From Bacilli bacterium (GTDB taxonomy: Bacteria > Bacillota_I > Bacilli_A > RF39 > UBA660): 64,000 nt of DNA. Under the pieces are notes generated by a model, which was not told the origin of the DNA, did no database searches, and saw nothing but the letters and a program-made list of their open reading frames with translations. This document shows positions 1-64,000 of the stretch, piece after piece. How positions within the stretch are numbered: position 1 is the first letter of the stretch; the number at the start of each line of letters is the position of its first letter. The position numbers and the translations under genes are program-made. The stretch spans positions 22,444 to 86,443 of the forward strand of contig JAFQQQ010000009.1 of the NCBI GenBank assembly GCA_017410525.1, in the 5' to 3' direction.

Positions 1-571
1 TTAAAATCATCCATATAGAAATCAAAGCACCTACTACTCCATCAAACCAATAAACATTTAATAGGGTAAGTAAACAAGCAAATAAATTACAAAGTGTTAT
101 AACACAGTCATTTCTATGATCTTTAGAATTAGCTTTTATAAGTAAATTATTGTATTTTTTTGATAATTTATCTGTATATATAAATAAACATAATTTAGTT
201 ATGATTGTTACTATACAAACTATTACAAGCCAAATTGAAAATTCATATTTACTATTATTGAAAATAGAACTAAATGCATCTTTAAATACAAAAAGTCCCA
301 TTAGAATCATAGCTATACTTATTAGCATAGAATAAATATATTCTGCTTTTCCATGTCCTAAATTGTGATCATCATCACTTGGTATACTAGCAATTTGATT
401 ACCTATAAAAGTCATAACACTTGATATTATATCACCCGCACTATTAAATGCATCTGCTATCATGGCTTGACTATTTGTAATAAATCCTATTGTTGCTTTT
501 ATTATAAGTAAAAATAAATTCCCTATTATTCCTAATATACTAGCAATTTTTGCACTCTTAAATCTTTTCAA
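1..571 (-). CDS. Cation diffusion facilitator (CDF) family transporter, partial
   Basis: This is the N-terminal part of a CDF-type metal efflux protein; the gene runs off the left edge of the window. The translated reading frame shows membrane segments and the family hallmarks: a first helix ending SQAMIADAFNSAGD with the metal-site Asp, the loop HNLGHGKAEY, and later KDHRNDC and WFDGVVGALIS. CDF proteins export Zn, Mn, Fe or Co from the cytoplasm; the substrate cannot be told from this part. I chose the TTG at 571 because AGGTGA lies 5 nt upstream; a GTG at 580 is in frame but overlaps that site. It follows the PHP gene with a 1-nt gap and is probably co-transcribed with it. Missing: the C-terminal cytoplasmic domain. 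Confidence 0.87.
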   Translation of the reverse strand, partial: MKRFKSAKIASILGIIGNLFLLIIKATIGFITNSQAMIADAFNSAGDIISSVMTFIGNQIASIPSDDDHNLGHGKAEYIYSMLISIAMILMGLFVFKDAFSSIFNNSKYEFSIWLVIVCIVTIITKLCLFIYTDKLSKKYNNLLIKANSKDHRNDCVITLCNLFACLLTLLNVYWFDGVVGALISIWMIL

Positions 572-572
572 A

Positions 573-1385
573 TTATTCACCTATATTTTCTATAAAATCA
601 AATTTTTCTATTATGTCTTTACCTATTAGATTATTAACAAATTCTATACATTCTTCATACATTCTTATTTGTTCTTTATAATGAGCATCTATACTATATA
701 CTACTTTAATATTGTAATTAGAAGCAATCTTCCAAAACTCTTTACAAGGATAATAAATCTGTTTTTTCATATTAGATAAATATAAAAAAGCTTCTGTTAA
801 ATTAATTTCTAAAGGTATATTATGTTTTTCAGCTGAAGAACAAATTATATGAGCAACCCTTTCTTCAATATCACCAAAAGACTCTCTATTTATCATATAA
901 AGATCTGGGTGTGCAATTAAATCAGGAATTTGTTTTTCCATTGCCATATCTAAATATTTAGCATAAGTTAAAAGTTCTTCATCAGTAAAATCATGATATC
1001 TAAACCTAATTACTTCATTGTCTTTACCTAATATAAAATGTTGACCTAATACTATTCTATCTGTTTCATTTTTTAATTCTAATAAATCATCTTCTTTATC
1101 ATGTCTATATTCTACTTCAAAACCAGACTCTATATCTATAATATCTAAATATTTTTCTTTTAATTTTTTTATGCTTTCTAAATATTCATCTTTATCTTCA
1201 TATGCCATTCTCATAACTCTTCTATCATCAGTTCCATCTTTATGCGGCATATGATCTGTAAAAGAAATCTTTTTAAAACCTTTATTTATAAACTCTTTAA
1301 CAAAATCTTCATCTGTCATTGTACTATCTGCATGACCACATCTAAAAGTATGTCCGTGATAATTAAAGTTTTGAAGTTTTTTCAT
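573..1385 (-). CDS. PHP-domain phosphatase, histidinol-phosphatase (HisK/HisJ) like
   Basis: The 270-residue protein has the polymerase-and-histidinol-phosphatase (PHP) fold signature: HGHTFRCGHAD near the N-terminus, FTDHMP around residue 43, GFEVEY in the middle, LIAHPDLY and, near the end, YSIDAHYKE. These supply the His/Asp metal ligands of a phosphoesterase. The closest family is the HisJ/HisK-like group, but no histidine biosynthesis genes are nearby, so the real substrate may be another phosphoester. AGAGGTGA precedes the ATG. It is upstream of and almost touches the CDF transporter gene, suggesting one transcript. Confident of the fold, unsure of the substrate. Confidence 0.82.
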   Translation of the reverse strand: MKKLQNFNYHGHTFRCGHADSTMTDEDFVKEFINKGFKKISFTDHMPHKDGTDDRRVMRMAYEDKDEYLESIKKLKEKYLDIIDIESGFEVEYRHDKEDDLLELKNETDRIVLGQHFILGKDNEVIRFRYHDFTDEELLTYAKYLDMAMEKQIPDLIAHPDLYMINRESFGDIEERVAHIICSSAEKHNIPLEINLTEAFLYLSNMKKQIYYPCKEFWKIASNYNIKVVYSIDAHYKEQIRMYEECIEFVNNLIGKDIIEKFDFIENIGE

Positions 1386-1528
1386 AACTCACCTCTTATA
1401 TTTTATTCTAAATTAACAATTTATATTATATCACTTAAAGCTTTATTAGTAAATTAATTTATTGATTTTATTATTCTTTATTGAGTTTCTTTTATTAAAC
1501 TTAACAAATTTACAAAAAATATAAAAAT

Positions 1529-1554
1529 GAAAAAAACTCAAATTATTTTGAGTT
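1529..1554 (-). terminator. Intrinsic terminator of the YunG-Ada gene
   Basis: On the minus strand AACTCAAA and TTTGAGTT form an 8-bp stem around a short AT loop and are followed by a run of T. The stem overlaps the stop codon of the gene ending at 1543, a compact arrangement used at many gene ends in this window. Confidence 0.75.
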
Positions 1555-2160
1555 CTCTTTCCATATCTTATATTCTTTTTTCATACAAACACCACATGGT
1601 CTATAACCTAGTTCCTGAGCAACTTCTTCGCTTTCAAAGAACACTCTATTTTCTTTATAGTGCCCTTTCTTTAACCAATTTAAAACTGATTTGCAATCAA
1701 ATCTACCATATATTTTAATTTTTTTATTACCACCCATAGTACCAGGTATTTTACTTAATACGGTACCACTCTTAGTTAAGAGTTTATAATCTTTTTTACC
1801 ACACTTAACAAAGTTTTCTTTTACTCTTTCTAAGAGTAACTTATATCTATTCTTTGTATCTTCATTAGAAAGTAAATATTCTCTTGTTCTTTCTATTCCT
1901 GTTTTATAATTAGGGAGTGTTTTAAATTGAGAAACAGTTAAATCAACTATCTTATCATTTATTAAATTATAATAATGACTTCCATATTCGCTTTCACATC
2001 TCATGATTTTTCCACCTAAAAAATCATTAAGAACTAAAGCAGTAATAGCACATTGACCTAAAGCCTTATTTTCTTCACACCATTTATCTTTTAAAGTAGG
2101 ATAACAAGTATCCTTACTAAAAGACATACTAACTATTTCACAAACTTCATTTATTATCAT
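1543..2160 (-). CDS. YunG-like domain fused to Ada-like zinc domain
   Basis: The 205-residue product seems to join two domains. Residues 5 to about 100 look like the YunG family: SKDTCYP, then GQCAITALVLNDFLGGKI, SHYYN and DLTVSQF, a Cys-His pattern reminiscent of a papain-like fold whose function is unknown. Residues 143-195 resemble the metal-binding domain of Ada: KIYGRFDC, then NRVFFESEEVAQELGYRPC and CGVC, with Cys 156, 189 and 192. The first Ada Cys is replaced by Gly at 152, so a full four-Cys site is not obvious. I start at the ATG at 2160 because the YunG similarity begins there; a TTG at 2205 would overlap the upstream gene and add 15 unlikely residues. Biological role unknown. Confidence 0.65.
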   Translation of the reverse strand: MIINEVCEIVSMSFSKDTCYPTLKDKWCEENKALGQCAITALVLNDFLGGKIMRCESEYGSHYYNLINDKIVDLTVSQFKTLPNYKTGIERTREYLLSNEDTKNRYKLLLERVKENFVKCGKKDYKLLTKSGTVLSKIPGTMGGNKKIKIYGRFDCKSVLNWLKKGHYKENRVFFESEEVAQELGYRPCGVCMKKEYKIWKENSK

Positions 2161-2201
2161 ATTACACCACAATTTTATCTTATCATTTATAATTATTAAA
2201 A

Positions 2202-3059
2202 TCAACTTTTAATCAAAATTATACCTATTATTATAAGTATTCCAGCAATTACTTTTTTTAATATATCTTTCTTTTCTTTGAGAAAAAAATAACTAACAAA
2301 AATATTTAAAATAACTGTTAAACTTGTTAAGGGCGCTACTACACTAACACTACCTAACTCATATGATTTTAATTTTGTAATCATCATAAGACTCCATGTA
2401 ATGCCGGTAACAATGAGTGCGTATTTATTGCAAACTTTGTACTCTTTTACTATATCTTTAATTTTTATTCTCTCAAACAAAAATATTAATATTATAGGTA
2501 TTAGAAACGTTAATAAAACATAAAAAGATAAATTAAATTTATTTGAGTTATTAACATCTAAGAAAAGTGCAACAGCTAAACACGCATTAGCAATTACTCC
2601 ACACAACAAATGTTTATTAAATTTAAAGTTTTGTTTTTTATAAAATACAATTATATTACTTAAAACAATTAAAAATGAACCTATAATTTTTTTTATTATT
2701 AATGGTTCTTTAAAAAACAATACCCCCATAAAAATCATAAAAACTGTAGATATTTGTTTTAATATTATATATGTAGATGATTCCAGTCCTTTTCTTGAAG
2801 TAGTACCTAATCTATCATTTATAGTATAAAAAATAATTGATATAAATAAAAACAAATAAACTCTATAATCTGTTACAACTTTGAATTCGAAAAATGGCAA
2901 TAAAAATATACAAGTAATAACGGATATAAACTGAATTAATATTGTTAAAACTCCATCATTGATATTTTTTTTAGTAACTATTTTGTAATTTTGATTAAAT
3001 ATTACGGATACAATTAAATAAATAATTATATAAATTTTAAAATTACTAAATAAAGTCAT
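2202..3059 (-). CDS. EamA/DMT-superfamily permease
   Basis: This 285-residue protein is almost wholly hydrophobic, with about ten predicted membrane helices in two related halves, the layout of EamA (drug/metabolite transporter) permeases. The half-end segments SSTYIILKQISTVFMIFMG and LGSVSVVAPLTSLTVILN are typical of the family, as is the final FFLKEKKDILKKVIAGILII. Substrate cannot be inferred; such proteins export amino acids, nucleotide sugars or other metabolites. AGGTGG precedes the ATG. The gene lies head-to-tail after another EamA gene (3217-4113), but the two are divergent in sequence, and a terminator lies between them, so they are probably separate units. Confidence 0.85.
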   Translation of the reverse strand: MTLFSNFKIYIIIYLIVSVIFNQNYKIVTKKNINDGVLTILIQFISVITCIFLLPFFEFKVVTDYRVYLFLFISIIFYTINDRLGTTSRKGLESSTYIILKQISTVFMIFMGVLFFKEPLIIKKIIGSFLIVLSNIIVFYKKQNFKFNKHLLCGVIANACLAVALFLDVNNSNKFNLSFYVLLTFLIPIILIFLFERIKIKDIVKEYKVCNKYALIVTGITWSLMMITKLKSYELGSVSVVAPLTSLTVILNIFVSYFFLKEKKDILKKVIAGILIIIGIILIKS

Positions 3060-3189
3060 ATAACCACCTATTTAATTATATAAAAAAAGATTAATTATAT
3101 TTTATTAATTAATATTTTTTCTATGTTTTTATTACTAATTTAAAACTATATATTAAAATATATAGTTCATTTAACACTATATTATAATA

Positions 3190-3215
3190 CAAAGAAAAAG
3201 AAAGTGTAACTTTCT
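3190..3215 (-). terminator. Intrinsic terminator after the second EamA gene
   Basis: AGAAAGT and ACTTTCT pair on the minus strand and are followed by TTTTCTTT, directly after the stop codon at 3217. Confidence 0.7.
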
Positions 3216-3216
3216 T

Positions 3217-4113
3217 TTAACCACTTATTCCTTCACTTATTCCAAGTATTATTATACCAAATAGTACTATAAATATAGTTAAATATTCATTTTTATTTAA
3301 TTTTTCTTTTAAGAATATTCTTGCTAATAATATAGAAACTATACTATACGAAGCAATTATAGGTATTGATAAGGTTGAATTAGAGGATACTGCAAAAACA
3401 TAGAAAAATTGACCTATAGTTTCAAATATACTAGCACCTAACCTATCTTTTTCATTCTTTATTGCAATTTTTTCTTTCTTTATAAATATTAAATATATAA
3501 ACAATACTAAACCATATATAAAGAAAGTATATTCATAAGCAATTAAAGCAGCATCTTCACTTATTAACTGTAATTTATCTAGATATACTGCATCCAAAAA
3601 AGTACCCATGCCATCTAGTATACAATATAAAATTGGAAATATTAAAGCAATTAGACCTACCACTTTTTTAGAATAATTCTTTTTTTCTTCACTATTATTT
3701 TTTTCTACTATAGATAGCGCTAATACACCTATAAATATTATAAATATTCCAATAATATCTAATAAACCTAATGTTTCTCTAAAAATTATAAGTAATAACA
3801 AGCTAGTTATAACTCCTGAACAGTTTTGTATTGGAGATGATATAGAAAGTTGTAAATATCTTAACCCTTTATATCCTATTATCATAGATAATATATAGAA
3901 AAATGATACAGGTAAATATTTAATAATATCCAAAAAATTAAAGTTTATATCTTTCATAATTATATATATTGTAGCATATATCCCCATTACAAAGCCAACC
4001 ATTATACCAGTTTTTAAATGACTATATTTATCTTTTTCATCTGCACCTTTTTTATAAAATAAATCAGCTAATGCCCATAATAATAAAGTTATTATCGCAT
4101 ATATAAACCACAT
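3217..4113 (-). CDS. EamA/DMT-superfamily permease
   Basis: A 298-residue membrane protein with about ten hydrophobic helices and the EamA duplicated layout: an N-terminal helix followed by a charged loop (FYKKGADEKDKYSHLK), the SSPIQNCSGVITSLLLLIIF segment before the first repeat ends, and STLSIPIIASYSIVSILLAR with FLKEKL in the second half. It is likely a metabolite exporter or importer of unknown substrate acting in the cytoplasmic membrane. AGGTGATATT precedes the ATG. It differs clearly from the EamA gene at 2202-3059, so this is not a recent duplication. Confidence 0.85.
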   Translation of the reverse strand: MWFIYAIITLLLWALADLFYKKGADEKDKYSHLKTGIMVGFVMGIYATIYIIMKDINFNFLDIIKYLPVSFFYILSMIIGYKGLRYLQLSISSPIQNCSGVITSLLLLIIFRETLGLLDIIGIFIIFIGVLALSIVEKNNSEEKKNYSKKVVGLIALIFPILYCILDGMGTFLDAVYLDKLQLISEDAALIAYEYTFFIYGLVLFIYLIFIKKEKIAIKNEKDRLGASIFETIGQFFYVFAVSSNSTLSIPIIASYSIVSILLARIFLKEKLNKNEYLTIFIVLFGIIILGISEGISG

Positions 4114-4171
4114 AATATCACCTATCTTCTCTAAATATTATAACACAAAAGGAGTATTTATCTACTCTTTT

Positions 4172-4552
4172 TTATTTAATTAAATATTTGGCAAGCGGCA
4201 TATCAGCTTTAGCTAAATCATAACTAAGTATTTGATCTATTTTTACCCATGCATATTCTAAATGATCGTGTAATTTAAAATCTCCACTTACATAATCGCA
4301 TTCATATAATCTTAAATCAATAGTTCTATTTGGATATTCACATATATTATTTGTAATAAAATTCTTACATTTGATATCCATTTCAAACTCTTCTTTTATT
4401 TCTCTTTCAATAGCACATTCTTCTGTTTCCCCTACTTCAACTTTACCTCCAGGAAATTCCCATTTACCATATACATTAGAATCTCCTGTTGAACGTCTAG
4501 CTATTAAAACTTTACCATCTTTTTTTATAAGTGCGGCTACTACTGTTATCAT
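4172..4552 (-). CDS. Nudix hydrolase, MutT-like
   Basis: The 126-residue protein carries a Nudix box at about residues 36-58: G36, E42, R50-E51 and E54-E55, preceded by GKWEFPGG, which is typical of MutT-type 8-oxo-dGTP pyrophosphatases. The size matches MutT. The box differs from consensus at residue 57, where Glu stands in for the usual Gly. Expected role is sanitising oxidised nucleotides or hydrolysing another nucleoside diphosphate derivative. AAGGAGAT lies before the ATG. It sits just downstream of the small gene at 4570 and may share its transcript. Confidence 0.87.
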   Translation of the reverse strand: MITVVAALIKKDGKVLIARRSTGDSNVYGKWEFPGGKVEVGETEECAIEREIKEEFEMDIKCKNFITNNICEYPNRTIDLRLYECDYVSGDFKLHDHLEYAWVKIDQILSYDLAKADMPLAKYLIK

Positions 4553-4569
4553 TTTCTCTATCTCCTTTT

Positions 4570-4749
4570 TTATTCTATATAATTATTTAAATCAAAGCTG
4601 TTTTGTAAAGCAATCTGTTCTAATTTAGAATTAGACGCATTTTCTACGTTATTAAGTTCAATCGCTGCCATAGGATTATAACACATGGCAGTTCCATAAT
4701 AATCCATTAGATCACTTCTTAATCTTTCATACTCTATTTCTTTATACAT
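4570..4749 (-). CDS. Small conserved-looking protein of unknown function
   Basis: A 59-residue soluble, acidic protein that I do not recognise. The start is set by a strong GGAGG five bases before the ATG at 4749; an in-frame ATG at 4761 overlaps that site and is unlikely to be used. It contains MCYNPMAAIELNNVENAS and ends in a short hydrophilic tail; no motif, membrane helix or signal is visible. It lies 17 nt before the Nudix gene. The good ribosome binding site and spacing are the reasons for calling it a real gene. Confidence 0.6.
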   Translation of the reverse strand: MYKEIEYERLRSDLMDYYGTAMCYNPMAAIELNNVENASNSKLEQIALQNSFDLNNYIE

Positions 4750-4790
4750 ATTATCCTCCATAAATTACTTATATTTTATATATTAAAACA

Positions 4791-4812
4791 AAAAAAGTCA
4801 ATTAAGACTTTT
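4791..4812 (-). terminator. Intrinsic terminator of the beta-helix gene
   Basis: AAAGTC and GACTTT form a short stem around TTAATT, followed by TTTTG on the minus strand. The stem overlaps the end of the gene stopping at 4802. Confidence 0.65.
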
Positions 4813-6073
4813 TAAATTTATATTTTATATTACGTAACCAATTACTTATTTTCATTCTATTTAAGTAAATAATAAATCCTAATAATATAATTGTTAATAA
4901 AGAAATTAAACTTTTTAAAAATGTAGGTTTATTACTGTCTACGTTACTACCACTTACCGTTTTTAAAATGTTTTTAGTAACACTATATATACCACCTTCA
5001 TTTACTGTTGAATATCCACTTTTTAAATACTCTGAAGGATTAGAAGAATACTTTCCGCCGCTTATAAAACCACTATGTATATCTTTAAAAGATTCCGAAA
5101 AGAAAAACACATTTTTTCCTGCTTCACTTATAAAAGTACCATTTGAAAAACTCATAGAATAGATTAAACTGCTATTCCCTCTTCCAATATATTCATATAT
5201 AACATGACTATTTTTACTTGTAAACTTACCATTACTGATATTTATTTGAATATCTCCTGCATATCCATTATTAGACTCTATTTGTATTGCAGTACCACTT
5301 GCTTTTATGCCGTTATTATATCCACCAGTAGGTGTTTTATCTATACCCGTAGCAGTTACAGTAGCACCATTTATATTTAATATCCCTGACTTTATTCCTA
5401 TTCCTGATTCTACACCAGTTATTTTTGCTTTTCCTATATAAAAATTTGAATAACCAGCTATATAAAGACCTGTTCCTGTTGAATTGATTTGTGCTCCATC
5501 TGAAATATTAATTACAGGATTGGATTCTTTATCTTTTATATTTCCATTTACATAAACTCCTATCCCAGTATCTCCATCGACATCATCTACAGCATTTATC
5601 TTACCATCTAAGTAAACAACTACACCATATGATTTAGAGTTTTCATGACTTATAAATATTCCTGACCAGCCTTCTAAAGTGATATCTTTACCTACATGAA
5701 CAGAACTATATTTATTATCATTTACATTATTACTACCAACAAGCATAACAGCACCATATTTAGGTTTTGATTCTTTTATCGTACCACTACCACTCAAATT
5801 TAAATATCCACCTTTTACTTCAAATACCTTTTCAGCCGCAACTATTGTCTTACCATTTAGATTTATATTTACTGTTTTATTAATTTGTAAAGTATTATCT
5901 AAAGTTACATCAGAAATGAGTGTTATTATATCATTACTACTTACATTTAAAATTGCTTCTTCTAAAGAAGAATAATATTTATCCCCTACTTTAGCCAAAG
6001 GAGTTATTCCGGCGTTTACTACTTTTGGAAGTATAAATAAACTTAATAATACAGTAAAAAATATTTTTTTCAT
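4802..6073 (-). CDS. Secreted, membrane-anchored parallel beta-helix protein
   Basis: The 423-residue product begins with a signal peptide (MKKIFFTVLLSLFILPKVVNA, cleavage probably after NA). Residues 25-60 carry an AKVGDKYYSSLEEAI segment, then repeated short strands with Gly/Asn turns (INLNGKTI, GGYLNLSGSGTI, GIYVNGNI) that look like a right-handed parallel beta-helix. Near the C-terminus is one membrane helix (about 390-405) and a Lys/Arg-rich tail, so the helix domain should be displayed outside the cell. No LPXTG sorting motif is present. Similar proteins are adhesins or polysaccharide-binding surface proteins; no catalytic residues of a pectate lyase can be assigned. AAGGAGGTGG precedes the ATG. 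Confidence 0.75.
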   Translation of the reverse strand: MKKIFFTVLLSLFILPKVVNAGITPLAKVGDKYYSSLEEAILNVSSNDIITLISDVTLDNTLQINKTVNINLNGKTIVAAEKVFEVKGGYLNLSGSGTIKESKPKYGAVMLVGSNNVNDNKYSSVHVGKDITLEGWSGIFISHENSKSYGVVVYLDGKINAVDDVDGDTGIGVYVNGNIKDKESNPVINISDGAQINSTGTGLYIAGYSNFYIGKAKITGVESGIGIKSGILNINGATVTATGIDKTPTGGYNNGIKASGTAIQIESNNGYAGDIQINISNGKFTSKNSHVIYEYIGRGNSSLIYSMSFSNGTFISEAGKNVFFFSESFKDIHSGFISGGKYSSNPSEYLKSGYSTVNEGGIYSVTKNILKTVSGSNVDSNKPTFLKSLISLLTIILLGFIIYLNRMKISNWLRNIKYKFKKS

Positions 6074-6122
6074 TGTCCACCTCCTTACATTTTATTCACT
6101 CAACATTTTTTTATAAACAAAA

Positions 6123-6152
6123 AAGAAAATAATTTTTTATTATTTTCTTACT
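6123..6152 (-). terminator. Intrinsic terminator of the double-HEPN gene
   Basis: AGAAAATAAT and ATTATTTTCT form a 10-bp stem on the minus strand, followed by six T. It overlaps the stop codon at 6148. Confidence 0.8.
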
Positions 6153-7683
6153 TATTTTTACTTAAAGTTTTAGATTCTTCTTTTTTATAACATTTACTTG
6201 GAATAAATGCTTCTGAATTTAAGAATTTTTCATATTTAATAAGAGGTAATACTATTACTCTAACTGTACCTTTTTTAGGATCTACATCGCTTAATTCTAT
6301 CATAGGCTCTAAAGTAAGTGGTGATGTGTATGTTCTTATATTTCCATGTGCTAAACTATCTCTTACTACTTCACAAATAATTTTATTCCATATTTCTTTA
6401 TCTTCAGTAAGTATACCCCTACTCTTTTCTTTTTCAAAACTTTTCATATAGTAATTTTCAGTTATTGGAGTTCTATCTTCATTATCTGAATATAAATATA
6501 TATCTGGATCATCAATATCAAAATTCACTTTACTATAATCAACTTCATCAAAATTATTATTTTGTAAACGATACATTAACAAATATGATTTTAATACCAT
6601 TAAAGCAGGATAACAAGAATCTATACCAAATTCATCACCATCAAAAAAACTTACCATAAAACTAGGATTATTTATTGAAGTATACAAATACCAAAAATGA
6701 CTCATCCAGTTACTAATTTCTGTTTTAGGATTTAATTCATATTTTAAATGAGTACTTATAATCCCACTTTGTATTGAATAATCAAATTTATAAAAATATT
6801 CTCCATATACACTTTCTATATATCTTATTAAATCCACAACATGTTCAACTTTAATTTTCATAGTTTCCCATTTTATGTCATCAACACTATTAATATTTTT
6901 TAATTTATTAATAAATTTATCCAGATCTACTTTAGATTCTTCATCAGCAGATTCTTTTAGGAAAAGTTCTGGACTCTCTATTCCTAATGTTTGTAAATTT
7001 TTATAAGTTATTTTATTAATCGTAGTTAAAATTAAATATTTAATTAAAGTATCTTGGTCTGGTATCTGAATTTGCGGCACATCAAACGTATACATAGCTT
7101 CACTAAGACCTAAAGCATCTATATTTCCAAAATATTCAAATACAAACATTTGAAATTGCATATTAAATAATTCTGATTCATAATAACTTTTTGTTTTTAA
7201 ATGGGCAAAAGGTATAAAAGGATTTTCTTCATCAATATAGAAATTACTATGTAATAAAGAATTACGAACTCTCCTTAGATAATCTATATTTTCTTTATCA
7301 GTATTTGGATTTGTTTTAATACTCAACCAATTATCAAAATCAGTAGATACTACTTTTGAATCAAAAAAATTTTCCAATCTTAATTTTTGTTCATTAGTTA
7401 ATGAAAGTTTAGATAAATCTAATTCATTATTATTCTTTTTATACTCTATTATCTTACCAGTATTTTCTATTGCTTCTTTATTTAGACCTAGTAAAGCAAT
7501 CATAATAGTAAACATAATATTATTAAATTCTGATTGCGTTATTTTAGGATTAGAATAATATTTATTCATTAATTCTTGTCTAAATTTCAAAGTATCTTCT
7601 TTTCTATAACCATTTTTATATACTTCAATTAACCTATTTATAGCATTATATGATCTACGATAATATCTTTCATATACATCCAT
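6148..7683 (-). CDS. Double HEPN-like protein (two Rx4H motifs)
   Basis: A 511-residue soluble protein with no family I can name with certainty. Two segments match the HEPN RNase active-site pattern: RRVRNSLLHSNF (Arg140, His145) and EVVRDSLAHGNI (Arg441, His446). Both have the RN/RD-S-L-x-H form seen in HEPN RNases such as abortive-infection toxins. Each lies in a probable long-helix context; between them are about 300 residues of charged and aromatic sequence without other motifs. The gene has its own promoter (TTGATT-N17-TATAAT, 7710-7738) and AAGGGGTG before the ATG. An independent small-RNA gene lies just upstream. Likely role (inference): RNA cleavage in phage defence or toxin-antitoxin. 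Not CRISPR-linked: no array or cas gene nearby. Confidence 0.6.
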   Translation of the reverse strand: MDVYERYYRRSYNAINRLIEVYKNGYRKEDTLKFRQELMNKYYSNPKITQSEFNNIMFTIMIALLGLNKEAIENTGKIIEYKKNNNELDLSKLSLTNEQKLRLENFFDSKVVSTDFDNWLSIKTNPNTDKENIDYLRRVRNSLLHSNFYIDEENPFIPFAHLKTKSYYESELFNMQFQMFVFEYFGNIDALGLSEAMYTFDVPQIQIPDQDTLIKYLILTTINKITYKNLQTLGIESPELFLKESADEESKVDLDKFINKLKNINSVDDIKWETMKIKVEHVVDLIRYIESVYGEYFYKFDYSIQSGIISTHLKYELNPKTEISNWMSHFWYLYTSINNPSFMVSFFDGDEFGIDSCYPALMVLKSYLLMYRLQNNNFDEVDYSKVNFDIDDPDIYLYSDNEDRTPITENYYMKSFEKEKSRGILTEDKEIWNKIICEVVRDSLAHGNIRTYTSPLTLEPMIELSDVDPKKGTVRVIVLPLIKYEKFLNSEAFIPSKCYKKEESKTLSKNK

Positions 7684-7709
7684 ATAAACACCCCTTCAAT
7701 CGATGGTGT

Positions 7710-7738
7710 ATTATAGCACAAATATTAAAATAAATCAA
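7710..7738 (-). promoter_or_regulatory. Promoter of the double-HEPN gene
   Basis: Minus-strand TTGATT (7738-7733), a 17-nt spacer and TATAAT (7715-7710). The predicted start lies near 7704, giving a leader of about 20 nt before the ATG at 7683. This makes the gene independent of the small RNA just upstream. Confidence 0.7.
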
Positions 7739-7747
7739 AATAAACAA

Positions 7748-7838
7748 AAAATGAGGCCTTTCGGCCTCTTCAGGGGGTTTTGGTTGTGTGTCCTTCACAT
7801 ATAAGCTTCGTAAAGAACACGTGGTATGTTACCATACC
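7748..7838 (-). ncRNA. Candidate small RNA, about 90 nt, downstream of recG
   Basis: A free-standing transcription unit without an ORF. A promoter (7845-7873) is followed by hairpin 1, GGTATG-GTAA-CATACC, then hairpin 2, where GTGTTCTT pairs with AAGGACAC, then a single-stranded stretch ACAACCAAAACCCCCTGAA, and finally GAGGCC-GAAA-GGCCTC followed by a T run as intrinsic terminator. The C-rich unpaired stretch is like the anti-Shine-Dalgarno C motifs of Firmicutes trans-acting sRNAs. It does not match 6S, SRP RNA, tmRNA or a riboswitch class I know. It is transcribed towards the double-HEPN gene but stops before that gene's own promoter. Existence is well supported, function unknown. Confidence 0.7.
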
Positions 7839-7844
7839 ATTATA

Positions 7845-7873
7845 AGTATAGAATATTTTTTTTAATTAGTCAA
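7845..7873 (-). promoter_or_regulatory. Promoter of the recG-downstream small RNA
   Basis: Minus-strand TTGACT (7873-7868), 17-nt spacer, TATACT (7850-7845). The -35 lies only a few bases beyond the recG stop codon, so the unit is tightly packed but separate. Confidence 0.75.
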
Positions 7874-7877
7874 TATG

Positions 7878-9860
7878 TTAATCTAAATTTACTGAACTAT
7901 TAAGTAAAGTTATTAAATTAGAATAATTGTTAATATTGCCTGATTCCAGCAATTCATTTGAATCTTCTTTAGCTTTAAGTAATATATTAAAATCTGTTTT
8001 AAAATCAGCAAGTCTAAAGTTCATATCTCCACTTTGTCTTACTCCAAACAAATCTCCACTACCTCTAAGTTTAAAGTCCTCTTCACTAATCTTAAAACCA
8101 TCTATAGTTTGTGTCATTATATTAAGCCTTTCTGCTTCTCTATCACTTATAAGCACACAATAACTTTGTAAATCATTTCTGCCTACTCTGCCTCTTAATT
8201 GGTGTAATTGAGATAGCCCAAATCTATATGCATCAAATATAACTATCATAGTAGCATTCTTAACATCTACCCCCACTTCTATAACAGTTGTACTAATCAG
8301 TATAGAAATATCTCCCTTTTTAAAATTTTCCATTACTTTATCTTTTTCAGTCTTTTCCATCTTACCATGCATTACACCTATTTTACACACTTTACCAAAA
8401 GCACTTGTCATTTTTTCTTCTAGTTTATTTACATTCTCCAAATCTATTTTATCAGACTCTTCTATTAAAGGCGCTATTACATATATTTGATGTTTTTCTT
8501 TTATTTCTTTATACATTAACTCTAGTACATCTTTTATATTATTATTACTTTTTAAACTAGTAATAATCTCTTTTCTACCGCTTGGCATTGTCTTAATACT
8601 AGACACATCCATATCTCCATAAATAGTTAAAGCATAAGTTCTAGGTATAGGTGTTGCACTTAAATAAAGTATATCGGGAGTTATTCCTTTATTCTTTAAA
8701 TTACTTCTTTGATTTACACCAAAACGGTGTTGCTCATCTGTTATAACTAAACCTAAATTATTATAGTTTACATCCTCACTTATTAAAGCATGAGTACCTA
8801 TAATTATATCTATTTCTTTATTCTCTAACTTTTTATAAATAGTTTTCTTTTCGCTAACTTTTAAATTGCCTGTAAGTAGTTCTATATTTATATCACAATC
8901 CTTAAATATGCTTTTTAAGTTTAACAAGTGTTGATTGGCAAGTACTTCTGTAGGTGCCATAAGTGCTCCTTGATATCCACTTAAATAGTTAATATATAAA
9001 GCAATGATTGCTACTATAGTTTTCCCACTTCCTACATCACCTTGTACTAATCTATTCATCCTATTAGCACTATTTAAGTCTTCATATATCTTATCTACAG
9101 CGTTCATTTGGTCTGTAGTTAATTTAAACGGTAATTTATTTATAAATTCCATTACTAAAGATTTATCTACATGTCTTTTTAATCCTATTTTATTCTTCTT
9201 ATTCTTTTTTAAACTATTCATCTTTAACATAAATAAAAATAATTCTTCATATTTTAAATATGCTTTAGCTTTTTTTAAATCTAATTCATTTTTAGGATTA
9301 TGAATATTTATTACTGCATCTTCTTTTTCAATTAACTTATATTTTTCTTTTAAATATTCAGGTACATACTCTTGTACTTGATAATCATCAATACTATTTA
9401 TATATCCCCTTATTTGATTACTACTAATCCCACCTATTTGGTGATATATAGGTTCAATTACAGGAATATCAGGTAATTTACTAAATCTAATATCAGAGGC
9501 TACTATAGTATTATGAGTTTTATCAAACTTACCAATTAAAGTTAAAGTAACTCCTGGATTTATTTTGCTTTTTAAAAATCCCCTATTAAATATAACTACA
9601 TTCATTAAATAATTACCGGTATTAAATTTAAATGACATTTTATTCATCTTTTTATTAAAGAAAAATAAACTAGGTTTACTTTCTACTATACCATCTATAA
9701 TTATTTTATCATCTTGAAATAATTCTTCTATATTACTTCTTTTTATTACATCATATCTAAAAGGATAATAACTAATTAAATCTTTTGTAGTCATTATCCC
9801 ATTATTCTTTAATATATTTTCTGTTTTAGGACCTATTCCTTTTAAAGTTCCTATATCCAT
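7878..9860 (-). CDS. recG: ATP-dependent DNA helicase RecG
   Basis: RecG reverses stalled replication forks and moves Holliday junctions. The 660-residue product has the full family layout: an N-terminal wedge/OB domain beginning GTLKGIGPKTENILK, then helicase domain 1 with the Walker A motif GDVGSGKT and DEQHRFG, and domain 2 with STTVIEVGVDVKNATMIVI and QLHQLRGRVGR. Length is close to that of Bacillus RecG (about 680). AGGTGATTTT precedes the ATG. Nine bases separate it from the upstream COG2426 membrane-protein gene, so the two probably share a transcript. Confidence 0.97.
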   Translation of the reverse strand: MDIGTLKGIGPKTENILKNNGIMTTKDLISYYPFRYDVIKRSNIEELFQDDKIIIDGIVESKPSLFFFNKKMNKMSFKFNTGNYLMNVVIFNRGFLKSKINPGVTLTLIGKFDKTHNTIVASDIRFSKLPDIPVIEPIYHQIGGISSNQIRGYINSIDDYQVQEYVPEYLKEKYKLIEKEDAVINIHNPKNELDLKKAKAYLKYEELFLFMLKMNSLKKNKKNKIGLKRHVDKSLVMEFINKLPFKLTTDQMNAVDKIYEDLNSANRMNRLVQGDVGSGKTIVAIIALYINYLSGYQGALMAPTEVLANQHLLNLKSIFKDCDINIELLTGNLKVSEKKTIYKKLENKEIDIIIGTHALISEDVNYNNLGLVITDEQHRFGVNQRSNLKNKGITPDILYLSATPIPRTYALTIYGDMDVSSIKTMPSGRKEIITSLKSNNNIKDVLELMYKEIKEKHQIYVIAPLIEESDKIDLENVNKLEEKMTSAFGKVCKIGVMHGKMEKTEKDKVMENFKKGDISILISTTVIEVGVDVKNATMIVIFDAYRFGLSQLHQLRGRVGRNDLQSYCVLISDREAERLNIMTQTIDGFKISEEDFKLRGSGDLFGVRQSGDMNFRLADFKTDFNILLKAKEDSNELLESGNINNYSNLITLLNSSVNLD

Positions 9861-9868
9861 AAAATCAC

Positions 9869-10387
9869 CTATATTATATTAGATAAAATACCAAATGATA
9901 TTAACATCATTATTACGGATGCGATAAATACACCTAGTAATGCGGCAAGAAATGATTTTTTCTTATCCATTTCAAGTACAGCAGCTATTAAGCATCCTGT
10001 CCAAGCACCCGTTCCAGGTAAAGGTATACCTACAAAAAGCACTAATCCCCAATAACCATATTTTTCTATTTGGCCTTTATGTTTATCTATTTTTTTGTCT
10101 AACCATTTAGCTATACCATTAATTTTATTGCTTTTATTATTTCTCATAGAGTTTAATATTTTATTTATTAACCATAGTATAAATGGGATCGGTAATATGT
10201 TTCCTATCATACAAATTAAATAACTAATCCAAGGATTCATACCAAATAATGAAGCAGCAATCAAACCACCTCTAAGTTCTAGTATAGGACACATTGATAT
10301 TATAAATACTATTATTTCTTTCATAAAAGGTACTGCAATAAAGCTACCTAAACTTTCTACTATAAAATTAACTATTTTCTCTGACAT
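9869..10387 (-). CDS. COG2426 small multidrug-export family membrane protein
   Basis: A 172-residue integral membrane protein with the hallmarks of the COG2426 'small multi-drug export' family: CPILELRGGLIAASLFG in the first helices, a central cytoplasmic basic loop, and GIPLPGTGAWTGCLIA followed by helices to the end. The family is related in layout to DedA/SNARE-associated proteins; its true substrate is not known and the drug-export label is historical. I start at the ATG at 10387, which has GGAGTG seven to eight bases upstream; an in-frame start at 10414 has no such site. Probably co-transcribed with recG. Confidence 0.82.
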   Translation of the reverse strand: MSEKIVNFIVESLGSFIAVPFMKEIIVFIISMCPILELRGGLIAASLFGMNPWISYLICMIGNILPIPFILWLINKILNSMRNNKSNKINGIAKWLDKKIDKHKGQIEKYGYWGLVLFVGIPLPGTGAWTGCLIAAVLEMDKKKSFLAALLGVFIASVIMMLISFGILSNII

Positions 10388-10470
10388 AGTATCACTCCTA
10401 TATAAGTATATCATATTTTATACTAAATTTATAATAATCTAAACTTTTTTTATTTTTTTAAGAAAAAGTG

Positions 10471-10499
10471 TTGACAAAAGAACTTTTTTGGATTAGTAT
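10471..10499 (+). promoter_or_regulatory. Promoter of the plus-strand small RNA
   Basis: TTGACA (10471-10476), 17-nt spacer, TAGTAT (10494-10499), directly upstream of the stem-loop-rich unit at 10505. Confidence 0.7.
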
Positions 10500-10504
10500 A
10501 TTAA

Positions 10505-10601
10505 GTACCAATTCGGAATTAGGCGAATTGGTGCTAGTATCACACTAGCCAACCCCTTTTTATTCTTTTATAGAAACTGCTCAGGGGGCAGTTTCTTTTT
10601 G
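10505..10601 (+). ncRNA. Candidate small RNA, about 95 nt, between COG2426 gene and hemW
   Basis: The only plus-strand unit in this part of the window. Hairpin 1 pairs ACCAATTCG with CGAATTGGT (9 bp, 10507-10532). Hairpin 2 pairs GCTAGT with ACTAGC (10533-10549). A single-stranded stretch CAACCCCTTTTTATT follows, then the terminator GAAACTGC-TCAGGGG-GCAGTTTC with TTTTT (10573-10600). No ORF fits. The CCCC stretch resembles an anti-Shine-Dalgarno region. Its terminator loop TCAGGGG is complementary to the CCCCTGA of the small RNA at 7748-7838. Both ends are flanked by minus-strand genes, so it is not a leader of a coding gene. Confidence 0.72.
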
Positions 10602-10615
10602 TTAATAAAAAAGAG

Positions 10616-11716
10616 TTAATCAATAAACTCTACTAATATATCATTAGAAACATATATGTAATCTTTGTTTATATATATGTTTTTTTCATCTTCTAATAAT
10701 TTATTTTCTTTTATTAGTTTATTAACTATATCCATTTCTTTTATATCTTTATTATATTTATTTTTAAATATTTCTTTATTTATACCTTTAATCTTTCTAA
10801 GACCTAATATGAACTCATTTTCTATTGTTTCATTTAAATCAAGTTTATGTGATTCTTTTATGTATTCACCATTTAAATATTTATTTATGTTTCTAGTATT
10901 ATCATATCTAATATTATCTATATAACCTGAAGCACCTAATCCGAACCCATAATAGTTATCATTATTCCAATAAGTTAGGTTGTGTCTTGATTCATAACCA
11001 AGTGCACTAAAGTTACTTATTTCATAATGATTATATCCATTATCTTTTAACTTATTACAAATATGTTTATACATTTCATAATCTAAATTATCATCGATAT
11101 TTTTTATATTGTCAATATATAGTTTAGTATTAGGTTCTATTATTAAAGAATATGTGGATATATGAGTTATATTTAATTTTAAAAACTCTTCTATATCACT
11201 ATTTAATTCATCTAAGGTTTGGTTAGGTAAACCATATATTAAATCAATATTTATATTTTTAAATCCTATTTCTTTACAAACATTTATTTTATCTACTATT
11301 TCTTCTTTAGTATGTTTTCTATTTAAAAAATTTAAATATTTCTCATTAAAAGTTTGAATACCTATGCTCAACCTATTAACACCATTTTCATAAAGTAATT
11401 TTAATTTATTTTTAGTAATATTCTCTATATTACATTCAAATGCAAATTCACACTCTTTATTTTTATTTAATATTTTTATTATATTAAATAATTTAGTTAA
11501 TTGGTTTACATTTAAACAACTAGGAGTACCTCCGCCAATATAAATAGTATTTAATATCTCATTTTTATATTTACTCTTTATTTCTTTTTCTAATGAATCT
11601 AAATATTTATCTATCCACTCATCATTCTTTAAAAATTTACAGAAATCACAATAACTACAAATAGTATCACAAAAAGGGATATGGATATAAACACTTTTAT
11701 TTTGTGAACTTACCAT
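10616..11716 (-). CDS. hemW: HemW-like radical SAM protein
   Basis: A HemN/HemW-family radical SAM protein of about 366 residues. The N-terminus has the [4Fe-4S] ligating sequence FCDTICSYCDFC (CxxxCxxC), then IYIGGGTPSCL for SAM binding, and later LSIGIQTFNEKYLNFLNRKH and the DLIYGLPNQT segment. HemW is a haem chaperone; older annotation as oxygen-independent coproporphyrinogen oxidase is usually wrong for this subfamily. I start at the ATG at 11716 because AAAGGG lies six bases before it and the resulting protein begins close to the conserved VYIHIPFC. The start overlaps the end of the SpoIIID-like gene by 20 bases, suggesting translational coupling in a lepA-spoIIID-hemW operon. Confidence 0.92.
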   Translation of the reverse strand: MVSSQNKSVYIHIPFCDTICSYCDFCKFLKNDEWIDKYLDSLEKEIKSKYKNEILNTIYIGGGTPSCLNVNQLTKLFNIIKILNKNKECEFAFECNIENITKNKLKLLYENGVNRLSIGIQTFNEKYLNFLNRKHTKEEIVDKINVCKEIGFKNINIDLIYGLPNQTLDELNSDIEEFLKLNITHISTYSLIIEPNTKLYIDNIKNIDDNLDYEMYKHICNKLKDNGYNHYEISNFSALGYESRHNLTYWNNDNYYGFGLGASGYIDNIRYDNTRNINKYLNGEYIKESHKLDLNETIENEFILGLRKIKGINKEIFKNKYNKDIKEMDIVNKLIKENKLLEDEKNIYINKDYIYVSNDILVEFID

Positions 11717-12179
11717 TTTCATCCCTTTTTTGTCCTTCAACGGTCATATTACTACCTAAGATTAAGTTTTCTCTGCTATTTATTTCTTGTATCTCTTTAA
11801 TATCATTATATAAAGATTCGGATATTCTAAGTAATCTAGTTTCTAAATCTTCATTTATAGCATTTATGGTTACACCCATGGAACTAGCAATTTCTTCTGC
11901 TGTAAAACCTTCCTTAATTAATTCTGCTGCTTTAAGAACTCTTTGCTTTACTATTTCATCTGTTATTGTTTTAGGTTTGTTAGAATTTAACACGTTTTGA
12001 ACTTTTAAGTACTTTTCAGAATCTATTCTAGGTAATAACTCATTCATTAATGTAGATACTGTGGCATTACTTATTTTAAAGTGTTCTGCAGTTTTTCTTG
12101 TAGATGAACTATTATCTATAATATAATTAGCTATTTCCTTAGTAATTTCTATTCTCTCTTCATCTGTAAACTTTGCCAT
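11697..12179 (-). CDS. Tandem SpoIIID-like HTH regulator
   Basis: A 160-residue predicted DNA-binding protein. Residues 8-66 resemble the sporulation regulator SpoIIID: EITKEIANYIIDNSSSTRKT, AEHFKISNATVSTLMNELLP and an IDSEKYLKVQNVL tail. Residues 76-130 appear to repeat the same plan: KQRVLKAAELIKEGFTAEEI, ASSMGVTINAINEDLETRLL. SpoIIID itself is about 93 residues with one helix-turn-helix, so this looks like a duplication. The ATG overlaps the lepA stop as TAATG and uses GGAGG at the lepA end, so translation should be coupled to lepA. Whether the organism sporulates cannot be told from this window. Confidence 0.68.
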   Translation of the reverse strand: MAKFTDEERIEITKEIANYIIDNSSSTRKTAEHFKISNATVSTLMNELLPRIDSEKYLKVQNVLNSNKPKTITDEIVKQRVLKAAELIKEGFTAEEIASSMGVTINAINEDLETRLLRISESLYNDIKEIQEINSRENLILGSNMTVEGQKRDENGKFTK

Positions 12180-13978
12180 TAGTCTTCCTCCATAGAAAGT
12201 ACAGCTAAGAATGCTTCTTGAGGTACTTCTACACTACCTACCATCTTCATTCTCTTTTTACCTTCTTTTTGTTTTTCCAATAATTTTCTTTTTCTAGATA
12301 CGTCTCCACCATAACATTTAGCAAGTACATTCTTTCTAACGGCTTTAATATCACTTCTAGCAATTGCTTTAGTACCTATAACAGCTTGAATAGGTATTTC
12401 AAATTGTTGACGTGGTATTAACTTTCTTAGGTTTTCAACAATTGCTTTTCCTCTATTATAAGCAAAATCTTTATGTACTATTAAACTTAAAGCATCTACT
12501 ATATCCCCGTTTAATAAAATATCCATTTTAACTAAATTACTTGGTTTATATCCTATTATTTCATAGTCAAAAGAAGCATAACCTTTAGTATAACTTTTTA
12601 ATTTATCAAAGAAATCATATACTATTTCTGATAAAGGTATTTCATAATGTATATTTACACGTGTTGTATCTATATATTCCATAGATACATAATTACCCCT
12701 TTTATTTTGACACAATTCCATTATAGGGCCTATATATTCACTAGGTACAAATACATTAGTTTTTATATATGGTTCTTTTATTTCTTTAATTTTTTGTCTT
12801 TCAGGCATTTTAGCAGGACTATCTACATAAACTATACTTTTATCAGTCATTTCTACTTCATAAATAACTGAAGGTGATGTAGCAATTAAATCTATACCAA
12901 ATTCTCTTTCTATTCTTTCTTCTATTATTTCCATATGAAGAAGACCTAAAAATCCACATCTAAATCCAAAACCTAAAGCTTGAGATGTTTCAGGTTCAAA
13001 CTCTAACGAAGCATCATTTAGTTTTAATTTTTCTAGGGCTTCTCTAAGATCTGGAAATTTATTTGATTCTATTGGATATAGTCCACAGAATACCATAGGC
13101 TTCATTGGTTTGTATCCTGGAAGTGGTTCTGAACTTGCATCTTTTTCTAAAGTAATTGTATCTCCTACTTTAACATCTTCTATTTTCTTTATACTAGCAC
13201 ATAAATAACCTACTTCTCCAGTAGTTAATTCATTCTTTCTTGTTATATGAGGGGTATTAACACCAAGTTCAACTACATCATAGATATTATTGGTAGCAAA
13301 CATCTTTATTTTATCTCCCACTTTAACACTTCCATTAACTACTCTTATTAAAGTAACTATTCCTCTATAAGAATCAAAATAACTATCGAAGATTAAAGCT
13401 TGTAATTTATCTTCCCTTCTACCTGTTGGGGCAGGAACTCTTTCTATTACTGCTTCTATTAGTTCTTTTATTCCTATACCATTTTTAGCACTACAAAGAA
13501 TTATTTCATCATCATTAAATCCTAAAGTTTCCTTTAATTCTTTTTTTACCTTGTCAATATCCGCATTAGGTAAATCTATTTTATTTATAACAGGAATAAT
13601 TGTCAAATCATTTTCCATAGCAAGATAAAGGTTAGCGAGTGTTTGAGCTTCTATACCTTGAGCAGCATCTACTACTAAGATTGCCCCTTCACACGCAGCT
13701 AAACTTCTAGATACTTCATAAGTGAAGTCTACGTGACCAGGAGTATCTATTAAATGAAGTGTATAATCTTCTCCTTTATAATTGTATTTTAACTGCACTG
13801 TATTTAATTTAATTGTTATTCCTCTTTCTCTTTCAATATCCATACTATCTAAGAGTTGAGCTTGTTTTTCTCTTTCTGTAATCGCACCAGTTATATCAAG
13901 TAATCTGTCAGCAAGTGTACTTTTACCATGATCTATATGAGCAATTATAGAAAAGTTTCTAATATTTTCCTGTTTCAT
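12179..13978 (-). CDS. lepA: Elongation factor 4 (LepA)
   Basis: EF4 back-translocates stalled ribosomes. The 599-residue product has the GTPase motifs [23 protein letters not shown] and [11 protein letters not shown], domains II and III, and the unique C-terminal domain ending [14 protein letters not shown]. The start at 13978 has AGGTG six bases upstream; the in-frame GTG nine bases earlier overlaps that site. Length equals the usual 600 residues. It is first in a probable operon with the SpoIIID-like gene and hemW. Confidence 0.97.
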
Positions 13979-14003
13979 TTCTTTCACCTAGTTATTATTA
14001 TAT

Positions 14004-14033
14004 CAAAAAAACATATTATTTTAAATATGTTTT
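14004..14033 (-). terminator. Intrinsic terminator of cca
   Basis: AACATATT pairs with AATATGTT around an AT loop, followed by a run of at least six T on the minus strand. It overlaps the end of cca. Confidence 0.75.
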
Positions 14034-15121
14034 TAATAGTTTTCACTTATATATTTTTTTAATATATCCTTTTTATTTTCAAGTAATTTATTAACTAATT
14101 TATATTCTAAATCATCAAATATTTTTCTTAAAAACTTACCAGGTTTTCTATTTAATAATTCACATATCTCTTTTGCTTCTATCTTTATGTCTGTTTTATT
14201 ATGTATATATAAACTATTATACCTTTCATTAACTATCTTTTTATCTACTCCTTTTATCTCACTAACTATTGTAGAAATATATAATCCATAGTTATATAAG
14301 TTATTATAATTAAGTAAATCTTTAGACATTAATTCATTTATTTTTATTATTGATTCTTTCTCAGCATTATTAAATGTATATTTATTAAGTACATCAAGCT
14401 GAGCCCATATACCTATCAAATAAGTAGTAGTTACTAAAATATCTAAATTAGATAATTCTAGATCTTCTTCTAACTCTAACTCTTTTATTAACTTTATACC
14501 TTTATCTCTATTTGGACTAGAAAATATTTTATCTAATTCTTCTTTCTTTCTATAATAAGATAGATTTTTTAATAGACATTTATGTTTTTTTATAGCTTTT
14601 TTTAATTCTTCATCTAAATCAAAATCTAATACAGTAGCAAACCTAATAGCTCTTAGTATTCTAAGAGAATCTTCATATATTTTTAAATCTGCATTACCTA
14701 CTGTTCTTATTAGTTTTTGATCTATATCATCTTTACCGTTCAATAAATCTATTATTATACCTTCACTATCTATACACATAGTATTCATAGTAAAGTCTCT
14801 TCTTTTTAAATCATCTAATAAATTATCTACATACTCTATTTCTATAGGTTTTCTATTATTTAAATATTTAATATCTTTTCTAAATGTAGTTATTTCAAAT
14901 CTATTGCCATGACTAATTAGAGTTACTGAACCATATTGTTCTGCAGGAAGTATAGAATCTCCAAAAATCTCTTTTAATTCTTTAGGGGTTGCATTTGTAC
15001 ATATATCGTAATCAATACTAACTCTATCTATATATAAGTCCCTAGGATATCCACCTACAAGATACGCTAAAAAACCATTATCATTTATTTTTTTAAGTAT
15101 GCCTAAAGCAACTTCATTCAT
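14033..15121 (-). CDS. cca: CCA-adding tRNA nucleotidyltransferase
   Basis: This class II nucleotidyltransferase adds or repairs the 3' CCA end of tRNAs. The 362-residue protein starts with YLVGGYPRDLYIDR and SIDYDICTNATPKELKE, giving the GG/R-D and DxD metal-binding motifs, then DDLLDDLKRRDFTMNTM and RTVGNADLKIYEDSLRILRAIRF, all typical of the family. The C-terminal part is shorter and more divergent than in E. coli, as in Gram-positive CCA enzymes. AGGTGATAGA precedes the ATG. It ends in a strong terminator and is a monocistronic unit as far as can be seen. Confidence 0.93.
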   Translation of the reverse strand: MNEVALGILKKINDNGFLAYLVGGYPRDLYIDRVSIDYDICTNATPKELKEIFGDSILPAEQYGSVTLISHGNRFEITTFRKDIKYLNNRKPIEIEYVDNLLDDLKRRDFTMNTMCIDSEGIIIDLLNGKDDIDQKLIRTVGNADLKIYEDSLRILRAIRFATVLDFDLDEELKKAIKKHKCLLKNLSYYRKKEELDKIFSSPNRDKGIKLIKELELEEDLELSNLDILVTTTYLIGIWAQLDVLNKYTFNNAEKESIIKINELMSKDLLNYNNLYNYGLYISTIVSEIKGVDKKIVNERYNSLYIHNKTDIKIEAKEICELLNRKPGKFLRKIFDDLEYKLVNKLLENKKDILKKYISENY

Positions 15122-15164
15122 TCTATCACCTACTATAATTATATCAAATATTTGAAATTAGATA

Positions 15165-15190
15165 AAGAAAAAAAGCATTAGTTTAATGCT
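15165..15190 (-). terminator. Intrinsic terminator of the HU gene
   Basis: AGCATTA and TAATGCT pair around a short loop, followed by TTTTTTTC on the minus strand; the stem overlaps the HU stop codon. Confidence 0.75.
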
Positions 15191-15450
15191 TCTTTTAATT
15201 TAGATCCAGCTTTTCCTTTAACTGCCACTCTTGCAGGTATTTTAACTGTTTCACCAGTTCTTGGATTACGTCCTTCTTTAGCAGCTTTCTTTTCTGCAGT
15301 GAAAGTAAAGAATCCTGTTAAAGTTACTTTTCCTTCTTTTTTTAATCCAGCTGTTACTCCACCCATGAAAGCATCAAGAGCACGAGTAGCATCTGCTTTT
15401 GTTAATCCAGCTTCTTCAGCTATAAAATTTACTAAATCTGTTTTAGTCAT
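15178..15450 (-). CDS. hup: DNA-binding protein HU
   Basis: A 90-residue HU/IHF-family nucleoid protein with the expected MTKTDLVNFIAEEAG start, the KVTLTGFFTF strand and the DNA-intercalating arm GRNPRTGETVKIPA. HU is the most abundant DNA-bending protein in Firmicutes. GGGAGGTAG lies before the ATG. A strong promoter (15499-15527) fits its expected high expression, and it ends in its own terminator. Confidence 0.97.
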   Translation of the reverse strand: MTKTDLVNFIAEEAGLTKADATRALDAFMGGVTAGLKKEGKVTLTGFFTFTAEKKAAKEGRNPRTGETVKIPARVAVKGKAGSKLKEALN

Positions 15451-15498
15451 TTCGACTACCTCCCTATCTAATTAATAAGCTATCTTGCTTACAATTTA

Positions 15499-15527
15499 AT
15501 ATTACCATATCTAGTGGAGGTTTGCAA
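15499..15527 (-). promoter_or_regulatory. Promoter of the HU gene
   Basis: TTGCAA (15527-15522), 17-nt spacer and TAATAT (15504-15499) on the minus strand, with TG one base upstream of the -10 (extended -10 type). The leader is about 45 nt. Confidence 0.72.
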
Positions 15528-15575
15528 CAATTTTTGGTAAAAAAGTGTAAATTTTGCTTGTTTTTCAAAGAAAAA

Positions 15576-16703
15576 CTATTTATTTTTCTTTAAATAGTTC
15601 TCTATTTCTTTAAATTCTGCTGTTTTTAAATCAGTTGAACCTAATTCTTCAAATAATTTCTTTTGTTTTTTATCTATTTTATTTGGAATTACTACATTTA
15701 TTATTACATACATATTACCTTTAGAACCACTATGTAGATCTTCTACACCTTTTCCTTTAAGTCTATGTTTATCTCCTGTATTAGCTCCTGGTTCAATAGT
15801 TAATTTAACATTTCCATATAATGTAGGTATTTCTTTTTTACAACCTAACACTGCTTCTGTAATAGTTAATGGAAGTTCTAAATAAATATCATTTCCATCT
15901 CTTTCAAATAATGGATGTTCTTTAACTCTAAACTCTAAATATAAATCTCCATTTTCTCCACCATTAGTTCCACTATCACCTTTTCCAGCAAGTCTTAAAC
16001 GATTTCCAGTATCAACACCAGCAGGTATTTTTACTTCTAAATCTTTATTCTTTCTAACACTTCCAGTACCTCTACAATGTGAACAAGTAGATTCATAAGT
16101 TTTTCCTTTACCTTTACAATCTGGACAAGTTGTACGGGTTGCGAAAGCGCCAAAAAGAGTATTTTGTTGCATAGTGACCATTCCACTACCATGGCAAGTT
16201 GAACAGGTTTTTTCTCCCTTACCACCTTTACCACGACATTCATCACATTCATCATAGAAATCAATATTTATTTCTTTTTTACATCCAAACACAGCTTCAT
16301 CAAAAGTTAAATCTACTCTCATTAATCTATCAGAACCACGGCGCGCCCTAGTAGTTTGTCTACCTCCGCCAAATCCTCCAAAGTTAGAAAATCCACCGCC
16401 AAAAGATCCACCGAATAGTTCACTAAATATATCACTGAAATCAAAATCAGAAAAATCAAATCCAGCTCCACCATTCATTTGATCGAATGCTGCATGACCA
16501 AATTGATCATATTGTTTTCTCTTTTGTTCATCACTTAAAACTGCATAAGCTTCTTGAGCTTCCTTAAACTTTTCTGCAGCATCTGGTTCTTTAGATACAT
16601 CTGGGTGATATTTCTTAGCTAATTTTCTAAAAGCACTTTTAATTTCTTTTTCAGAAGCACCTTTAGGTACCCCCAGCACCTCATAATAATCTCTTTTATT
16701 CAT
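15576..16703 (-). CDS. dnaJ: Chaperone protein DnaJ
   Basis: DnaJ stimulates DnaK's ATPase and delivers unfolded clients. The 375-residue product has the J domain ([28 protein letters not shown] with the HPD triad), a Gly/Phe-rich linker around residues 75-115, four CxxCxGxG zinc repeats ([32 protein letters not shown]) and the C-terminal substrate domain with [18 protein letters not shown] precedes the ATG. It is last in the hrcA heat-shock cluster, 7 nt after pepF. Confidence 0.97.
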
Positions 16704-16710
16704 ACTTCAC

Positions 16711-18501
16711 CTACTTAATTAATTGTTTTAATTCATTTAATTTTTCTTTAAATAAAGTTAATGCTTCCCCTACTGGTTTTGGAGTTTTCATATCTACACC
16801 AACACGCTTTAATATATTTAAAGGATAATCATTACCACCGCTACTTAAAAAAGTTAAATAGTTTTCTTTTGTTTTATTATCTCCTTTAAGTATACGGTTA
16901 GCTATTGATAAAGCACTACTTAATCCTGTTGCATATTTATATACATAAAATGGTGTATAGAAATGCGGTATTCTAGCCCATTCATATCTTATATTATTAT
17001 CACTAACTACATTATTACCATAATATAATTTATTTAACTCATAATATGTATTTGATATTTCTTCTTCTGTTAAAGGAATACCATCTTGTTCTTTTTTATG
17101 CATTAACATTTCAAATTCAGCAAACATAGTTTGTCTATATAATGTAGCCCTTACAGACTCTAAGAAATCTACTAAATAGAATATTTTTTCTTCCTTTGTT
17201 TTAGCATTTTTATACATATAATCATTTATTAACACTTCATTTACTGTGGAAGCAATTTCAGCTAAAAATATAGGATAATTACTATCTACATAATTTTGAC
17301 TTTTAGAATAATAAGAATGCATAGAATGACCTAATTCATGTCCCATAGTGCTTACCGCATCAACTGTTTCATTATAATTTAGAAGTAAATATGGATATGA
17401 GTCATAACATCCCCAAGAATAAGCACCTGATCTCTTACCTTCGCTTGGATAAATATCTATCCATTTCTCATCAAAGGCTTTATTTAAATCATTTAGATAT
17501 TTTTCTCCTAATGGTTTTAATGCTTCAAATAATATTTTTTTGCCATCTTCAAAAGGTATTTTATCATTACTATTTTCTACTAAATCAACATATATATCAT
17601 ACATATGGAGTTCGTCAAGATTTAACATTTTCTTTCTTAGTCCCATATAATCATACATTAAATCTAAATTTTTGTGAACAGTATCTATTAAATTTTTATA
17701 TACACTTATATCTATATTATCATTAAATAAACTTCTTTCTAAAGTTGAATTATATTTTTTTACATTTGTTATAAAAGAAGATTCTTTTATTTCTCCTAAA
17801 TAGATAGAAGCAAGTGTATTTTTTCTATTTTTATAATAGTTATACATAGCATTAAAAGTACTTTCTCTTACACTTCTATCCTTACTTTGCATATAAACAA
17901 TATAATTACTTTGAGTTAATTTAACATCTTCACCATTTTCATTTTTTATATAACCCAAATCAATATCAGCATTATTTAAACTGCTAAATGCTTCATGACA
18001 ATTACCAAAAGCATTTGTAGCTTTAACATAAATATCTTCTTCTTTTTGACTTAATGAATGTGGTTTAAAACGATATATATCTTCTAAATAAAACTTATAT
18101 TCTTTTAATTTTTCGTTATCAGATATATATTTTAAAACAGTTTCATAATCACTTTCCATCATTTCAGGTTCTATAAATGAAAATTTTTCACTTAACTCTT
18201 CGTTTAACTTTTCAATTTTCATCTTTAATGACTTAGTATTGTTATCTTTAGTATCAACATCAAAAGCCATTTTAGAATAAACATAAAGTTTTGTTATAAT
18301 TCTATCTTGTTCTTCCGTAAGTTTTAAAAAGTTATATAAACTTTCACTACTATCCATAATATGAGATTTAAATTTAAGTATTTTTGGAGTAAATTCATTT
18401 ACTCTAGCAACATCTTTTTCTATTTCACTACTATTTTTATACATTTTACTTAAATCCCATTTATATTTATTAGGTACCTCACTTCTTGCCTTATATTCCA
18501 T
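16711..18501 (-). CDS. pepF: Oligoendopeptidase F
   Basis: PepF is a cytoplasmic M3-family zinc metallopeptidase that degrades oligopeptides. The 596-residue protein shows the HExxH zinc site MGHELGHSMHSYY, the downstream Glu in FLAEIASTVNE, and family segments such as GAYSWGCYDSYPYLLLNYNE. Length is normal. AAGGAGATACT precedes the ATG. Its position between dnaK and dnaJ is unusual: it puts a peptidase inside the chaperone operon, which could link protein folding and peptide turnover (inference). A stem-loop at 18525-18548 precedes it. Confidence 0.95.
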   Translation of the reverse strand: MEYKARSEVPNKYKWDLSKMYKNSSEIEKDVARVNEFTPKILKFKSHIMDSSESLYNFLKLTEEQDRIITKLYVYSKMAFDVDTKDNNTKSLKMKIEKLNEELSEKFSFIEPEMMESDYETVLKYISDNEKLKEYKFYLEDIYRFKPHSLSQKEEDIYVKATNAFGNCHEAFSSLNNADIDLGYIKNENGEDVKLTQSNYIVYMQSKDRSVRESTFNAMYNYYKNRKNTLASIYLGEIKESSFITNVKKYNSTLERSLFNDNIDISVYKNLIDTVHKNLDLMYDYMGLRKKMLNLDELHMYDIYVDLVENSNDKIPFEDGKKILFEALKPLGEKYLNDLNKAFDEKWIDIYPSEGKRSGAYSWGCYDSYPYLLLNYNETVDAVSTMGHELGHSMHSYYSKSQNYVDSNYPIFLAEIASTVNEVLINDYMYKNAKTKEEKIFYLVDFLESVRATLYRQTMFAEFEMLMHKKEQDGIPLTEEEISNTYYELNKLYYGNNVVSDNNIRYEWARIPHFYTPFYVYKYATGLSSALSIANRILKGDNKTKENYLTFLSSGGNDYPLNILKRVGVDMKTPKPVGEALTLFKEKLNELKQLIK

Positions 18502-18524
18502 AGTATCTCCTTTTTATAATTTAA

Positions 18525-18548
18525 GAAGTTCTAGTTGCCTAGAACTTC
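18525..18548 (-). terminator. Stem-loop between dnaK and pepF
   Basis: GAAGTTCTAG and CTAGAACTTC form a 10-bp perfect stem around GCAA. The following run is TTAAATTAT rather than pure T, so this may be a weak terminator or an mRNA processing/stability element between dnaK and pepF-dnaJ. Confidence 0.55.
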
Positions 18549-18551
18549 ATT

Positions 18552-20656
<2,105 letters not shown>

Positions 20657-20657
20657 A

Positions 20658-21257
20658 TTATTCACTTACTTTAACCATTGCTGGTCTTATAACTTTATCT
20701 TTATAGATGTAACCTTTTTGTAATACTTCAATTACCATACCAGGTTCTACACCATCTCTTTGTTCTGCCATAATAGCATTATGATATACAGGATCAAAAG
20801 GCTTATTAGCACCATCTATTTGTTTAACTTCAAAGTTCCCCATAATATTTTGCATACTACAATAAATCATTTTAAATCCTTCTAAGAACTTAGACACTTC
20901 ATCATCTAAATTATCATCATCAAGTTTTATAGCTCTTTCAAAGTTATCCATAATTGGAAGTATTTGTTTAATTAAATCTTCATTACAGAACTTTAGCATT
21001 CTAACTACTTCTTCATCTTTTCTTTTTCTATAGTTAATTAAATCTGCACGAGCAACTAAAACTTCTTGATCTTTCTTTTTTAATTCATCTTTTAATTCTT
21101 CGATTATTTCTTTATATTTATGTTTTTCTTTTTTCTTATCATGTTTTTTATCGTGTTCTCCACAATGACAAGTCTCTGTACACTTTACATCTTCGGTACA
21201 ATTGCACTCACTACCGCAAGTACATTCTTCATTACAATAACACTTATTTTCTTCCAT
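20658..21257 (-). CDS. grpE: Nucleotide exchange factor GrpE with Cys-rich N-terminus
   Basis: GrpE releases ADP from DnaK. Residues about 45-199 match the family: a long helix (YKEIIEELKDELKKKDQEVL), LINYRKRKDEE, ILPIMDNFERAI and the C-terminal beta-wing with FDPVYHNAI, GVEPGMVIEVLQKGYIYKDKVIRPAMVKV. Residues 1-45 are unusual: nine Cys (6, 8, 12, 14, 18, 20, 26, 30, 32), several as CxC pairs, followed by a His/Lys segment. This looks like a small metallothionein-type metal-binding tail and is not part of ordinary GrpE. GAGG precedes the ATG. Confidence 0.95.
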   Translation of the reverse strand: MEENKCYCNEECTCGSECNCTEDVKCTETCHCGEHDKKHDKKKEKHKYKEIIEELKDELKKKDQEVLVARADLINYRKRKDEEVVRMLKFCNEDLIKQILPIMDNFERAIKLDDDNLDDEVSKFLEGFKMIYCSMQNIMGNFEVKQIDGANKPFDPVYHNAIMAEQRDGVEPGMVIEVLQKGYIYKDKVIRPAMVKVSE

Positions 21258-21270
21258 AACTGCCTCTTTT

Positions 21271-22260
21271 CTATCTACTATCTATATTATCTTTTATAAA
21301 TTCTAGAAGTGTAATTACTCTTTCATATTCCATTCTCTTTGGTCCTATTAAAGCAATTGTACCTTCTTCACCATTAATAGTGTATTTTGTTTTAATAACT
21401 GTTACATCATCATCAAAATCATTTTCACTACCTATATAAATATTTATACCGTTATCTTCTTCTTTAATATTTTTTACTATCTCTTTATCTTCAAACTTAC
21501 TAATTATATCTCTAATTTTGTCGGTATCGTTAAACTCTGGTTGCATAAGTATATTCTTTCTACCATTAACTTTAACTGACTCATTTGTAAAATCGCTAAA
21601 TGCGCTGTAAAATGCATTATATAATACCTCGTGTTGTTTTACATACTGAGCTATAATTGGTTTTACTTGGTATTCTAATACTTCACTAACACTATCTATA
21701 CTAGTTCCAATTATTAATTTATTTATTAAATCAACAGTTTGTTTAATCTCAACAGAATCGACATCACCGGGTATGTATATAGATTTGTGTTCTACATGAC
21801 CTTTATCAGTAACAACTATAGCCACTATATTATTTTTATCTATTGGAATAACTTCTACTTTTTGAACTAAATTGTGGCTTGACTTTTTACCAAGCACAAC
21901 TGTTGTATAGTGAGTAAGTTCTGATATAATTTCCATACTTTTTAAAATTATATCATTTACTACTAGTGATTTATTGTCAACTATTGTTTGAAGTTTTAAC
22001 ATATCTTCTCCATTAAGTTCTCTTGGAGTCATAATATTATCTACATAATATCTATAACCTTTTTCGCTAGGAACTCTACCAGATGATATATGTGTTTTTT
22101 CTAATAATCCAACTTCTTCTAAATAATTCATTTCCGCTCTTATTGTCGCACTAGAGCATTTCATTGAATCACATAATGTTTTACTACCTACTGGTCTAGC
22201 ATTCTTTATATAATCTTCAACAATCAGTTTAAGTAATTCTTCTTGCCTTTTACTAATCAC
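21271..22260 (-). CDS. hrcA: Heat-inducible transcription repressor HrcA
   Basis: HrcA binds CIRCE operators and represses chaperone operons. The 329-residue protein has an N-terminal winged helix (ISKRQEELLKLIVEDYIKNA, SSATIRAEMNYLEEVGLLEK, HISSGRVPSEKGYRYYVD) and the C-terminal GAF-like part ending GTIALIGPKRMEYERVITLLEFI. It starts with GTG, preceded by AGAGGTGATTAA. It is first in the operon with grpE, dnaK, pepF and dnaJ, and CIRCE elements lie upstream, as expected for autoregulation. Confidence 0.97.
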   Translation of the reverse strand: MISKRQEELLKLIVEDYIKNARPVGSKTLCDSMKCSSATIRAEMNYLEEVGLLEKTHISSGRVPSEKGYRYYVDNIMTPRELNGEDMLKLQTIVDNKSLVVNDIILKSMEIISELTHYTTVVLGKKSSHNLVQKVEVIPIDKNNIVAIVVTDKGHVEHKSIYIPGDVDSVEIKQTVDLINKLIIGTSIDSVSEVLEYQVKPIIAQYVKQHEVLYNAFYSAFSDFTNESVKVNGRKNILMQPEFNDTDKIRDIISKFEDKEIVKNIKEEDNGINIYIGSENDFDDDVTVIKTKYTINGEEGTIALIGPKRMEYERVITLLEFIKDNIDSR

Positions 22261-22312
22261 TTAATCACCTCTTTAATATTATATAAGTTTTTTATGATTA
22301 TATAACATTTTT

Positions 22313-22339
22313 TTAGCACTACACATTTCTAAGTGCTAA
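22313..22339 (-). promoter_or_regulatory. CIRCE element 1 (HrcA operator)
   Basis: TTAGCACTA-N9-AAGTGCTAA, a near-perfect match to the CIRCE inverted repeat TTAGCACTC-N9-GAGTGCTAA. It lies at the predicted transcription start, just downstream of the -10. Confidence 0.9.
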
Positions 22340-22343
22340 AATA

Positions 22344-22372
22344 AGTATAGCACCTTAAATTAGCACTGTCAA
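22344..22372 (-). promoter_or_regulatory. Promoter of the hrcA heat-shock operon
   Basis: TTGACA (22372-22367), 17-nt spacer and TATACT (22349-22344) on the minus strand: a near-consensus sigma-A promoter lying between and partly inside the two CIRCE elements. Confidence 0.85.
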
Positions 22373-22387
22373 TAGGCTGAGTGCTAA
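22360..22387 (-). promoter_or_regulatory. CIRCE-like element 2 overlapping the -35
   Basis: TTAGCACTG and GAGTGCTAA separated by 10 instead of 9 bases. The half-sites match CIRCE closely but the extra spacer base would shift the two halves by one position. It covers the -35 hexamer, so a bound HrcA would block polymerase. Confidence 0.78.
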
Positions 22388-22420
22388 AATTTTACTTTTT
22401 TTCAAAAAAAAGATAGAAAA

Positions 22421-24193
22421 TTAATTTCTATCTATAAACCATACACCACTTATATCACAACTATTACTAGAAGGTGCTGGGTGTGGCATATCTAGTTTTA
22501 TTAAAGAAGGAAGTTTAAATCCAGAACCGAATGCTATACAAGTTCCTGGTTGAAGTAATTTAATTTTCTTTAATATTTCTGTTGTAATGTTTGGTACCAT
22601 TTGTCTTATATATTCTACATCTGTTGGGTGTAACATCTTAAATATTAAGAAATTACTGCATTGAGAAAGTGCGGTTGTTGAAAGTTCTGAAGGTCTTTGT
22701 GAAATAAGGCCAAGCATTACCGCATATTTTCTACCTTCTTTTGTAATTCTATCAAATATATTATAACCTATTACATCTACATCTGTATCGTTTTGTACAT
22801 ATCTATGAGCTTCTTCTAGAATTATATGTATTGGAAGACTAGCTCTTTTATTTAAGTTTTTAGCATATTCAAAGAATAATCTTGAATAGATTTTTGTTAA
22901 TGTTTTAGCAAATCTATCATCTACATAGTTTATATTAAAGTTTATTAGTTGTGCTTTTCTACCTGCATCAGTAGTTAATATTTCTTTTATAAAAGCATCT
23001 CTTGATTGATATTCAGGTATATCAAAGTATTTAGCATAATCTCCATTAACTAAGCTTCTAAGTCTAACTTTAAGTACATTGTATTCATCAAATATTTTAT
23101 CGCTGCTAAGCACTCCTTCTGAAATTAAAGCAAATTCAAAAGCATCATATAAATCTTTTAAAGTATATCTAAAACTTCCATCAGGTAAACTTAATTCTAC
23201 ATCTTCAGTAACAAATCCATTTATAAATGTTGTAAGTAATTCCATTTCTCTTATCTTACCAGTATTATCTATAAGTAAACATTGTTTTAATGGTCTAGTA
23301 TATCCAGGTTGATATATTGGAGTTTCTAGATTTAAATCTTTTGTACTATAGTGACTAAGTACTGAGAATATTTGATCTCTTATTTGAGCAGGAGATTTAC
23401 CACTAGCAAGTATATCAAGTAATGCCCTTGCTATTATATCGTTTTTACTTTTTAAAACTTGACTTTCTTCTCTAGCAAATATAGTAACTAACTTCATAGC
23501 CTTTTCTATTATAGGTAGTTCACTTCTGGATTTAGCCTCTAATAATAAAGCAATATCATCTACTGTAAGCAACCATAGAGGTATTTTTACATTAGGAACA
23601 CTTTCATCATTAACATTTGTTGTATAAGCCTTGAAATTAATTTCAGGTGTCTTTTTGTTCAAATCTTGAAAAGCTGTGTGATATTCTCCATAAGCATCAA
23701 AAATTAAAATACTTGCTTTATAAGCTATTGCATTTTGTTTTTCAAATAAATTTTGAAATATTCTTGATACACTACAAGATTTACCACTTCCAGTAGAGCC
23801 AAATATAGCAAAATGATTACTAAAGAATTCATTTATATTAACACCTATATCTATTCCTTCATATATTGGGCTTTTACCTATATATAAATCTCTTTTTTCA
23901 TCATAATTAGGCATACCTAATATACTATTCATTTTTTCTTTAGATATAAGTTTAGAAGTTGCACTGAAAGATGGTTTCTTAGATACACCAAATAAGAATT
24001 TATCATCGATAAACTCTCCCACTAAATTGATATTTGCTATATCAGTTTTAATATCTACTATTTCACCTATCATTTTTCTTTCTTTATCTTCTAAAAGAAC
24101 ATATAAATTTATTATACTTTGCATCTCCGTCAAATTAACATTTAATTTAAGAAATACTGTATTTTCTTGTATACCGACTATTTTACCTAACAT
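22421..24193 (-). CDS. HerA-like DNA-translocase family ATPase (DUF87)
   Basis: A 590-residue ATPase of the HerA/FtsK group. The N-terminal part (KIVGIQENTVFLKLNVNL, EIVDIKTDIANINLVGEF) is the HAS-barrel seen in HerA; Walker A is AIFGSTGSGKS, followed by ILIFDAYGEYH, and the Walker B region is HIILEEAHRYV with LISQRPSELS. In archaea HerA works with NurA in end resection; no nuclease partner is visible next to this gene. Bacterial relatives are often found in defence or repair settings. The ATG at 24193 has AGGTGATTCT upstream; an in-frame start at 24223 lacks a site. Confidence 0.85.
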   Translation of the reverse strand: MLGKIVGIQENTVFLKLNVNLTEMQSIINLYVLLEDKERKMIGEIVDIKTDIANINLVGEFIDDKFLFGVSKKPSFSATSKLISKEKMNSILGMPNYDEKRDLYIGKSPIYEGIDIGVNINEFFSNHFAIFGSTGSGKSCSVSRIFQNLFEKQNAIAYKASILIFDAYGEYHTAFQDLNKKTPEINFKAYTTNVNDESVPNVKIPLWLLTVDDIALLLEAKSRSELPIIEKAMKLVTIFAREESQVLKSKNDIIARALLDILASGKSPAQIRDQIFSVLSHYSTKDLNLETPIYQPGYTRPLKQCLLIDNTGKIREMELLTTFINGFVTEDVELSLPDGSFRYTLKDLYDAFEFALISEGVLSSDKIFDEYNVLKVRLRSLVNGDYAKYFDIPEYQSRDAFIKEILTTDAGRKAQLINFNINYVDDRFAKTLTKIYSRLFFEYAKNLNKRASLPIHIILEEAHRYVQNDTDVDVIGYNIFDRITKEGRKYAVMLGLISQRPSELSTTALSQCSNFLIFKMLHPTDVEYIRQMVPNITTEILKKIKLLQPGTCIAFGSGFKLPSLIKLDMPHPAPSSNSCDISGVWFIDRN

Positions 24194-24255
24194 AGAATCA
24201 CCTATCCTATGTATATTATACATTAAAACTTAATAAATTAAAAGAGTTTAAGAGC

Positions 24256-24286
24256 AAAGAAAAAGAAAGTTTTTTAATCAACTTTC
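24256..24286 (-). terminator. Intrinsic terminator after the YgjV-like gene
   Basis: GAAAGTT and AACTTTC pair on the minus strand, followed by TTTTTCTTT; the stem overlaps the end of the gene stopping at 24274. Confidence 0.7.
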
Positions 24287-24771
24287 TCACTGTTTTTTAT
24301 TATTCTAATTAATTCTATAGAATTAGATATTAAGAGTATTAATTCTGTTACTATACTTACATAAGAACTTACGAATATAGCATACATTATCCAACAACTC
24401 GAACTAACAAGTGCACCTTTTAATAATATTTTTTTCTTCTTATAAGTCATCCCTACTAAATATGATACATTTGCCATCATAGGTAATATCGAATAGATGT
24501 CTTCATAAAAAATTATAGTTATTAAAGAATATATTGTTATAAATATAGGTAAAATTATTTTTTTATTATTAAATTTTATTAATGTAATATTTCTAAATAT
24601 TCCTATAAAACAACAAAACGCACCTGATAATCCACCAAGGAGGAAGTAATGAACTGCATAAACAAAATTAGATGTTATTTGATACAGTAGTATAGTTGTA
24701 GTTTCTTTTTTATAAAATGATAATACTACTATACAAAAACCTAATATTCCTATTAATTGTATATAAAACAT
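24274..24771 (-). CDS. YgjV-family membrane protein
   Basis: A 165-residue protein with about five or six membrane helices. The start FYIQLIGILGFCIVVLSF, the segment YAVHYFLLGGLSGAFCCFIG and SCWIMYAIFVSSYVSIVTE match the YgjV/inner-membrane protein family, which looks like half of a sugar or bile-acid transporter but has no proven role. The gene follows gapA with a 2-nt gap and is last in the probable nucleoside kinase-gapA-ygjV operon. Confidence 0.72.
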   Translation of the reverse strand: MFYIQLIGILGFCIVVLSFYKKETTTILLYQITSNFVYAVHYFLLGGLSGAFCCFIGIFRNITLIKFNNKKIILPIFITIYSLITIIFYEDIYSILPMMANVSYLVGMTYKKKKILLKGALVSSSCWIMYAIFVSSYVSIVTELILLISNSIELIRIIKNSEKVD

Positions 24772-24773
24772 AA

Positions 24774-25778
24774 CTAAATATTGCCAAAATACTTAGCAGT
24801 TCTTACCATTTGAGCAGAATAACTCATTTCATTATCATACCAAGCAATAACTTTAACAAGTTGTTTACCATCTACTTCAATAATCTTAGTAAGTTGACCA
24901 TCAATAAGTCCACCTAAATATGAACCTCTAATATCGCTTGATACAATCGGATCCATAGTAAATCCCACTGTTTCATTTGCATTCATTTTAAATAAGTTAT
25001 TTATTTCTTCTACCGATGTATTTCTGTTTAACTCTAAGGTTAAATCTATTACTGAACCTGTAGGAACTGGAACTCTTAAGGCTCCACCATCTAATTTTCC
25101 TTTAAGTGATGGGATAACATGTCCTATAGCACTTGCCGCTCCTGTTGAAGACGGAACAATATTTGCTGCACATGCTCTACCACGTCTTGAATTTATACCT
25201 TTTTTATGAGCAATGTCAAGCGTTGCTTGATCATTTGTATAAGCATGTACTGTAGTCATAAATCCTTTTTTAATACCTATATTTTTTTCTAAAATATTAA
25301 GTACAGGAGCTAAACAGTTAGTTGTGCAAGAAGCTGCACTTATAACTTCTTCACTTCCATCTAATGTTTCTTCATTAACATTATATACTATTGTTTTTAA
25401 ATCTCCTTTAGCTGGAGCACTTATTATAACTTTTTTAGCACCAGCTGCTATATGAGCACTTGCACTATCTTTATCAGTAAATCTACCTGTACATTCAAAT
25501 ACTTCATCAACGTTTAATTCCCCCCAAGGTAAATTTGCTGGATTTGTTTCTGAATATACTCTTATTCTTCTATCCCCAACTATTATAAAGTTGCCATCAA
25601 AAGTTATTTCATTTGCTCTATAATTTCCATGATTTGTATCATATTTAAGCAAATATGCTAATTGCTCTGCATCTGTTAAATCGTTTATTGCGACAACTTC
25701 GAAATTAGGATCTTCCTCCATTATTCTAAATACTAATCTACCAATTCTACCGAATCCATTTATTGCTACTCTTATCAT
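24774..25778 (-). CDS. gapA: Glyceraldehyde-3-phosphate dehydrogenase
   Basis: A 334-residue NAD-dependent GAPDH with the Rossmann start VAINGFGRIGRLVFR, the catalytic Cys151 in SAASCTTNCLAPV, the HAYTNDQ active-site segment, RRGRACAANIVPSSTGAA and WYDNEMSYSAQM at the end. Asp33 after the second strand (AINDLTD) suits NAD rather than NADP binding. AAGAAGGT precedes the ATG. It lies 15 nt after the nucleoside kinase gene. Confidence 0.97.
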   Translation of the reverse strand: MIRVAINGFGRIGRLVFRIMEEDPNFEVVAINDLTDAEQLAYLLKYDTNHGNYRANEITFDGNFIIVGDRRIRVYSETNPANLPWGELNVDEVFECTGRFTDKDSASAHIAAGAKKVIISAPAKGDLKTIVYNVNEETLDGSEEVISAASCTTNCLAPVLNILEKNIGIKKGFMTTVHAYTNDQATLDIAHKKGINSRRGRACAANIVPSSTGAASAIGHVIPSLKGKLDGGALRVPVPTGSVIDLTLELNRNTSVEEINNLFKMNANETVGFTMDPIVSSDIRGSYLGGLIDGQLTKIIEVDGKQLVKVIAWYDNEMSYSAQMVRTAKYFGNI

Positions 25779-25793
25779 AATTATACCTTCTTT

Positions 25794-27458
25794 CTAATTT
25801 TTAAAACAACTTCCCCCTATAAATTCTCTTAAAACCGAATTTGACGGAACATCATCACTTGGGATTGGTAAAAAATTCCTTAAGAAATTTATAAGTCTTA
25901 ATGCTTCTGGATATTCTGAATCATCTTCATCAACATTGAAAAGTAACGGTTCAACATAAGTTTTAAGAACTCCTACTTCATATATTAAAGATGAATTTAC
26001 TACTGTATCAGCATCATCCTGAAATTTAAATATATTTTCTCTTTCACCTTTTTTTATTTCGGGCCACATTCTAAGTGTTTCCCTTGCTCCATATCCTCTT
26101 GTTTTACTATCTCTAACTATTCTTCTTAGCTTTCTAATATCACTAGTATGAATATGACTATGATGATCTACATTCATTTGAGTTAAAGGGCTTATATAAA
26201 TTTTATACTTTTGATCTTTATTTACAGACATAGTAAGTTCATCATTTAAAGCATGAAGCCCTTCTACTATTATTATATCTTTTTCCCCTAGCTGTAAGTA
26301 ATTACCATTATACTCTCTTTTACCTAATACAAAATTAAATGTTGGTAAACTAACTTTTTTACCTTCTAATAAGTCTGTTAAGTTTTTGTTAAATAAGTCT
26401 ATATCTAAAGCCCTTACAGATTCAAAATCAGGTTTTCCGTTTTCATCTAATGGTCTTTTATTTAAATCAGTGAAATAATCATCTAAAGCAATTGGATGAG
26501 TTATAAAACCTTTACTCCTCAAATAAATATCTAACTTTTTAGAAGTAGTTGTTTTACCACTTGATGATGGGCCTGCAATAAGTACTAATTTTATATTCTT
26601 TTTACTAGTATGAATTTCTTCTGCTATGTTTGCTAACTGTGCATCATAGTGTGCTTCTGCAAGATTTATAAGTTCTCCTATTTTTGCTTGTGAGACTACT
26701 CTATTTAAATCAGCAGCATGCTCTACACCTAATACTCTACCCCATTTTGTATATTCTAAAAACTTATCAAACACTTTTTCATGGTGTACATAATCTAATA
26801 CACATTCTGGATTTTCTATGTCAGGAAGCGACATTACAAATCCATCTTCCCCTGTGTATGTTAATTTAAATTCATTAATTTGACTTGTGCTATAAGCCAT
26901 TTTTCCATAAAAATAATCATATAAATCATTTATTCTATAAAGATTAATATAAGTATTTGAAATATATTTTAGTACATTTACTTTATCCATTTTACCCATT
27001 TTTTTAAAAAACTTTATAGCATCCAATCTAGACACATTAAGTTTGGTAAATTTATAATCTTCCTCTACTATTAATTTCATTTCCTTATATATTTTATTTA
27101 TTATATCTTTATTTACCTTGGCATTCCTAATAGTACAGAATACTCCTTTATCTATTGAATGTTCTGCTATTACTTCAGCGTCATTACCTAATACATTTCT
27201 AACTGCAAGAACAAGTATAAATCTCGCACTTCTAACGTATATTGAATTCCCAACTGATGTACTTCTATCTAAAAAATCTATATTACACTTCTTATTTAAA
27301 GTATCGCTTAAATCAACTAAGTTATTATTTACTTTAGCAGCTAATATGTCATAATTGTAGTTGTGTTTAAAATGATCAGCTATCTCTTTATAAGTTGTTC
27401 CTTCTTCAAACTCTACTACATCGGTGCCTCTAAATGTGACTTTAAATTTTTTATTCAT
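25794..27458 (-). CDS. Nucleoside kinase (uridine-kinase like) with TGS-type N-terminus
   Basis: A 554-residue protein with an N-terminal TGS/threonyl-tRNA-synthetase-like region ([31 protein letters not shown]) and a C-terminal P-loop kinase domain: [29 protein letters not shown] and [15 protein letters not shown], resembling uridine kinase/phosphoribulokinase. This fused form is widespread in Firmicutes and usually called simply nucleoside kinase; its exact substrate is not established. GGTAGATGAT precedes the ATG. It is first in a transcript that continues into gapA. Confidence 0.88.
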
Positions 27459-27481
27459 ATTATCATCTACCTTACATAATT

Positions 27482-27510
27482 ATTTTATCAAAAAAAAAAT
27501 ACTTTGTCGA
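27482..27510 (-). promoter_or_regulatory. Promoter of the nucleoside kinase-gapA operon
   Basis: Minus-strand TCGACA (27510-27505), 17-nt spacer, TAAAAT (27487-27482), about 25 bases before the start codon. Confidence 0.6.
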
Positions 27511-27567
27511 CTTATTTTATGCATAAATAAACCATTTATTACTATTATATACATAGGAGATGATAAT

Positions 27568-28146
27568 ATGTTAATACCTACCGTAATAGATAAAGTAAAT
27601 AACAATGAAAGAGTTTATGATATTTATTCAAGACTTTTAAAAGATAGAATTATAATTATTAATGGAGAAATAGATAATAATGTCGCTAATAGCGTTGTTG
27701 CTCAACTTCTCTATTTAGATTCTCTAAACAATGAAGATATTAGTATTTATATAAACTCTCCCGGAGGGAGTGTTACAGATGGGATGGCTATTTATGATAC
27801 AATGAATTTTATAAATAGTGATGTTTCTACTATTGGTATTGGAATATGTGCTTCTATGGCAGCATTCCTACTTAGTAGTGGAAAAAAAGGTAAAAGATAT
27901 TTACTACCTAATAGTGAGGTTATGATTCATCAACCTTTAGGCGGTGCTCAAGGTCAAGCAACTGAAATAAAAATAGCTGCTGAACACATTTTAAAAACTA
28001 AAGATAAATTAAATAAAATTCTTTCTATCAATACAGGAAAAAATTTGGGTATTATAGAAAAAGATACAGATAGAGATAACTTTATGGATGCAAATACGGC
28101 TTTAGAATATGGTATTATTGATGAAATAATAGAAAGTAAAAAATAA
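27568..28146 (+). CDS. clpP: ATP-dependent Clp protease proteolytic subunit
   Basis: A 192-residue ClpP. The catalytic triad is Ser96 ([11 protein letters not shown]), His121 ([11 protein letters not shown]) and Asp170 (DTDRDNFM), with [16 protein letters not shown] in the handle region. ClpP forms a 14-mer that works with ClpX/ClpC. The ATG at 27568 has ATAGGAGATG upstream; a longer in-frame reading from 27424 would overlap the divergent kinase gene and has no family similarity. It is monocistronic, ending in a terminator. Confidence 0.96.
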
Positions 28147-28167
28147 TTCTCATTTTGAGAATTTTTT
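28145..28167 (+). terminator. Intrinsic terminator of clpP
   Basis: AATTCTCA-TTT-TGAGAATT followed by TTTT, starting at the clpP stop codon. The A run on the other side could also serve the convergent gene ending at 28166. Confidence 0.7.
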
Positions 28168-29053
28168 AATTTAGAATAAAATTAGTTTCAAATATTCTAT
28201 CATCACTTGCATATTCCATTACAAATTTATTACCTTTTTTACTTATTATTATCCCTATTGTTTTATCTTGATTTATACTTTTAACATTTTTATCTATATA
28301 GTTCATATATGTACTTATTTGTCCTATGTATTCTTTCTTTAACTCAGTTATTTTTAGTTCTATAACTACAAAACAATTATATTTATAATTAAATAACAAT
28401 AAATCTATATAATTATATCTATCTCCTATTTTTATTTTGTATTCATTATCGATATAACTAAATCCATCGCCTAATTCTTTCATAAAATTTTCTATATCTT
28501 CTAATATTAGATGTTTTAATACTTTCTCTGTTATCTTTTCATAATCATAATTGCTTTTTATTAGTATTGGATTTTTTATAAAATCCTGAACTTCATTTTT
28601 TTCTTTTTGGATTAATTTAGTTTTTGTTTCTATAGGTAATCTCTCATACTCTTTATTTTTTATTTTATACCTAAGTTCCCTAACTCCTAATCTTTGTTTT
28701 TTTGAAATATCTATATAATAGTTAATTTCATTTATATCATCAAACTTTAATAATTCTACATAGTGACTCCAAGTTAATTGGTGCGACACTGTCGCACCTT
28801 TTTGTTTTAAAATAAAAAATTGTCTCATCCTTTTTAAAGAACTTACTGTATAACCTTTACCTAACTTTTTAGAATACTCTTTTATTAAACTGTCGCCATA
28901 TTTAGCCCTTGTTTCACCACCTTGCGCTTCTATTATTAATTTTCCCACATTATAATAAGTTTCTAATTCATTTCTATTTTTACTATAATCCTTTACTTTC
29001 TTATATACTTCGTTATTTAATAAGTGTTCTTTTATTCCGTTATAATAATTCAT
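28166..29053 (-). CDS. DUF1016 (YhcG-type) PD-(D/E)XK nuclease family protein
   Basis: A 295-residue protein of the YhcG/DUF1016 family. The N-terminal half (NELETYYNVGKLIIEAQGG, KEYSKKLGKGYTVSSLKRMR, LTWSHYVELL) is the helical DUF1016_N region; the C-terminal half has DRYNYIDLLLFNYKYNCFVV followed by IELKI, which carries the PD-(D/E)XK-type D-(x)n-ExK catalytic pattern. Members are found in restriction and defence settings but the activity is not settled. I start at the ATG at 29053, which has AGAGGAG upstream; an earlier in-frame start would place that site inside the gene. Confidence 0.88.
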   Translation of the reverse strand: MNYYNGIKEHLLNNEVYKKVKDYSKNRNELETYYNVGKLIIEAQGGETRAKYGDSLIKEYSKKLGKGYTVSSLKRMRQFFILKQKGATVSHQLTWSHYVELLKFDDINEINYYIDISKKQRLGVRELRYKIKNKEYERLPIETKTKLIQKEKNEVQDFIKNPILIKSNYDYEKITEKVLKHLILEDIENFMKELGDGFSYIDNEYKIKIGDRYNYIDLLLFNYKYNCFVVIELKITELKKEYIGQISTYMNYIDKNVKSINQDKTIGIIISKKGNKFVMEYASDDRIFETNFILN

Positions 29054-29142
29054 ATAGTCATCTCCTCTGAAACAAGATAACACACACTTATTATTTAATC
29101 AAATGAACGTTTTTGACGAATTGTTAGCTTATTTTTACAGTA

Positions 29143-29182
29143 ATGAAAAAACTACAGGCAGAATTAACTTTCCTGTAGTTTC
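29143..29182 (-). terminator. Intrinsic terminator of polC
   Basis: AAACTACAGG and CCTGTAGTTT form a 10-bp stem with a 13-nt loop on the minus strand, followed by TTTTC, about 40 nt after the polC stop. Confidence 0.8.
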
Positions 29183-29222
29183 AACCGTTACAAATTTATA
29201 AAAACATTATATATTTTATTAT

Positions 29223-32200
29223 TTAATCAAACAAACTTAATTGATTAGATTCACTCATTCCATTAAATATTCCCATAGATTTCATTTTTTCTATAAGAGT
29301 GCCTGATACTTTAGCTCTATATTGAACTTCTTCAATACTTAAGAAAGGTCTTTTTTCTCTTTCTTCTACTATGTTTTTAGCAACTGTATCTCCAAGTCCA
29401 TCTATGCTTGAGAATGGTGGATAAATAGATTTCTCATCCCTAACTCCCCAAACAGTTGCATTACTCTTATCAAGATCTACTGGTAAAAATTTAATACCGC
29501 GAGCAGTAGCTTCTAAACAAACCTTTAAACTTTCAAGTTGTCCAAGTTCTTTGTTTGTAGCTTCATAACCTTTGTTTTGTATTTCAATTATCTTGTTCTT
29601 TATAGCGTCATAACCTTTAATCATTACTTCTACATCTACATCTGTAGCTTTACTTGTAAGCCAAGAAGCATAGAAATAAACAGGCATATGAACTTTATAC
29701 CAAGCAATTCTAAACGCACTCATAACATAAGCGGCTGCGTGTGCTTTAGGGAACATGTATTTAATTTTGCCACAAGAATCAATAAACCATTTTTCAATTC
29801 CTGCTTTTTCCATTATTTCCTTATGTCCTGCCCAAGTTTCGGGATCTTTAGATGCCCTTCCCTTACGAACAAATTCCATTATTTTAAATGCTTTTATCGG
29901 TTCTACACCTTTATACATTAAATAAACCATGATATCGTCACGACATCCTATAACTTCTTTAAATGGCACTATTTTATTCTTAATCAATTCCTGAGCATTT
30001 CCTAACCATACATCAGTCCCATGTGAAAGACCAGATATTTTAACAAGTTCTGCGAATGTCGTTGGTTTTGTTTCAGCAACCATTCCTATTGTAAATGGAG
30101 TACCAAATTCTGGTATGCCGAGCGTTCCTGTTGGACACATAATTTGTTCATTAGTGACACCAAGTGCTTTAGTAGAAGTAAATATACTCATTGTATCTTT
30201 ATCATCTAAAGGTACTGTTAAAATGTCTGTACCTGTTAGGTCTTGAATCATTCGAAGTTGTGTTGGATCTGAATGGCCTAAAATATCTAGCTTAAGTAAA
30301 TCTTGATCGATTGCATGATAATCAAAGTGAGTTGTCCTCCAAGGGCTTGTTGGATCATCTGCTGGAAATTGGAAAGGCGTGAAATCTGATACTTCCATAT
30401 AATCAGGAACAACTACTATACCCCCTGGATGTTGTCCTGTAGTTCTTTTTACACCAGTACATCCTAAAGCAAGTCTTTCTATTTCAGCAGTTCTCATAAC
30501 TATATTTTTATCTTCACAATAGCCTTTTACAAATCCAAATGCGGTTTTGTCTGCAACCGTACCTATTGTTCCTGCTCTATAAACATTATCCACACCGAAT
30601 AATACTTTTGTATATTCATGAGCAGATGCTTGGTTTAAATCTGAAAAGTTAAGGTCTATATCCGGTACTTTATCTGCATTAAATCCAAGGAAAGTAGCAA
30701 ATGGCATGTCTTGACCATCTTTGTACATTTTTTCCGCACATTTAGGACATTCCTTATCTGGTAAATCGAATCCACTAGAATATTCTGCACCTAATTCATT
30801 ACCATTTTCATCTTTAAATATACTGTGTTTACATTTTAAACATCTATAATGGGCAGCAAGAGGATTAACTTCTGTTATACCCATCATTGTAGCAACGAAA
30901 CTTGAACCTACTGATCCACGCGAACCTACTAAATATCCATCGTCATTTGAGTGTTTAACAAGCCTTTGGGAAATTAAGTATATAGGGTCAAAACCTCCAC
31001 CTATAATACCGCCTAAACTCTTTTTTAATTTTTTGTCAAGAGATTTATCATTTAATTCTCCATCTTCTTCAGTCCATTTTTCTTTTAAATATTCTTTTAG
31101 CATTTCTTTAACGCTATCAAAACCTTTAAGGATTATGTTATGAACTTCAGAATAAACCTTTGTATCTAATTCTATTCCCTCTAAATTAGGATTTTCTTTC
31201 TTTACACTGTCAAGACAACATTTATAAACAATATCACCATATAATTCAGTAGATATTCTTCCTTCTATATTGTGTGGTAAAGGATTACCATACCAATCAT
31301 TTGCTTTTTCGTATACTAAGTCTGTAACTACTCTAGGGCAGTCTAAGTAACTCTTCCCATCATCACTTTTTACCCTTGGTGAGAAAGGTATTCCTCCAGT
31401 ATCTATGATAACTTCAATTTCTTCGACCATGTCTAATACTTTATTAGTATTTTCAACTACAATTTCATAAGATAAATCATCACCTAAAAACTCAAAATCT
31501 TCTAGCATTTCCCTAGTAGTACGGAAGTGCATTGAAGGTATTTTAGTTATACTACTTTTAGCAAGTGGATGTCGTCCACCTCCTGGTACCTTTTGATTTA
31601 CAATTATTTCACGATATATTTTATCTTCTCTTGTAAAGTGGTGTACATCTCCAGTAGCAACTATTATTTTACCAGCTTCCTTAGTTGCTTCTACTACTTT
31701 TCTTATATGATTTTGTAACTCTATCTCATCTTTAAAGTCACTTGTTTGTATTAAGTGATTATAACATTCTGGAGGTTGTACTTCTACATAATCATAGAAA
31801 TTGATTATGTTAGTTAATTCTTGACCTTCTTTACTACGTGCTTGAATAAATACTTCTGATTCATAACAACCACTACCTATAAGTAATCCTTCTCTTAACT
31901 CTTCTAATTTACTTCTAAGAATTCTAGGTGTTTTATAAAGATAAACTGTATTAGCAAGTGATATTATTTTAAATAAGTTTTTTAATCCTGTTTTATTTAA
32001 AGCAATCGCATTGAAGTGGTATGTCCTACCAAATTTGTGTATTTCATCTTTAGATATTAACTTATCTAAGTCAGATATTACTTTAAAGTTTTGTGAAATT
32101 AACTTTTGTAACATTTTATGGAATACTAAAGCAGTACCCTCTGCATCGTAATCTGCTCTATGATGAGCATCTTCTTCCCAAGGGATATTATATCTTTTTA

Positions 32201-33902
32201 CTAAAGCTGATAAACCATGTCTAGCAAACCCTTGATCTAAAGTTCTAGATAATTCTAAAGTATCTATTACTGTGTTTTTAAATTCTCCTAAGTTATATTT
32301 TTTCATTGCCATTTCAATAAACGAAATATCGAATTTAGCATTATGAGCTACCATAGGAAGATCTCCAGCCCACTCTAAGAATTTTTTTGTTACTGTTTCT
32401 TCCGTCTCTTTGCCCTTAACCATTTCATCTGTTATACAAGTTAATTCTGTTATTTTTGGGGGAATTGGTCTTTTGGGATCAATTAATTCATCAAATCTAT
32501 CTATAATATTTCCATCACAAATCTTAACCGCACCAATTTCAATCATTTGATCTCCACCAGCTGCATTAAAACCGGTTGTTTCTGTATCAAATACTACATA
32601 TGTTGTACCTTTTAATTCAGCATCACTAGGTCTTACTACTATATTTACAGTATCATCTACTAAATTTAATTCTACTCCATATAATCCTTTAAACTTTTCT
32701 TTGGGATCTTCTATTTTTTTGTTATGAGATCTAATCATATCATATACAACAGGGAATGCTTGACAACCATTATGATCCGTTATAGCAACACCCCTATATC
32801 CCATATCAATACATCTACTTATAAGTTCACAAGTATGTTTACCTAAATCTAATTTAGTAACACCGTCCATTTGACTCATCATAGTATGAGCGTGCAACTC
32901 AACTCTTCTAACAGGAGCATCATCCATTAATTTAACATCCTCATGGTTACTTACATTTATATCCATTATACTAAGAACATCTTCATTAGAGTACTTATCT
33001 TCTTTTATAGAACCTCTAAACTTAAACCATTTACCTACTTTCAAAGCCTTAGATAATCTTTTTGTTTCTTCATCTCCATTGACAAATATTTTCGCATATA
33101 TACTGTCTGTTCTATCTGTAATTTTTAAAGTAAATATTCTTAAATCAGTTTTTGTTTCCCTTACTTCAAATCCAAATATTTCACTTTCTACAGTAACTAA
33201 TGGAGTTTTACCTACTATTGTATCCATTCTAACTACATCAGTATCTATAACTCTACCAAGTATTACATTTGGATCATCTACCGTTTCAATTCTTTTTGGG
33301 GTATAATTTTTTTTCCATGAAAAAGCAGGTGTCTCAACTGTATTTAGTTGTTCTTTTAATATAGAAACATCTATACTACTTCCATCTACTTTAGAGTTTT
33401 CTATTTCTCCCTGTATTTTTAAAGACTCTTCCTCATCAACTAATATTTCTAAATTTGTAGTATAACCAACTCTATTTAAATATTCTTCTATTTTTAATTT
33501 ATATTCTTCTAATTTTTTTAATTCAGCTACATTATCTACATATATAGTTGCTTTAGAATCTTGTATTTCTATTTTATTATCTACAAACATACTTAACATA
33601 GAACTCTCTTTACTATAGAAATCTATTATATTTTTTAAGTAATATATTAAAAAATCATTATTTTTATTTTGTACATTAAAAACTACATTTACATTATCTA
33701 TGCTATTAAAAGATTCTTTTAATTTACTAATAAATTCTTCATATAAAGATATATCTAAAGTACTATTTATATCAACATAAAAACAATAGTTAGTCTTTTC
33801 TTTATTAGCAACTATTCTATTTAATTTAGCCTCTTTCAAACTATCTATACACTCTTTAGATAAGTTTAATTTTTCTATTAATGTTTGAATTTTAGAGTCC
33901 AT
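29223..33902 (-). CDS. polC: DNA polymerase III alpha subunit, PolC type
   Basis: PolC is the main replicase of low-GC Gram-positives. The 1559-residue protein has, in order, an N-terminal OB region, a split PHP domain (ELHAHTMMSQMDGVTKLD, later HFTREDK), an inserted DEDD proofreading exonuclease (YVVFDTETTGFNA, APMVAHNAKFD-like segment, HHRADYDA), a zinc-finger (CLKCKHS, CPKCAEKM), the polymerase core with PDIDLNFSDLNQ, and a C-terminal end SNQLSLFD that fits a beta-clamp binding motif. It is somewhat longer than B. subtilis PolC (about 1440). The ATG at 33902 has TAGGTGGTAGT upstream; an in-frame start 27 bases earlier would lack a site. Confidence 0.97.
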   Translation of the reverse strand: MDSKIQTLIEKLNLSKECIDSLKEAKLNRIVANKEKTNYCFYVDINSTLDISLYEEFISKLKESFNSIDNVNVVFNVQNKNNDFLIYYLKNIIDFYSKESSMLSMFVDNKIEIQDSKATIYVDNVAELKKLEEYKLKIEEYLNRVGYTTNLEILVDEEESLKIQGEIENSKVDGSSIDVSILKEQLNTVETPAFSWKKNYTPKRIETVDDPNVILGRVIDTDVVRMDTIVGKTPLVTVESEIFGFEVRETKTDLRIFTLKITDRTDSIYAKIFVNGDEETKRLSKALKVGKWFKFRGSIKEDKYSNEDVLSIMDINVSNHEDVKLMDDAPVRRVELHAHTMMSQMDGVTKLDLGKHTCELISRCIDMGYRGVAITDHNGCQAFPVVYDMIRSHNKKIEDPKEKFKGLYGVELNLVDDTVNIVVRPSDAELKGTTYVVFDTETTGFNAAGGDQMIEIGAVKICDGNIIDRFDELIDPKRPIPPKITELTCITDEMVKGKETEETVTKKFLEWAGDLPMVAHNAKFDISFIEMAMKKYNLGEFKNTVIDTLELSRTLDQGFARHGLSALVKRYNIPWEEDAHHRADYDAEGTALVFHKMLQKLISQNFKVISDLDKLISKDEIHKFGRTYHFNAIALNKTGLKNLFKIISLANTVYLYKTPRILRSKLEELREGLLIGSGCYESEVFIQARSKEGQELTNIINFYDYVEVQPPECYNHLIQTSDFKDEIELQNHIRKVVEATKEAGKIIVATGDVHHFTREDKIYREIIVNQKVPGGGRHPLAKSSITKIPSMHFRTTREMLEDFEFLGDDLSYEIVVENTNKVLDMVEEIEVIIDTGGIPFSPRVKSDDGKSYLDCPRVVTDLVYEKANDWYGNPLPHNIEGRISTELYGDIVYKCCLDSVKKENPNLEGIELDTKVYSEVHNIILKGFDSVKEMLKEYLKEKWTEEDGELNDKSLDKKLKKSLGGIIGGGFDPIYLISQRLVKHSNDDGYLVGSRGSVGSSFVATMMGITEVNPLAAHYRCLKCKHSIFKDENGNELGAEYSSGFDLPDKECPKCAEKMYKDGQDMPFATFLGFNADKVPDIDLNFSDLNQASAHEYTKVLFGVDNVYRAGTIGTVADKTAFGFVKGYCEDKNIVMRTAEIERLALGCTGVKRTTGQHPGGIVVVPDYMEVSDFTPFQFPADDPTSPWRTTHFDYHAIDQDLLKLDILGHSDPTQLRMIQDLTGTDILTVPLDDKDTMSIFTSTKALGVTNEQIMCPTGTLGIPEFGTPFTIGMVAETKPTTFAELVKISGLSHGTDVWLGNAQELIKNKIVPFKEVIGCRDDIMVYLMYKGVEPIKAFKIMEFVRKGRASKDPETWAGHKEIMEKAGIEKWFIDSCGKIKYMFPKAHAAAYVMSAFRIAWYKVHMPVYFYASWLTSKATDVDVEVMIKGYDAIKNKIIEIQNKGYEATNKELGQLESLKVCLEATARGIKFLPVDLDKSNATVWGVRDEKSIYPPFSSIDGLGDTVAKNIVEEREKRPFLSIEEVQYRAKVSGTLIEKMKSMGIFNGMSESNQLSLFD

Positions 33903-33952
33903 ACTACCACCTAATATATAGTATATCAAAAATAATTTTCATTTAAAAGAAA

Positions 33953-33985
33953 AAACAAAAAAATAATCAAGTTTCCTTGATTATT
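33953..33985 (-). terminator. Intrinsic terminator after the coiled-coil gene
   Basis: AATAATCAAG-GAAA-CTTGATTATT, a 10-bp stem with a GNRA-type loop, then seven T on the minus strand, overlapping the stop codon at 33981. Confidence 0.82.
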
Positions 33986-35597
33986 TCTTAGTTATAGTTG
34001 TTTCTTCTAACTCTAATTCTTCACTAGTTTTTTTGTTTTTGAAATAATTAACCAATATATCTTTTTTATCTTTTAGTGTATTAGAGAAATTTCTTAACCA
34101 ATCTAATTCTTTATTAATAAATAAATTATTTAAACTAATAATTAAATCATCTCTATTAATGTAATCTCCTTCTTTAACATTAACTTCTTTTAAAGTTGAC
34201 ATTTCTACTTCAGTCATTACTTTATTTGCTTTTGTCTTACCAAATACTTTAAGTAAATCTAATTTAGAAACTTTCTTCTCTTTAACTAATTTTAGTGTAC
34301 TACATTTTTTAAATTTGCGTTTTAATTTTTTAATAGTTTCTTCTGATATTTTATATTCTTTTCCTGTTTCTTTTGTTATATATTTCTTATCTTTTGTTTT
34401 ATTATATAAATTATTTATAGCTTGACTAATATCATCACTATTTATATATTCACCGCATGGTAATTTAATAGATTCACCAAGCATACCATTTTCTTTATAC
34501 TCTCCATCTCCAGATTTAGAACTAATATATAAATTATCTTTTGATTTGCTTTCGCTTATCTTAACGCTATTTAAAGACATAGCTTCTTTAACTATTTCAT
34601 TATATATAGTTTTAAGTAAATTTTGCATATCATCCACAGCAATATTCCCGTTTTTTTCTTCAAAATTAGAAACAACTGGATCATCTATTTGAACTATATC
34701 TTCATCGGTTTTAGTTGAATCATCTTTTTTATTTTCATCCTCTGTAATATTACTTGCATTACCTTTTCTTCTATCATATTCTGCTTTTTCCCAATGTGTC
34801 ATAGACATCATAACAGCAGCAGTTTCTTCTTTCGTTAATTCAGTTATTTTTAAATATTCTTCTACTTTTTTTAACGCTTTTCTAATTTCATCCATTCTAT
34901 CAGCAATTCCATTGCTTTCTTCATAGATTGCTCTCCAATCAGCACCATTAATTACTTGTTGTTGATCATTATATTCATATTTAAAAGAATCTAATCTTAG
35001 CATAGCAGAATCAAAATTAATTTGTTGTTGTTTTAATTCAAAATTTAATCTTTTTTGTTCAGCCATTAATGATTTTCTTAAGTTACCCTTAATTTCAACC
35101 ATTTCTCTTAAATCTACTCTACTATAATCTAATCCTTTACCTAGATCTTCTAAATCTTGTTTGTTGGATATTTCTTCATCTGTTACGATTTTTAATTTAG
35201 AAATTTCAACCGCTAAAGATTGTTCTTGATCTTTAAAGTTACCTTCTAATTCTTTTAATTTAATGTTATATTCTCTTTCTAAATCTTTTCTTAACATAGA
35301 ACCATAACTAGCGAAAAAATTAGAATTACTATTTTGAGCATTTCCTATATATGCTTCTATATCTCTTTCCATTTTTTCCTTAAAATCATTAAGAGCAATT
35401 TCTCTTCTTACTTTTAAGTTTTCTAATTCTAATTCTAATTCTTTTCTTTTACTTATTCTTTCTACTTTCAATTCACGAATTTTATTAGCTGTTTCATTTT
35501 TTTCGTTTTCTAACTTTACAGGTATATTTTCTATCTCTGCTTTTTTATCAAAATAAGGTTTCATTATATTTTCTAATATTTCTAAATTATTTTCCAT
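33981..35597 (-). CDS. Large coiled-coil protein of unknown function
   Basis: A 538-residue soluble, highly charged protein that I do not recognise. Residues about 20-260 are Lys/Glu-rich helix with heptad-like spacing, so a long coiled coil is likely. The C-terminal third has an internal repeat: GEYINSDDISQAINNLYNKT near residue 390 and GDYINRDDLIISLNNLFINK near 480, both followed by charged helices. No signal peptide or membrane helix. It lies directly upstream of polC on the same strand, with a terminator between them. Good AGGGGATAT ribosome binding site. Confidence 0.75.
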   Translation of the reverse strand: MENNLEILENIMKPYFDKKAEIENIPVKLENEKNETANKIRELKVERISKRKELELELENLKVRREIALNDFKEKMERDIEAYIGNAQNSNSNFFASYGSMLRKDLEREYNIKLKELEGNFKDQEQSLAVEISKLKIVTDEEISNKQDLEDLGKGLDYSRVDLREMVEIKGNLRKSLMAEQKRLNFELKQQQINFDSAMLRLDSFKYEYNDQQQVINGADWRAIYEESNGIADRMDEIRKALKKVEEYLKITELTKEETAAVMMSMTHWEKAEYDRRKGNASNITEDENKKDDSTKTDEDIVQIDDPVVSNFEEKNGNIAVDDMQNLLKTIYNEIVKEAMSLNSVKISESKSKDNLYISSKSGDGEYKENGMLGESIKLPCGEYINSDDISQAINNLYNKTKDKKYITKETGKEYKISEETIKKLKRKFKKCSTLKLVKEKKVSKLDLLKVFGKTKANKVMTEVEMSTLKEVNVKEGDYINRDDLIISLNNLFINKELDWLRNFSNTLKDKKDILVNYFKNKKTSEELELEETTITKK

Positions 35598-35639
35598 TAT
35601 ATCCCCTCCAAAATCACGAGTATTCTAACACTTTTTTCA

Positions 35640-35891
35640 TTATTCGTCAAATTCGTCTTCATCATCTTTAGAAAGAGCAAATTGACTTAAAACATAATCT
35701 AATTCATTATTATCTTTAACTTCTTCCACAACTATATCTTCATCAATTATTTTTTCTGTTCCTATTACTATATCTAAAGGTTTAAAATTACTAATTAAAA
35801 AAACATAACGAATGTGGTGTAGATTCATAGCATTTATCACTATATATTCCTTATCATTACTTAATTTTACTATTTCTCCTATTTCTAACAT
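35640..35891 (-). CDS. Small acidic protein of unknown function (DUF1292-like)
   Basis: An 83-residue protein with strands MLEIGEIVKLSNDKEYIVIN and a very acidic C-terminus (SKDDEDEFDE). Size and pattern recall the DUF1292/YrzB group of small Firmicutes proteins, but the match is loose. GGAAGGTATAGT precedes the ATG. It sits between the pilin-like gene (15 nt upstream) and the coiled-coil gene (42 nt downstream) on the same strand. Confidence 0.55.
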   Translation of the reverse strand: MLEIGEIVKLSNDKEYIVINAMNLHHIRYVFLISNFKPLDIVIGTEKIIDEDIVVEEVKDNNELDYVLSQFALSKDDEDEFDE

Positions 35892-35906
35892 ACTATACCT
35901 TCCATT

Positions 35907-36272
35907 CTAACTTTCTTTATATTGACAATTTAATGATTTGTCACTTTGTACTGTGTATATCAACTTATCGTTTTCTACACTCTTGTTTGTTTTTGGATTT
36001 TTTGTTTCATATTTGACTATTCCGTATGCCATTAATTCATTTATTTCAACCTCTATTTTATTATTTGGAATAATCATATTTTTAAAATCTTCTTCATTAT
36101 TTTTTATATAAGTATCTCCTGCTAAGCATAAGTTTTCGACCATGCTATCATATTTTCTTTCTTCATCTTTTTTAGATAAATTAAGTAGACTAGGAAAACT
36201 TACCATGAATATAGCTGCAACAACTAAAACAATTGCGACTAATTCTATGAGTGTAAAACCTTTATTATTCAT
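35907..36272 (-). CDS. Type IV pilin-like / pseudopilin protein
   Basis: The 121-residue product begins MNNKGFTLIELVAIVLVVAA, the class III (prepilin) signal: a short basic leader, Gly before Phe, Glu at +5 and a long hydrophobic helix. The rest is a small soluble domain with two Cys (Cys48 and Cys117) that may pair. It resembles competence pseudopilins such as ComGC or minor pilins, but no com operon, prepilin peptidase or ATPase is next to it. AGGTGATT precedes the ATG; a promoter lies at 36294-36322. Confidence 0.85.
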   Translation of the reverse strand: MNNKGFTLIELVAIVLVVAAIFMVSFPSLLNLSKKDEERKYDSMVENLCLAGDTYIKNNEEDFKNMIIPNNKIEVEINELMAYGIVKYETKNPKTNKSVENDKLIYTVQSDKSLNCQYKES

Positions 36273-36293
36273 ACATAATCACCTATCATATAA

Positions 36294-36322
36294 AGTTTAT
36301 CATAATTTACAGTTTTATTCAA
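36294..36322 (-). promoter_or_regulatory. Promoter of the pilin-like gene
   Basis: Minus-strand TTGAAT (36322-36317), 17-nt spacer, TAAACT (36299-36294), about 20 nt before the start codon. Confidence 0.6.
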
Positions 36323-36340
36323 TAATATAATTTATATAAA

Positions 36341-36366
36341 TAAAAAAAAGCTTAAAAATTTAAGCT
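36341..36366 (-). terminator. Intrinsic terminator of efp
   Basis: AGCTTAAA-TT-TTTAAGCT followed by TTTTTTTT on the minus strand; the stem overlaps the efp stop. Confidence 0.8.
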
Positions 36367-36917
36367 CTTGAAGCGTATTTACCGTCTGCAGTATATACAG
36401 ATATAACTTCATCATTTTCAATAAATAAAGGAACTCTAACAACTAATCCAGTTTCTAATTCTGCATCTTTAGTTGCATTGTTAGTAGTATTTCCTTTAAC
36501 AGCAGGTTCTGTTTTGACAACTTTTAAATCTACTTGTGCTGGTAAAATTATACCTAATAATTCTCCTTCATAGAAAGAAATTAAAACATCTAATCCTTCT
36601 TTTAAATAATTAACATTATCACCTAATTGTTCTTTAGTTAAATCTATTTGTTCATATGTTTCCATATTCATGAAATTATAAGAATCTCCATTTGCATATA
36701 AAAATTGCATTCCTACTTTTTCAACGATAGCTTTTTCTAATTTAACGCCTGAGTTAAATCTTTTTTCAACTATAGAACCTGTACGAAGATTTTTTAATTT
36801 AACTTGAACGAATGCTGCTCCTTTACCTGGTTTAACATGAGAAAATTCAAGTACTGTATATATATTATCTTCAAAAAGGATTGTCATACCATTTTTAATA
36901 TCATTAACGTTAAACAT
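36360..36917 (-). CDS. efp: Elongation factor P
   Basis: EF-P rescues ribosomes stalled at polyproline. The 185-residue protein has three beta-barrel domains: IKNGMTILFEDNIYTVLEFS with the conserved loop VKPGKGAAFV (Lys at the tip of the loop, where modification occurs in many bacteria), then GVKLEKAIVEKVGMQFLY, and the C-terminal ELETGLVVRVPLFIENDEVI. GGAGGAGG precedes the ATG. It follows rpmG on the same strand with a 33-nt gap. Confidence 0.97.
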   Translation of the reverse strand: MFNVNDIKNGMTILFEDNIYTVLEFSHVKPGKGAAFVQVKLKNLRTGSIVEKRFNSGVKLEKAIVEKVGMQFLYANGDSYNFMNMETYEQIDLTKEQLGDNVNYLKEGLDVLISFYEGELLGIILPAQVDLKVVKTEPAVKGNTTNNATKDAELETGLVVRVPLFIENDEVISVYTADGKYASRA

Positions 36918-36950
36918 TATATTCCTCCTCCCCTTACTAAAGTCTTAATA

Positions 36951-37118
36951 CTATTTAGATTCTTTATGAAGAGTATTCTTTTTACATTTTGGACAGAATT
37001 TATTTAATTCTAAACGATCTGTAGTATTCTTTTTATTTTTTTCTGTACGATAGTTTTCTTCTTTACATTCAGTGCATTTTAGAGTTATTCTTTGTCTAGC
37101 TTCTCCTTTTTTTGCCAT
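36951..37118 (-). CDS. rpmG: 50S ribosomal protein L33
   Basis: A 55-residue gene. Translation from the ATG at 37118 gives [20 protein letters not shown], then [20 protein letters not shown] and [14 protein letters not shown], ending in TAG. This is a zinc-ribbon L33 with CxxC pairs (Cys15/18 and Cys42/45), the zinc-binding (C+) form used when zinc is plentiful. GGAGGAGAAACT precedes the ATG. It lies between the PBP gene and efp. Confidence 0.95.
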
Positions 37119-37161
37119 AGTTTCTCCTCCTTTTTTTAATGTTCCAATATATTATAGCAAA

Positions 37162-39231
37162 TTATCTATAAATTTCAAAGTATTTTTTGCTAACTTTTTG
37201 AGTTATTCGAGTATTTACACGACTCATGTTCGAATATGATGTGTCTTCTGGAGCGACATCAGGTGAAATTACGGTAAAAACCACTTCAGGATTGTCATAT
37301 GGAGCATAAGCGGCAAAAGTTGATGTAGTAGTTGCCGTGTCTATTATTCCATCACCATCTGTGTCTAAAAAGCTTTGAGCAGTACCAGTCTTTCCTGCAG
37401 GTTTATGACTATAGTCAATATATCCATATCCTGTTCCACCTGGAGAGGTTACTAGTTTGAAACCTTCTTTTACTCTTTGTAAATATTTATCTTCAGTTTT
37501 AACTTTGTTTAATTCTTTTACTTCTGTTTCATAAATTAAATTTGTCAAAGATTCTTCCTTTGAATCAAACACAGCTTTAAGTAAATATGGTCTTAATCTT
37601 ACACCGTTATTAGCAATTGTTGACATATATTGTGATAATTGAATTGGGGTATATGTATCATATTGACCTATTGAGAAATCTAAAAGCAATCCTGATAATC
37701 TATTACTTCCTTCGTATCCTAATGATTCATTTGGTAAATCTATACCAGTTTTTACTCCCAATCCAAATTCAGCGAATGTATCCCTATAAATATCGAATGC
37801 AGATTCATCTATCTTTAATGGCTTATTATAACTATATTTACCTTTTCCTACTTTTATAGCTGTATAGAATTGATAAACATTTGATGAATATTTTAAAGCA
37901 GATAAATCATCTATATAGCCATAGTTTCTAAAAGAACATTTTATAGGAGTAGCAGCTATTTTTATACACTCATCTTTTCTAACTTCACCCATTTGTAAAG
38001 CACCCGTATTATAACCTACAATATGAGATGCGCCTTTTACAATTGAACCAGGTGTTACAGAACCTGTTATTACTCCTGGGCTATAATCATAAATAACATA
38101 TTTACCATCTTTTTCAACTATTTGTTTTCCTGCCAAGGCAAGTATTTCTCCTGTATTTGGATCATTTATAATTACATATGATTTATCAAAATACTGGGTG
38201 TTTTTTTCTTTTTTTGCAGCAATTAATTCTTCTTCTAATATTTGTTCTACTGCTTGTTGTAATTTTATATCTATAGTAAGCACTATGTCATTACCGCGAT
38301 TTCCTTTTGTAATTTCCGTTAAACTACCATCACTATTTACTTGATAAGTTGCCTTTGTACCTTTTAAATAATCTTCATATTGATATTCTATATAACTTGT
38401 TCCTACTCTATCAGTTAAGGCATAACCTAGATCTAAATAATACTCTTTTAAATTATATGGAATACCACTACTACTAGACGATACACTACCTAAAATTGTT
38501 TTAAATGTATTTCCATAAGGATAATACCTTTCCCAATCAAGTTTTACATTAACACCTGTTAATATATTTATATTTTCTGCTATTTTAGCATATTCCTCAT
38601 CTGTCACATCATCTTTTTTTATAACTTTTTCTGTATAGTAATAACCCTTATTCATAAGATTATAAATATAACAAGCTTCTTTATCTATATCTCCATAAGC
38701 CTCTATATCTTTTTCAGTTACTCTTTCTAGCTTTAAAGCATCTATATCATCTAAAGTTAACTTTCTATTTTTATAATCTTCCCATTCTTTATCTTTAATT
38801 CTTTTATTAGCTTCTTCCTTGTTATTTAATATCCAAAATCTCTTTAACATGTTTTCTGTTAATTTTTTATAATTTACATCTATATATTCAGCTACCTTGT
38901 AAGCAGTTTCTACTTCTTGTTTGGTTGTTATTTTATTTGGTTTCTTATAATAAATAGTTTTTACAGAAGTATTATCTACTATAATATTTCCGTTCCTATC
39001 ATATATTCTTCCTCTTGGAGTAGAATCTCCTTCTATAATATTTACAGTAAGTGTATTAAGTTTAGCACTATAATACTTGTTTCTTATTATTTGTACATAG
39101 AAAAGTGTTGATAATAGTAGTGCCATTATTATAATTATTATGATTACTAAGATTTTATATCTTTTTTCAATTGTTTCTTCTATATTTACTCTTTTTTTAT
39201 AATACTTATATTTGTTTATCTTTTTCTTCAT
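37162..39231 (-). CDS. Penicillin-binding protein 2 (class B transpeptidase)
   Basis: A peptidoglycan transpeptidase of 689 residues with a cytoplasmic basic start, one membrane anchor (about 27-48), a dimerisation domain beginning STPRGRIYDRNGNIIVDN, and the transpeptidase domain with Ser395-xx-Lys (GSIVK), Ser448-x-Asn (YSSN) and KTGT at 613-616. It resembles PBP2/MrdA or PBP2A types used in elongation. It shows the cell has a wall. The ATG at 39231 has no clear ribosome binding site of its own; an overlapping mini-ORF (39206-39274) with a good site may couple its translation. Confidence 0.93.
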   Translation of the reverse strand: MKKKINKYKYYKKRVNIEETIEKRYKILVIIIIIIMALLLSTLFYVQIIRNKYYSAKLNTLTVNIIEGDSTPRGRIYDRNGNIIVDNTSVKTIYYKKPNKITTKQEVETAYKVAEYIDVNYKKLTENMLKRFWILNNKEEANKRIKDKEWEDYKNRKLTLDDIDALKLERVTEKDIEAYGDIDKEACYIYNLMNKGYYYTEKVIKKDDVTDEEYAKIAENINILTGVNVKLDWERYYPYGNTFKTILGSVSSSSSGIPYNLKEYYLDLGYALTDRVGTSYIEYQYEDYLKGTKATYQVNSDGSLTEITKGNRGNDIVLTIDIKLQQAVEQILEEELIAAKKEKNTQYFDKSYVIINDPNTGEILALAGKQIVEKDGKYVIYDYSPGVITGSVTPGSIVKGASHIVGYNTGALQMGEVRKDECIKIAATPIKCSFRNYGYIDDLSALKYSSNVYQFYTAIKVGKGKYSYNKPLKIDESAFDIYRDTFAEFGLGVKTGIDLPNESLGYEGSNRLSGLLLDFSIGQYDTYTPIQLSQYMSTIANNGVRLRPYLLKAVFDSKEESLTNLIYETEVKELNKVKTEDKYLQRVKEGFKLVTSPGGTGYGYIDYSHKPAGKTGTAQSFLDTDGDGIIDTATTTSTFAAYAPYDNPEVVFTVISPDVAPEDTSYSNMSRVNTRITQKVSKKYFEIYR

Positions 39232-39274
39232 TTATTTTTTTTATTTGAAAAAAGACTTTATTTATTATAATCAT
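39206..39274 (-). CDS. Possible 22-codon leader ORF overlapping the PBP2 start
   Basis: ATG at 39274 is preceded by AGGTGATTCTA and encodes MIIINKVFFQIKKINEEKDK plus two residues before TAA at 39206. It overlaps the PBP2 start in another frame. Since PBP2's own ATG lacks a ribosome binding site and is directly preceded in frame by a stop, ribosomes ending here could re-initiate. Not verified; it may be chance. Confidence 0.35.
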   Translation of the reverse strand: MIIINKVFFQIKKINEEKDKQI

Positions 39275-39341
39275 TAGAATCACCTACTATTTATTTTATT
39301 CATTATTATTTTATTTAATCATATATTATAATGGTGAATAT

Positions 39342-39602
39342 ATGAAAGGTTTAATCAAAAATTATATTGATAAATTAACTACACAAACTTTAAGTGAGTT
39401 TGCAGTTAAGAATGATATTAAATTAAGTACTAACGAGCTAGAATATTTACTTAATTTAGCAAAGAATAACTTTGATGATATCTTAGTTAATGAAGATAAA
39501 TATTTAGGTTTAGTAGAGAAAAATATCAATCCTACTGCATTTATAAAAGTTAAAGAATTATATTTATACTATAGAAATAGATATAAAGGATATTTATTTT
39601 AG
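39342..39602 (+). CDS. DUF2624-like small protein (YqfT-like)
   Basis: An 86-residue helical protein, KGLIKNYIDKLTTQTLSEFA followed by KNDIKLSTNELEYLLNLAKN. The pattern fits the DUF2624 family. In Bacillus subtilis the DUF2624 gene yqfT lies beside nfo (yqfS); here it is likewise beside nfo, although on the opposite strand, which supports the assignment. The 3' ends of the two genes overlap by nine bases. GGTGAATAT precedes the ATG. Function unknown. Confidence 0.68.
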   Translation: MKGLIKNYIDKLTTQTLSEFAVKNDIKLSTNELEYLLNLAKNNFDDILVNEDKYLGLVEKNINPTAFIKVKELYLYYRNRYKGYLF

Positions 39603-40466
39603 AATATCCTCTATTAAATTATTATTAAAACTTTTATTTTTTATCATTTCTATTTCCTCTTTATATGGAGGATTTTGTTCTACATAAGGAGTTTCTAATA
39701 TTTTAGGAATTCCTTTTAATTTATCGTGATAAATAATTTTAATTAAATTATCAAAACCAATACTACCTATACCTATATTATCATGTCTATCTTTATGAGC
39801 ACCCATTATATTTTTAGAATCATTTATATGCACAACCCTTAAATAATTTAGACCTATTACTTTATCAAATTCTTCTAATATACTATCAAAATCACTTAAA
39901 TCATACCCTGCATCATTTAAGTGGCACGTATCCATACAAACGCCTATTTTATCCTTATATTTAACTCCATCTATAATAGTTTTTATTTCTTCAAAAGACT
40001 TACCTACTTCACTACCTTTACCTGCCATAGTTTCTAGACAGATTGTTACTTTAGTGTTTTCAGTTAAAGATACATTTAAAGAGTCTATTATATTTTGTAT
40101 TCCTACACCAACACCAAGACCTACATGACTACCAGGATGAAGCACTAATTTATCTACACCTAAGCTTTCTACTCTACTTATTTCTTCTTTAAGAAATCTT
40201 ACATTAAAATCAAAATTATTAGAGTTAGCAAGATTTATAATATATGGAGCATGAACTACTACATTTTTTATATCTATATTATTTTTAAGCATAAGTTCTT
40301 TTGCTTTATTAGTCAATTCTTCATTTATTGGTATTCTAGCTGTATTTTGTGGAGCACCTGTATAAAACATAAATGTATTGGCATCATATTTTAGCGTCTC
40401 TTCAACACTACCTAACATTTGTGTATCTTTTTTAAATGATACGTGTGAACCTATTATTAATTCCAT
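39594..40466 (-). CDS. nfo: Endonuclease IV (AP endonuclease)
   Basis: Nfo cuts DNA 5' of abasic sites in base-excision repair. The 290-residue TIM-barrel protein has the three-metal ligands in LHPGSHVGLG, CLETMAGKGSEVG, CMDTCHLNDAGYD, VVHINDSKNIMGAHKDRH and LETPYVEQ. The ATG at 40466 is preceded by GGTGATAAAA; four extra codons upstream are possible but lack a better site. Standing alone with its own terminator region. Confidence 0.96.
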   Translation of the reverse strand: MELIIGSHVSFKKDTQMLGSVEETLKYDANTFMFYTGAPQNTARIPINEELTNKAKELMLKNNIDIKNVVVHAPYIINLANSNNFDFNVRFLKEEISRVESLGVDKLVLHPGSHVGLGVGVGIQNIIDSLNVSLTENTKVTICLETMAGKGSEVGKSFEEIKTIIDGVKYKDKIGVCMDTCHLNDAGYDLSDFDSILEEFDKVIGLNYLRVVHINDSKNIMGAHKDRHDNIGIGSIGFDNLIKIIYHDKLKGIPKILETPYVEQNPPYKEEIEMIKNKSFNNNLIEDILK

Positions 40467-40493
40467 TTTTATCACCATATAAATTATAACAAA

Positions 40494-40515
40494 AAAACAT
40501 ATCTTTTTAAATATG
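40494..40515 (-). terminator. Intrinsic terminator after the gene at 40519
   Basis: AAACATAT and ATATGTTT pair on the minus strand, followed by TTTTG. Confidence 0.7.
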
Positions 40516-40518
40516 TTT

Positions 40519-40818
40519 TTATCTTTTTTCTAATGTATCACTCATCTTATTTATAAATTGTGCACTTATATCTTGAAGTGTATTTAAATAGGCAAACAAA
40601 GCATGAAGGAACTCGTCTTCAGTTATATTTTTTCTATTTATATTAAGCATCTCTTTATTAAGCATCATATTAGGCATAACACCAAACTTAGTACATATTT
40701 TAGAATAATTAGAAATAAGTTCTTCTAATTCATCTATTATTTCTTTTCTTTTTGTTTCTTTTGGCAAAAGTTTGTAATATTCAATTAAACCACTAAAGGC
40801 TTCTTTTTGTACTTCCAT
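40519..40818 (-). CDS. Small helical protein of unknown function
   Basis: A 99-residue protein that I do not recognise, rich in helix (FSGLIEYYKLLPKETKRKEI, EDEFLHALFAYLNTLQDIS), no signal or membrane segment. Its ATG overlaps the stop of the upstream gene (40818-41183) as TAATG, so the two are translationally coupled and probably act together. Both lie downstream of pcrA on the same strand. Confidence 0.7.
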   Translation of the reverse strand: MEVQKEAFSGLIEYYKLLPKETKRKEIIDELEELISNYSKICTKFGVMPNMMLNKEMLNINRKNITEDEFLHALFAYLNTLQDISAQFINKMSDTLEKR

Positions 40819-41183
40819 TAAGCAACCTTTCTCATAACTTTTTCTTCTATATATTCTTCTTTTTGTAGTTCACTAATTATACCTATTATACGAGTGGTAG
40901 CTAATTTCATATTACATATTTTCTTATACTTTTCTTTAAATGCATAATAACTATTTTTATTTTTTTCTTCTATACCAGATTTCTTATTTTTAACTTGTTC
41001 TAACCTTTTCTTTTCATTTAACCCTGTAATTCTACTTAATTGATCATCTAAATATTTTAATTCTGATTTTAAAGCATTTAACTCTTCACTAGAAGGATTA
41101 CTACTATTTAAAAGTATTGCATATTCATTGTATTTTTGTTCTCTTTGTTTTTGTAATTGTTTTTTGTCAATACCAATTATCAT
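40818..41183 (-). CDS. Small coiled-coil protein of unknown function
   Basis: A 121-residue charged protein. The N-terminal half (DKKQLQKQREQKYNEYAILL, EELNALKSELKYLDDQLSRI) looks like a helical hairpin or coiled coil. The ATG at 41183 has GGAGGATATAT upstream, so I reject the upstream in-frame start at 41234. It couples to the next gene by a one-base overlap of stop and start (TAATG). No family recognised. Confidence 0.7.
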   Translation of the reverse strand: MIIGIDKKQLQKQREQKYNEYAILLNSSNPSSEELNALKSELKYLDDQLSRITGLNEKKRLEQVKNKKSGIEEKNKNSYYAFKEKYKKICNMKLATTRIIGIISELQKEEYIEEKVMRKVA

Positions 41184-41212
41184 ATATATCCTCCTACCTT
41201 TAATAATTATAT

Positions 41213-41250
41213 AAAAAAAGAAGAACTTAGTCAATCACTAGTCTTCTATT
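41213..41250 (-). terminator. Intrinsic terminator of pcrA
   Basis: An imperfect stem of AGAAGACTAGT and ACTAAGTTCTTCT on the minus strand, followed by seven T; the 5' arm overlaps the pcrA stop codon. Confidence 0.62.
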
Positions 41251-43340
41251 TTTTTCAAACTTTTATGACCTTTCATGATTTTAATAATGCCGTGTGGATG
41301 AGCAAAAGCAATTGTAAGTATTGAGGGCTCTACTGTTATAATTACACCTTCTCCATACTTGTCATGGATTACTTTTTCACCAGGAGTATATTCTTCATAT
41401 TTATTAATATTAGAACTTTTAAATATTTTATTATAATTACTATTTAAATTTTGTTTTATTTCTTCTTTATCTAAATACTCACTATCTATTTCACCTATAA
41501 ATCTACTAGGCGGATTATAACTATCTTGTCCATATAAAAGTCTTCTTTTTGTATTTAATATGGTTAATTTTTCTTTTGCACGCGTTACTGCAACATAGCA
41601 AAGTCTTCTTTCTTCTTCTATTTCATTATTATCATATAAACTCATTGTATGTGGGAAGACTCCTTCTTCAAGACCTATTATAAATACATGATTGAACTCT
41701 AATCCTTTAGCAGAATGAACTGTCATAAGTGTTACTACATCTGTTCTGTTTTTGTGTTCTTCAACATCTGATACCAGACTTATTTCATCCAAGAACTCTG
41801 CAAGTGATACTACACCATATTTATCTTCAAATGATTTTGTTATTGATTTGAATTCCTCTAAGTTTTCCAATCTACTTTGTGATTCTATTGTATCTTCCAC
41901 TAATAATTCTTTTCTTATACATGATTTATCAAGTATTAAATCAACAAGCTCAGTTAAAGATAATTCTTCACTCATTTGCTGAAACTCAAGTATCATTTTT
42001 TTAAACTCTAACTCTTTACCACTATCAATAGTATTAAATAAGCTTTCATTTAATATATTAGCTTTAGTAGTTAAGTTTTCCATAGTCTTAAGACCAATAC
42101 CTCTTTTAGGTACATTTATTATTCTATTTAAACTTATATCATCACTAGGATTATAGATAAGTTTTAAATAACTAATTAAATCTTTTATTTCTTTTCTATT
42201 ATAGAAGTAAAAACTACCTACTACTTTATAAGGAATATTTTCCCTTAAAAATGCTTCTTCTATATTTCTTGATTGAGCATTAGTTCTATAAAGAACTGCA
42301 ATTTCTTCTAAAGCACAACCTTCATTCATAAGTTTTTTGACACTACTTACTACAAAGTGTGCTTCATCCTTTTCATCATCACATCTTTTATATTTAATTT
42401 TATCTCCAACATTATTATCTGTCCAAAGTTGTTTTTCTTTTCTATTCTTATTATTTTTAATAATATCGTTTGCTGCGCCCAATATATTTTTTGTAGAACG
42501 ATAATTTTGTTCTAAAAGTATTACCTTAGTATTTTTATAATCTTTTTCAAAATTTAATATATTTTTATAATTAGAACCTCTAAATCCATATATACTTTGA
42601 TCAGGATCTCCTACTACACATATATTTTTATATTTCGCACTTAACATTTTTGTGAGTACATATTGAACTTGATTTGTATCTTGATATTCATCTATAAGTA
42701 TATACTCGAATCTTTCTTGATAATATTTTAATACTTCTTTATTTTGATTAAATAAAACTATCGGAAGCATTAATAAATCATCAAAATCTAAACTATTATT
42801 TAATTTTAATTTCTTTTGATACTCTATATATACCTTTACAGTTACTTCATCTATTTCATTATTAGTAAATTTGTCAAGTTCTTCAGGTGTCATAAGTTCA
42901 TTTTTAGCTGAACTTATTTTATTTCTTATAGTTTTTGGGTTAAAAAACTTAGGATCTAAGTTCATATCTTTTAATATTCTCTTTACAGTAGAAAGCGAAT
43001 CATCTGCATCTATAATTGTAAAGTTTGATTTGAAGCCTAATTTTTCATAATGTCTTTTTATTATTGAAAGTCCAAATGAGTGGAATGTAGAAATTTGTAT
43101 TGTGTTAGAGTCTATATCTAACATTTTTTTTACTCTTTCTTTCATTTCATTTGCGGCTTTATTTGTAAATGTAATCGCAAGAATATTATATGGATCTATT
43201 CCCTTTTCTTCTATCAAATAAGCAATTTTAGTAGTAAGAACTTTAGTTTTACCTGATCCTGCTCCTGCAAGTATCAACATAGGACCTTCTGTATTTATTA
43301 CGGCTTCTTTTTGTTTGTTATTTAATGATTTTATATCCAT
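41238..43340 (-). CDS. pcrA: ATP-dependent DNA helicase PcrA/UvrD
   Basis: A 700-residue superfamily 1 3'-5' helicase. Motifs: Q motif NNKQKEAVINTEGP, Walker A LAGAGSGKT, LAITFTNKAANEMK, Walker B ILIDEYQDTN, VVGDPDQSIYGFRGS, LEQNYRSTKNI, VTLMTVHSAKGLEFNHVFI and VAVTRAKEKL. The C-terminal segment GEKVIHDKYGEGVII is the RNA-polymerase-binding Tudor-like tail of PcrA. Function: repair, and removal of RecA and RNA polymerase. The ATG at 43340 has GGAGAGATAGT upstream. Confidence 0.96.
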   Translation of the reverse strand: MDIKSLNNKQKEAVINTEGPMLILAGAGSGKTKVLTTKIAYLIEEKGIDPYNILAITFTNKAANEMKERVKKMLDIDSNTIQISTFHSFGLSIIKRHYEKLGFKSNFTIIDADDSLSTVKRILKDMNLDPKFFNPKTIRNKISSAKNELMTPEELDKFTNNEIDEVTVKVYIEYQKKLKLNNSLDFDDLLMLPIVLFNQNKEVLKYYQERFEYILIDEYQDTNQVQYVLTKMLSAKYKNICVVGDPDQSIYGFRGSNYKNILNFEKDYKNTKVILLEQNYRSTKNILGAANDIIKNNKNRKEKQLWTDNNVGDKIKYKRCDDEKDEAHFVVSSVKKLMNEGCALEEIAVLYRTNAQSRNIEEAFLRENIPYKVVGSFYFYNRKEIKDLISYLKLIYNPSDDISLNRIINVPKRGIGLKTMENLTTKANILNESLFNTIDSGKELEFKKMILEFQQMSEELSLTELVDLILDKSCIRKELLVEDTIESQSRLENLEEFKSITKSFEDKYGVVSLAEFLDEISLVSDVEEHKNRTDVVTLMTVHSAKGLEFNHVFIIGLEEGVFPHTMSLYDNNEIEEERRLCYVAVTRAKEKLTILNTKRRLLYGQDSYNPPSRFIGEIDSEYLDKEEIKQNLNSNYNKIFKSSNINKYEEYTPGEKVIHDKYGEGVIITVEPSILTIAFAHPHGIIKIMKGHKSLKKIED

Positions 43341-43411
43341 ACTATCTCTCCTACTCACTATTATCAATTATATCAAACATAAGTTTGTAATTCAATAGTT
43401 TTTAAAAATTA

Positions 43412-43440
43412 TTAACTAAAAAATAATACTTGAATATAAT
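43412..43440 (+). promoter_or_regulatory. Promoter of the ABC binding-protein gene
   Basis: TTAACT (43412-43417), 17-nt spacer and TATAAT (43435-43440), about 25 nt before the start codon at 43465. Confidence 0.65.
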
Positions 43441-43464
43441 ACTTATGAAATAGGAGGAAATATT

Positions 43465-44460
43465 TTGAAAAAGATTATTGGTAGTTTAATTTGTTTATTA
43501 CTAATTGTGTTAATTACGATTGGTATATTTATGGGGAAAGGTAAAGATAATACGGATGATAACTTAACTAAAATTACAGTTGCAGAAGTTGCGCATAGTA
43601 TATTTTATACACCTATGTATGTAGCTGATAGTTTAGGTTATTTTAAGGATGAAGGTATAGACGCAGATATAATACTTACTAGTGGGGCAGATGCAGTTGC
43701 TGCAAGTGTTATGAGTGGAGATGCAGAAATTGGTTTCTGTGGTAGTGAACAATCTATATATATTTACAATGGTGGAGAAAAAGATTATTTAGTTAACTTT
43801 GCAGGTTTAACTAAAAGAGATGGAAGTTTTATCATTGATAGAACTGATAAAGAATTTGATATAAAGGATTTAAAAGGTAGTCATATAATAGCTGGCCGTG
43901 AAGGTGGTATGCCTGCTATGACACTTGCTTATACTTTAAATGAAAATGGTATAGAGTTAGATGAGCTTAACTTTGATACATCTATAGCATTTGCTTCTAT
44001 GTCAGGTGCATTTATAGGTGGTACTGGAGATTATGTTGCCCTATTTGAGCCTACTGCACTTCAACTTGAAAAACAAGGTTTTGGTTATGTTGTGGCTTCT
44101 CTAGGTGAACTTGGCGGTGAAGTCCCTTACACTACTTATATGACTAAAAAAAGTTATCTAAATGATAACAAAGACATTATAGAAGGATTTACTAAAGCTA
44201 TACAAAAAGGAATTGATTATGTATTTACACATACTGATAAAGAAGTAGCTGAAGTTATAACTACCTACTTCCCTGATACTTCTATGAATGATTTAACTGA
44301 AGTTATTAAAAGATATAGGGATGCTGATTCTTGGTACACTACTACTTACATAACTGAAGAAGGTTTTAATAGAGTTCAAGACATTATGGACAACTCAGGT
44401 AAACTAGAAAAGAAAGCACCTTATGATAAATTAGTTAATAACGAGCATAATAAAAAGTGA
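43465..44460 (+). CDS. NMT1/THI5-like ABC transporter substrate-binding protein
   Basis: A 331-residue secreted binding protein. It begins with a basic, hydrophobic export segment (about residues 1-24) lacking a clear lipobox, then KITVAEVAHSIFYTPMYVAD, GYFKDEGIDADIILTSGADA, GDAEIGFCGSEQSIY, typical of the SsuA/NMT1/THI5 family that binds sulfonates, nitrate, taurine or pyrimidine/thiamine precursors. Start codon TTG with AGGAGG seven bases upstream. The matching ATPase and permease genes are the NitT/TauT-type pair at 51319-52852 on the same strand, separated by about 7 kb. No TPP riboswitch is seen, so a thiamine-precursor role is not supported. Confidence 0.83.
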   Translation: MKKIIGSLICLLLIVLITIGIFMGKGKDNTDDNLTKITVAEVAHSIFYTPMYVADSLGYFKDEGIDADIILTSGADAVAASVMSGDAEIGFCGSEQSIYIYNGGEKDYLVNFAGLTKRDGSFIIDRTDKEFDIKDLKGSHIIAGREGGMPAMTLAYTLNENGIELDELNFDTSIAFASMSGAFIGGTGDYVALFEPTALQLEKQGFGYVVASLGELGGEVPYTTYMTKKSYLNDNKDIIEGFTKAIQKGIDYVFTHTDKEVAEVITTYFPDTSMNDLTEVIKRYRDADSWYTTTYITEEGFNRVQDIMDNSGKLEKKAPYDKLVNNEHNKK

Positions 44461-44476
44461 TTTTCATCACTTTTTG
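44452..44476. terminator. Bidirectional terminator between binding protein and acyltransferase
   Basis: AAAAAGTGA-TTTTCA-TCACTTTTT, with A and T runs on both sides; it can end transcription from the plus-strand gene ending at 44460 and the minus-strand gene ending at 44467. Confidence 0.75.
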
Positions 44477-46698
44477 TTTATATTTTCTTTTAAAAGATTA
44501 CTTAATACTTTGTTACCTTCTTCAGTTAAATGAATATTATCTGGCATTAAATATTCTTTATGATTTTGTAATTCTTTATAAAAATCTATAACAGTTATTT
44601 CACTATTTAAATCAAATGTTTGTTTATCTATTTTTAATACATATACTTTTTTATCTTTACACATTTTAATTAGTACTTTATAATCATCTTTGTTTAATTT
44701 TGCTAAACTATCAAAAGCAAATACTATGTTATAATTTAAAGTATCATTTCTTATTTCTTCTTCTAATTTAATTTTTATTGATTCAAAATTAAATTCTTTA
44801 TCTATAATAAACTTATTATCGATATAATCGATTTCTATACTATTTAAAACATTTAATAATATATCGTTGCCAAAGAAAGTTATTTTATTTTTTTGTTTTT
44901 CTTCATATTCTTTTATAAGCTCTTCTTTTTGTTTTGTATATTTTTCTAAGTATGTGTTATAAATAGAGTCATAAATAGTATTAGTATAAACTTCTCTACC
45001 TTTGCCAGTTAAATGAATTCCATCAGCAATAAAATATTCATGATGTCCTTTAGAAATTGTATTCCAATCTATAATATGTACATTATTATACATATTTGAA
45101 AGTTGGTATAATTCACCATTAACATTTACATCTCTATCGTTGGTAACTGTTAACCAAAATATATCCCTATCTTCACATACTTTTATTATTTCTTTTTTAC
45201 AATCTAAAGAACAATCCCCATTGGCACCTAAGTTAAAAATTACAGGATTACCTAGCAAACCATTATTCTTTAAATCAGTTAATATACCGTGTGCTACCCA
45301 AGCTGTTCTAGATATCTTAGCATCAAAATATCCATTAGGAAACTCTTCATATAGATTAGTTACTGCTCCCAACATAACAGAATCTCCTACTCCCACTATA
45401 GATAGATTAGTTACAACTTCCTTAAGTTCAATTTCTATATTTTCTAAATTAGCTAGCGATTCCAAATAAGCAGTTTGTTCTTGTTCCAATTTTTGTTTAT
45501 ACTCTTCTTGTTTGTTTTGTATCATTTCTTGATTTTGAGCTAATTGATCTTCTAGAGCTTTCATTTCTTCTGTATGATCCATAGCTACTATATATTTAAA
45601 ACATCCATATAAGGAAATTATTAAAATAATTGATCCTAATACATATCTTAACGTTTTATTTTTTTGAGCTTTAAACTTAGTTATAAAATTAATTAACCAA
45701 GATATTAAAACTGTACTTAATATAACTATCAATATTTTTAAATGCCAATTAATATTAATATACTGTAATAAAAATATTACTGGATATTGTACTAAATATA
45801 TTTCATAACTTATACTTGATATCCACTTAATACATTTATCAAAAATTGATAAATCTTCTTTAGTTTCTAATATTGCATACTCAATTAATCTACAAGAAAT
45901 TATTGTAAATAATATCATAGCATATGGAAATAATACTGATTCAGCATTTATAAATACAAATAAAACTATGCTAATCAATATATATGAATAAAATATTATT
46001 CTTTTTATTTTGTTATCTTTAATAATATTTGGAATTAATTTTCCATAATACTCATGAATAAATCCTAAAGTAAGTCCGAATAAAAGTGAAAACACTCTTG
46101 TTAAAGAACTATAATATGTGACCATTATATTATCTTTTAAACTATATATGTAAAAAATTATTGTAAACATAAGAGTTAAACTTGAAATAGTTACTATAGG
46201 TACTATTTTTTTTGTTTTATCTTTTAATGCTTTTAATCCTATAAATATGAGTGGTAATATTAAATCAAATTGTAATAATATCGCAATATACCAAAGATGT
46301 ATAAACGGTGAATTAACATGTCTTGCAAAATAATCTAAATTAGCACTTAATTGCCAAAAGTTATTATATCCAAATAAAACTGATGTTGTCTCAGGCTTTA
46401 AATTAAGCCAGTTAATACTAGGTATAAAAGATATAATAGCAATTGATATAAATACTACTAAAAGGAGTGGTAAATATATCTTCGAAAGTCTATTTAGATA
46501 ATATTCTTTTAAAGATATTTTTTTCTTGTTAAATAATGACTTACAAGATAGATATCCACTTAGTACAAAGAATGCACATACAGCTAAATATCCACCTTTA
46601 AGAATATTTAAGTGATATAACAAAATGCCAATACACAATATTACCCTAACTAAATCTAAATCCTTATAATACTTTTTACTACCTTTCACAAAACTCAC
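44467..46698 (-). CDS. OatA-type acyltransferase-3 with two SGNH-like domains
   Basis: A 743-residue surface-polymer modifying enzyme. Residues 12-372 are an acyltransferase-3 membrane domain with about ten helices (LDLVRVILCIGILLYHLNIL, then FFVLSGYLS). A helical linker follows, then an SGNH hydrolase-like domain with Ser440 (VGVGDSVMLG), the Asn block LGANGD and the D559-H562 pair (ADGIHLTGKG). A second, shorter SGNH-like domain starts near 605 (ITFFGND) and ends with D720-H723 (PDNIHLTEEG), but its GDS is changed to GND, so it has probably lost the nucleophile. OatA-type enzymes O-acetylate peptidoglycan. The GTG start at 46698 is less certain. Confidence 0.88.
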   Translation of the reverse strand: MSFVKGSKKYYKDLDLVRVILCIGILLYHLNILKGGYLAVCAFFVLSGYLSCKSLFNKKKISLKEYYLNRLSKIYLPLLLVVFISIAIISFIPSINWLNLKPETTSVLFGYNNFWQLSANLDYFARHVNSPFIHLWYIAILLQFDLILPLIFIGLKALKDKTKKIVPIVTISSLTLMFTIIFYIYSLKDNIMVTYYSSLTRVFSLLFGLTLGFIHEYYGKLIPNIIKDNKIKRIIFYSYILISIVLFVFINAESVLFPYAMILFTIISCRLIEYAILETKEDLSIFDKCIKWISSISYEIYLVQYPVIFLLQYININWHLKILIVILSTVLISWLINFITKFKAQKNKTLRYVLGSIILIISLYGCFKYIVAMDHTEEMKALEDQLAQNQEMIQNKQEEYKQKLEQEQTAYLESLANLENIEIELKEVVTNLSIVGVGDSVMLGAVTNLYEEFPNGYFDAKISRTAWVAHGILTDLKNNGLLGNPVIFNLGANGDCSLDCKKEIIKVCEDRDIFWLTVTNDRDVNVNGELYQLSNMYNNVHIIDWNTISKGHHEYFIADGIHLTGKGREVYTNTIYDSIYNTYLEKYTKQKEELIKEYEEKQKNKITFFGNDILLNVLNSIEIDYIDNKFIIDKEFNFESIKIKLEEEIRNDTLNYNIVFAFDSLAKLNKDDYKVLIKMCKDKKVYVLKIDKQTFDLNSEITVIDFYKELQNHKEYLMPDNIHLTEEGNKVLSNLLKENINKK

Positions 46699-46802
46699 TT
46701 ACCTTCTCTAAGCTAATTATATCATAAAACAAAGATTTAAACATCACTTTTTATATTTAGGGCTTAAATTATTATTCATTTTTTTATTACTTCATATTAT
46801 AA

Positions 46803-47477
<675 letters not shown>

Positions 47478-47485
47478 CCAAGAAA

Positions 47486-47530
47486 TTAAATGAGCTGTTC
47501 TTTTAGTTCAGCTCATTTAACTATATTTTT
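47486..47530 (+). terminator. Stem-loop after the collagen-like gene
   Basis: TTAAATGAGCTG pairs perfectly with CAGCTCATTTAA (12 bp) around an 11-nt loop, followed by CTATATTTTT. It lies just before the glycosyltransferase gene and may be a partial terminator controlling read-through. Confidence 0.7.
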
Positions 47531-47545
47531 ATCAAAGGAGAAGTT

Positions 47546-48658
47546 ATGAATAAATATAAAGTATGTGTATATGCAATTTGTAAAAATGAAGAACAATTTG
47601 TTAAAAGATGGTTTAATTCTATGAAAGAAGCAGATGATATTTATGTTTTGGATACAGGTTCTACTGATAAAACGGTAAAAATGTTAAAAAAAATGGGTGT
47701 TAAAGTTAAAACAAAAAAAATAAATCCTTGGAGATTTGATGTAGCTAGAAATAAATCTTTAGAATTAGTACCTAATGATTGTGATATTTGTGTTTGTACA
47801 GATTTGGACGAAGTATTTATTGAAGGATGGAGGAAAAAATTAGAAGATATTTGGGATAAAGACACTACTCGTCTTGCTTATAACTACAACTGGTTATTAG
47901 ATGAAAATAATACCCCTAAAGTAAACTTTTATATAGAAAAAATACATAACAGGAATAATTACACCTGGACTCATCCTGTACATGAAGTTTTAACTTATGT
48001 GGGAGATAATATAGAAATTAAAAAATACACTAACGAAATAACACTCAACCATTATCCAGACCAAACTAAATCTAGAAGTTCTTATTTACCGTTACTTGAA
48101 TTATCAGTCAAGGAAAAACCTAATGACGATAGAAATGTACACTATTTAGGTAGAGAGTATATGTATTATGGCAAGTGGAATGAAGCTATTGATACTTTAA
48201 TTAAACATTTGAAATTACCTACTGCTACTTGGATAGATGAAAGATGTGCTTCTATGAGATTTATTGCTAGATGTTATCAAAATTTAGAGAGATTTGATGA
48301 AGCAAGAATGTGGCTTGATAAAGCCATTAAAGAAGCGCCCCATTTAAGAGATCCTTTAATGGAAAAAGCACTCCTAGAATATAAGCAAAACAATTTTAGT
48401 GAAGTTAAAAAATATTGTTTAGAAGCACTTAAAATAAAAGAACACCCTAAAACTTATATAAATGAAATATTTAGTTGGGACTATACTGTTTATGATTTAT
48501 TATCTTTAAGTTATTTTTATGAAAATAATTATGAAGAAGCTTTAAAATATGTTGATATTGCTATAAACATGAATACCTACGAAGATCAAAATGAAAGATT
48601 ATTAAATAATAAAAGAATTATGCAAGAAAACTTAACTAAAAAAAATAAACCTTTATAG
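47546..48658 (+). CDS. GT2 glycosyltransferase with TPR-like C-terminus
   Basis: A 370-residue cytoplasmic glycosyltransferase family 2 protein: VYAICKNEEQFVKRWFNSM, YVLDTGSTDKTVKMLK and the DxD-type CTDLDEVFIEGW are the donor-binding elements. Residues from about 195 onwards are helical TPR-like repeats (HYLGREYMYYGKWNEAIDTL, AAREMW-like repeat WLDKAIKEAP), a fusion found in enzymes that glycosylate proteins or spore/surface components. Location directly after the collagen-like gene suggests it glycosylates that protein's Thr-rich repeats (inference). AAAGGAGAAGTT precedes the ATG. Confidence 0.85.
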   Translation: MNKYKVCVYAICKNEEQFVKRWFNSMKEADDIYVLDTGSTDKTVKMLKKMGVKVKTKKINPWRFDVARNKSLELVPNDCDICVCTDLDEVFIEGWRKKLEDIWDKDTTRLAYNYNWLLDENNTPKVNFYIEKIHNRNNYTWTHPVHEVLTYVGDNIEIKKYTNEITLNHYPDQTKSRSSYLPLLELSVKEKPNDDRNVHYLGREYMYYGKWNEAIDTLIKHLKLPTATWIDERCASMRFIARCYQNLERFDEARMWLDKAIKEAPHLRDPLMEKALLEYKQNNFSEVKKYCLEALKIKEHPKTYINEIFSWDYTVYDLLSLSYFYENNYEEALKYVDIAINMNTYEDQNERLLNNKRIMQENLTKKNKPL

Positions 48659-48670
48659 GTTTGTTTTTTT
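48647..48670. terminator. Bidirectional terminator after the glycosyltransferase
   Basis: AAACC-TTTATA-GGTTT with T run on the plus strand and A run on the other side; serves the convergent genes ending at 48658 and 48669. Confidence 0.65.
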
Positions 48671-49052
48671 AGTTAAAAGCAAGTTCTACATTCAAATCTC
48701 TATCTTCAAGTGCTATATAAAGAAATATAACACCACTTATAGCAATCAAAAAAGATGCTACGAAAGATAAATATACTAAACCTCTAGTCTTTGGAGAATC
48801 ATATTTATTTATGTTTTGTAAATCAGAATATGAATCTTTTAAAAAATAAAGATACACAACAATCAATATAGAAAATATAAATATCATTATTTTTCTATAT
48901 TTTTCTTTACTTTCTACATCATTATATATAAAATATTTTCTTTCTAAAGTATTAGAATACCAACTCATAAATATTATAAATACATATATGAGCCATATAA
49001 AGTCTTCTATTTTTAATTGTTTTAATTTATTGTTAAGAGCTTCATTTTCCAT
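48669..49052 (-). CDS. Small membrane protein of unknown function
   Basis: A 127-residue protein with three hydrophobic segments: IEDFIWLIYVFIIFMSWY, IMIFIFSILIVVYLYFL and LVYLSFVASFLIAISGVIFL. No motif or family is recognised. It lies 33 nt after the YwaF-like gene on the same strand and could be in one operon with it and the small kinase gene. The ribosome binding site is weak. Confidence 0.65.
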   Translation of the reverse strand: MENEALNNKLKQLKIEDFIWLIYVFIIFMSWYSNTLERKYFIYNDVESKEKYRKIMIFIFSILIVVYLYFLKDSYSDLQNINKYDSPKTRGLVYLSFVASFLIAISGVIFLYIALEDRDLNVELAFN

Positions 49053-49085
49053 ATTAAAGTTTATGATATATAAAAAAAATAAGAA

Positions 49086-49886
49086 TTAACTTATTTTTGA
49101 TATTAAATATGATATAAAATATACTATTAAACTACCTGTGAATATAATTCCTATATAACTTAATAAATAAATTATAAAAGGCACACTTTCTTGTATTGTT
49201 TTAAATACAGGTAAATGAGTTATAAAATAAGGACTTATGTAGAACATATTAAATGTTTCTTCATTAAGTATTCCTGAGTTATAAACTGACATATTTAATA
49301 TTTCAGCAATTACTACAAATAATAAAAATACTATAAATGAATTTATTAAATTCTTTTTATTTATTTCTACTTCCCTACTCATAAGCAAATAAACTGATAC
49401 GACTAGACTACCACAGTGTAGCCACATCGTATGAATATTTATAAGTATATCACTTGTAAAACAACTATCTGGTATTATTAAAGTTACTAAACTACCTAAT
49501 ATTGTTACAAACGCCATATATGATAATAAAGATTTTCTTAACTTATTATTTTTTAAAAATAAACAGATAAGCGATATAAATATTGGAGTTGTACAAAGTT
49601 GAAAAGGTGCGGAATACCACTCATAATCCCAAGTAACTATATTAGTTATAGAATCATAATTAAATGCCCATATTAGTTGTTTTAAAAGTTCTAATATAAA
49701 AGCAATTATACCATAAGTACCTAATATAAATTTTAATCTTTTTTCATTATGTTTTTTTCTTGTTAAAAATAAGATTAATATAGAAACTACTACAAATATT
49801 ATCCATAAGATGTGAAACCAACCTAATGTTTTAGGGGTTTCCATTTCTCCTTGTAATAAATATAAAAACTTTTCAAACCAATTCAT
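49086..49886 (-). CDS. YwaF/TIGR02206-like membrane protein
   Basis: A 266-residue protein with about seven membrane helices. The start NWFEKFLYLL, the YEWYSAPFQLCTTPIFISL segment and WLHCGSLVVSVYLL fit the YwaF/TIGR02206 family (also related to eukaryotic TMEM164); the role of the bacterial members is unknown, and TMEM164-like proteins have been linked to lipid acyl transfer, so that is a guess here. Good AGGAGTTAAGT site before the ATG. It lies 18 nt after the small ATPase gene. Confidence 0.6.
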   Translation of the reverse strand: MNWFEKFLYLLQGEMETPKTLGWFHILWIIFVVVSILILFLTRKKHNEKRLKFILGTYGIIAFILELLKQLIWAFNYDSITNIVTWDYEWYSAPFQLCTTPIFISLICLFLKNNKLRKSLLSYMAFVTILGSLVTLIIPDSCFTSDILINIHTMWLHCGSLVVSVYLLMSREVEINKKNLINSFIVFLLFVVIAEILNMSVYNSGILNEETFNMFYISPYFITHLPVFKTIQESVPFIIYLLSYIGIIFTGSLIVYFISYLISKIS

Positions 49887-49904
49887 ACTACTTAACTCCT
49901 ACTG

Positions 49905-50414
49905 CTATTTCAAAATATATTTTTCTTCTTTTTCTATTATATCTACTGTTTCTAATACGTTTAAATTACTTGTATTTAAAAAATTAGTGCTATCAAATTT
50001 TTTGTTTTTAAAATCATTCAATAAAACTAAACATCTATCCCCTATTTGACAGTCTTCTGGTCTTTCTTTATCTCTTTTTATTAAATCTTCTTCACTCGTT
50101 AATAAACAAACAAACTTAATTTTATAGTTGTTAAATGCTTTTTTGATTTCTTCTAAATTTTCTTCTTCAATTATATAATTAAATACAACATCATAACCAT
50201 CATTTAAATATACTTTTATTGTCTCTATACAAACTTTCCAAAATGTATTTAAATGATTTCCATCTTTCCAAGGAGATACATAACTACCTATTACATGGTG
50301 GTAAATATCATCACCTTCTATTAGTACAGATTTTTCTTTTCTAAGCGCAATTTCTTTTGAGATAGTACTTTTTCCAACACCCGCTGGACCTGTTATTAAA
50401 TATAGTGTATTCAT
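49905..50414 (-). CDS. Small P-loop kinase (AAA family)
   Basis: A 169-residue protein with Walker A near the start (LITGPAGVGKSTIS), a second acidic motif VLIEGDDIYHHVIG and an LTSEEDLIKRDKERPEDCQI lid region. It looks like a phosphotransferase of the shikimate/gluconate or chloramphenicol-phosphotransferase type, with unknown substrate. The ATG at 50414 has AGGTGATAAA upstream; a longer in-frame form starting at 50483 is rejected because it adds 23 residues that read like untranslated leader. Confidence 0.72.
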   Translation of the reverse strand: MNTLYLITGPAGVGKSTISKEIALRKEKSVLIEGDDIYHHVIGSYVSPWKDGNHLNTFWKVCIETIKVYLNDGYDVVFNYIIEEENLEEIKKAFNNYKIKFVCLLTSEEDLIKRDKERPEDCQIGDRCLVLLNDFKNKKFDSTNFLNTSNLNVLETVDIIEKEEKYILK

Positions 50415-50470
50415 TTTATCACCTACTACACTTACATTATAATAAAAATAATCTTTTTTATCAACATACA

Positions 50471-50500
50471 ATATAAAACTCAATAAGATTACTTATTGAG
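50471..50500 (-). terminator. Intrinsic terminator of the ubiquitin-domain gene
   Basis: CTCAATAAG-TAAT-CTTATTGAG, a 9-bp stem, followed by TTTTATAT on the minus strand, just after the stop at 50510. Confidence 0.72.
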
Positions 50501-50509
50501 CTTATTTTT

Positions 50510-51169
50510 TTATTGATTTCTAACTTTATTTTTATTATTAAAACACAAAATTGTACCTACTAATCCTAAAATTGAAATTATTAAGCTTACCACTATTTTT
50601 TCTATATTATCCAATGTATTAGGATTTTCTTCTACGTTTTTTTCTTCCCATTGTGCATAAAAAGTCATATCATGATCTATGCCTGATTCAGCTAAAATTA
50701 GTTCAAACTTTGTTCCACCACTTTTTTCAGTATAGTAACCTTTAAATGTATATCCTTCTCTTATAGGTTTTTCTAGGGTTGCTTCATATTCATTCTTCCA
50801 CTCTTCAATAGTTAAACTATTTTTATTTTCTTCAAACACTCCACCATTTGCATCAAATATTACTTTAAAAGATTTTTTAGTTAATCTTAAAACTAAATGA
50901 ATTGTACTTTCTTTTTGAACACTATAATCAGCTAAAGTTCTTCCTTCTTCCATTTCTTTACCCGAAAAAATTAACCTTTGCTGATCTACAGGTATACCTT
51001 CCTTTTCTTGTATTTTAGATTTAACAGCTTCTATTGTATCACTTGATTCAACTTCTAAAGTTATATTAGTTCCAGTTAACGTTTTTATGTATATCTGCAT
51101 AGCACTTATCCCTGGTACACAAATAAACATAAATAATAAAATTAAGCTTAAATAAATTATTTTTTTCAA
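50510..51169 (-). CDS. Secreted, membrane-anchored ubiquitin-domain protein
   Basis: A 219-residue surface protein. Residues 1-23 are a signal peptide ending GISA, with cleavage expected directly before MQIYIK. Residues 24-99 are a ubiquitin fold: an ungapped hand alignment gives 56 of 76 positions identical to human ubiquitin. Kept are Lys6, 27, 29, 33, 48 and 63, the Ile44 patch (Leu8, Ile44, His68, Val70), and Arg42/Arg72; Lys11 is Thr. The end LRLRGG is replaced by LRLTKK with no Gly-Gly, so conjugation is not expected. Residues 100-176 are a Listeria-Bacteroides/InlB B-repeat ([31 protein letters not shown]), then a membrane helix (191-210) and basic tail. Start TTG with AAAGGTG upstream. 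Solitary: no E1, E2 or JAB gene nearby. Confidence 0.93.
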
Positions 51170-51318
51170 CTATATCACACCTTTATTCTATATTTATTAT
51201 ATCACACCAATATTATTTTATAATATATTTTTATTATTTTTTTAATAAAAAATTTCAACCTTTATCATTAACAAAAAACACTATTTTTCATACTATAAAA
51301 TAGTTGGGAGGCATTTAA

Positions 51319-52065
51319 ATGAATAATGTCTTAAGCATTAAAAAATTAAAAAAAATATATCATACCAAAGAAGGAGAAACTAAAGCTGTTGAAGATTTTT
51401 CTTTTGATTTAAAAGAAGGAGAATTTGTAGCTATAGTTGGACCTAGTGGTTGTGGGAAAAGTACAATACTTTCTGTACTTTGTGGTTTAGAAGAAAAAAG
51501 TGGTGGAGAGATTAATTTAAAAAAAGATTCTAATGTTGGATATATGCTTCAACAAGATTCACTTTTTGAATGGAGAAATATATTAGATAATTGCTTACTT
51601 GGACTTGAAATAAACAAAAAATTAAATAAAGAAACTAAAGAGTATGTTATTAGTTTATTAAATACATATGGCCTTAAAGATTTTATATATAGTTATCCCG
51701 ATAATTTATCTGGTGGTATGAGACAAAGAGTGGCTTTAATTAGGACGCTTGCAACTAATCCTGATTTACTTTTAATGGATGAACCTTTTTCTGCTTTAGA
51801 TTATCAAAGCAGACTTGCTATATCAGATGATATTTATAATATTTTAAAGAAAGAAAATAAGACTATGATTATGGTTACTCATGATATTGCCGAAGCAATA
51901 AGTATGTGTGATAAAGTAATTGTGTTATCTAATAGACCTGCAACTATAAAAAGTATTTATGAAATAAAATTAGAAAATAAAACCACTCCTATCAATAACA
52001 GAAAAGATAAAAATTTTTCTTATTATTATGATAAGATATGGAAGGATATTGATTTCCATGTATAG
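51319..52065 (+). CDS. NitT/TauT-type ABC transporter ATP-binding protein
   Basis: The 248-residue ATPase has Walker A VGPSGCGKST, the Q-loop GYMLQQDSLFEW, signature LSGGMRQRVALIR, Walker B LLLMDEPFSALD and the H-loop MVTHDIAEAISM. This pattern and the adjacent permease fit the SsuB/TauB/ThiZ family importing sulfonates, taurine, nitrate or pyrimidine precursors. GGGAGGCATTTAA precedes the ATG. The permease gene overlaps it by eight bases; the periplasm-side binding protein is probably the one at 43465-44460. Confidence 0.9.
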   Translation: MNNVLSIKKLKKIYHTKEGETKAVEDFSFDLKEGEFVAIVGPSGCGKSTILSVLCGLEEKSGGEINLKKDSNVGYMLQQDSLFEWRNILDNCLLGLEINKKLNKETKEYVISLLNTYGLKDFIYSYPDNLSGGMRQRVALIRTLATNPDLLLMDEPFSALDYQSRLAISDDIYNILKKENKTMIMVTHDIAEAISMCDKVIVLSNRPATIKSIYEIKLENKTTPINNRKDKNFSYYYDKIWKDIDFHV

Positions 52066-52852
52066 TAAAGAACATATTAACTTTTTAAAAAAATTAAAAA
52101 AAGAGAAAATTATTATTACTCTTTTCCAAATATTAATACTTATTATTTTTATAATTATATGGCAAATATTAACTGATTTTAATATTATAAACACATTTAT
52201 ATTTTCTAGTCCTAAAAAAATATTAGAAACTATTATAAATTTATATAAAACAAAAGAGTTATTTAGTCATATATGGGTAACTGTTTATGAAACATTTTTA
52301 AGTTTTAGTATTGCTACTATTCTTGGTACAGTGATTGCTACTATACTTTGGTGGAATAAAAGAATACAAAAAGTTATTGAACCTTATCTCACTATTTTAA
52401 ATAGTTTACCTAAAGTAGCTTTAGGGCCTATTATAATTATATGGTTTGGTGCTGGTATTAAATCTATTATAGTTATGGCTCTTTTAATATCTTTAATTAT
52501 AACAATAATAAATGTATATGAAGGATTTAATAGTACTAATCAAAATAAAATAAAATTAATGAAAACCTTGAATGCTAAAAAACATCAAATATTTTTTAAA
52601 CTGGTACTTCCTAATAGTATAAATACTATTATAAGTGCTTTAAAAATAAATGTTAGTATGAGTTTAATAGGTGTTATCATGGGTGAATTCTTAGTATCTA
52701 AAAAAGGTATTGGTTATTTAATACTTTATGGGTCACAAGTATTTAATTTAAGTTTAGTTATAAGTGGTATATTTATTCTTTGTATAGTTGCTGCTTTAAT
52801 GTATTATCTTGTTAGTTTTATAGAAAAGAAAGTATCAAAAAAAACTGATTAA
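52058..52852 (+). CDS. NitT/TauT-type ABC transporter permease
   Basis: A 264-residue inner-membrane permease with about six helices and the family's EAA-type loop: LPKVALGPIIIIWFGAGIKS, then LMKTLNAKKHQIFFKLVLPN, followed by GVIMGEFLVSKKGIGYLIL. It forms the channel for the importer with the ATPase upstream. I use the ATG at 52058, which lies in an eight-base overlap with the ATPase gene; upstream in-frame codons run into that gene. A terminator follows. Confidence 0.9.
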   Translation: MYSKEHINFLKKLKKEKIIITLFQILILIIFIIIWQILTDFNIINTFIFSSPKKILETIINLYKTKELFSHIWVTVYETFLSFSIATILGTVIATILWWNKRIQKVIEPYLTILNSLPKVALGPIIIIWFGAGIKSIIVMALLISLIITIINVYEGFNSTNQNKIKLMKTLNAKKHQIFFKLVLPNSINTIISALKINVSMSLIGVIMGEFLVSKKGIGYLILYGSQVFNLSLVISGIFILCIVAALMYYLVSFIEKKVSKKTD

Positions 52853-52871
52853 ATATTTAATCGTTTTTTTT
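52847..52871 (+). terminator. Intrinsic terminator of the ABC permease gene
   Basis: GATTAAAT-ATTTAATC followed by GTTTTTTTT, overlapping the stop codon at 52852. Confidence 0.75.
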
Positions 52872-52924
52872 GTATCTTATTACGATTATTATCAACCATA
52901 AGAATGTGTTGCAAAAACATTTTC

Positions 52925-53878
52925 TTACTTTTTCTTTTGATAAATAAGTGTACTATCTTTCATTTTTTCTTCTTCAAACTTTAGTCCTTGTACCCCTAAA
53001 AATGTTTCAAAAAAAGTTATAAAATTTCCTAACACCTTAAATGTTTCATCTAAGTTATATATAGGGTCCCAGCCTTCCATATATTTTGTATCACTTTTAG
53101 TTTGATATAAATAACACATTAACATCTTACCATTTATATTTAAATTATTATCTAGTTTTTCTACTAATTTTCTAGTATCTTCTAACGAATAATAACACCC
53201 TATATTAGATAACCATATATTATCATATGTCTTTTCTAATTTTAATTTAAATATATCACCTTTTATAAACTTTGGACTTATACTTTTTATTTTTATTTTA
53301 GTTTCGTTAAAATTACTTTCATCTTTTAGATAAATATTCATTCCTTTGATTACAGAAACTCTTTCTTCATCGTTTGCAAACAATTTTTTTCTTACTATAT
53401 GTTCTTTACATACATCAAATAATGTATCCCAAAACAAATAAGATTCATCGTCAATTTCATTTAATAATGATTTTAATTTCTTATAACTATCATAATTAAA
53501 AGCATCATCATTATATTTAAATACTTTAGGGTAATCTATATAACAAAAGAATCTACAAAACTCTTCATAATTTAAAGTTAAAAGTGCTGCTTTTTTTAAA
53601 TCAAAATAATATTTAGTGAAAGGATTTACATCTAATACTGTTATATCTTTACAATCTTTTAAAATAGCATTTATAGCTTGATCTCCAGATGATCCTACTG
53701 TAAGTAAAGATTTATATTTTAAATCAAATAAATCAATATATCCACTTATATTCTCTGTAGTGAAGGGGTATATCCAAAAGAATCGCCCACTATCTTCGGC
53801 TACATCATGACAATTCATAACTTTGTCATTTGATAAATTTATTGCATTTCTTATTAAGTAAATAAAATCCTTATCCAT
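52925..53878 (-). CDS. DUF3419-like SAM-dependent transferase
   Basis: A 317-residue soluble protein. The segment LLTVGSSGDQAINAILKDCK followed by ITVLDVNPFTKYYFDLKKAA is a Rossmann SAM-binding site with the DUF3419 style (BtaA-type 3-amino-3-carboxypropyl transferase, which uses SAM to build betaine lipids). Later DNIWLSNIGCYYSLEDTRKL and GKMLMCYLYQTK fit a methyltransferase fold. Whether it makes a betaine lipid cannot be told; no btaB-like N-methyltransferase lies next to it. GGGGGATAAGT precedes the ATG. Possible involvement in membrane lipid change under phosphate limitation is a guess. Confidence 0.62.
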   Translation of the reverse strand: MDKDFIYLIRNAINLSNDKVMNCHDVAEDSGRFFWIYPFTTENISGYIDLFDLKYKSLLTVGSSGDQAINAILKDCKDITVLDVNPFTKYYFDLKKAALLTLNYEEFCRFFCYIDYPKVFKYNDDAFNYDSYKKLKSLLNEIDDESYLFWDTLFDVCKEHIVRKKLFANDEERVSVIKGMNIYLKDESNFNETKIKIKSISPKFIKGDIFKLKLEKTYDNIWLSNIGCYYSLEDTRKLVEKLDNNLNINGKMLMCYLYQTKSDTKYMEGWDPIYNLDETFKVLGNFITFFETFLGVQGLKFEEEKMKDSTLIYQKKK

Positions 53879-53929
53879 ACTTATCCCCCAAGTAATAACT
53901 ATTATAACAAATATATAAATAAATACAAT

Positions 53930-53953
53930 AAAAAAGATACTATTTTTAGTATC
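53930..53953 (-). terminator. Intrinsic terminator of feoB
   Basis: GATACTA-AAAA-TAGTATC followed by TTTTTTATT on the minus strand, overlapping the feoB stop. Confidence 0.78.
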
Positions 53954-55923
53954 TAAATTATTATGCCAAAAATAAAATTAACTAGCATACAGAGTACTAT
54001 ACCTATTATAAGCGGTAGAAAAAATGATAATAAAGTCCACTTAATACTCTTTGTTTCTTTATATATAGTAAGAAGGGTTGTTGAACAAGGAAAATGGAAT
54101 ATAATAAATATAATCATACATATAGCCGTTGTAATAGTCCATCCGTTTGTTACAAATAAATTTTTTATTAAATATATATCATTAATATCCATCATTGTAT
54201 TTGATGATAAATATGCCATTATAATTATTGGAAGCACTATTTCATTAGCTGGAAAACCTAGTATAAAAGCTGTAAGTATTACACCATCTAATCCTAATAT
54301 GAAACCAAAATCATTTAGAAAATTAGACATTATAGTTATTATATTACTATTTCCTATAGTTATATTTGTAAGTAACCAAATAATGAGTCCTGTAGGCGCA
54401 GCTACTACTATTGCCCTACCTAGTATTTTAAGAGTTCTATCAATTAAAGATCTAACTAATACTTTTAATATTTGTGGTTTTCTATAAGGCGGTAGTTCTA
54501 ATATAAAGAATGAATTTTTTCCTTTTAATATTGTCTTTGAAAGTATTTTAGAAGTTATGAATGTTATAAATACTGCAATTAAGATTACTAAAGTTAATAA
54601 AAGTACATTTATTGTTGTATTAAGTATACTGTTACTAGTTATAGAAAAGAACATTGTAAACATTATAATAAGTGTTGGAAATCTTCCATTACAAGGTATA
54701 AAAGTATTTGTTAGTATTGCAATCAACCTTTCTCTTTTGGAATCAATTATTCTTGCACCTGTTACCCCTACTGCATTACACCCTATTCCCATACACATAG
54801 TAAGTGCTTGTTTACCACACGTACCATTCTTTTCAAAATGTCCATCTAAGTTAAATGCGATTCTAGGTATTATTCCAAAGTCTTCTAGTAATGTGAAAAG
54901 TGGAAAAAAGATTGCCATAGGCGGAAGCATAACTGAAACTACCCAAGTTAAAACTTTATAGACTCCATCTAAGAGTGGTAGATAAATAAACTTGGGTATA
55001 TTAATATTTATACATAAGTTTTTTAAGAAATCTCCTAATTTAGTAAATATATCAAAAAGAAAATCTGATGGATAATTAGCACCCACTATTGATATCCAAA
55101 ATATTATCATAAGCATAATTATCATTATAGGAATACCTGTAAGTTTATTAGTAAGTATTTTATCCAAATTAAGTTTATTCTTTAGTGTATTTCTTTTTAC
55201 TACACTCTTATTTATTTTTTCACATTCACTCATTACTCCGTTCATTACTGAGTCATTAAAGTTAATATTAAATTCAGTTAAGTATTGTCTTATTTGAATT
55301 AATTTTTCTTGTATTATAGGATTATCTGATTTACCTTCTATAATAGTTTTTATTGCTTCAAATCTACTTGATGTGTGTTCATAAATAATGTTTATACACT
55401 CTTCTATCTTTTCTTCATATTCAAAATTAAAAGATGATTGTGGATAACTTAGTATAGTATCTAATAATTCATCTATACCTTCTCTTTTTCTAGCACTTAT
55501 ACCTACTACTTTAACTCCTAAGTATGTGGATAACTTATCTAAATCTATATCTACTTTCTTTTTTTTAGCTTCATCAAGTAGATTTATACACACTATTACA
55601 TTTTTAGTTACTTCTAAAGTCTGTATAACTAAGTTAAGATTTCTTTCTAAGCATAGAGGATCACATACTACAAGTGCCATATCATATTCTTCGTTTAATA
55701 CAAAATCACTTGTTACTTTTTCTTCTTCTGAATGAGGAATAAGTGAATAAGTACCTGGAAGATCGTAAAACTCTATAATCTCACCTTTATATTTTTTATA
55801 ACCAACAGCACTCCCTACTGTTTTGCCAGTCCAGTTACCTGTGTGTTGATGCATACCAGTTAATTCATTAAAAAGAGTACTCTTTCCAACATTAGGATTA
55901 CCTATTAAAGCTATCTTAATCAT
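53953..55923 (-). CDS. feoB: Ferrous iron transport protein B
   Basis: FeoB imports Fe(II). The 656-residue protein has an N-terminal G domain (ALIGNPNVGKSTLFNELTG, DLPGTYSLIPHSEEE, INLLDEAKKK) followed by a guanine-dissociation helical region and a membrane part with two Gate segments (LEDFGIIPRIAFNLDGH, GCNAVGVTGARIIDSKRERL and the second half ending near IIGIVLCMLVNFIFGIII). Conserved CNGRFPTLI is present. Its ATG overlaps the feoA end by eight bases. It looks complete, so anaerobic or microaerobic iron uptake is likely. Confidence 0.97.
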   Translation of the reverse strand: MIKIALIGNPNVGKSTLFNELTGMHQHTGNWTGKTVGSAVGYKKYKGEIIEFYDLPGTYSLIPHSEEEKVTSDFVLNEEYDMALVVCDPLCLERNLNLVIQTLEVTKNVIVCINLLDEAKKKKVDIDLDKLSTYLGVKVVGISARKREGIDELLDTILSYPQSSFNFEYEEKIEECINIIYEHTSSRFEAIKTIIEGKSDNPIIQEKLIQIRQYLTEFNINFNDSVMNGVMSECEKINKSVVKRNTLKNKLNLDKILTNKLTGIPIMIIMLMIIFWISIVGANYPSDFLFDIFTKLGDFLKNLCININIPKFIYLPLLDGVYKVLTWVVSVMLPPMAIFFPLFTLLEDFGIIPRIAFNLDGHFEKNGTCGKQALTMCMGIGCNAVGVTGARIIDSKRERLIAILTNTFIPCNGRFPTLIIMFTMFFSITSNSILNTTINVLLLTLVILIAVFITFITSKILSKTILKGKNSFFILELPPYRKPQILKVLVRSLIDRTLKILGRAIVVAAPTGLIIWLLTNITIGNSNIITIMSNFLNDFGFILGLDGVILTAFILGFPANEIVLPIIIMAYLSSNTMMDINDIYLIKNLFVTNGWTITTAICMIIFIIFHFPCSTTLLTIYKETKSIKWTLLSFFLPLIIGIVLCMLVNFIFGIII

Positions 55924-56146
55924 TAAGTCTTTTCACCTCTATTTTAGATGCATCTCTATCTCTTATAGCTATTATAGAATCTCTAATTAGATATGCTTTT
56001 ATTTTTTTTGAAGGACTAGTAAATAGTAATTTTATTTTAGTGCCAGCAACAAGTCCTATATCATATAATCTCCTTTTTGTTTTTTCACTTAAATTAATTT
56101 TATTTACAGTATAATATTCATTATTTTTTATGTTGTTTAAATACAT
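55916..56146 (-). CDS. feoA: Ferrous iron transport protein A
   Basis: A 76-residue SH3-like FeoA protein (NKINLSEKTKRRLYDIGLVA, GTKIKLLFTSPSKKIKAYLI, SIIAIRDRDASKIEV) that helps FeoB. AGAGGTGTATCT precedes the ATG. Translation is coupled to feoB through an eight-base overlap. A single-copy SH3-domain form is usual in Firmicutes. Confidence 0.92.
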   Translation of the reverse strand: MYLNNIKNNEYYTVNKINLSEKTKRRLYDIGLVAGTKIKLLFTSPSKKIKAYLIRDSIIAIRDRDASKIEVKRLND

Positions 56147-56172
56147 AGATACACCTCTAGATTATTATATGA

Positions 56173-56206
56173 GAATAAAAAAAACAGGTTATTATATTAA
56201 CCCTGC
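56173..56206 (-). terminator. Intrinsic terminator after the HTH gene
   Basis: CAGGGTTA and TAACCTG pair with one bulged G, followed by eight T on the minus strand; the stem overlaps the stop at 56192. Confidence 0.75.
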
Positions 56207-56518
56207 TTCTTTTAAAACATGCCATATACAAGAATAACTTCTTTTAGCATAAAATCTACAAAACTTTCTTATTGTTGTATTACTTCTTTTATATAAGTTT
56301 ATTATATATTGTTTCTCTTCTTCAGTAATTGTATTAGAAGGTTTTCTATTAGTATTACCGTGTACTAAACTTATTTCTCCTTTTTCTAAATCTTTTTTTA
56401 ATTTAAGTAAATATTTCTCATGGTATCCAGTAACTTGTGCGATTTCTTTATAAGTCATATAACTTTCACCAGACATAACTTTTTTCATTAAATCTATTGC
56501 TTCTCGTTTTCTTGACAT
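56192..56518 (-). CDS. Orphan transposase-type HTH protein
   Basis: A 108-residue DNA-binding protein made almost wholly of two helix-turn-helix-like units: YMTYKEIAQVTGYHEKYLLK and TTIRKFCRFYAKRSYSCIWH, separated by the basic VHGNTNRKPSNT linker that is typical of ISNCY/IS481-type transposase N-termini. No DDE catalytic domain follows and no inverted repeats are seen, so it is either a remnant or a domesticated regulator. Strong AAGGTGGTGATG before the ATG and its own terminator argue that it is expressed. It lies next to the adenine methyltransferase gene on the same strand. Confidence 0.68.
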   Translation of the reverse strand: MSRKREAIDLMKKVMSGESYMTYKEIAQVTGYHEKYLLKLKKDLEKGEISLVHGNTNRKPSNTITEEEKQYIINLYKRSNTTIRKFCRFYAKRSYSCIWHVLKEAGLI

Positions 56519-56561
56519 ACCATCACCACCTTAAATATAACACAAAAGTAATAAAATAGCA

Positions 56562-56584
56562 AGATAAAAAGATTTAAATCTTTT
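56562..56584 (-). terminator. Intrinsic terminator of the methyltransferase gene
   Basis: AAAAGATT-TAAATCTTTT followed by ATCTTG; short stem at the end of the gene stopping at 56574. Confidence 0.5.
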
Positions 56585-57602
56585 CTAAACAGTGAATATA
56601 TTCTATAGTATAGTTCTTTTTATATTCTCTATCATTATCAGCTTTAAATCTTTTATGTCTTTTTTCATATCTTTTATAGTTACCATATTTTTTCATGATG
56701 CTTTCGATTTCTTCCATTGGAATTATACCTTCATCATTATAACTAAGTAAGATATATTTAAATTTAGCATTCTTAATTAAGTCTTCAAGTTCTATTGCCG
56801 CTTTATTTTTTAAGCAATAATTAGATTTTTTTGTTTCCTCTATTCTAACACCTGTTTTACCTTTTATTTTAGGATTATCATAAAGAGAAATTGTTTCAAG
56901 TATGTGGTAATTTGTATCGTATTTACGAGTATTATAAGGTGGATCTAAATAAAGTATATCACCTTTTATTTCTTTAATTAATTCTTTAGAATCTTTGTTA
57001 TAAACTTGATACTTTTTATTTTTAAATATAAGTTCTAATGGATTTATAACAATTGGTTTTTGTGCTGATTTTTTTAAATCTTTTAAGAATGCTTCATAAA
57101 CAGATGCGGTATTAGCTACCTTATCTGCTGCTTCTATTAAACAAGCAAGTAAATAGAAATATTCATTTTCAGTAATTAAATCTTTCTTTTTCCACTTCTC
57201 AATTTTAATTCTAACTGCATCTATCTTTTTAGCATTATCATCACTAAAGTATTGTCTTTTAAACTCACGTCTTTTAGTCCCACCTAATGAATAGTTTTTA
57301 TAAATAAAGCCTTTTTTACCATTAAGTCCATTTAAACATACAAAAGGATCTATTCTTTTTTTAGTTATTTTTTCAAACTTTAATTCATCACTGTTTTCAA
57401 CTAATCCTTTTAAAGTTACATAGCTAAAATACTGTATATCATTTGAAATAATATTATATCCTTTTTCTTTGAAGTATTTAGATACAACTCCTGTACCTGA
57501 AAATATATCACAAAAAGTTACTTTCTTTCCTAATTTAGTAAAGTCTTCTACTACTTCATCTATATAACTTAATATTGAAAACTTTGATCCTATATAATTC
57601 AT
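56574..57602 (-). CDS. Adenine-specific DNA methyltransferase (D12 class)
   Basis: A 342-residue N6-adenine methyltransferase. Motif I is TFCDIFSGTGVVSKYF, motif IV is ILYLDPPYNTRKYDTNYHIL, and the N-terminal NYIGSKFSIL region matches the D12/Dam class. The helical insert around residues 100-180 is the target-recognition region. No restriction enzyme gene is next to it, so it may be an orphan; alternatively its partner is elsewhere. I begin at the ATG at 57602, preceded by AGGTGGTAAT. It is downstream of metK on the same strand, the source of its methyl donor. Confidence 0.9.
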   Translation of the reverse strand: MNYIGSKFSILSYIDEVVEDFTKLGKKVTFCDIFSGTGVVSKYFKEKGYNIISNDIQYFSYVTLKGLVENSDELKFEKITKKRIDPFVCLNGLNGKKGFIYKNYSLGGTKRREFKRQYFSDDNAKKIDAVRIKIEKWKKKDLITENEYFYLLACLIEAADKVANTASVYEAFLKDLKKSAQKPIVINPLELIFKNKKYQVYNKDSKELIKEIKGDILYLDPPYNTRKYDTNYHILETISLYDNPKIKGKTGVRIEETKKSNYCLKNKAAIELEDLIKNAKFKYILLSYNDEGIIPMEEIESIMKKYGNYKRYEKRHKRFKADNDREYKKNYTIEYIHCLEKI

Positions 57603-57627
57603 ATTACCACCTACATCCATTTTAACA

Positions 57628-57654
57628 TAAAAAAGACTAGTATTTCTAGTCTTT
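57628..57654 (-). terminator. Intrinsic terminator of metK
   Basis: AAAGACTAG and CTAGTCTTT form a 9-bp stem around AAATA on the minus strand, followed by TTTATG; it overlaps the metK stop codon at 57646. Confidence 0.75.
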
Positions 57655-58791
57655 TAATGATTTTATTATATTTACTTTATCTAATTTTTCCCAAGATAAT
57701 TCTTTTTTACCAAAATGCCCAAAACATGTAGTTAAATGATATATAGGTTTTCTTAAATCTAATTCTTTAATTATATTCCTAGGTTCAAAGTTAAATACTT
57801 TGTTTACTATTTCTAATATTTTTTCTTCTGGTATTTTATTTGTATTAAATGTATTTATATAAATTGATACAGGTTTTGATACTCCTATTGCATAAGATAC
57901 TTGTATTTCTATTTTGTCACAAAGATTAGCAGCAACTATATTTTTAGCAACATATCTAGCATAATAAGCAGCACTTCTATCTACTTTAGATGGATCTTTT
58001 CCTGAGAAAGCTCCACCACCATGGCTACAAGTGCCACCATAAGTATCTACTATTATTTTTCTACCAGTAAGACCACTATCACCTACTGGACCACCTATTA
58101 CAAACCTACCTGTAGGATTAATATATATTTTAGTATTTTCATTTATCATATTACTAGGTATAACTTCATTTATAACATATTTTTTTATATCGCTTTTTAG
58201 TATTCCTAAATCAATTGGATCGTGTTGAGTGGAAATAACTATAGTATCTATATATTTTGGTTTATTATCTTCATAAAACACTGTTACTTGAGTTTTACCA
58301 TCTGGTCTTAAGTATTTAATCGTTTTATCTTTAAAAACTTGTGTGAGACGATTAGAAAGTAAATTTGCCATATATATTGGATAAGGCATATATTCATCAG
58401 TTTCATTAGTTGCATACCCAAACATCATACCTTGATCTCCAGCACCTATATCTTTAGAATCTAGGGAACTATCTACTCCCATAGCTATATCGCTAGATTG
58501 TTTATGGATATTGATATCAATATTGACATTGTTTCCATTAAATCCTAATTTATCATTATCATAACCGATATTAACTATTGTATCTCTAACAATTTTTTCA
58601 ATATCAACATTAGTATTACTAGTAATCTCCCCCATTACTACTATTCCATTTTTATGAGCACATACTTCACATGCAACTCTAGAGTTTGGATCTCCATTTA
58701 AATAAGCATCTAATATATTATCAGATATTTGGTCACATAACTTGTCTGGATGACCAGGTGTTACTGACTCAGACGTAAATAATTTTTTCAT
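57646..58791 (-). CDS. metK: S-adenosylmethionine synthetase
   Basis: MetK makes SAM from methionine and ATP. The 381-residue protein has [20 protein letters not shown], the [12 protein letters not shown] hexapeptide region, [20 protein letters not shown] and [22 protein letters not shown] lies before the ATG (AAAAGGAGGTATGTT). Its leader carries an S-box (SAM-I) riboswitch and terminator at 58813-58950, so expression drops when SAM is high. Confidence 0.97.
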
Positions 58792-58812
58792 AACATACCT
58801 CCTTTTATTACC

Positions 58813-58847
58813 TTAAAAAGAAAAGTACATAGAATAATCTATGTACT
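58813..58847 (-). terminator. S-box riboswitch terminator ahead of metK
   Basis: AGTACATAGA and TCTATGTACT form a 10-bp stem around TTAT, followed by TTTTCTTTTT on the minus strand. It is the expression platform of the SAM-I riboswitch. Confidence 0.85.
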
Positions 58848-58852
58848 ATGAT

Positions 58853-58950
58853 TATCCTTATTTTTCGATATAAATATCGCAGGATTTAGCACCTAACTTA
58901 AAAGGTTGCCGGATTTCATAGGGCCTGTCCCTCCATCACTCTTAATAAGG
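58853..58950 (-). ncRNA. SAM-I (S-box) riboswitch
   Basis: Reading the minus strand: CTTATTAAGAG, then GGAGGGACAGGCCCTATGAA, ATCCGGCAACC, GGTGCTAAATCCTGC and a closing AAGGATAA. These are the invariant elements of the S-box: P1, the kink-turn GGAGGGAC..GAAACC-type sequence, CCGGCAACC and GGTGCTAAWTCCWGC. It lies between the promoter at 58972-59000 and metK. Confidence 0.95.
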
Positions 58951-58971
58951 TAAATTTTTATTTACAATTTA

Positions 58972-59000
58972 ATTTTAATATTATATTAGTCATTTGTCAA
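58972..59000 (-). promoter_or_regulatory. Promoter of the S-box-metK transcript
   Basis: TTGACA (59000-58995), 17-nt spacer, TAAAAT (58977-58972) on the minus strand. Confidence 0.75.
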
Positions 59001-59308
59001 CATTTTTTTCTTACGAATGCTCTTATTGTATAGAATAGGAAAAATACCATTATAGCAATATATACCCATTCTATTATTGTACAAACAATTCCATTCGTAT
59101 ATTTATCAATTATTTTTAGTATTGAATTAGGAAAAACATTATTTACCCATTTATCAAAACCTTTTATTCCTATATTGTTAGCTATAAAATTTATAAGTCT
59201 TAAAAACATATCTATTATAGCAACTGAATATATGAATTTAGAAAATCTTCTAAACCAACCAAATGAAGCTACTATTAAAGCTACTACCACTATTGCATCT
59301 AAATACAT
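58997..59308 (-). CDS. Small membrane protein of unknown function
   Basis: A 103-residue protein with two hydrophobic segments (residues 5-17, VVVALIVASFGWF, and 78-93, IIEWVYIAIMVFFLFY) and one or two amphipathic stretches between. No family recognised. AGAGGTGGTAAC precedes the ATG. It stands between rplT and metK on the same strand; the rplT terminator precedes it. Confidence 0.6.
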   Translation of the reverse strand: MYLDAIVVVALIVASFGWFRRFSKFIYSVAIIDMFLRLINFIANNIGIKGFDKWVNNVFPNSILKIIDKYTNGIVCTIIEWVYIAIMVFFLFYTIRAFVRKKC

Positions 59309-59369
59309 GTTACCACCTCTAACTTACTTATTTAGTATACCATATTTTATAAGCTTGTTCAACTTTTTA

Positions 59370-59395
59370 CAAAAAAATAATCCATTCGGATTATT
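59370..59395 (-). terminator. Intrinsic terminator of the infC-rpmI-rplT operon
   Basis: AATAATCC-GAAT-GGATTATT, followed by seven T on the minus strand, overlapping the rplT stop. Confidence 0.85.
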
Positions 59396-59939
59396 TTAAA
59401 GCTTCTAATAATTCAGCTTTTTTCATAGTTGTGTATCCAGCTACATTTTTTTCTTTAGCTAGTGCTTTTAATTCAGCTACTGTTAATTTAGATAAATCTT
59501 CTTTAACTTCTACTTTTTCTTCTTTAACTGTTTCTTTTTTAGCAGCAGCTTTTGGAGCTTTAACTTCTTGTTTAACAGTTTTTCCTTCTAAAGCAACTTT
59601 AGCAATATTTACTAAATTAGTAAATGCTTCTGCATCATCAATAGCTATTTCACTTAACATTTTTCTGTTGATAGCAACTTCAGCTTTATTTAAACCTGAA
59701 ATGAATTTAGAATAACTAATAGAGTTCATACGACATGCAGCATTAATTCTTGTTATCCATAATTTTCTCATTTCTCTTTTGTTTTGTTTTCTATCTCTAT
59801 ATGCATATTTTAAAGAATGCATAACTTGTTCTTTAGCTGTTTTGTATAGTTTATGTTTACTTCCAAAATAACCTTTAGCTAATTTTAAAACTTTTTTTCT
59901 TCTATTTTTATGAATGTTACTTCCTTTTACTCTTGCCAT
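59391..59939 (-). CDS. rplT: 50S ribosomal protein L20 with extra C-terminal domain
   Basis: Residues 1 to about 118 are a normal L20: [50 protein letters not shown] and [10 protein letters not shown]20 is usually about 117-120 residues; this product has 182. Residues 119-147 are an Ala/Lys/Glu linker and residues 148-182 ([20 protein letters not shown], then [14 protein letters not shown]) resemble a Rho N-terminal/SAP-like helical nucleic-acid-binding domain. L20 is also the repressor of its own operon in Firmicutes. AAGGAGGATTCAA precedes the ATG. Confidence 0.96.
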
Positions 59940-59958
59940 TTTGAATCCTCCTTCTTAA

Positions 59959-60147
59959 TTAAAATTGTACTTTTTTGAATCTGTTTGCATCTGCTTTACT
60001 TAATGAAGATGCTGTTCTTCCACTTCTATTTGAAGCTGCATTTTTCTTTCCAGTATTATGTCTTGTTCCTGGGTGACCTATTTTAACGTCATTTTTTCTT
60101 TTGTTTAAAACTTTAGCTGTTCCTTTATGTGTTTTAATTTTTGGCAT
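59959..60147 (-). CDS. rpmI: 50S ribosomal protein L35
   Basis: A 62-residue basic protein, MPKIKTHKGTAKVLNKRKN and GHPGTRHNTGKKN, with the usual L35 pattern. ATAGGAGGAATATT precedes the ATG. It is between infC and rplT, the standard operon order in bacteria, and its usual C-terminal LPY region is shortened. Confidence 0.95.
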   Translation of the reverse strand: MPKIKTHKGTAKVLNKRKNDVKIGHPGTRHNTGKKNAASNRSGRTASSLSKADANRFKKVQF

Positions 60148-60157
60148 AATATTCCTC

Positions 60158-60688
60158 CTATTTTTCTTTCTTTGGCATAAGTATCATTGTCATGTTTCTA
60201 CCTTCCAAAACTGGTTTTTGTTCAATATCAGCTACAGTATTAAGTGCTTCTGCAAATCTTAATAATACATCTTTACCTAATTCTGTATGGGCCATTTCAC
60301 GACCTCTAAAACGAATTGATGCTTTAACTCTATGTCCTTTTTGTAAGTACTTACTAGAGTTATTTACACGCGTATTAAAATCGTGTATGTCGATTGCTAC
60401 TGATAAACGGTATTCTTTCATCTCTAAGTTGGCTTCTCTTTGTTTTTTAATATTTTCTTTTTGTTTCTTCTTGTTTTGATATTTAAACTTATTGTAATCC
60501 ATTACTTTACATACTGGTGGATTACCATTTGGATTGATCATTACAAGATCAAAACCTGCATAGGTTGACAAAGTAATTGCATCATTAATAGATTTAATAC
60601 CTAATTGTTCTCCGTTTGGACCTATAACCATAACTTCTTTAGCTCTAATTTGTTCATTTATAAACAAATCCTTTTCTTTGTTTGCGAT
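60158..60688 (-). CDS. infC: Translation initiation factor IF-3
   Basis: IF-3 keeps 30S subunits free and checks start codons. The protein has INEQIRAKEVMVIGPNGEQL at the N-terminus, the linker KKQRE, and the C-terminal domain GHRVKASIRFRGREMAHTEL. The best start by spacing is the AUC at 60688: AGGAGG (60702-60697) lies 8 nt upstream, whereas the in-frame GTG at 60697 overlaps that site. Non-AUG starts (AUU, AUC) are characteristic of infC because IF-3 represses its own initiation at such codons. About 176 residues. The L20-type leader lies upstream. Confidence 0.92.
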   Translation of the reverse strand: MANKEKDLFINEQIRAKEVMVIGPNGEQLGIKSINDAITLSTYAGFDLVMINPNGNPPVCKVMDYNKFKYQNKKKQKENIKKQREANLEMKEYRLSVAIDIHDFNTRVNNSSKYLQKGHRVKASIRFRGREMAHTELGKDVLLRFAEALNTVADIEQKPVLEGRNMTMILMPKKEK

Positions 60689-60717
60689 AACAAACACCTC
60701 CTATAATATCTTATACC

Positions 60718-60839
60718 ATGAAAAAAGTGCATACAGATAGTATCCACTTGAACCTCGAATTAAATATTTTATTCTTTGGCATTTACCCATCACTTAAGCA
60801 ATCGGGTGGATGTGGATACATCGCTTTCCTTTTTCATAT
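60718..60839 (-). ncRNA. L20-type leader / attenuator of infC-rpmI-rplT
   Basis: The leader begins near 60839 and contains GCGATGTATCCACATCCACC and, further on, AAGTG-GATAC-TATC-TGTATGCACTT, a stem followed by TTTTTT (about 60718-60745) acting as terminator. The arrangement matches the Firmicutes L20 leader family, where L20 binding favours termination. The sequence GATGTATCCAC of the upper part can pair with GTGGATAC of the terminator stem, giving the usual alternative antiterminator. Confidence 0.78.
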
Positions 60840-60845
60840 GTATTG

Positions 60846-60874
60846 ATTATACCTTTAAATCCTTTATTTGTCAA
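60846..60874 (-). promoter_or_regulatory. Promoter of infC-rpmI-rplT
   Basis: A consensus promoter: TTGACA (60874-60869), 17-nt spacer, TATAAT (60851-60846) on the minus strand. Confidence 0.88.
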
Positions 60875-60891
60875 TACTTATTTATATTTTT

Positions 60892-61896
60892 TCAAAATAA
60901 ACTTGTAGTTGCTGTGGCTTTTAAGTCAATATTTGCTCTAATACCTTTTTTATAAACAAAATATCCAGCAGCAGCTATCATTGCAGCATTATCTGTACAA
61001 TATTTTATATTCGGTATTGTTAAGTTTATTCCTTCTTTTTCACAAAGTTCTTTAAACTTATTTCTAATACCACTATTAGCAGATACACCACCTGCAATTA
61101 TAAGATTTTTAACATTATATTCTTTTAATGCTTTCATAGTTTTTTTAGAAAGTATTTCAACTACTTTATTTTGGAATGAACAAGCTATATCTTCTTTTCT
61201 TATTTCATTACCTCTTTGAGTTTCGTTGTGTACTAAATTAATAACCGCACTTTTGATTCCGCTAAAACTAAAATTATATGAATCATCATCGAGTGGTAAA
61301 GGAAGTGGATATGTATCACTACCTTCATAAGATAATTTATCTACAAGTGGTCCTCCTGGGTAAGGCACATTGATAACACGTGCCACTTTATCATAACACT
61401 CACCAACTGCGTCATCTAAAGTACCACCGATCTTCTTAAATTTGTAATCATCTTCCATATATATTAAATCAGTATGTCCACCTGATACAACAAGTGCGAT
61501 TAGTGGGAATTCCATTTTACTTACTAAGTTATTCGCATATATATGTCCTGCAATATGATGAACTGGAACAAGTGGTTTATTATATATATAGGAAAGCGTA
61601 GTAGCTGCACCCACTCCAATAAGTAAGCATCCAATAAGACCTGGACCTTGAGTAACTGCTATCGCATCTATATTATCCATTGTCATTTTTGCTTTATTTA
61701 AACATTCTTCTATAACTATTGTTATATTTTCAACATGCATACGACTAGCTATTTCAGGAACTACGCCACCATAAACTGAATGTGTATCCATTTGCGAAAG
61801 AATAACAGTAGCTATTTCTTCACAACCATTTTTTACAATTGAAACACTAGTTTCATCGCAACTACTTTCTATACCTAATATATAAGTATCTTTCAT
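60892..61896 (-). CDS. tsaD: tRNA N6-adenosine threonylcarbamoyltransferase TsaD
   Basis: TsaD adds threonylcarbamoyl to A37 of ANN-decoding tRNAs. The 334-residue protein has the ASKHA fold: LGIESSCDETSVSIV, ASRMHVENI with the metal-binding His, VPVHHIAGHIYAN (second His motif), ALVVSGGHTDLIY, and NLIIAGGVSANSGIRNKF. Start ATG at 61896 is preceded by AGGTGAGTAGT inside the rimI stop region. Last gene of the tsaE-tsaB-rimI-tsaD cluster. Confidence 0.97.
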   Translation of the reverse strand: MKDTYILGIESSCDETSVSIVKNGCEEIATVILSQMDTHSVYGGVVPEIASRMHVENITIVIEECLNKAKMTMDNIDAIAVTQGPGLIGCLLIGVGAATTLSYIYNKPLVPVHHIAGHIYANNLVSKMEFPLIALVVSGGHTDLIYMEDDYKFKKIGGTLDDAVGECYDKVARVINVPYPGGPLVDKLSYEGSDTYPLPLPLDDDSYNFSFSGIKSAVINLVHNETQRGNEIRKEDIACSFQNKVVEILSKKTMKALKEYNVKNLIIAGGVSANSGIRNKFKELCEKEGINLTIPNIKYCTDNAAMIAAAGYFVYKKGIRANIDLKATATTSLF

Positions 61897-61897
61897 A

Positions 61898-62305
61898 CTA
61901 CTCACCTAAATTCTTAATCATTAAAATTCCATCTTCATCTTTATAATAATTTTTTCTTTTTGTAACTTCTTTAAATCCATTTTTTAAATAAAAGTTTATC
62001 GCACTTTTATTACTTTCTCTTACTTCTAAAGTTATATTATCAATATTTTTATAACTTTTTTCTAAAGTATTTAATAATTTAGTAGCAATCCCCATATTTC
62101 TATAATTACCATCTACTATTATATAATCTATTTCTAATCTATCATAAAGATATTGATAAACTAATATACCTTTTATAAAGTCATCTTCATAAACTAGCGC
62201 TTTTAAAAAATCATTGTTATATGATTTTTTGTTTAATTCATAATTGAAATTTTTTAATAACTCATTTACCTGTATAAAATCTCTTTCTTCTATTTCTCTA
62301 ATCAT
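61898..62305 (-). CDS. rimI: Ribosomal-protein-alanine N-acetyltransferase-like (RimI)
   Basis: A 135-residue GNAT acetyltransferase with the acetyl-CoA site VDGNYRNMGIATKLLNTLEK and the C-terminal NFYLKNGFKEVTKRKNYYKD. In many Firmicutes rimI lies between tsaB and tsaD, as here, which supports the name even though the substrate of the Firmicutes enzymes is not certain. Its ATG overlaps the tsaB stop by eight bases. Confidence 0.86.
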   Translation of the reverse strand: MIREIEERDFIQVNELLKNFNYELNKKSYNNDFLKALVYEDDFIKGILVYQYLYDRLEIDYIIVDGNYRNMGIATKLLNTLEKSYKNIDNITLEVRESNKSAINFYLKNGFKEVTKRKNYYKDEDGILMIKNLGE

Positions 62306-62918
62306 TTTTTAACTTATTTTCCTCGGCTTCTGTTAACTTTAAATAATTAGGATTTAAATTATGTGGATTGATACCTTCATCATTTATGTGTTTATTTATT
62401 ATTTTTAATATGTTAACATTAGGTTTAATAACACTCTCTAACTTAATATTATCATAAGAAACAAACTCATAATCACTATTTAAGTTACTTATTTCTTGAA
62501 TAGAAATTAATTTATCTTCTTTTATACAGTTTAAATTATTATCATAAATACCAACAAAAACATTATTTCTTCTAGCATCTATCATAGGTACTATATATTT
62601 TTTAGAAGTATTAGTTGTTGCGATCAATTCTAAACTAGATAATGGAATTATATCTTTTTTTAATGCCCAGGCTATAGTTTTTGCAACTGTAACACCTACT
62701 CTAATTCCTGTAAATGATCCAGGACCATTAACTACAAAGATTTTATCTATATTTCCTAATTTTAAATTATTCTCTTTTAAACCTTTATCTATAATCGGTA
62801 AAAGTTTAGAAGACATATCGGTTAAAATTGTTTCTTGATATGTATATATTACTTCTTGGTTGTGTATAATTGATACTGTAAGATTTGAAGTTGATGTATC
62901 AATTAAAAGACTTATCAT
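62298..62918 (-). CDS. tsaB: tRNA threonylcarbamoyl adenosine modification protein TsaB
   Basis: A 206-residue ASKHA-family partner of TsaD: LLIDTSTSNLTVSII, then KIFVVNGPGSFTGIRVGVTV and AKTIAWALKKDIIPLSSLEL. It is catalytically inactive but scaffolds TsaD/TsaE. The ATG at 62918 is preceded by GGAGTCGTATT and overlaps the tsaE stop by four bases (ATGA); an in-frame start at 62933 would lack a site. Confidence 0.93.
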   Translation of the reverse strand: MISLLIDTSTSNLTVSIIHNQEVIYTYQETILTDMSSKLLPIIDKGLKENNLKLGNIDKIFVVNGPGSFTGIRVGVTVAKTIAWALKKDIIPLSSLELIATTNTSKKYIVPMIDARRNNVFVGIYDNNLNCIKEDKLISIQEISNLNSDYEFVSYDNIKLESVIKPNVNILKIINKHINDEGINPHNLNPNYLKLTEAEENKLKND

Positions 62919-63367
62919 AATACGACTCCACACAACTCTTCATATTTTTGACCGTGAGGAGTAATTATTAACATTCTTCTATTTTCATCTATAACTTTTA
63001 TTTTTATTTCTAGTCTTTCTTCAGGTAATATATCTTTAATTGTTTTAGCCCATTCAATTATTACTATTCCACCTTTGTTATAGTATTCTTCTATTCCAAC
63101 ACCTTCAGTATTTCCATCAAGTCTATATACATCCATGTGGTATAAAGGCATTTCTCCTGAATCATATTCTTTTATTATGGTAAAAGTTGGAGAAGTTATA
63201 TTTTCTTCTATACCTAAAGCGTTAGCAATACCTTTAGTAAATACAGTTTTACCACTTCCAAGTTCTCCATCAAGACATATAATCATATTTTCAAATTTTT
63301 CAGATTCAAAATTTTGTGCTAATTCAATTGTTTCATATTCATCATTACAAATAATCTTATATTCCAT
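62915..63367 (-). CDS. tsaE: tRNA threonylcarbamoyl adenosine biosynthesis protein TsaE
   Basis: A 150-residue P-loop ATPase: CLDGELGSGKTVFTKGIANA, SPTFTIIKEYDSG, PLYHMDVYRLDG and VIIEWAKTIKDILPEERLEI. TsaE drives release of the TsaB-TsaD t6A enzyme. I choose the ATG at 63367 with AAAGGTGATAGGT upstream; the in-frame GTG at 63376 overlaps that site. It is first in a transcript that reads through to tsaD. Confidence 0.94.
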   Translation of the reverse strand: MEYKIICNDEYETIELAQNFESEKFENMIICLDGELGSGKTVFTKGIANALGIEENITSPTFTIIKEYDSGEMPLYHMDVYRLDGNTEGVGIEEYYNKGGIVIIEWAKTIKDILPEERLEIKIKVIDENRRMLIITPHGQKYEELCGVVL

Positions 63368-63383
63368 ACCTATCACCTTTATT

Positions 63384-63413
63384 ATTATAACATTATTATA
63401 AATATTATTTCAA
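63384..63413 (-). promoter_or_regulatory. Possible promoter of the tsaE operon
   Basis: Minus-strand TTGAAA (63413-63408), 18-nt spacer, TATAAT (63389-63384), upstream of tsaE. The AT-rich context makes this less certain. Confidence 0.5.
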
Positions 63414-63513
63414 TAAAAATAAAATATTTAATTACTTATTTACATTAAAATAATATTTAGTATAGTTTTATTATTAAATTACTTTCATACATTTAAAAAT
63501 AAACAAAAAAAAA

Positions 63514-63617
63514 TTGGCGGCTTGCTATCTTCGCTGTTACACTATTTTCGCCGTTAAAGAGCTTAACTTCTGTGTTCGGGATGGGAACAGGTGTATCCTC
63601 TTTGCTATCGCCACCAA
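63514..63617 (-). rRNA. rrf: 5S ribosomal RNA
   Basis: The minus strand reads TTGGTGGCGATAGCAAAGAG, TTCCCATCCCGAACACAGAA, GTTAAGCTCTTTAACGGCG and ends GCAAGCCGCCAA: the standard 5S sequence with loop B/C (CCCATCCCGAACACAGAAG). The two ends pair as helix I. A run of T follows directly, so the final helix and T run may also end transcription. The 23S 3' end lies about 75 nt upstream. Confidence 0.96.
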
Positions 63618-63690
63618 TAAAATTATTAGAGAAATAATTCTCTGAAAACATGATAATGTGTAAATCTCATCAATTAGAAATATATAAATA

Positions 63691-64000
<310 letters not shown>

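Follow-up and report, generated by a model that had tools for sequence, protein, structure and literature searches.

A predicted surface protein with a eukaryote-type ubiquitin head in a Bacilli genome and its scattered bacterial counterparts

Results

A ubiquitin-headed protein of an RF39 bacterium with predicted export

The window, by which we mean the whole 64,000-nucleotide stretch of DNA analysed here, comes from the genome of a Bacilli bacterium of the order RF39 and contains a whole gene (50510..51169, reverse strand) encoding a ubiquitin-headed protein with predicted export and surface display. The open reading frame (50510-51169) spans 660 bases, starts at a TTG codon and specifies 219 residues. 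A ribosome-binding-like AAAGGTG read off the sequence lies 8 nt 5' of the start codon (51178..51184, reverse strand), and a terminator-like hairpin directly follows the gene on its 3' side (50476..50503, reverse strand); two such hairpins were counted with both strands summed, against a shuffle mean of 0.1. A predicted signal peptide (residues 1-23; 51101..51169, reverse strand) with a maximal 12-residue hydropathy of 3.13 and two basic residues among its first 12 ends in ISA, and the junction ISA|MQIYIK, judged by layout, places this predicted end exactly at Met1 of ubiquitin, in agreement with the original prediction that cleavage would free this residue.

The ubiquitin domain (residues 24-96; 50882..51100, reverse strand) is identified by both a structure model and a Pfam match (PF00240, residues 26-96) of 97.7 bits, well above the curated cut-off of 25.4, and ends in TKK (50873..50881, reverse strand) where the alignment to human ubiquitin has R-G-G. 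The remaining 123 residues C-terminal to residue 96 include an InlB-type B-repeat, likely a spacer (residues 101-173; 50651..50869, reverse strand), as had been proposed to follow the ubiquitin; it scores 43.5 bits with Flg_new / List_Bact_rpt (PF09479, cut-off 27) and 27.3 bits with TIGR02543 (cut-off 20.95). The protein closes with the sortase-type motif NPNTLD (residues 182-187; 50609..50626, reverse strand), which follows an xPxTxD pattern seen in relatives, and with a hydrophobic stretch and the basic tail KNKVRNQ (residues 188-219; 50513..50608, reverse strand), read from the translation. This end had been described as one membrane helix with a basic tail; its hydrophobic and basic character stands, but the helix makes better sense as a component of a sortase-type signal. 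The ubiquitin part shares the AT-richness of its surroundings, as originally claimed, with a GC fraction of 0.282 against 0.262 for the gene and 0.266 for the window. The observation of a ubiquitin with predicted surface display in this bacterium is confirmed.

Over residues 1-73 the domain is identical to human ubiquitin at 56 positions, and the previously reported figure of 56/76 agrees with our alignment because the last three residues are TKK and not RGG. Lysines 6, 27, 29, 33, 48 and 63 are kept and only K11 is replaced (by Thr), as reported. L8, R42, I44, G47, K48, H68 and V70 are likewise retained, although A46S and Q49E alter the edge of the Ile44 patch, so that its description as wholly kept was slightly generous. 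Residues 19, 28 and 57 had been noted as non-animal-like, and the nearest rows named in our comparison are indeed Cafeteria and plant ubiquitins. In the predicted structure, pLDDT per ten-residue block is 78-90 for residues 21-90, 60 for residues 91-100 and mostly low beyond; among the 50 Foldseek matches listed, single-ubiquitin chains of 73-82 residues reach target TM scores of 0.89-0.98.

A conjugatable ubiquitin carries a C-terminal LRLRGG that is free or releasable. Here the alignment bears out the replacement of LRLRGG by LRLTKK, which removes the conjugating Gly-Gly, and further domains follow. Lacking Gly-Gly, a ubiquitin can neither be activated by E1 nor be released as a linear ubiquitin fusion, a property that would suit a stable displayed ligand.

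Genomic context and patchy distribution

Protein P0106, encoded on another contig, is 93% identical to the window protein over its full length. In the sister species G003 of the same genus (LepA 97% identical), locus L018 has kept six window genes in unchanged order about the site, with identities of 96, 94, 85, 79, 71 and 53%, but lacks W|5 and W|6, the two genes adjoining the window gene. The ortholog of the window gene occupies the same place in G003 but is split into separate frames (L018:3384-4074, also recovered as L003), so that the gene looks dispensable, provided that this single assembly is correct. By eye, the broken copy is fused to a fragment resembling an alpha/beta hydrolase. 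A collagen-like Gly-X-Y repeat protein of 218 aa is encoded at 46821-47477 of the window, and a 53% identical gene lies at the same relative place in L018. Genes for LepA, DnaK, PolC, TsaD and ribosomal protein L20, named by reading, lie on the same contig within the window, as does a gene for a PBP peptidoglycan transpeptidase (37162-39231, Pfam). The genome itself (G000) is a draft of 10 contigs with an estimated completeness of 95.28%. A chimeric contig, or absence of the gene from independent assemblies, had been set beforehand as grounds for abandoning the original prediction; the full-length P0106 match, the largely identical gene order in G003/L018 and a second ubiquitin gene in the G000 genome speak against both.

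Matches were found in 2 of 16 genomes of the genus, the second being G003 with its broken copy, in 10 of 385 genomes of the order above the cut-off (G003 included), in 4 of 392 genomes of a phylum sample and in none of 14 control genomes. These counts indicate an accessory gene with a patchy distribution. The earlier statement that such homologues are very rare in bacteria holds as to patchiness; it does not hold as to recurrence, since they reappear in distant bacteria. The initial protein search was dominated by eukaryotic polyubiquitins and gives no count of bacterial relatives. In the order scan, three of the 13 genomes (G354, G411 and G321) fell below the family cut-off; by eye, the place in G354 falls inside a frame resembling a ribosomal-protein gene, and no ubiquitin frame is apparent in G411. 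A viral source was sought in a viral_contigs search, in which none of seven candidate stretches was confirmed. Seven phage records, six from Listeria and one faecal, were taken as B-repeat matches (27-36% over spans all covering the B-repeat), one match lying wholly outside the ubiquitin domain.

Ubiquitin heads on different predicted anchors

The bacterial set comprises 26 rows, with P0106 counted once and the two records of the broken G003 copy (L018 and L003) excluded from row counts. Seven of 20 loci (L014 and L019-L024) did not enter the set: reading showed no ubiquitin in L014 and L019, and for the remaining five the decision was taken from the matched part of the query only. Of two matching Pseudoalteromonas records, one was taken. 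A hydrophobic leader precedes the ubiquitin in every one of the 26 rows (12-residue maximum 1.94-3.52), Ala stands immediately N-terminal to Met1 in 19, and none carries RLRGG. A short linker precedes Met1 in five of the six clostridial rows (L006-L011). Identity to human ubiquitin is highest in R. albus and L007 (65/73) and falls to 36, 35 and 23 of 73 in G320, G257 and G403, respectively.

The ubiquitin forms a single N-terminal stretch in 18 of the 26 rows, those scanned with Pfam, and what lies behind it varies. A dockerin follows in all three clostridial rows scanned (L006, L007 and L010); the genes L006:1443-1949, L007:620-2689 and L010:3766-5835 combine ubiquitin with a type I dockerin, and docking of their products onto a cellulosome-type scaffold is predicted. 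In Pseudomonas turukhanskensis and Neptunomonas antarctica (L015:5962-7206 and L016:5896-7173), leader and ubiquitin precede an autotransporter beta-barrel, and no Pfam autotransporter barrel was found in L017. L013 matches IPTL-CTERM with 21.9 bits (cut-off 20.8), G762 has CHB_HEX_C_1 behind its ubiquitin head, and no recognised Pfam domain follows the head in R. albus or G560. The gene of Ruminococcus albus 7 (L038:5992-6732) resides among hypothetical genes on its plasmid pRUMAL01, which is typed as mobilizable; nearby lie genes encoding a PI-PLC domain and a dockerin.

Retention of fold and surfaces

The window protein and P0106 differ at 15 positions, none of which falls among the 73 residues of ubiquitin, against 15 of 146 elsewhere (Fisher p 0.003); against the B-repeat alone (5/73) the difference has p 0.058. 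The ubiquitin domain is therefore conserved and is not decaying in this lineage.

Retention of eukaryotic residues was compared over 24 bacterial rows (the 26 minus two near-duplicates), with lists of patch and buried sites and 21 tests in all, whose P values are uncorrected. Buried sites keep the eukaryotic residue at 0.94, whereas the Ile44 group does so at 0.77 against 0.77 for exposed sites (P 0.67), and exposed lysines at 0.79 against the same 0.77 (P 0.48). The original prediction had taken the kept Ile44 patch and lysines as pointing to ubiquitin receptors, ligases or deubiquitinases, a deduction that these values do not sustain. In the nine f1 rows, f1 being the family to which the window gene belongs, the Phe4 surface is retained at 0.42 against 0.68 for exposed sites (P 0.003, uncorrected for the 21 tests), and residue 12 is eukaryote-like in none of the nine. 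Residues 2, 4, 12, 14 and 64 on this Phe4 side are the less retained ones in f1 and may mark a reworked binding face. As judged from these alignments, the ubiquitin fold is kept and its surfaces change, which argues against a common host-ubiquitin target.

A ubiquitin-sortase cassette shared between genera

The same genome holds a second ubiquitin gene (L002/L047:1019-1987; matched at G000:C6:1103-1309), encoding a 322 aa protein with a leader, ubiquitin (51/73 identical to human), another stretch, a B-repeat and an NPKTFD end. Together with a class B-type sortase gene (L047:53-901) it forms a cassette (L047:1-2008, in G000:C6) that is 99.45% identical over 2008 bp to L048:167-2174 (G035:C32), in a genome of another genus whose LepA is 72% identical to that of G000. 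LepA was taken after TrpS had been dropped as a marker of G035 divergence, its 34% identity possibly reflecting a paralogue; MetK was found in only 4 of 12 genomes. The right flanks of the cassette differ between the two genomes. The G000 copy starts at contig base 1, so that its left flank lies outside the assembled sequence and the contig end may reflect a mis-join; the rest of contig C6 fits the genus (TrpS 98% to G003). On sequence comparison, the near-identity of the cassettes is most simply explained by recent transfer between genera. Eight codons differ between the two ubiquitin genes, six of them replacements and one inside the ubiquitin domain, and two codons, both replacements, between the two sortase genes; such changes are too few for measuring selection and show no sign of constraint.

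G237 has a 76.5% identical version of the cassette flanked by two copies of AAATTACAATTT, and a tyrosine integrase gene (PF00589, L047:4082-5347) lies 2.1 kb beyond the G000 cassette. The 12-mer AAATTACAATTT was observed at cassette ends and in the first bases of three contigs (G000:C6:1-21, G000:C2:2-22, G035:C2:1-21, and L050:6070 and 8080), in two cases with a recombinase or integrase gene nearby. A longer AAATTACAATTT pattern with two mismatches matches the G000 genome six times and its reversed control five times, so that these ends are not established as a recombination site; AAATTACAATTT may be either a recombination site or an assembly-breaking repeat.

The sortase-type end

An xPxTxD motif lies near the C-terminus in all ten f1 genes and in P0106, as NPNTLD, NPKTFD, NPQTSD, NPNTSD, VPETGD, NPQTND or SPNTVD, although the pattern was composed post hoc from these same sequences. 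In the ends inspected, it is followed by hydrophobic residues and then by a tail that is mostly basic. With its signal peptide, xPxT motif, hydrophobic stretch and basic tail, the window protein has the predicted layout of a sortase-anchored protein.

A class B-type sortase gene adjoins the ubiquitin gene in the second G000 copy, G035, G237 and G045, and is separated from it by two genes in G403. With the class B model TIGR03064 (cut-off 153.75), the G045 sortase scores 165.8 bits and the G000 copy 152.2, just under the cut-off. No homologue of this sortase was found near the window gene or four other f1 genes in the stretches compared. The G000 genome has seven sortase-domain places above cut-off, and relatives of the class B-type sortase occur in 20 of the 20 genomes queried, many of which carry no ubiquitin gene; the sortase is therefore not ubiquitin-specific. 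NCBIfam sorting-signal models listed no match to the window protein at E <= 10, in a search whose filters drop most matches above 0.1, and only the G045 end matches EF0750_LPXTG (17.8 bits, below the cut-off of 47). When the window and nine further G000 loci were scanned for this ending, it turned up in both ubiquitin genes and otherwise in a single 91-residue frame that looks like a chance match, so that the NPNTLD-type end is not established as a general sorting signal in this genome.

SrtB of C. difficile is described as cleaving (S/P)PXTG and not NPQTN (PMC4155245). Field et al. report that most species of RF39, an order of small-genome Bacilli, are predicted to have a peptidoglycan wall, and the same source lists two neighbouring orders, and not RF39 itself, as without srtA/B (PMC10868615). 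Wall anchoring of the window protein is a prediction from its sequence.

Phylogeny and donor

The final phylogenetic tree comprises 41 rows (24 bacterial and 17 eukaryotic) over 73 columns, with many forks lacking resolution and a poorly resolved eukaryotic background. Within it, separate sets are formed by the clostridial rows (97/94), by f1 group A with the window (82/86) and by group B with G560 of another family (98/97). Constraining all 24 bacterial rows to one clade was rejected (p-AU 0.008), as was a single clade of all but the four proteobacterial rows (p 0.002); joining f1 groups A and B (p 0.16) or group A and the clostridial rows (p 0.087) was not. An earlier 46-row tree had given p-AU values of 0.035 when the bacterial rows were kept as a single clade and 0.052 when the f1 rows were, and contained four eukaryotic repeat pieces judged to be mis-registered; the final tree omits these, G403 and the P. 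shioyasakiensis row, the last of which had already been omitted before. Rejection of a single bacterial clade makes more than one capture likely; the evidence for repeated capture of ubiquitin by bacteria is suggestive, not final.

The comparison supports the horizontal origin of this eukaryote-type ubiquitin. A search with the ubiquitin domain returned general eukaryotic ubiquitins among the best 120 of at least 7991 candidates, and in a closest-row count over 240 retrieved proteins the best row, P0106 aside, shares 59/73 residues with the window and again belongs to general eukaryotic ubiquitins. These sequence comparisons point to no particular donor.

Discussion

Comparison with known systems

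The nearest described counterpart is BfUbb of B. fragilis, which likewise is of eukaryote type (48/76 identical to human ubiquitin, against 56/76 in the window) and present in only part of its lineage. According to the 2017 report on this protein, its signal peptide also ends exactly at Met1, its Gly-Gly end is absent, and as a 76-aa synthetic protein it inhibits 13 of 40 B. fragilis strains, bovine ubiquitin being inactive (PMC5705921). A 2011 paper presents BfUbb as unique and ubiquitin as otherwise restricted to eukaryotes (PMC3352274), and the 2017 paper calls B. fragilis "one of a few bacteria" (PMC5705921). BfUbb differs in being a free, antibacterial 76-aa protein with a terminal Cys. 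The window ubiquitin, from an unrelated phylum, instead heads a protein of several domains that closes with a sortase-type end, and the second copy in its genome adjoins a class B-type sortase gene. The layout in the nematode Globodera rostochiensis, in which ubiquitin with a 12-aa extension is secreted, is similar in combining signal peptide, ubiquitin and C-terminal extension for extracellular use, as outlined in the same paper, but that protein is eukaryotic and its extension is removed in the plant, whereas the window protein lacks Gly-Gly and its extension is a predicted anchor (PMC5705921).

Class B sortase substrates, such as IsdC (NPQTN) and those of C. difficile ((S/P)PXTG), are described with the same succession of xPxT, hydrophobic stretch and basic end (PMC4155245). 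The likeness extends to the class B-type sortase beside some ubiquitin genes, although the f1 motif is mostly NPxTxD. We know of no class B sortase substrate with a ubiquitin head. Proteins of the internalin or List_Bact_rpt type (PF09479) share the B-repeat, with ubiquitin occupying the expected place of their recognition domain; no leucine-rich repeat was found in the window protein with Pfam or NCBIfam, and the internalin models, whose matches (residues 74-184 and 72-176) fall mostly on the B-repeat, score far under their cut-offs. The "ubiquitin family protein" of Ruminococcus albus 7 (WP_013483628.1, pRUMAL01; 246 aa) also joins a leader to an N-terminal ubiquitin (65/73), but has a different tail in which Pfam matched no anchor domain. 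Among the papers listed by a literature search that covers few subscription journals were B. fragilis papers, reviews and unrelated work, and none on sortase-, dockerin- or autotransporter-type ubiquitin proteins.

A displayed ubiquitin head and its alternatives

We consider that the window protein may be a non-conjugatable, wall-anchored and outward-facing ubiquitin head with a putative binding function, a reading to which we assign a probability of about 0.5. The predicted signal peptide would direct export and be cut between Ala23 and Met24, leaving Met1 of ubiquitin first; a sortase would then cut after Thr185 of NPNT-LD and link the protein covalently to peptidoglycan, with the B-repeat as a spacer and ubiquitin outermost, where it would bind an extracellular protein partner. 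Given a constant fold whose surfaces have drifted from lineage to lineage, this partner probably differs among lineages and need not be a protein of the host ubiquitin system. The drift of the domain in G320, G257 and G403, to 36, 35 and 23 of 73 human identities, counts against an anchored head.

More tentatively, it is possible that eukaryotic ubiquitin was taken up by bacteria in several independent captures and, having lost its Gly-Gly, became a surface head on the anchor of each lineage (sortase signal, cellulosome dockerin, autotransporter barrel or IPTL-CTERM), with a mobile cassette for ubiquitin and class B sortase display moving between genera in these Bacilli.

The main rival is a competition role like that of BfUbb, in which ubiquitin, released from the cell or exposed on contact, would inhibit competitor strains. 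That BfUbb has a tested inhibitory function (PMC5705921), and shares with the window protein the signal-peptide/Met1 junction, the loss of Gly-Gly and a patchy, accessory distribution, speaks for such a weapon. The architecture makes it unlikely: unlike the free 76-aa BfUbb, the proteins found here are 219 and 322 aa long and carry a B-repeat as well as a sorting-type end; no immunity gene was noticed in passing; the neighbour common to some copies is a sortase; and the window ubiquitin part lacks the terminal Cys reported for BfUbb (PMC3352274).

The original prediction listed host mimicry among its possible roles. In such mimicry of host ubiquitin, the head would serve as a decoy or ligand displayed to host ubiquitin-binding proteins or to receptors of extracellular ubiquitin such as CXCR4. 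The retained L8, R42, I44, G47, K48, H68 and V70 and six lysines of the window copy are compatible with this role, as are the reported, and disputed, effects of extracellular ubiquitin on CXCR4 (PMC10892293). We regard it as improbable and unsupported by the comparison, in which the Ile44 group and exposed lysines are no better retained than exposed sites over the 24 rows and the f1 Phe4 surface is less retained (0.42 against 0.68). Most proteins of the ubiquitin system are intracellular in the host. The head is also found in Haliea, Neptunomonas and P. turukhanskensis, which are not known as animal partners.

Slightly less probable still is that ubiquitin acts as a tough beta-grasp stalk block, interchangeable with B-repeats and without a partner of its own. 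The kept fold with evenly drifting surfaces, the extreme drift of G320, G257 and G403 within the same architecture, and the six replacements among eight changed codons in near-identical second copies would all fit such a block, and the B-repeat itself is said to have a ubiquitin-like fold. A stalk block accords poorly with a single N-terminal stretch in 18 of the 26 rows (those scanned), with the contrast of 0/73 and 15/146 changes against P0106, and with bacterial rows that do not form one clade and thus probably reflect multiple uptake, though bacterial stalk domains are plentiful. An assembly artefact or eukaryotic contamination, to which a draft of 10 contigs and 95.28% completeness might lend itself, is scarcely credible for a gene with a bacterial-type leader, window-like AT-richness and a downstream B-repeat, on a contig with housekeeping genes, with a full-length counterpart in P0106 and largely conserved gene order in G003/L018.

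Significance

Ubiquitin is the textbook eukaryotic tag, and here it recurs in a scattered set of bacteria as the head of predicted surface proteins with different predicted anchors, one cassette among these bacterial ubiquitin heads pairing it with a sortase and being near-identical in two genera. The natural series from 65 to 23 of 73 human identities presents ubiquitin evolving free of conjugation. The finding could also bear on the immune cross-reaction raised by the B. fragilis authors. Should a displayed ubiquitin head be the correct reading, the question of why bacteria want extracellular ubiquitin would become testable.
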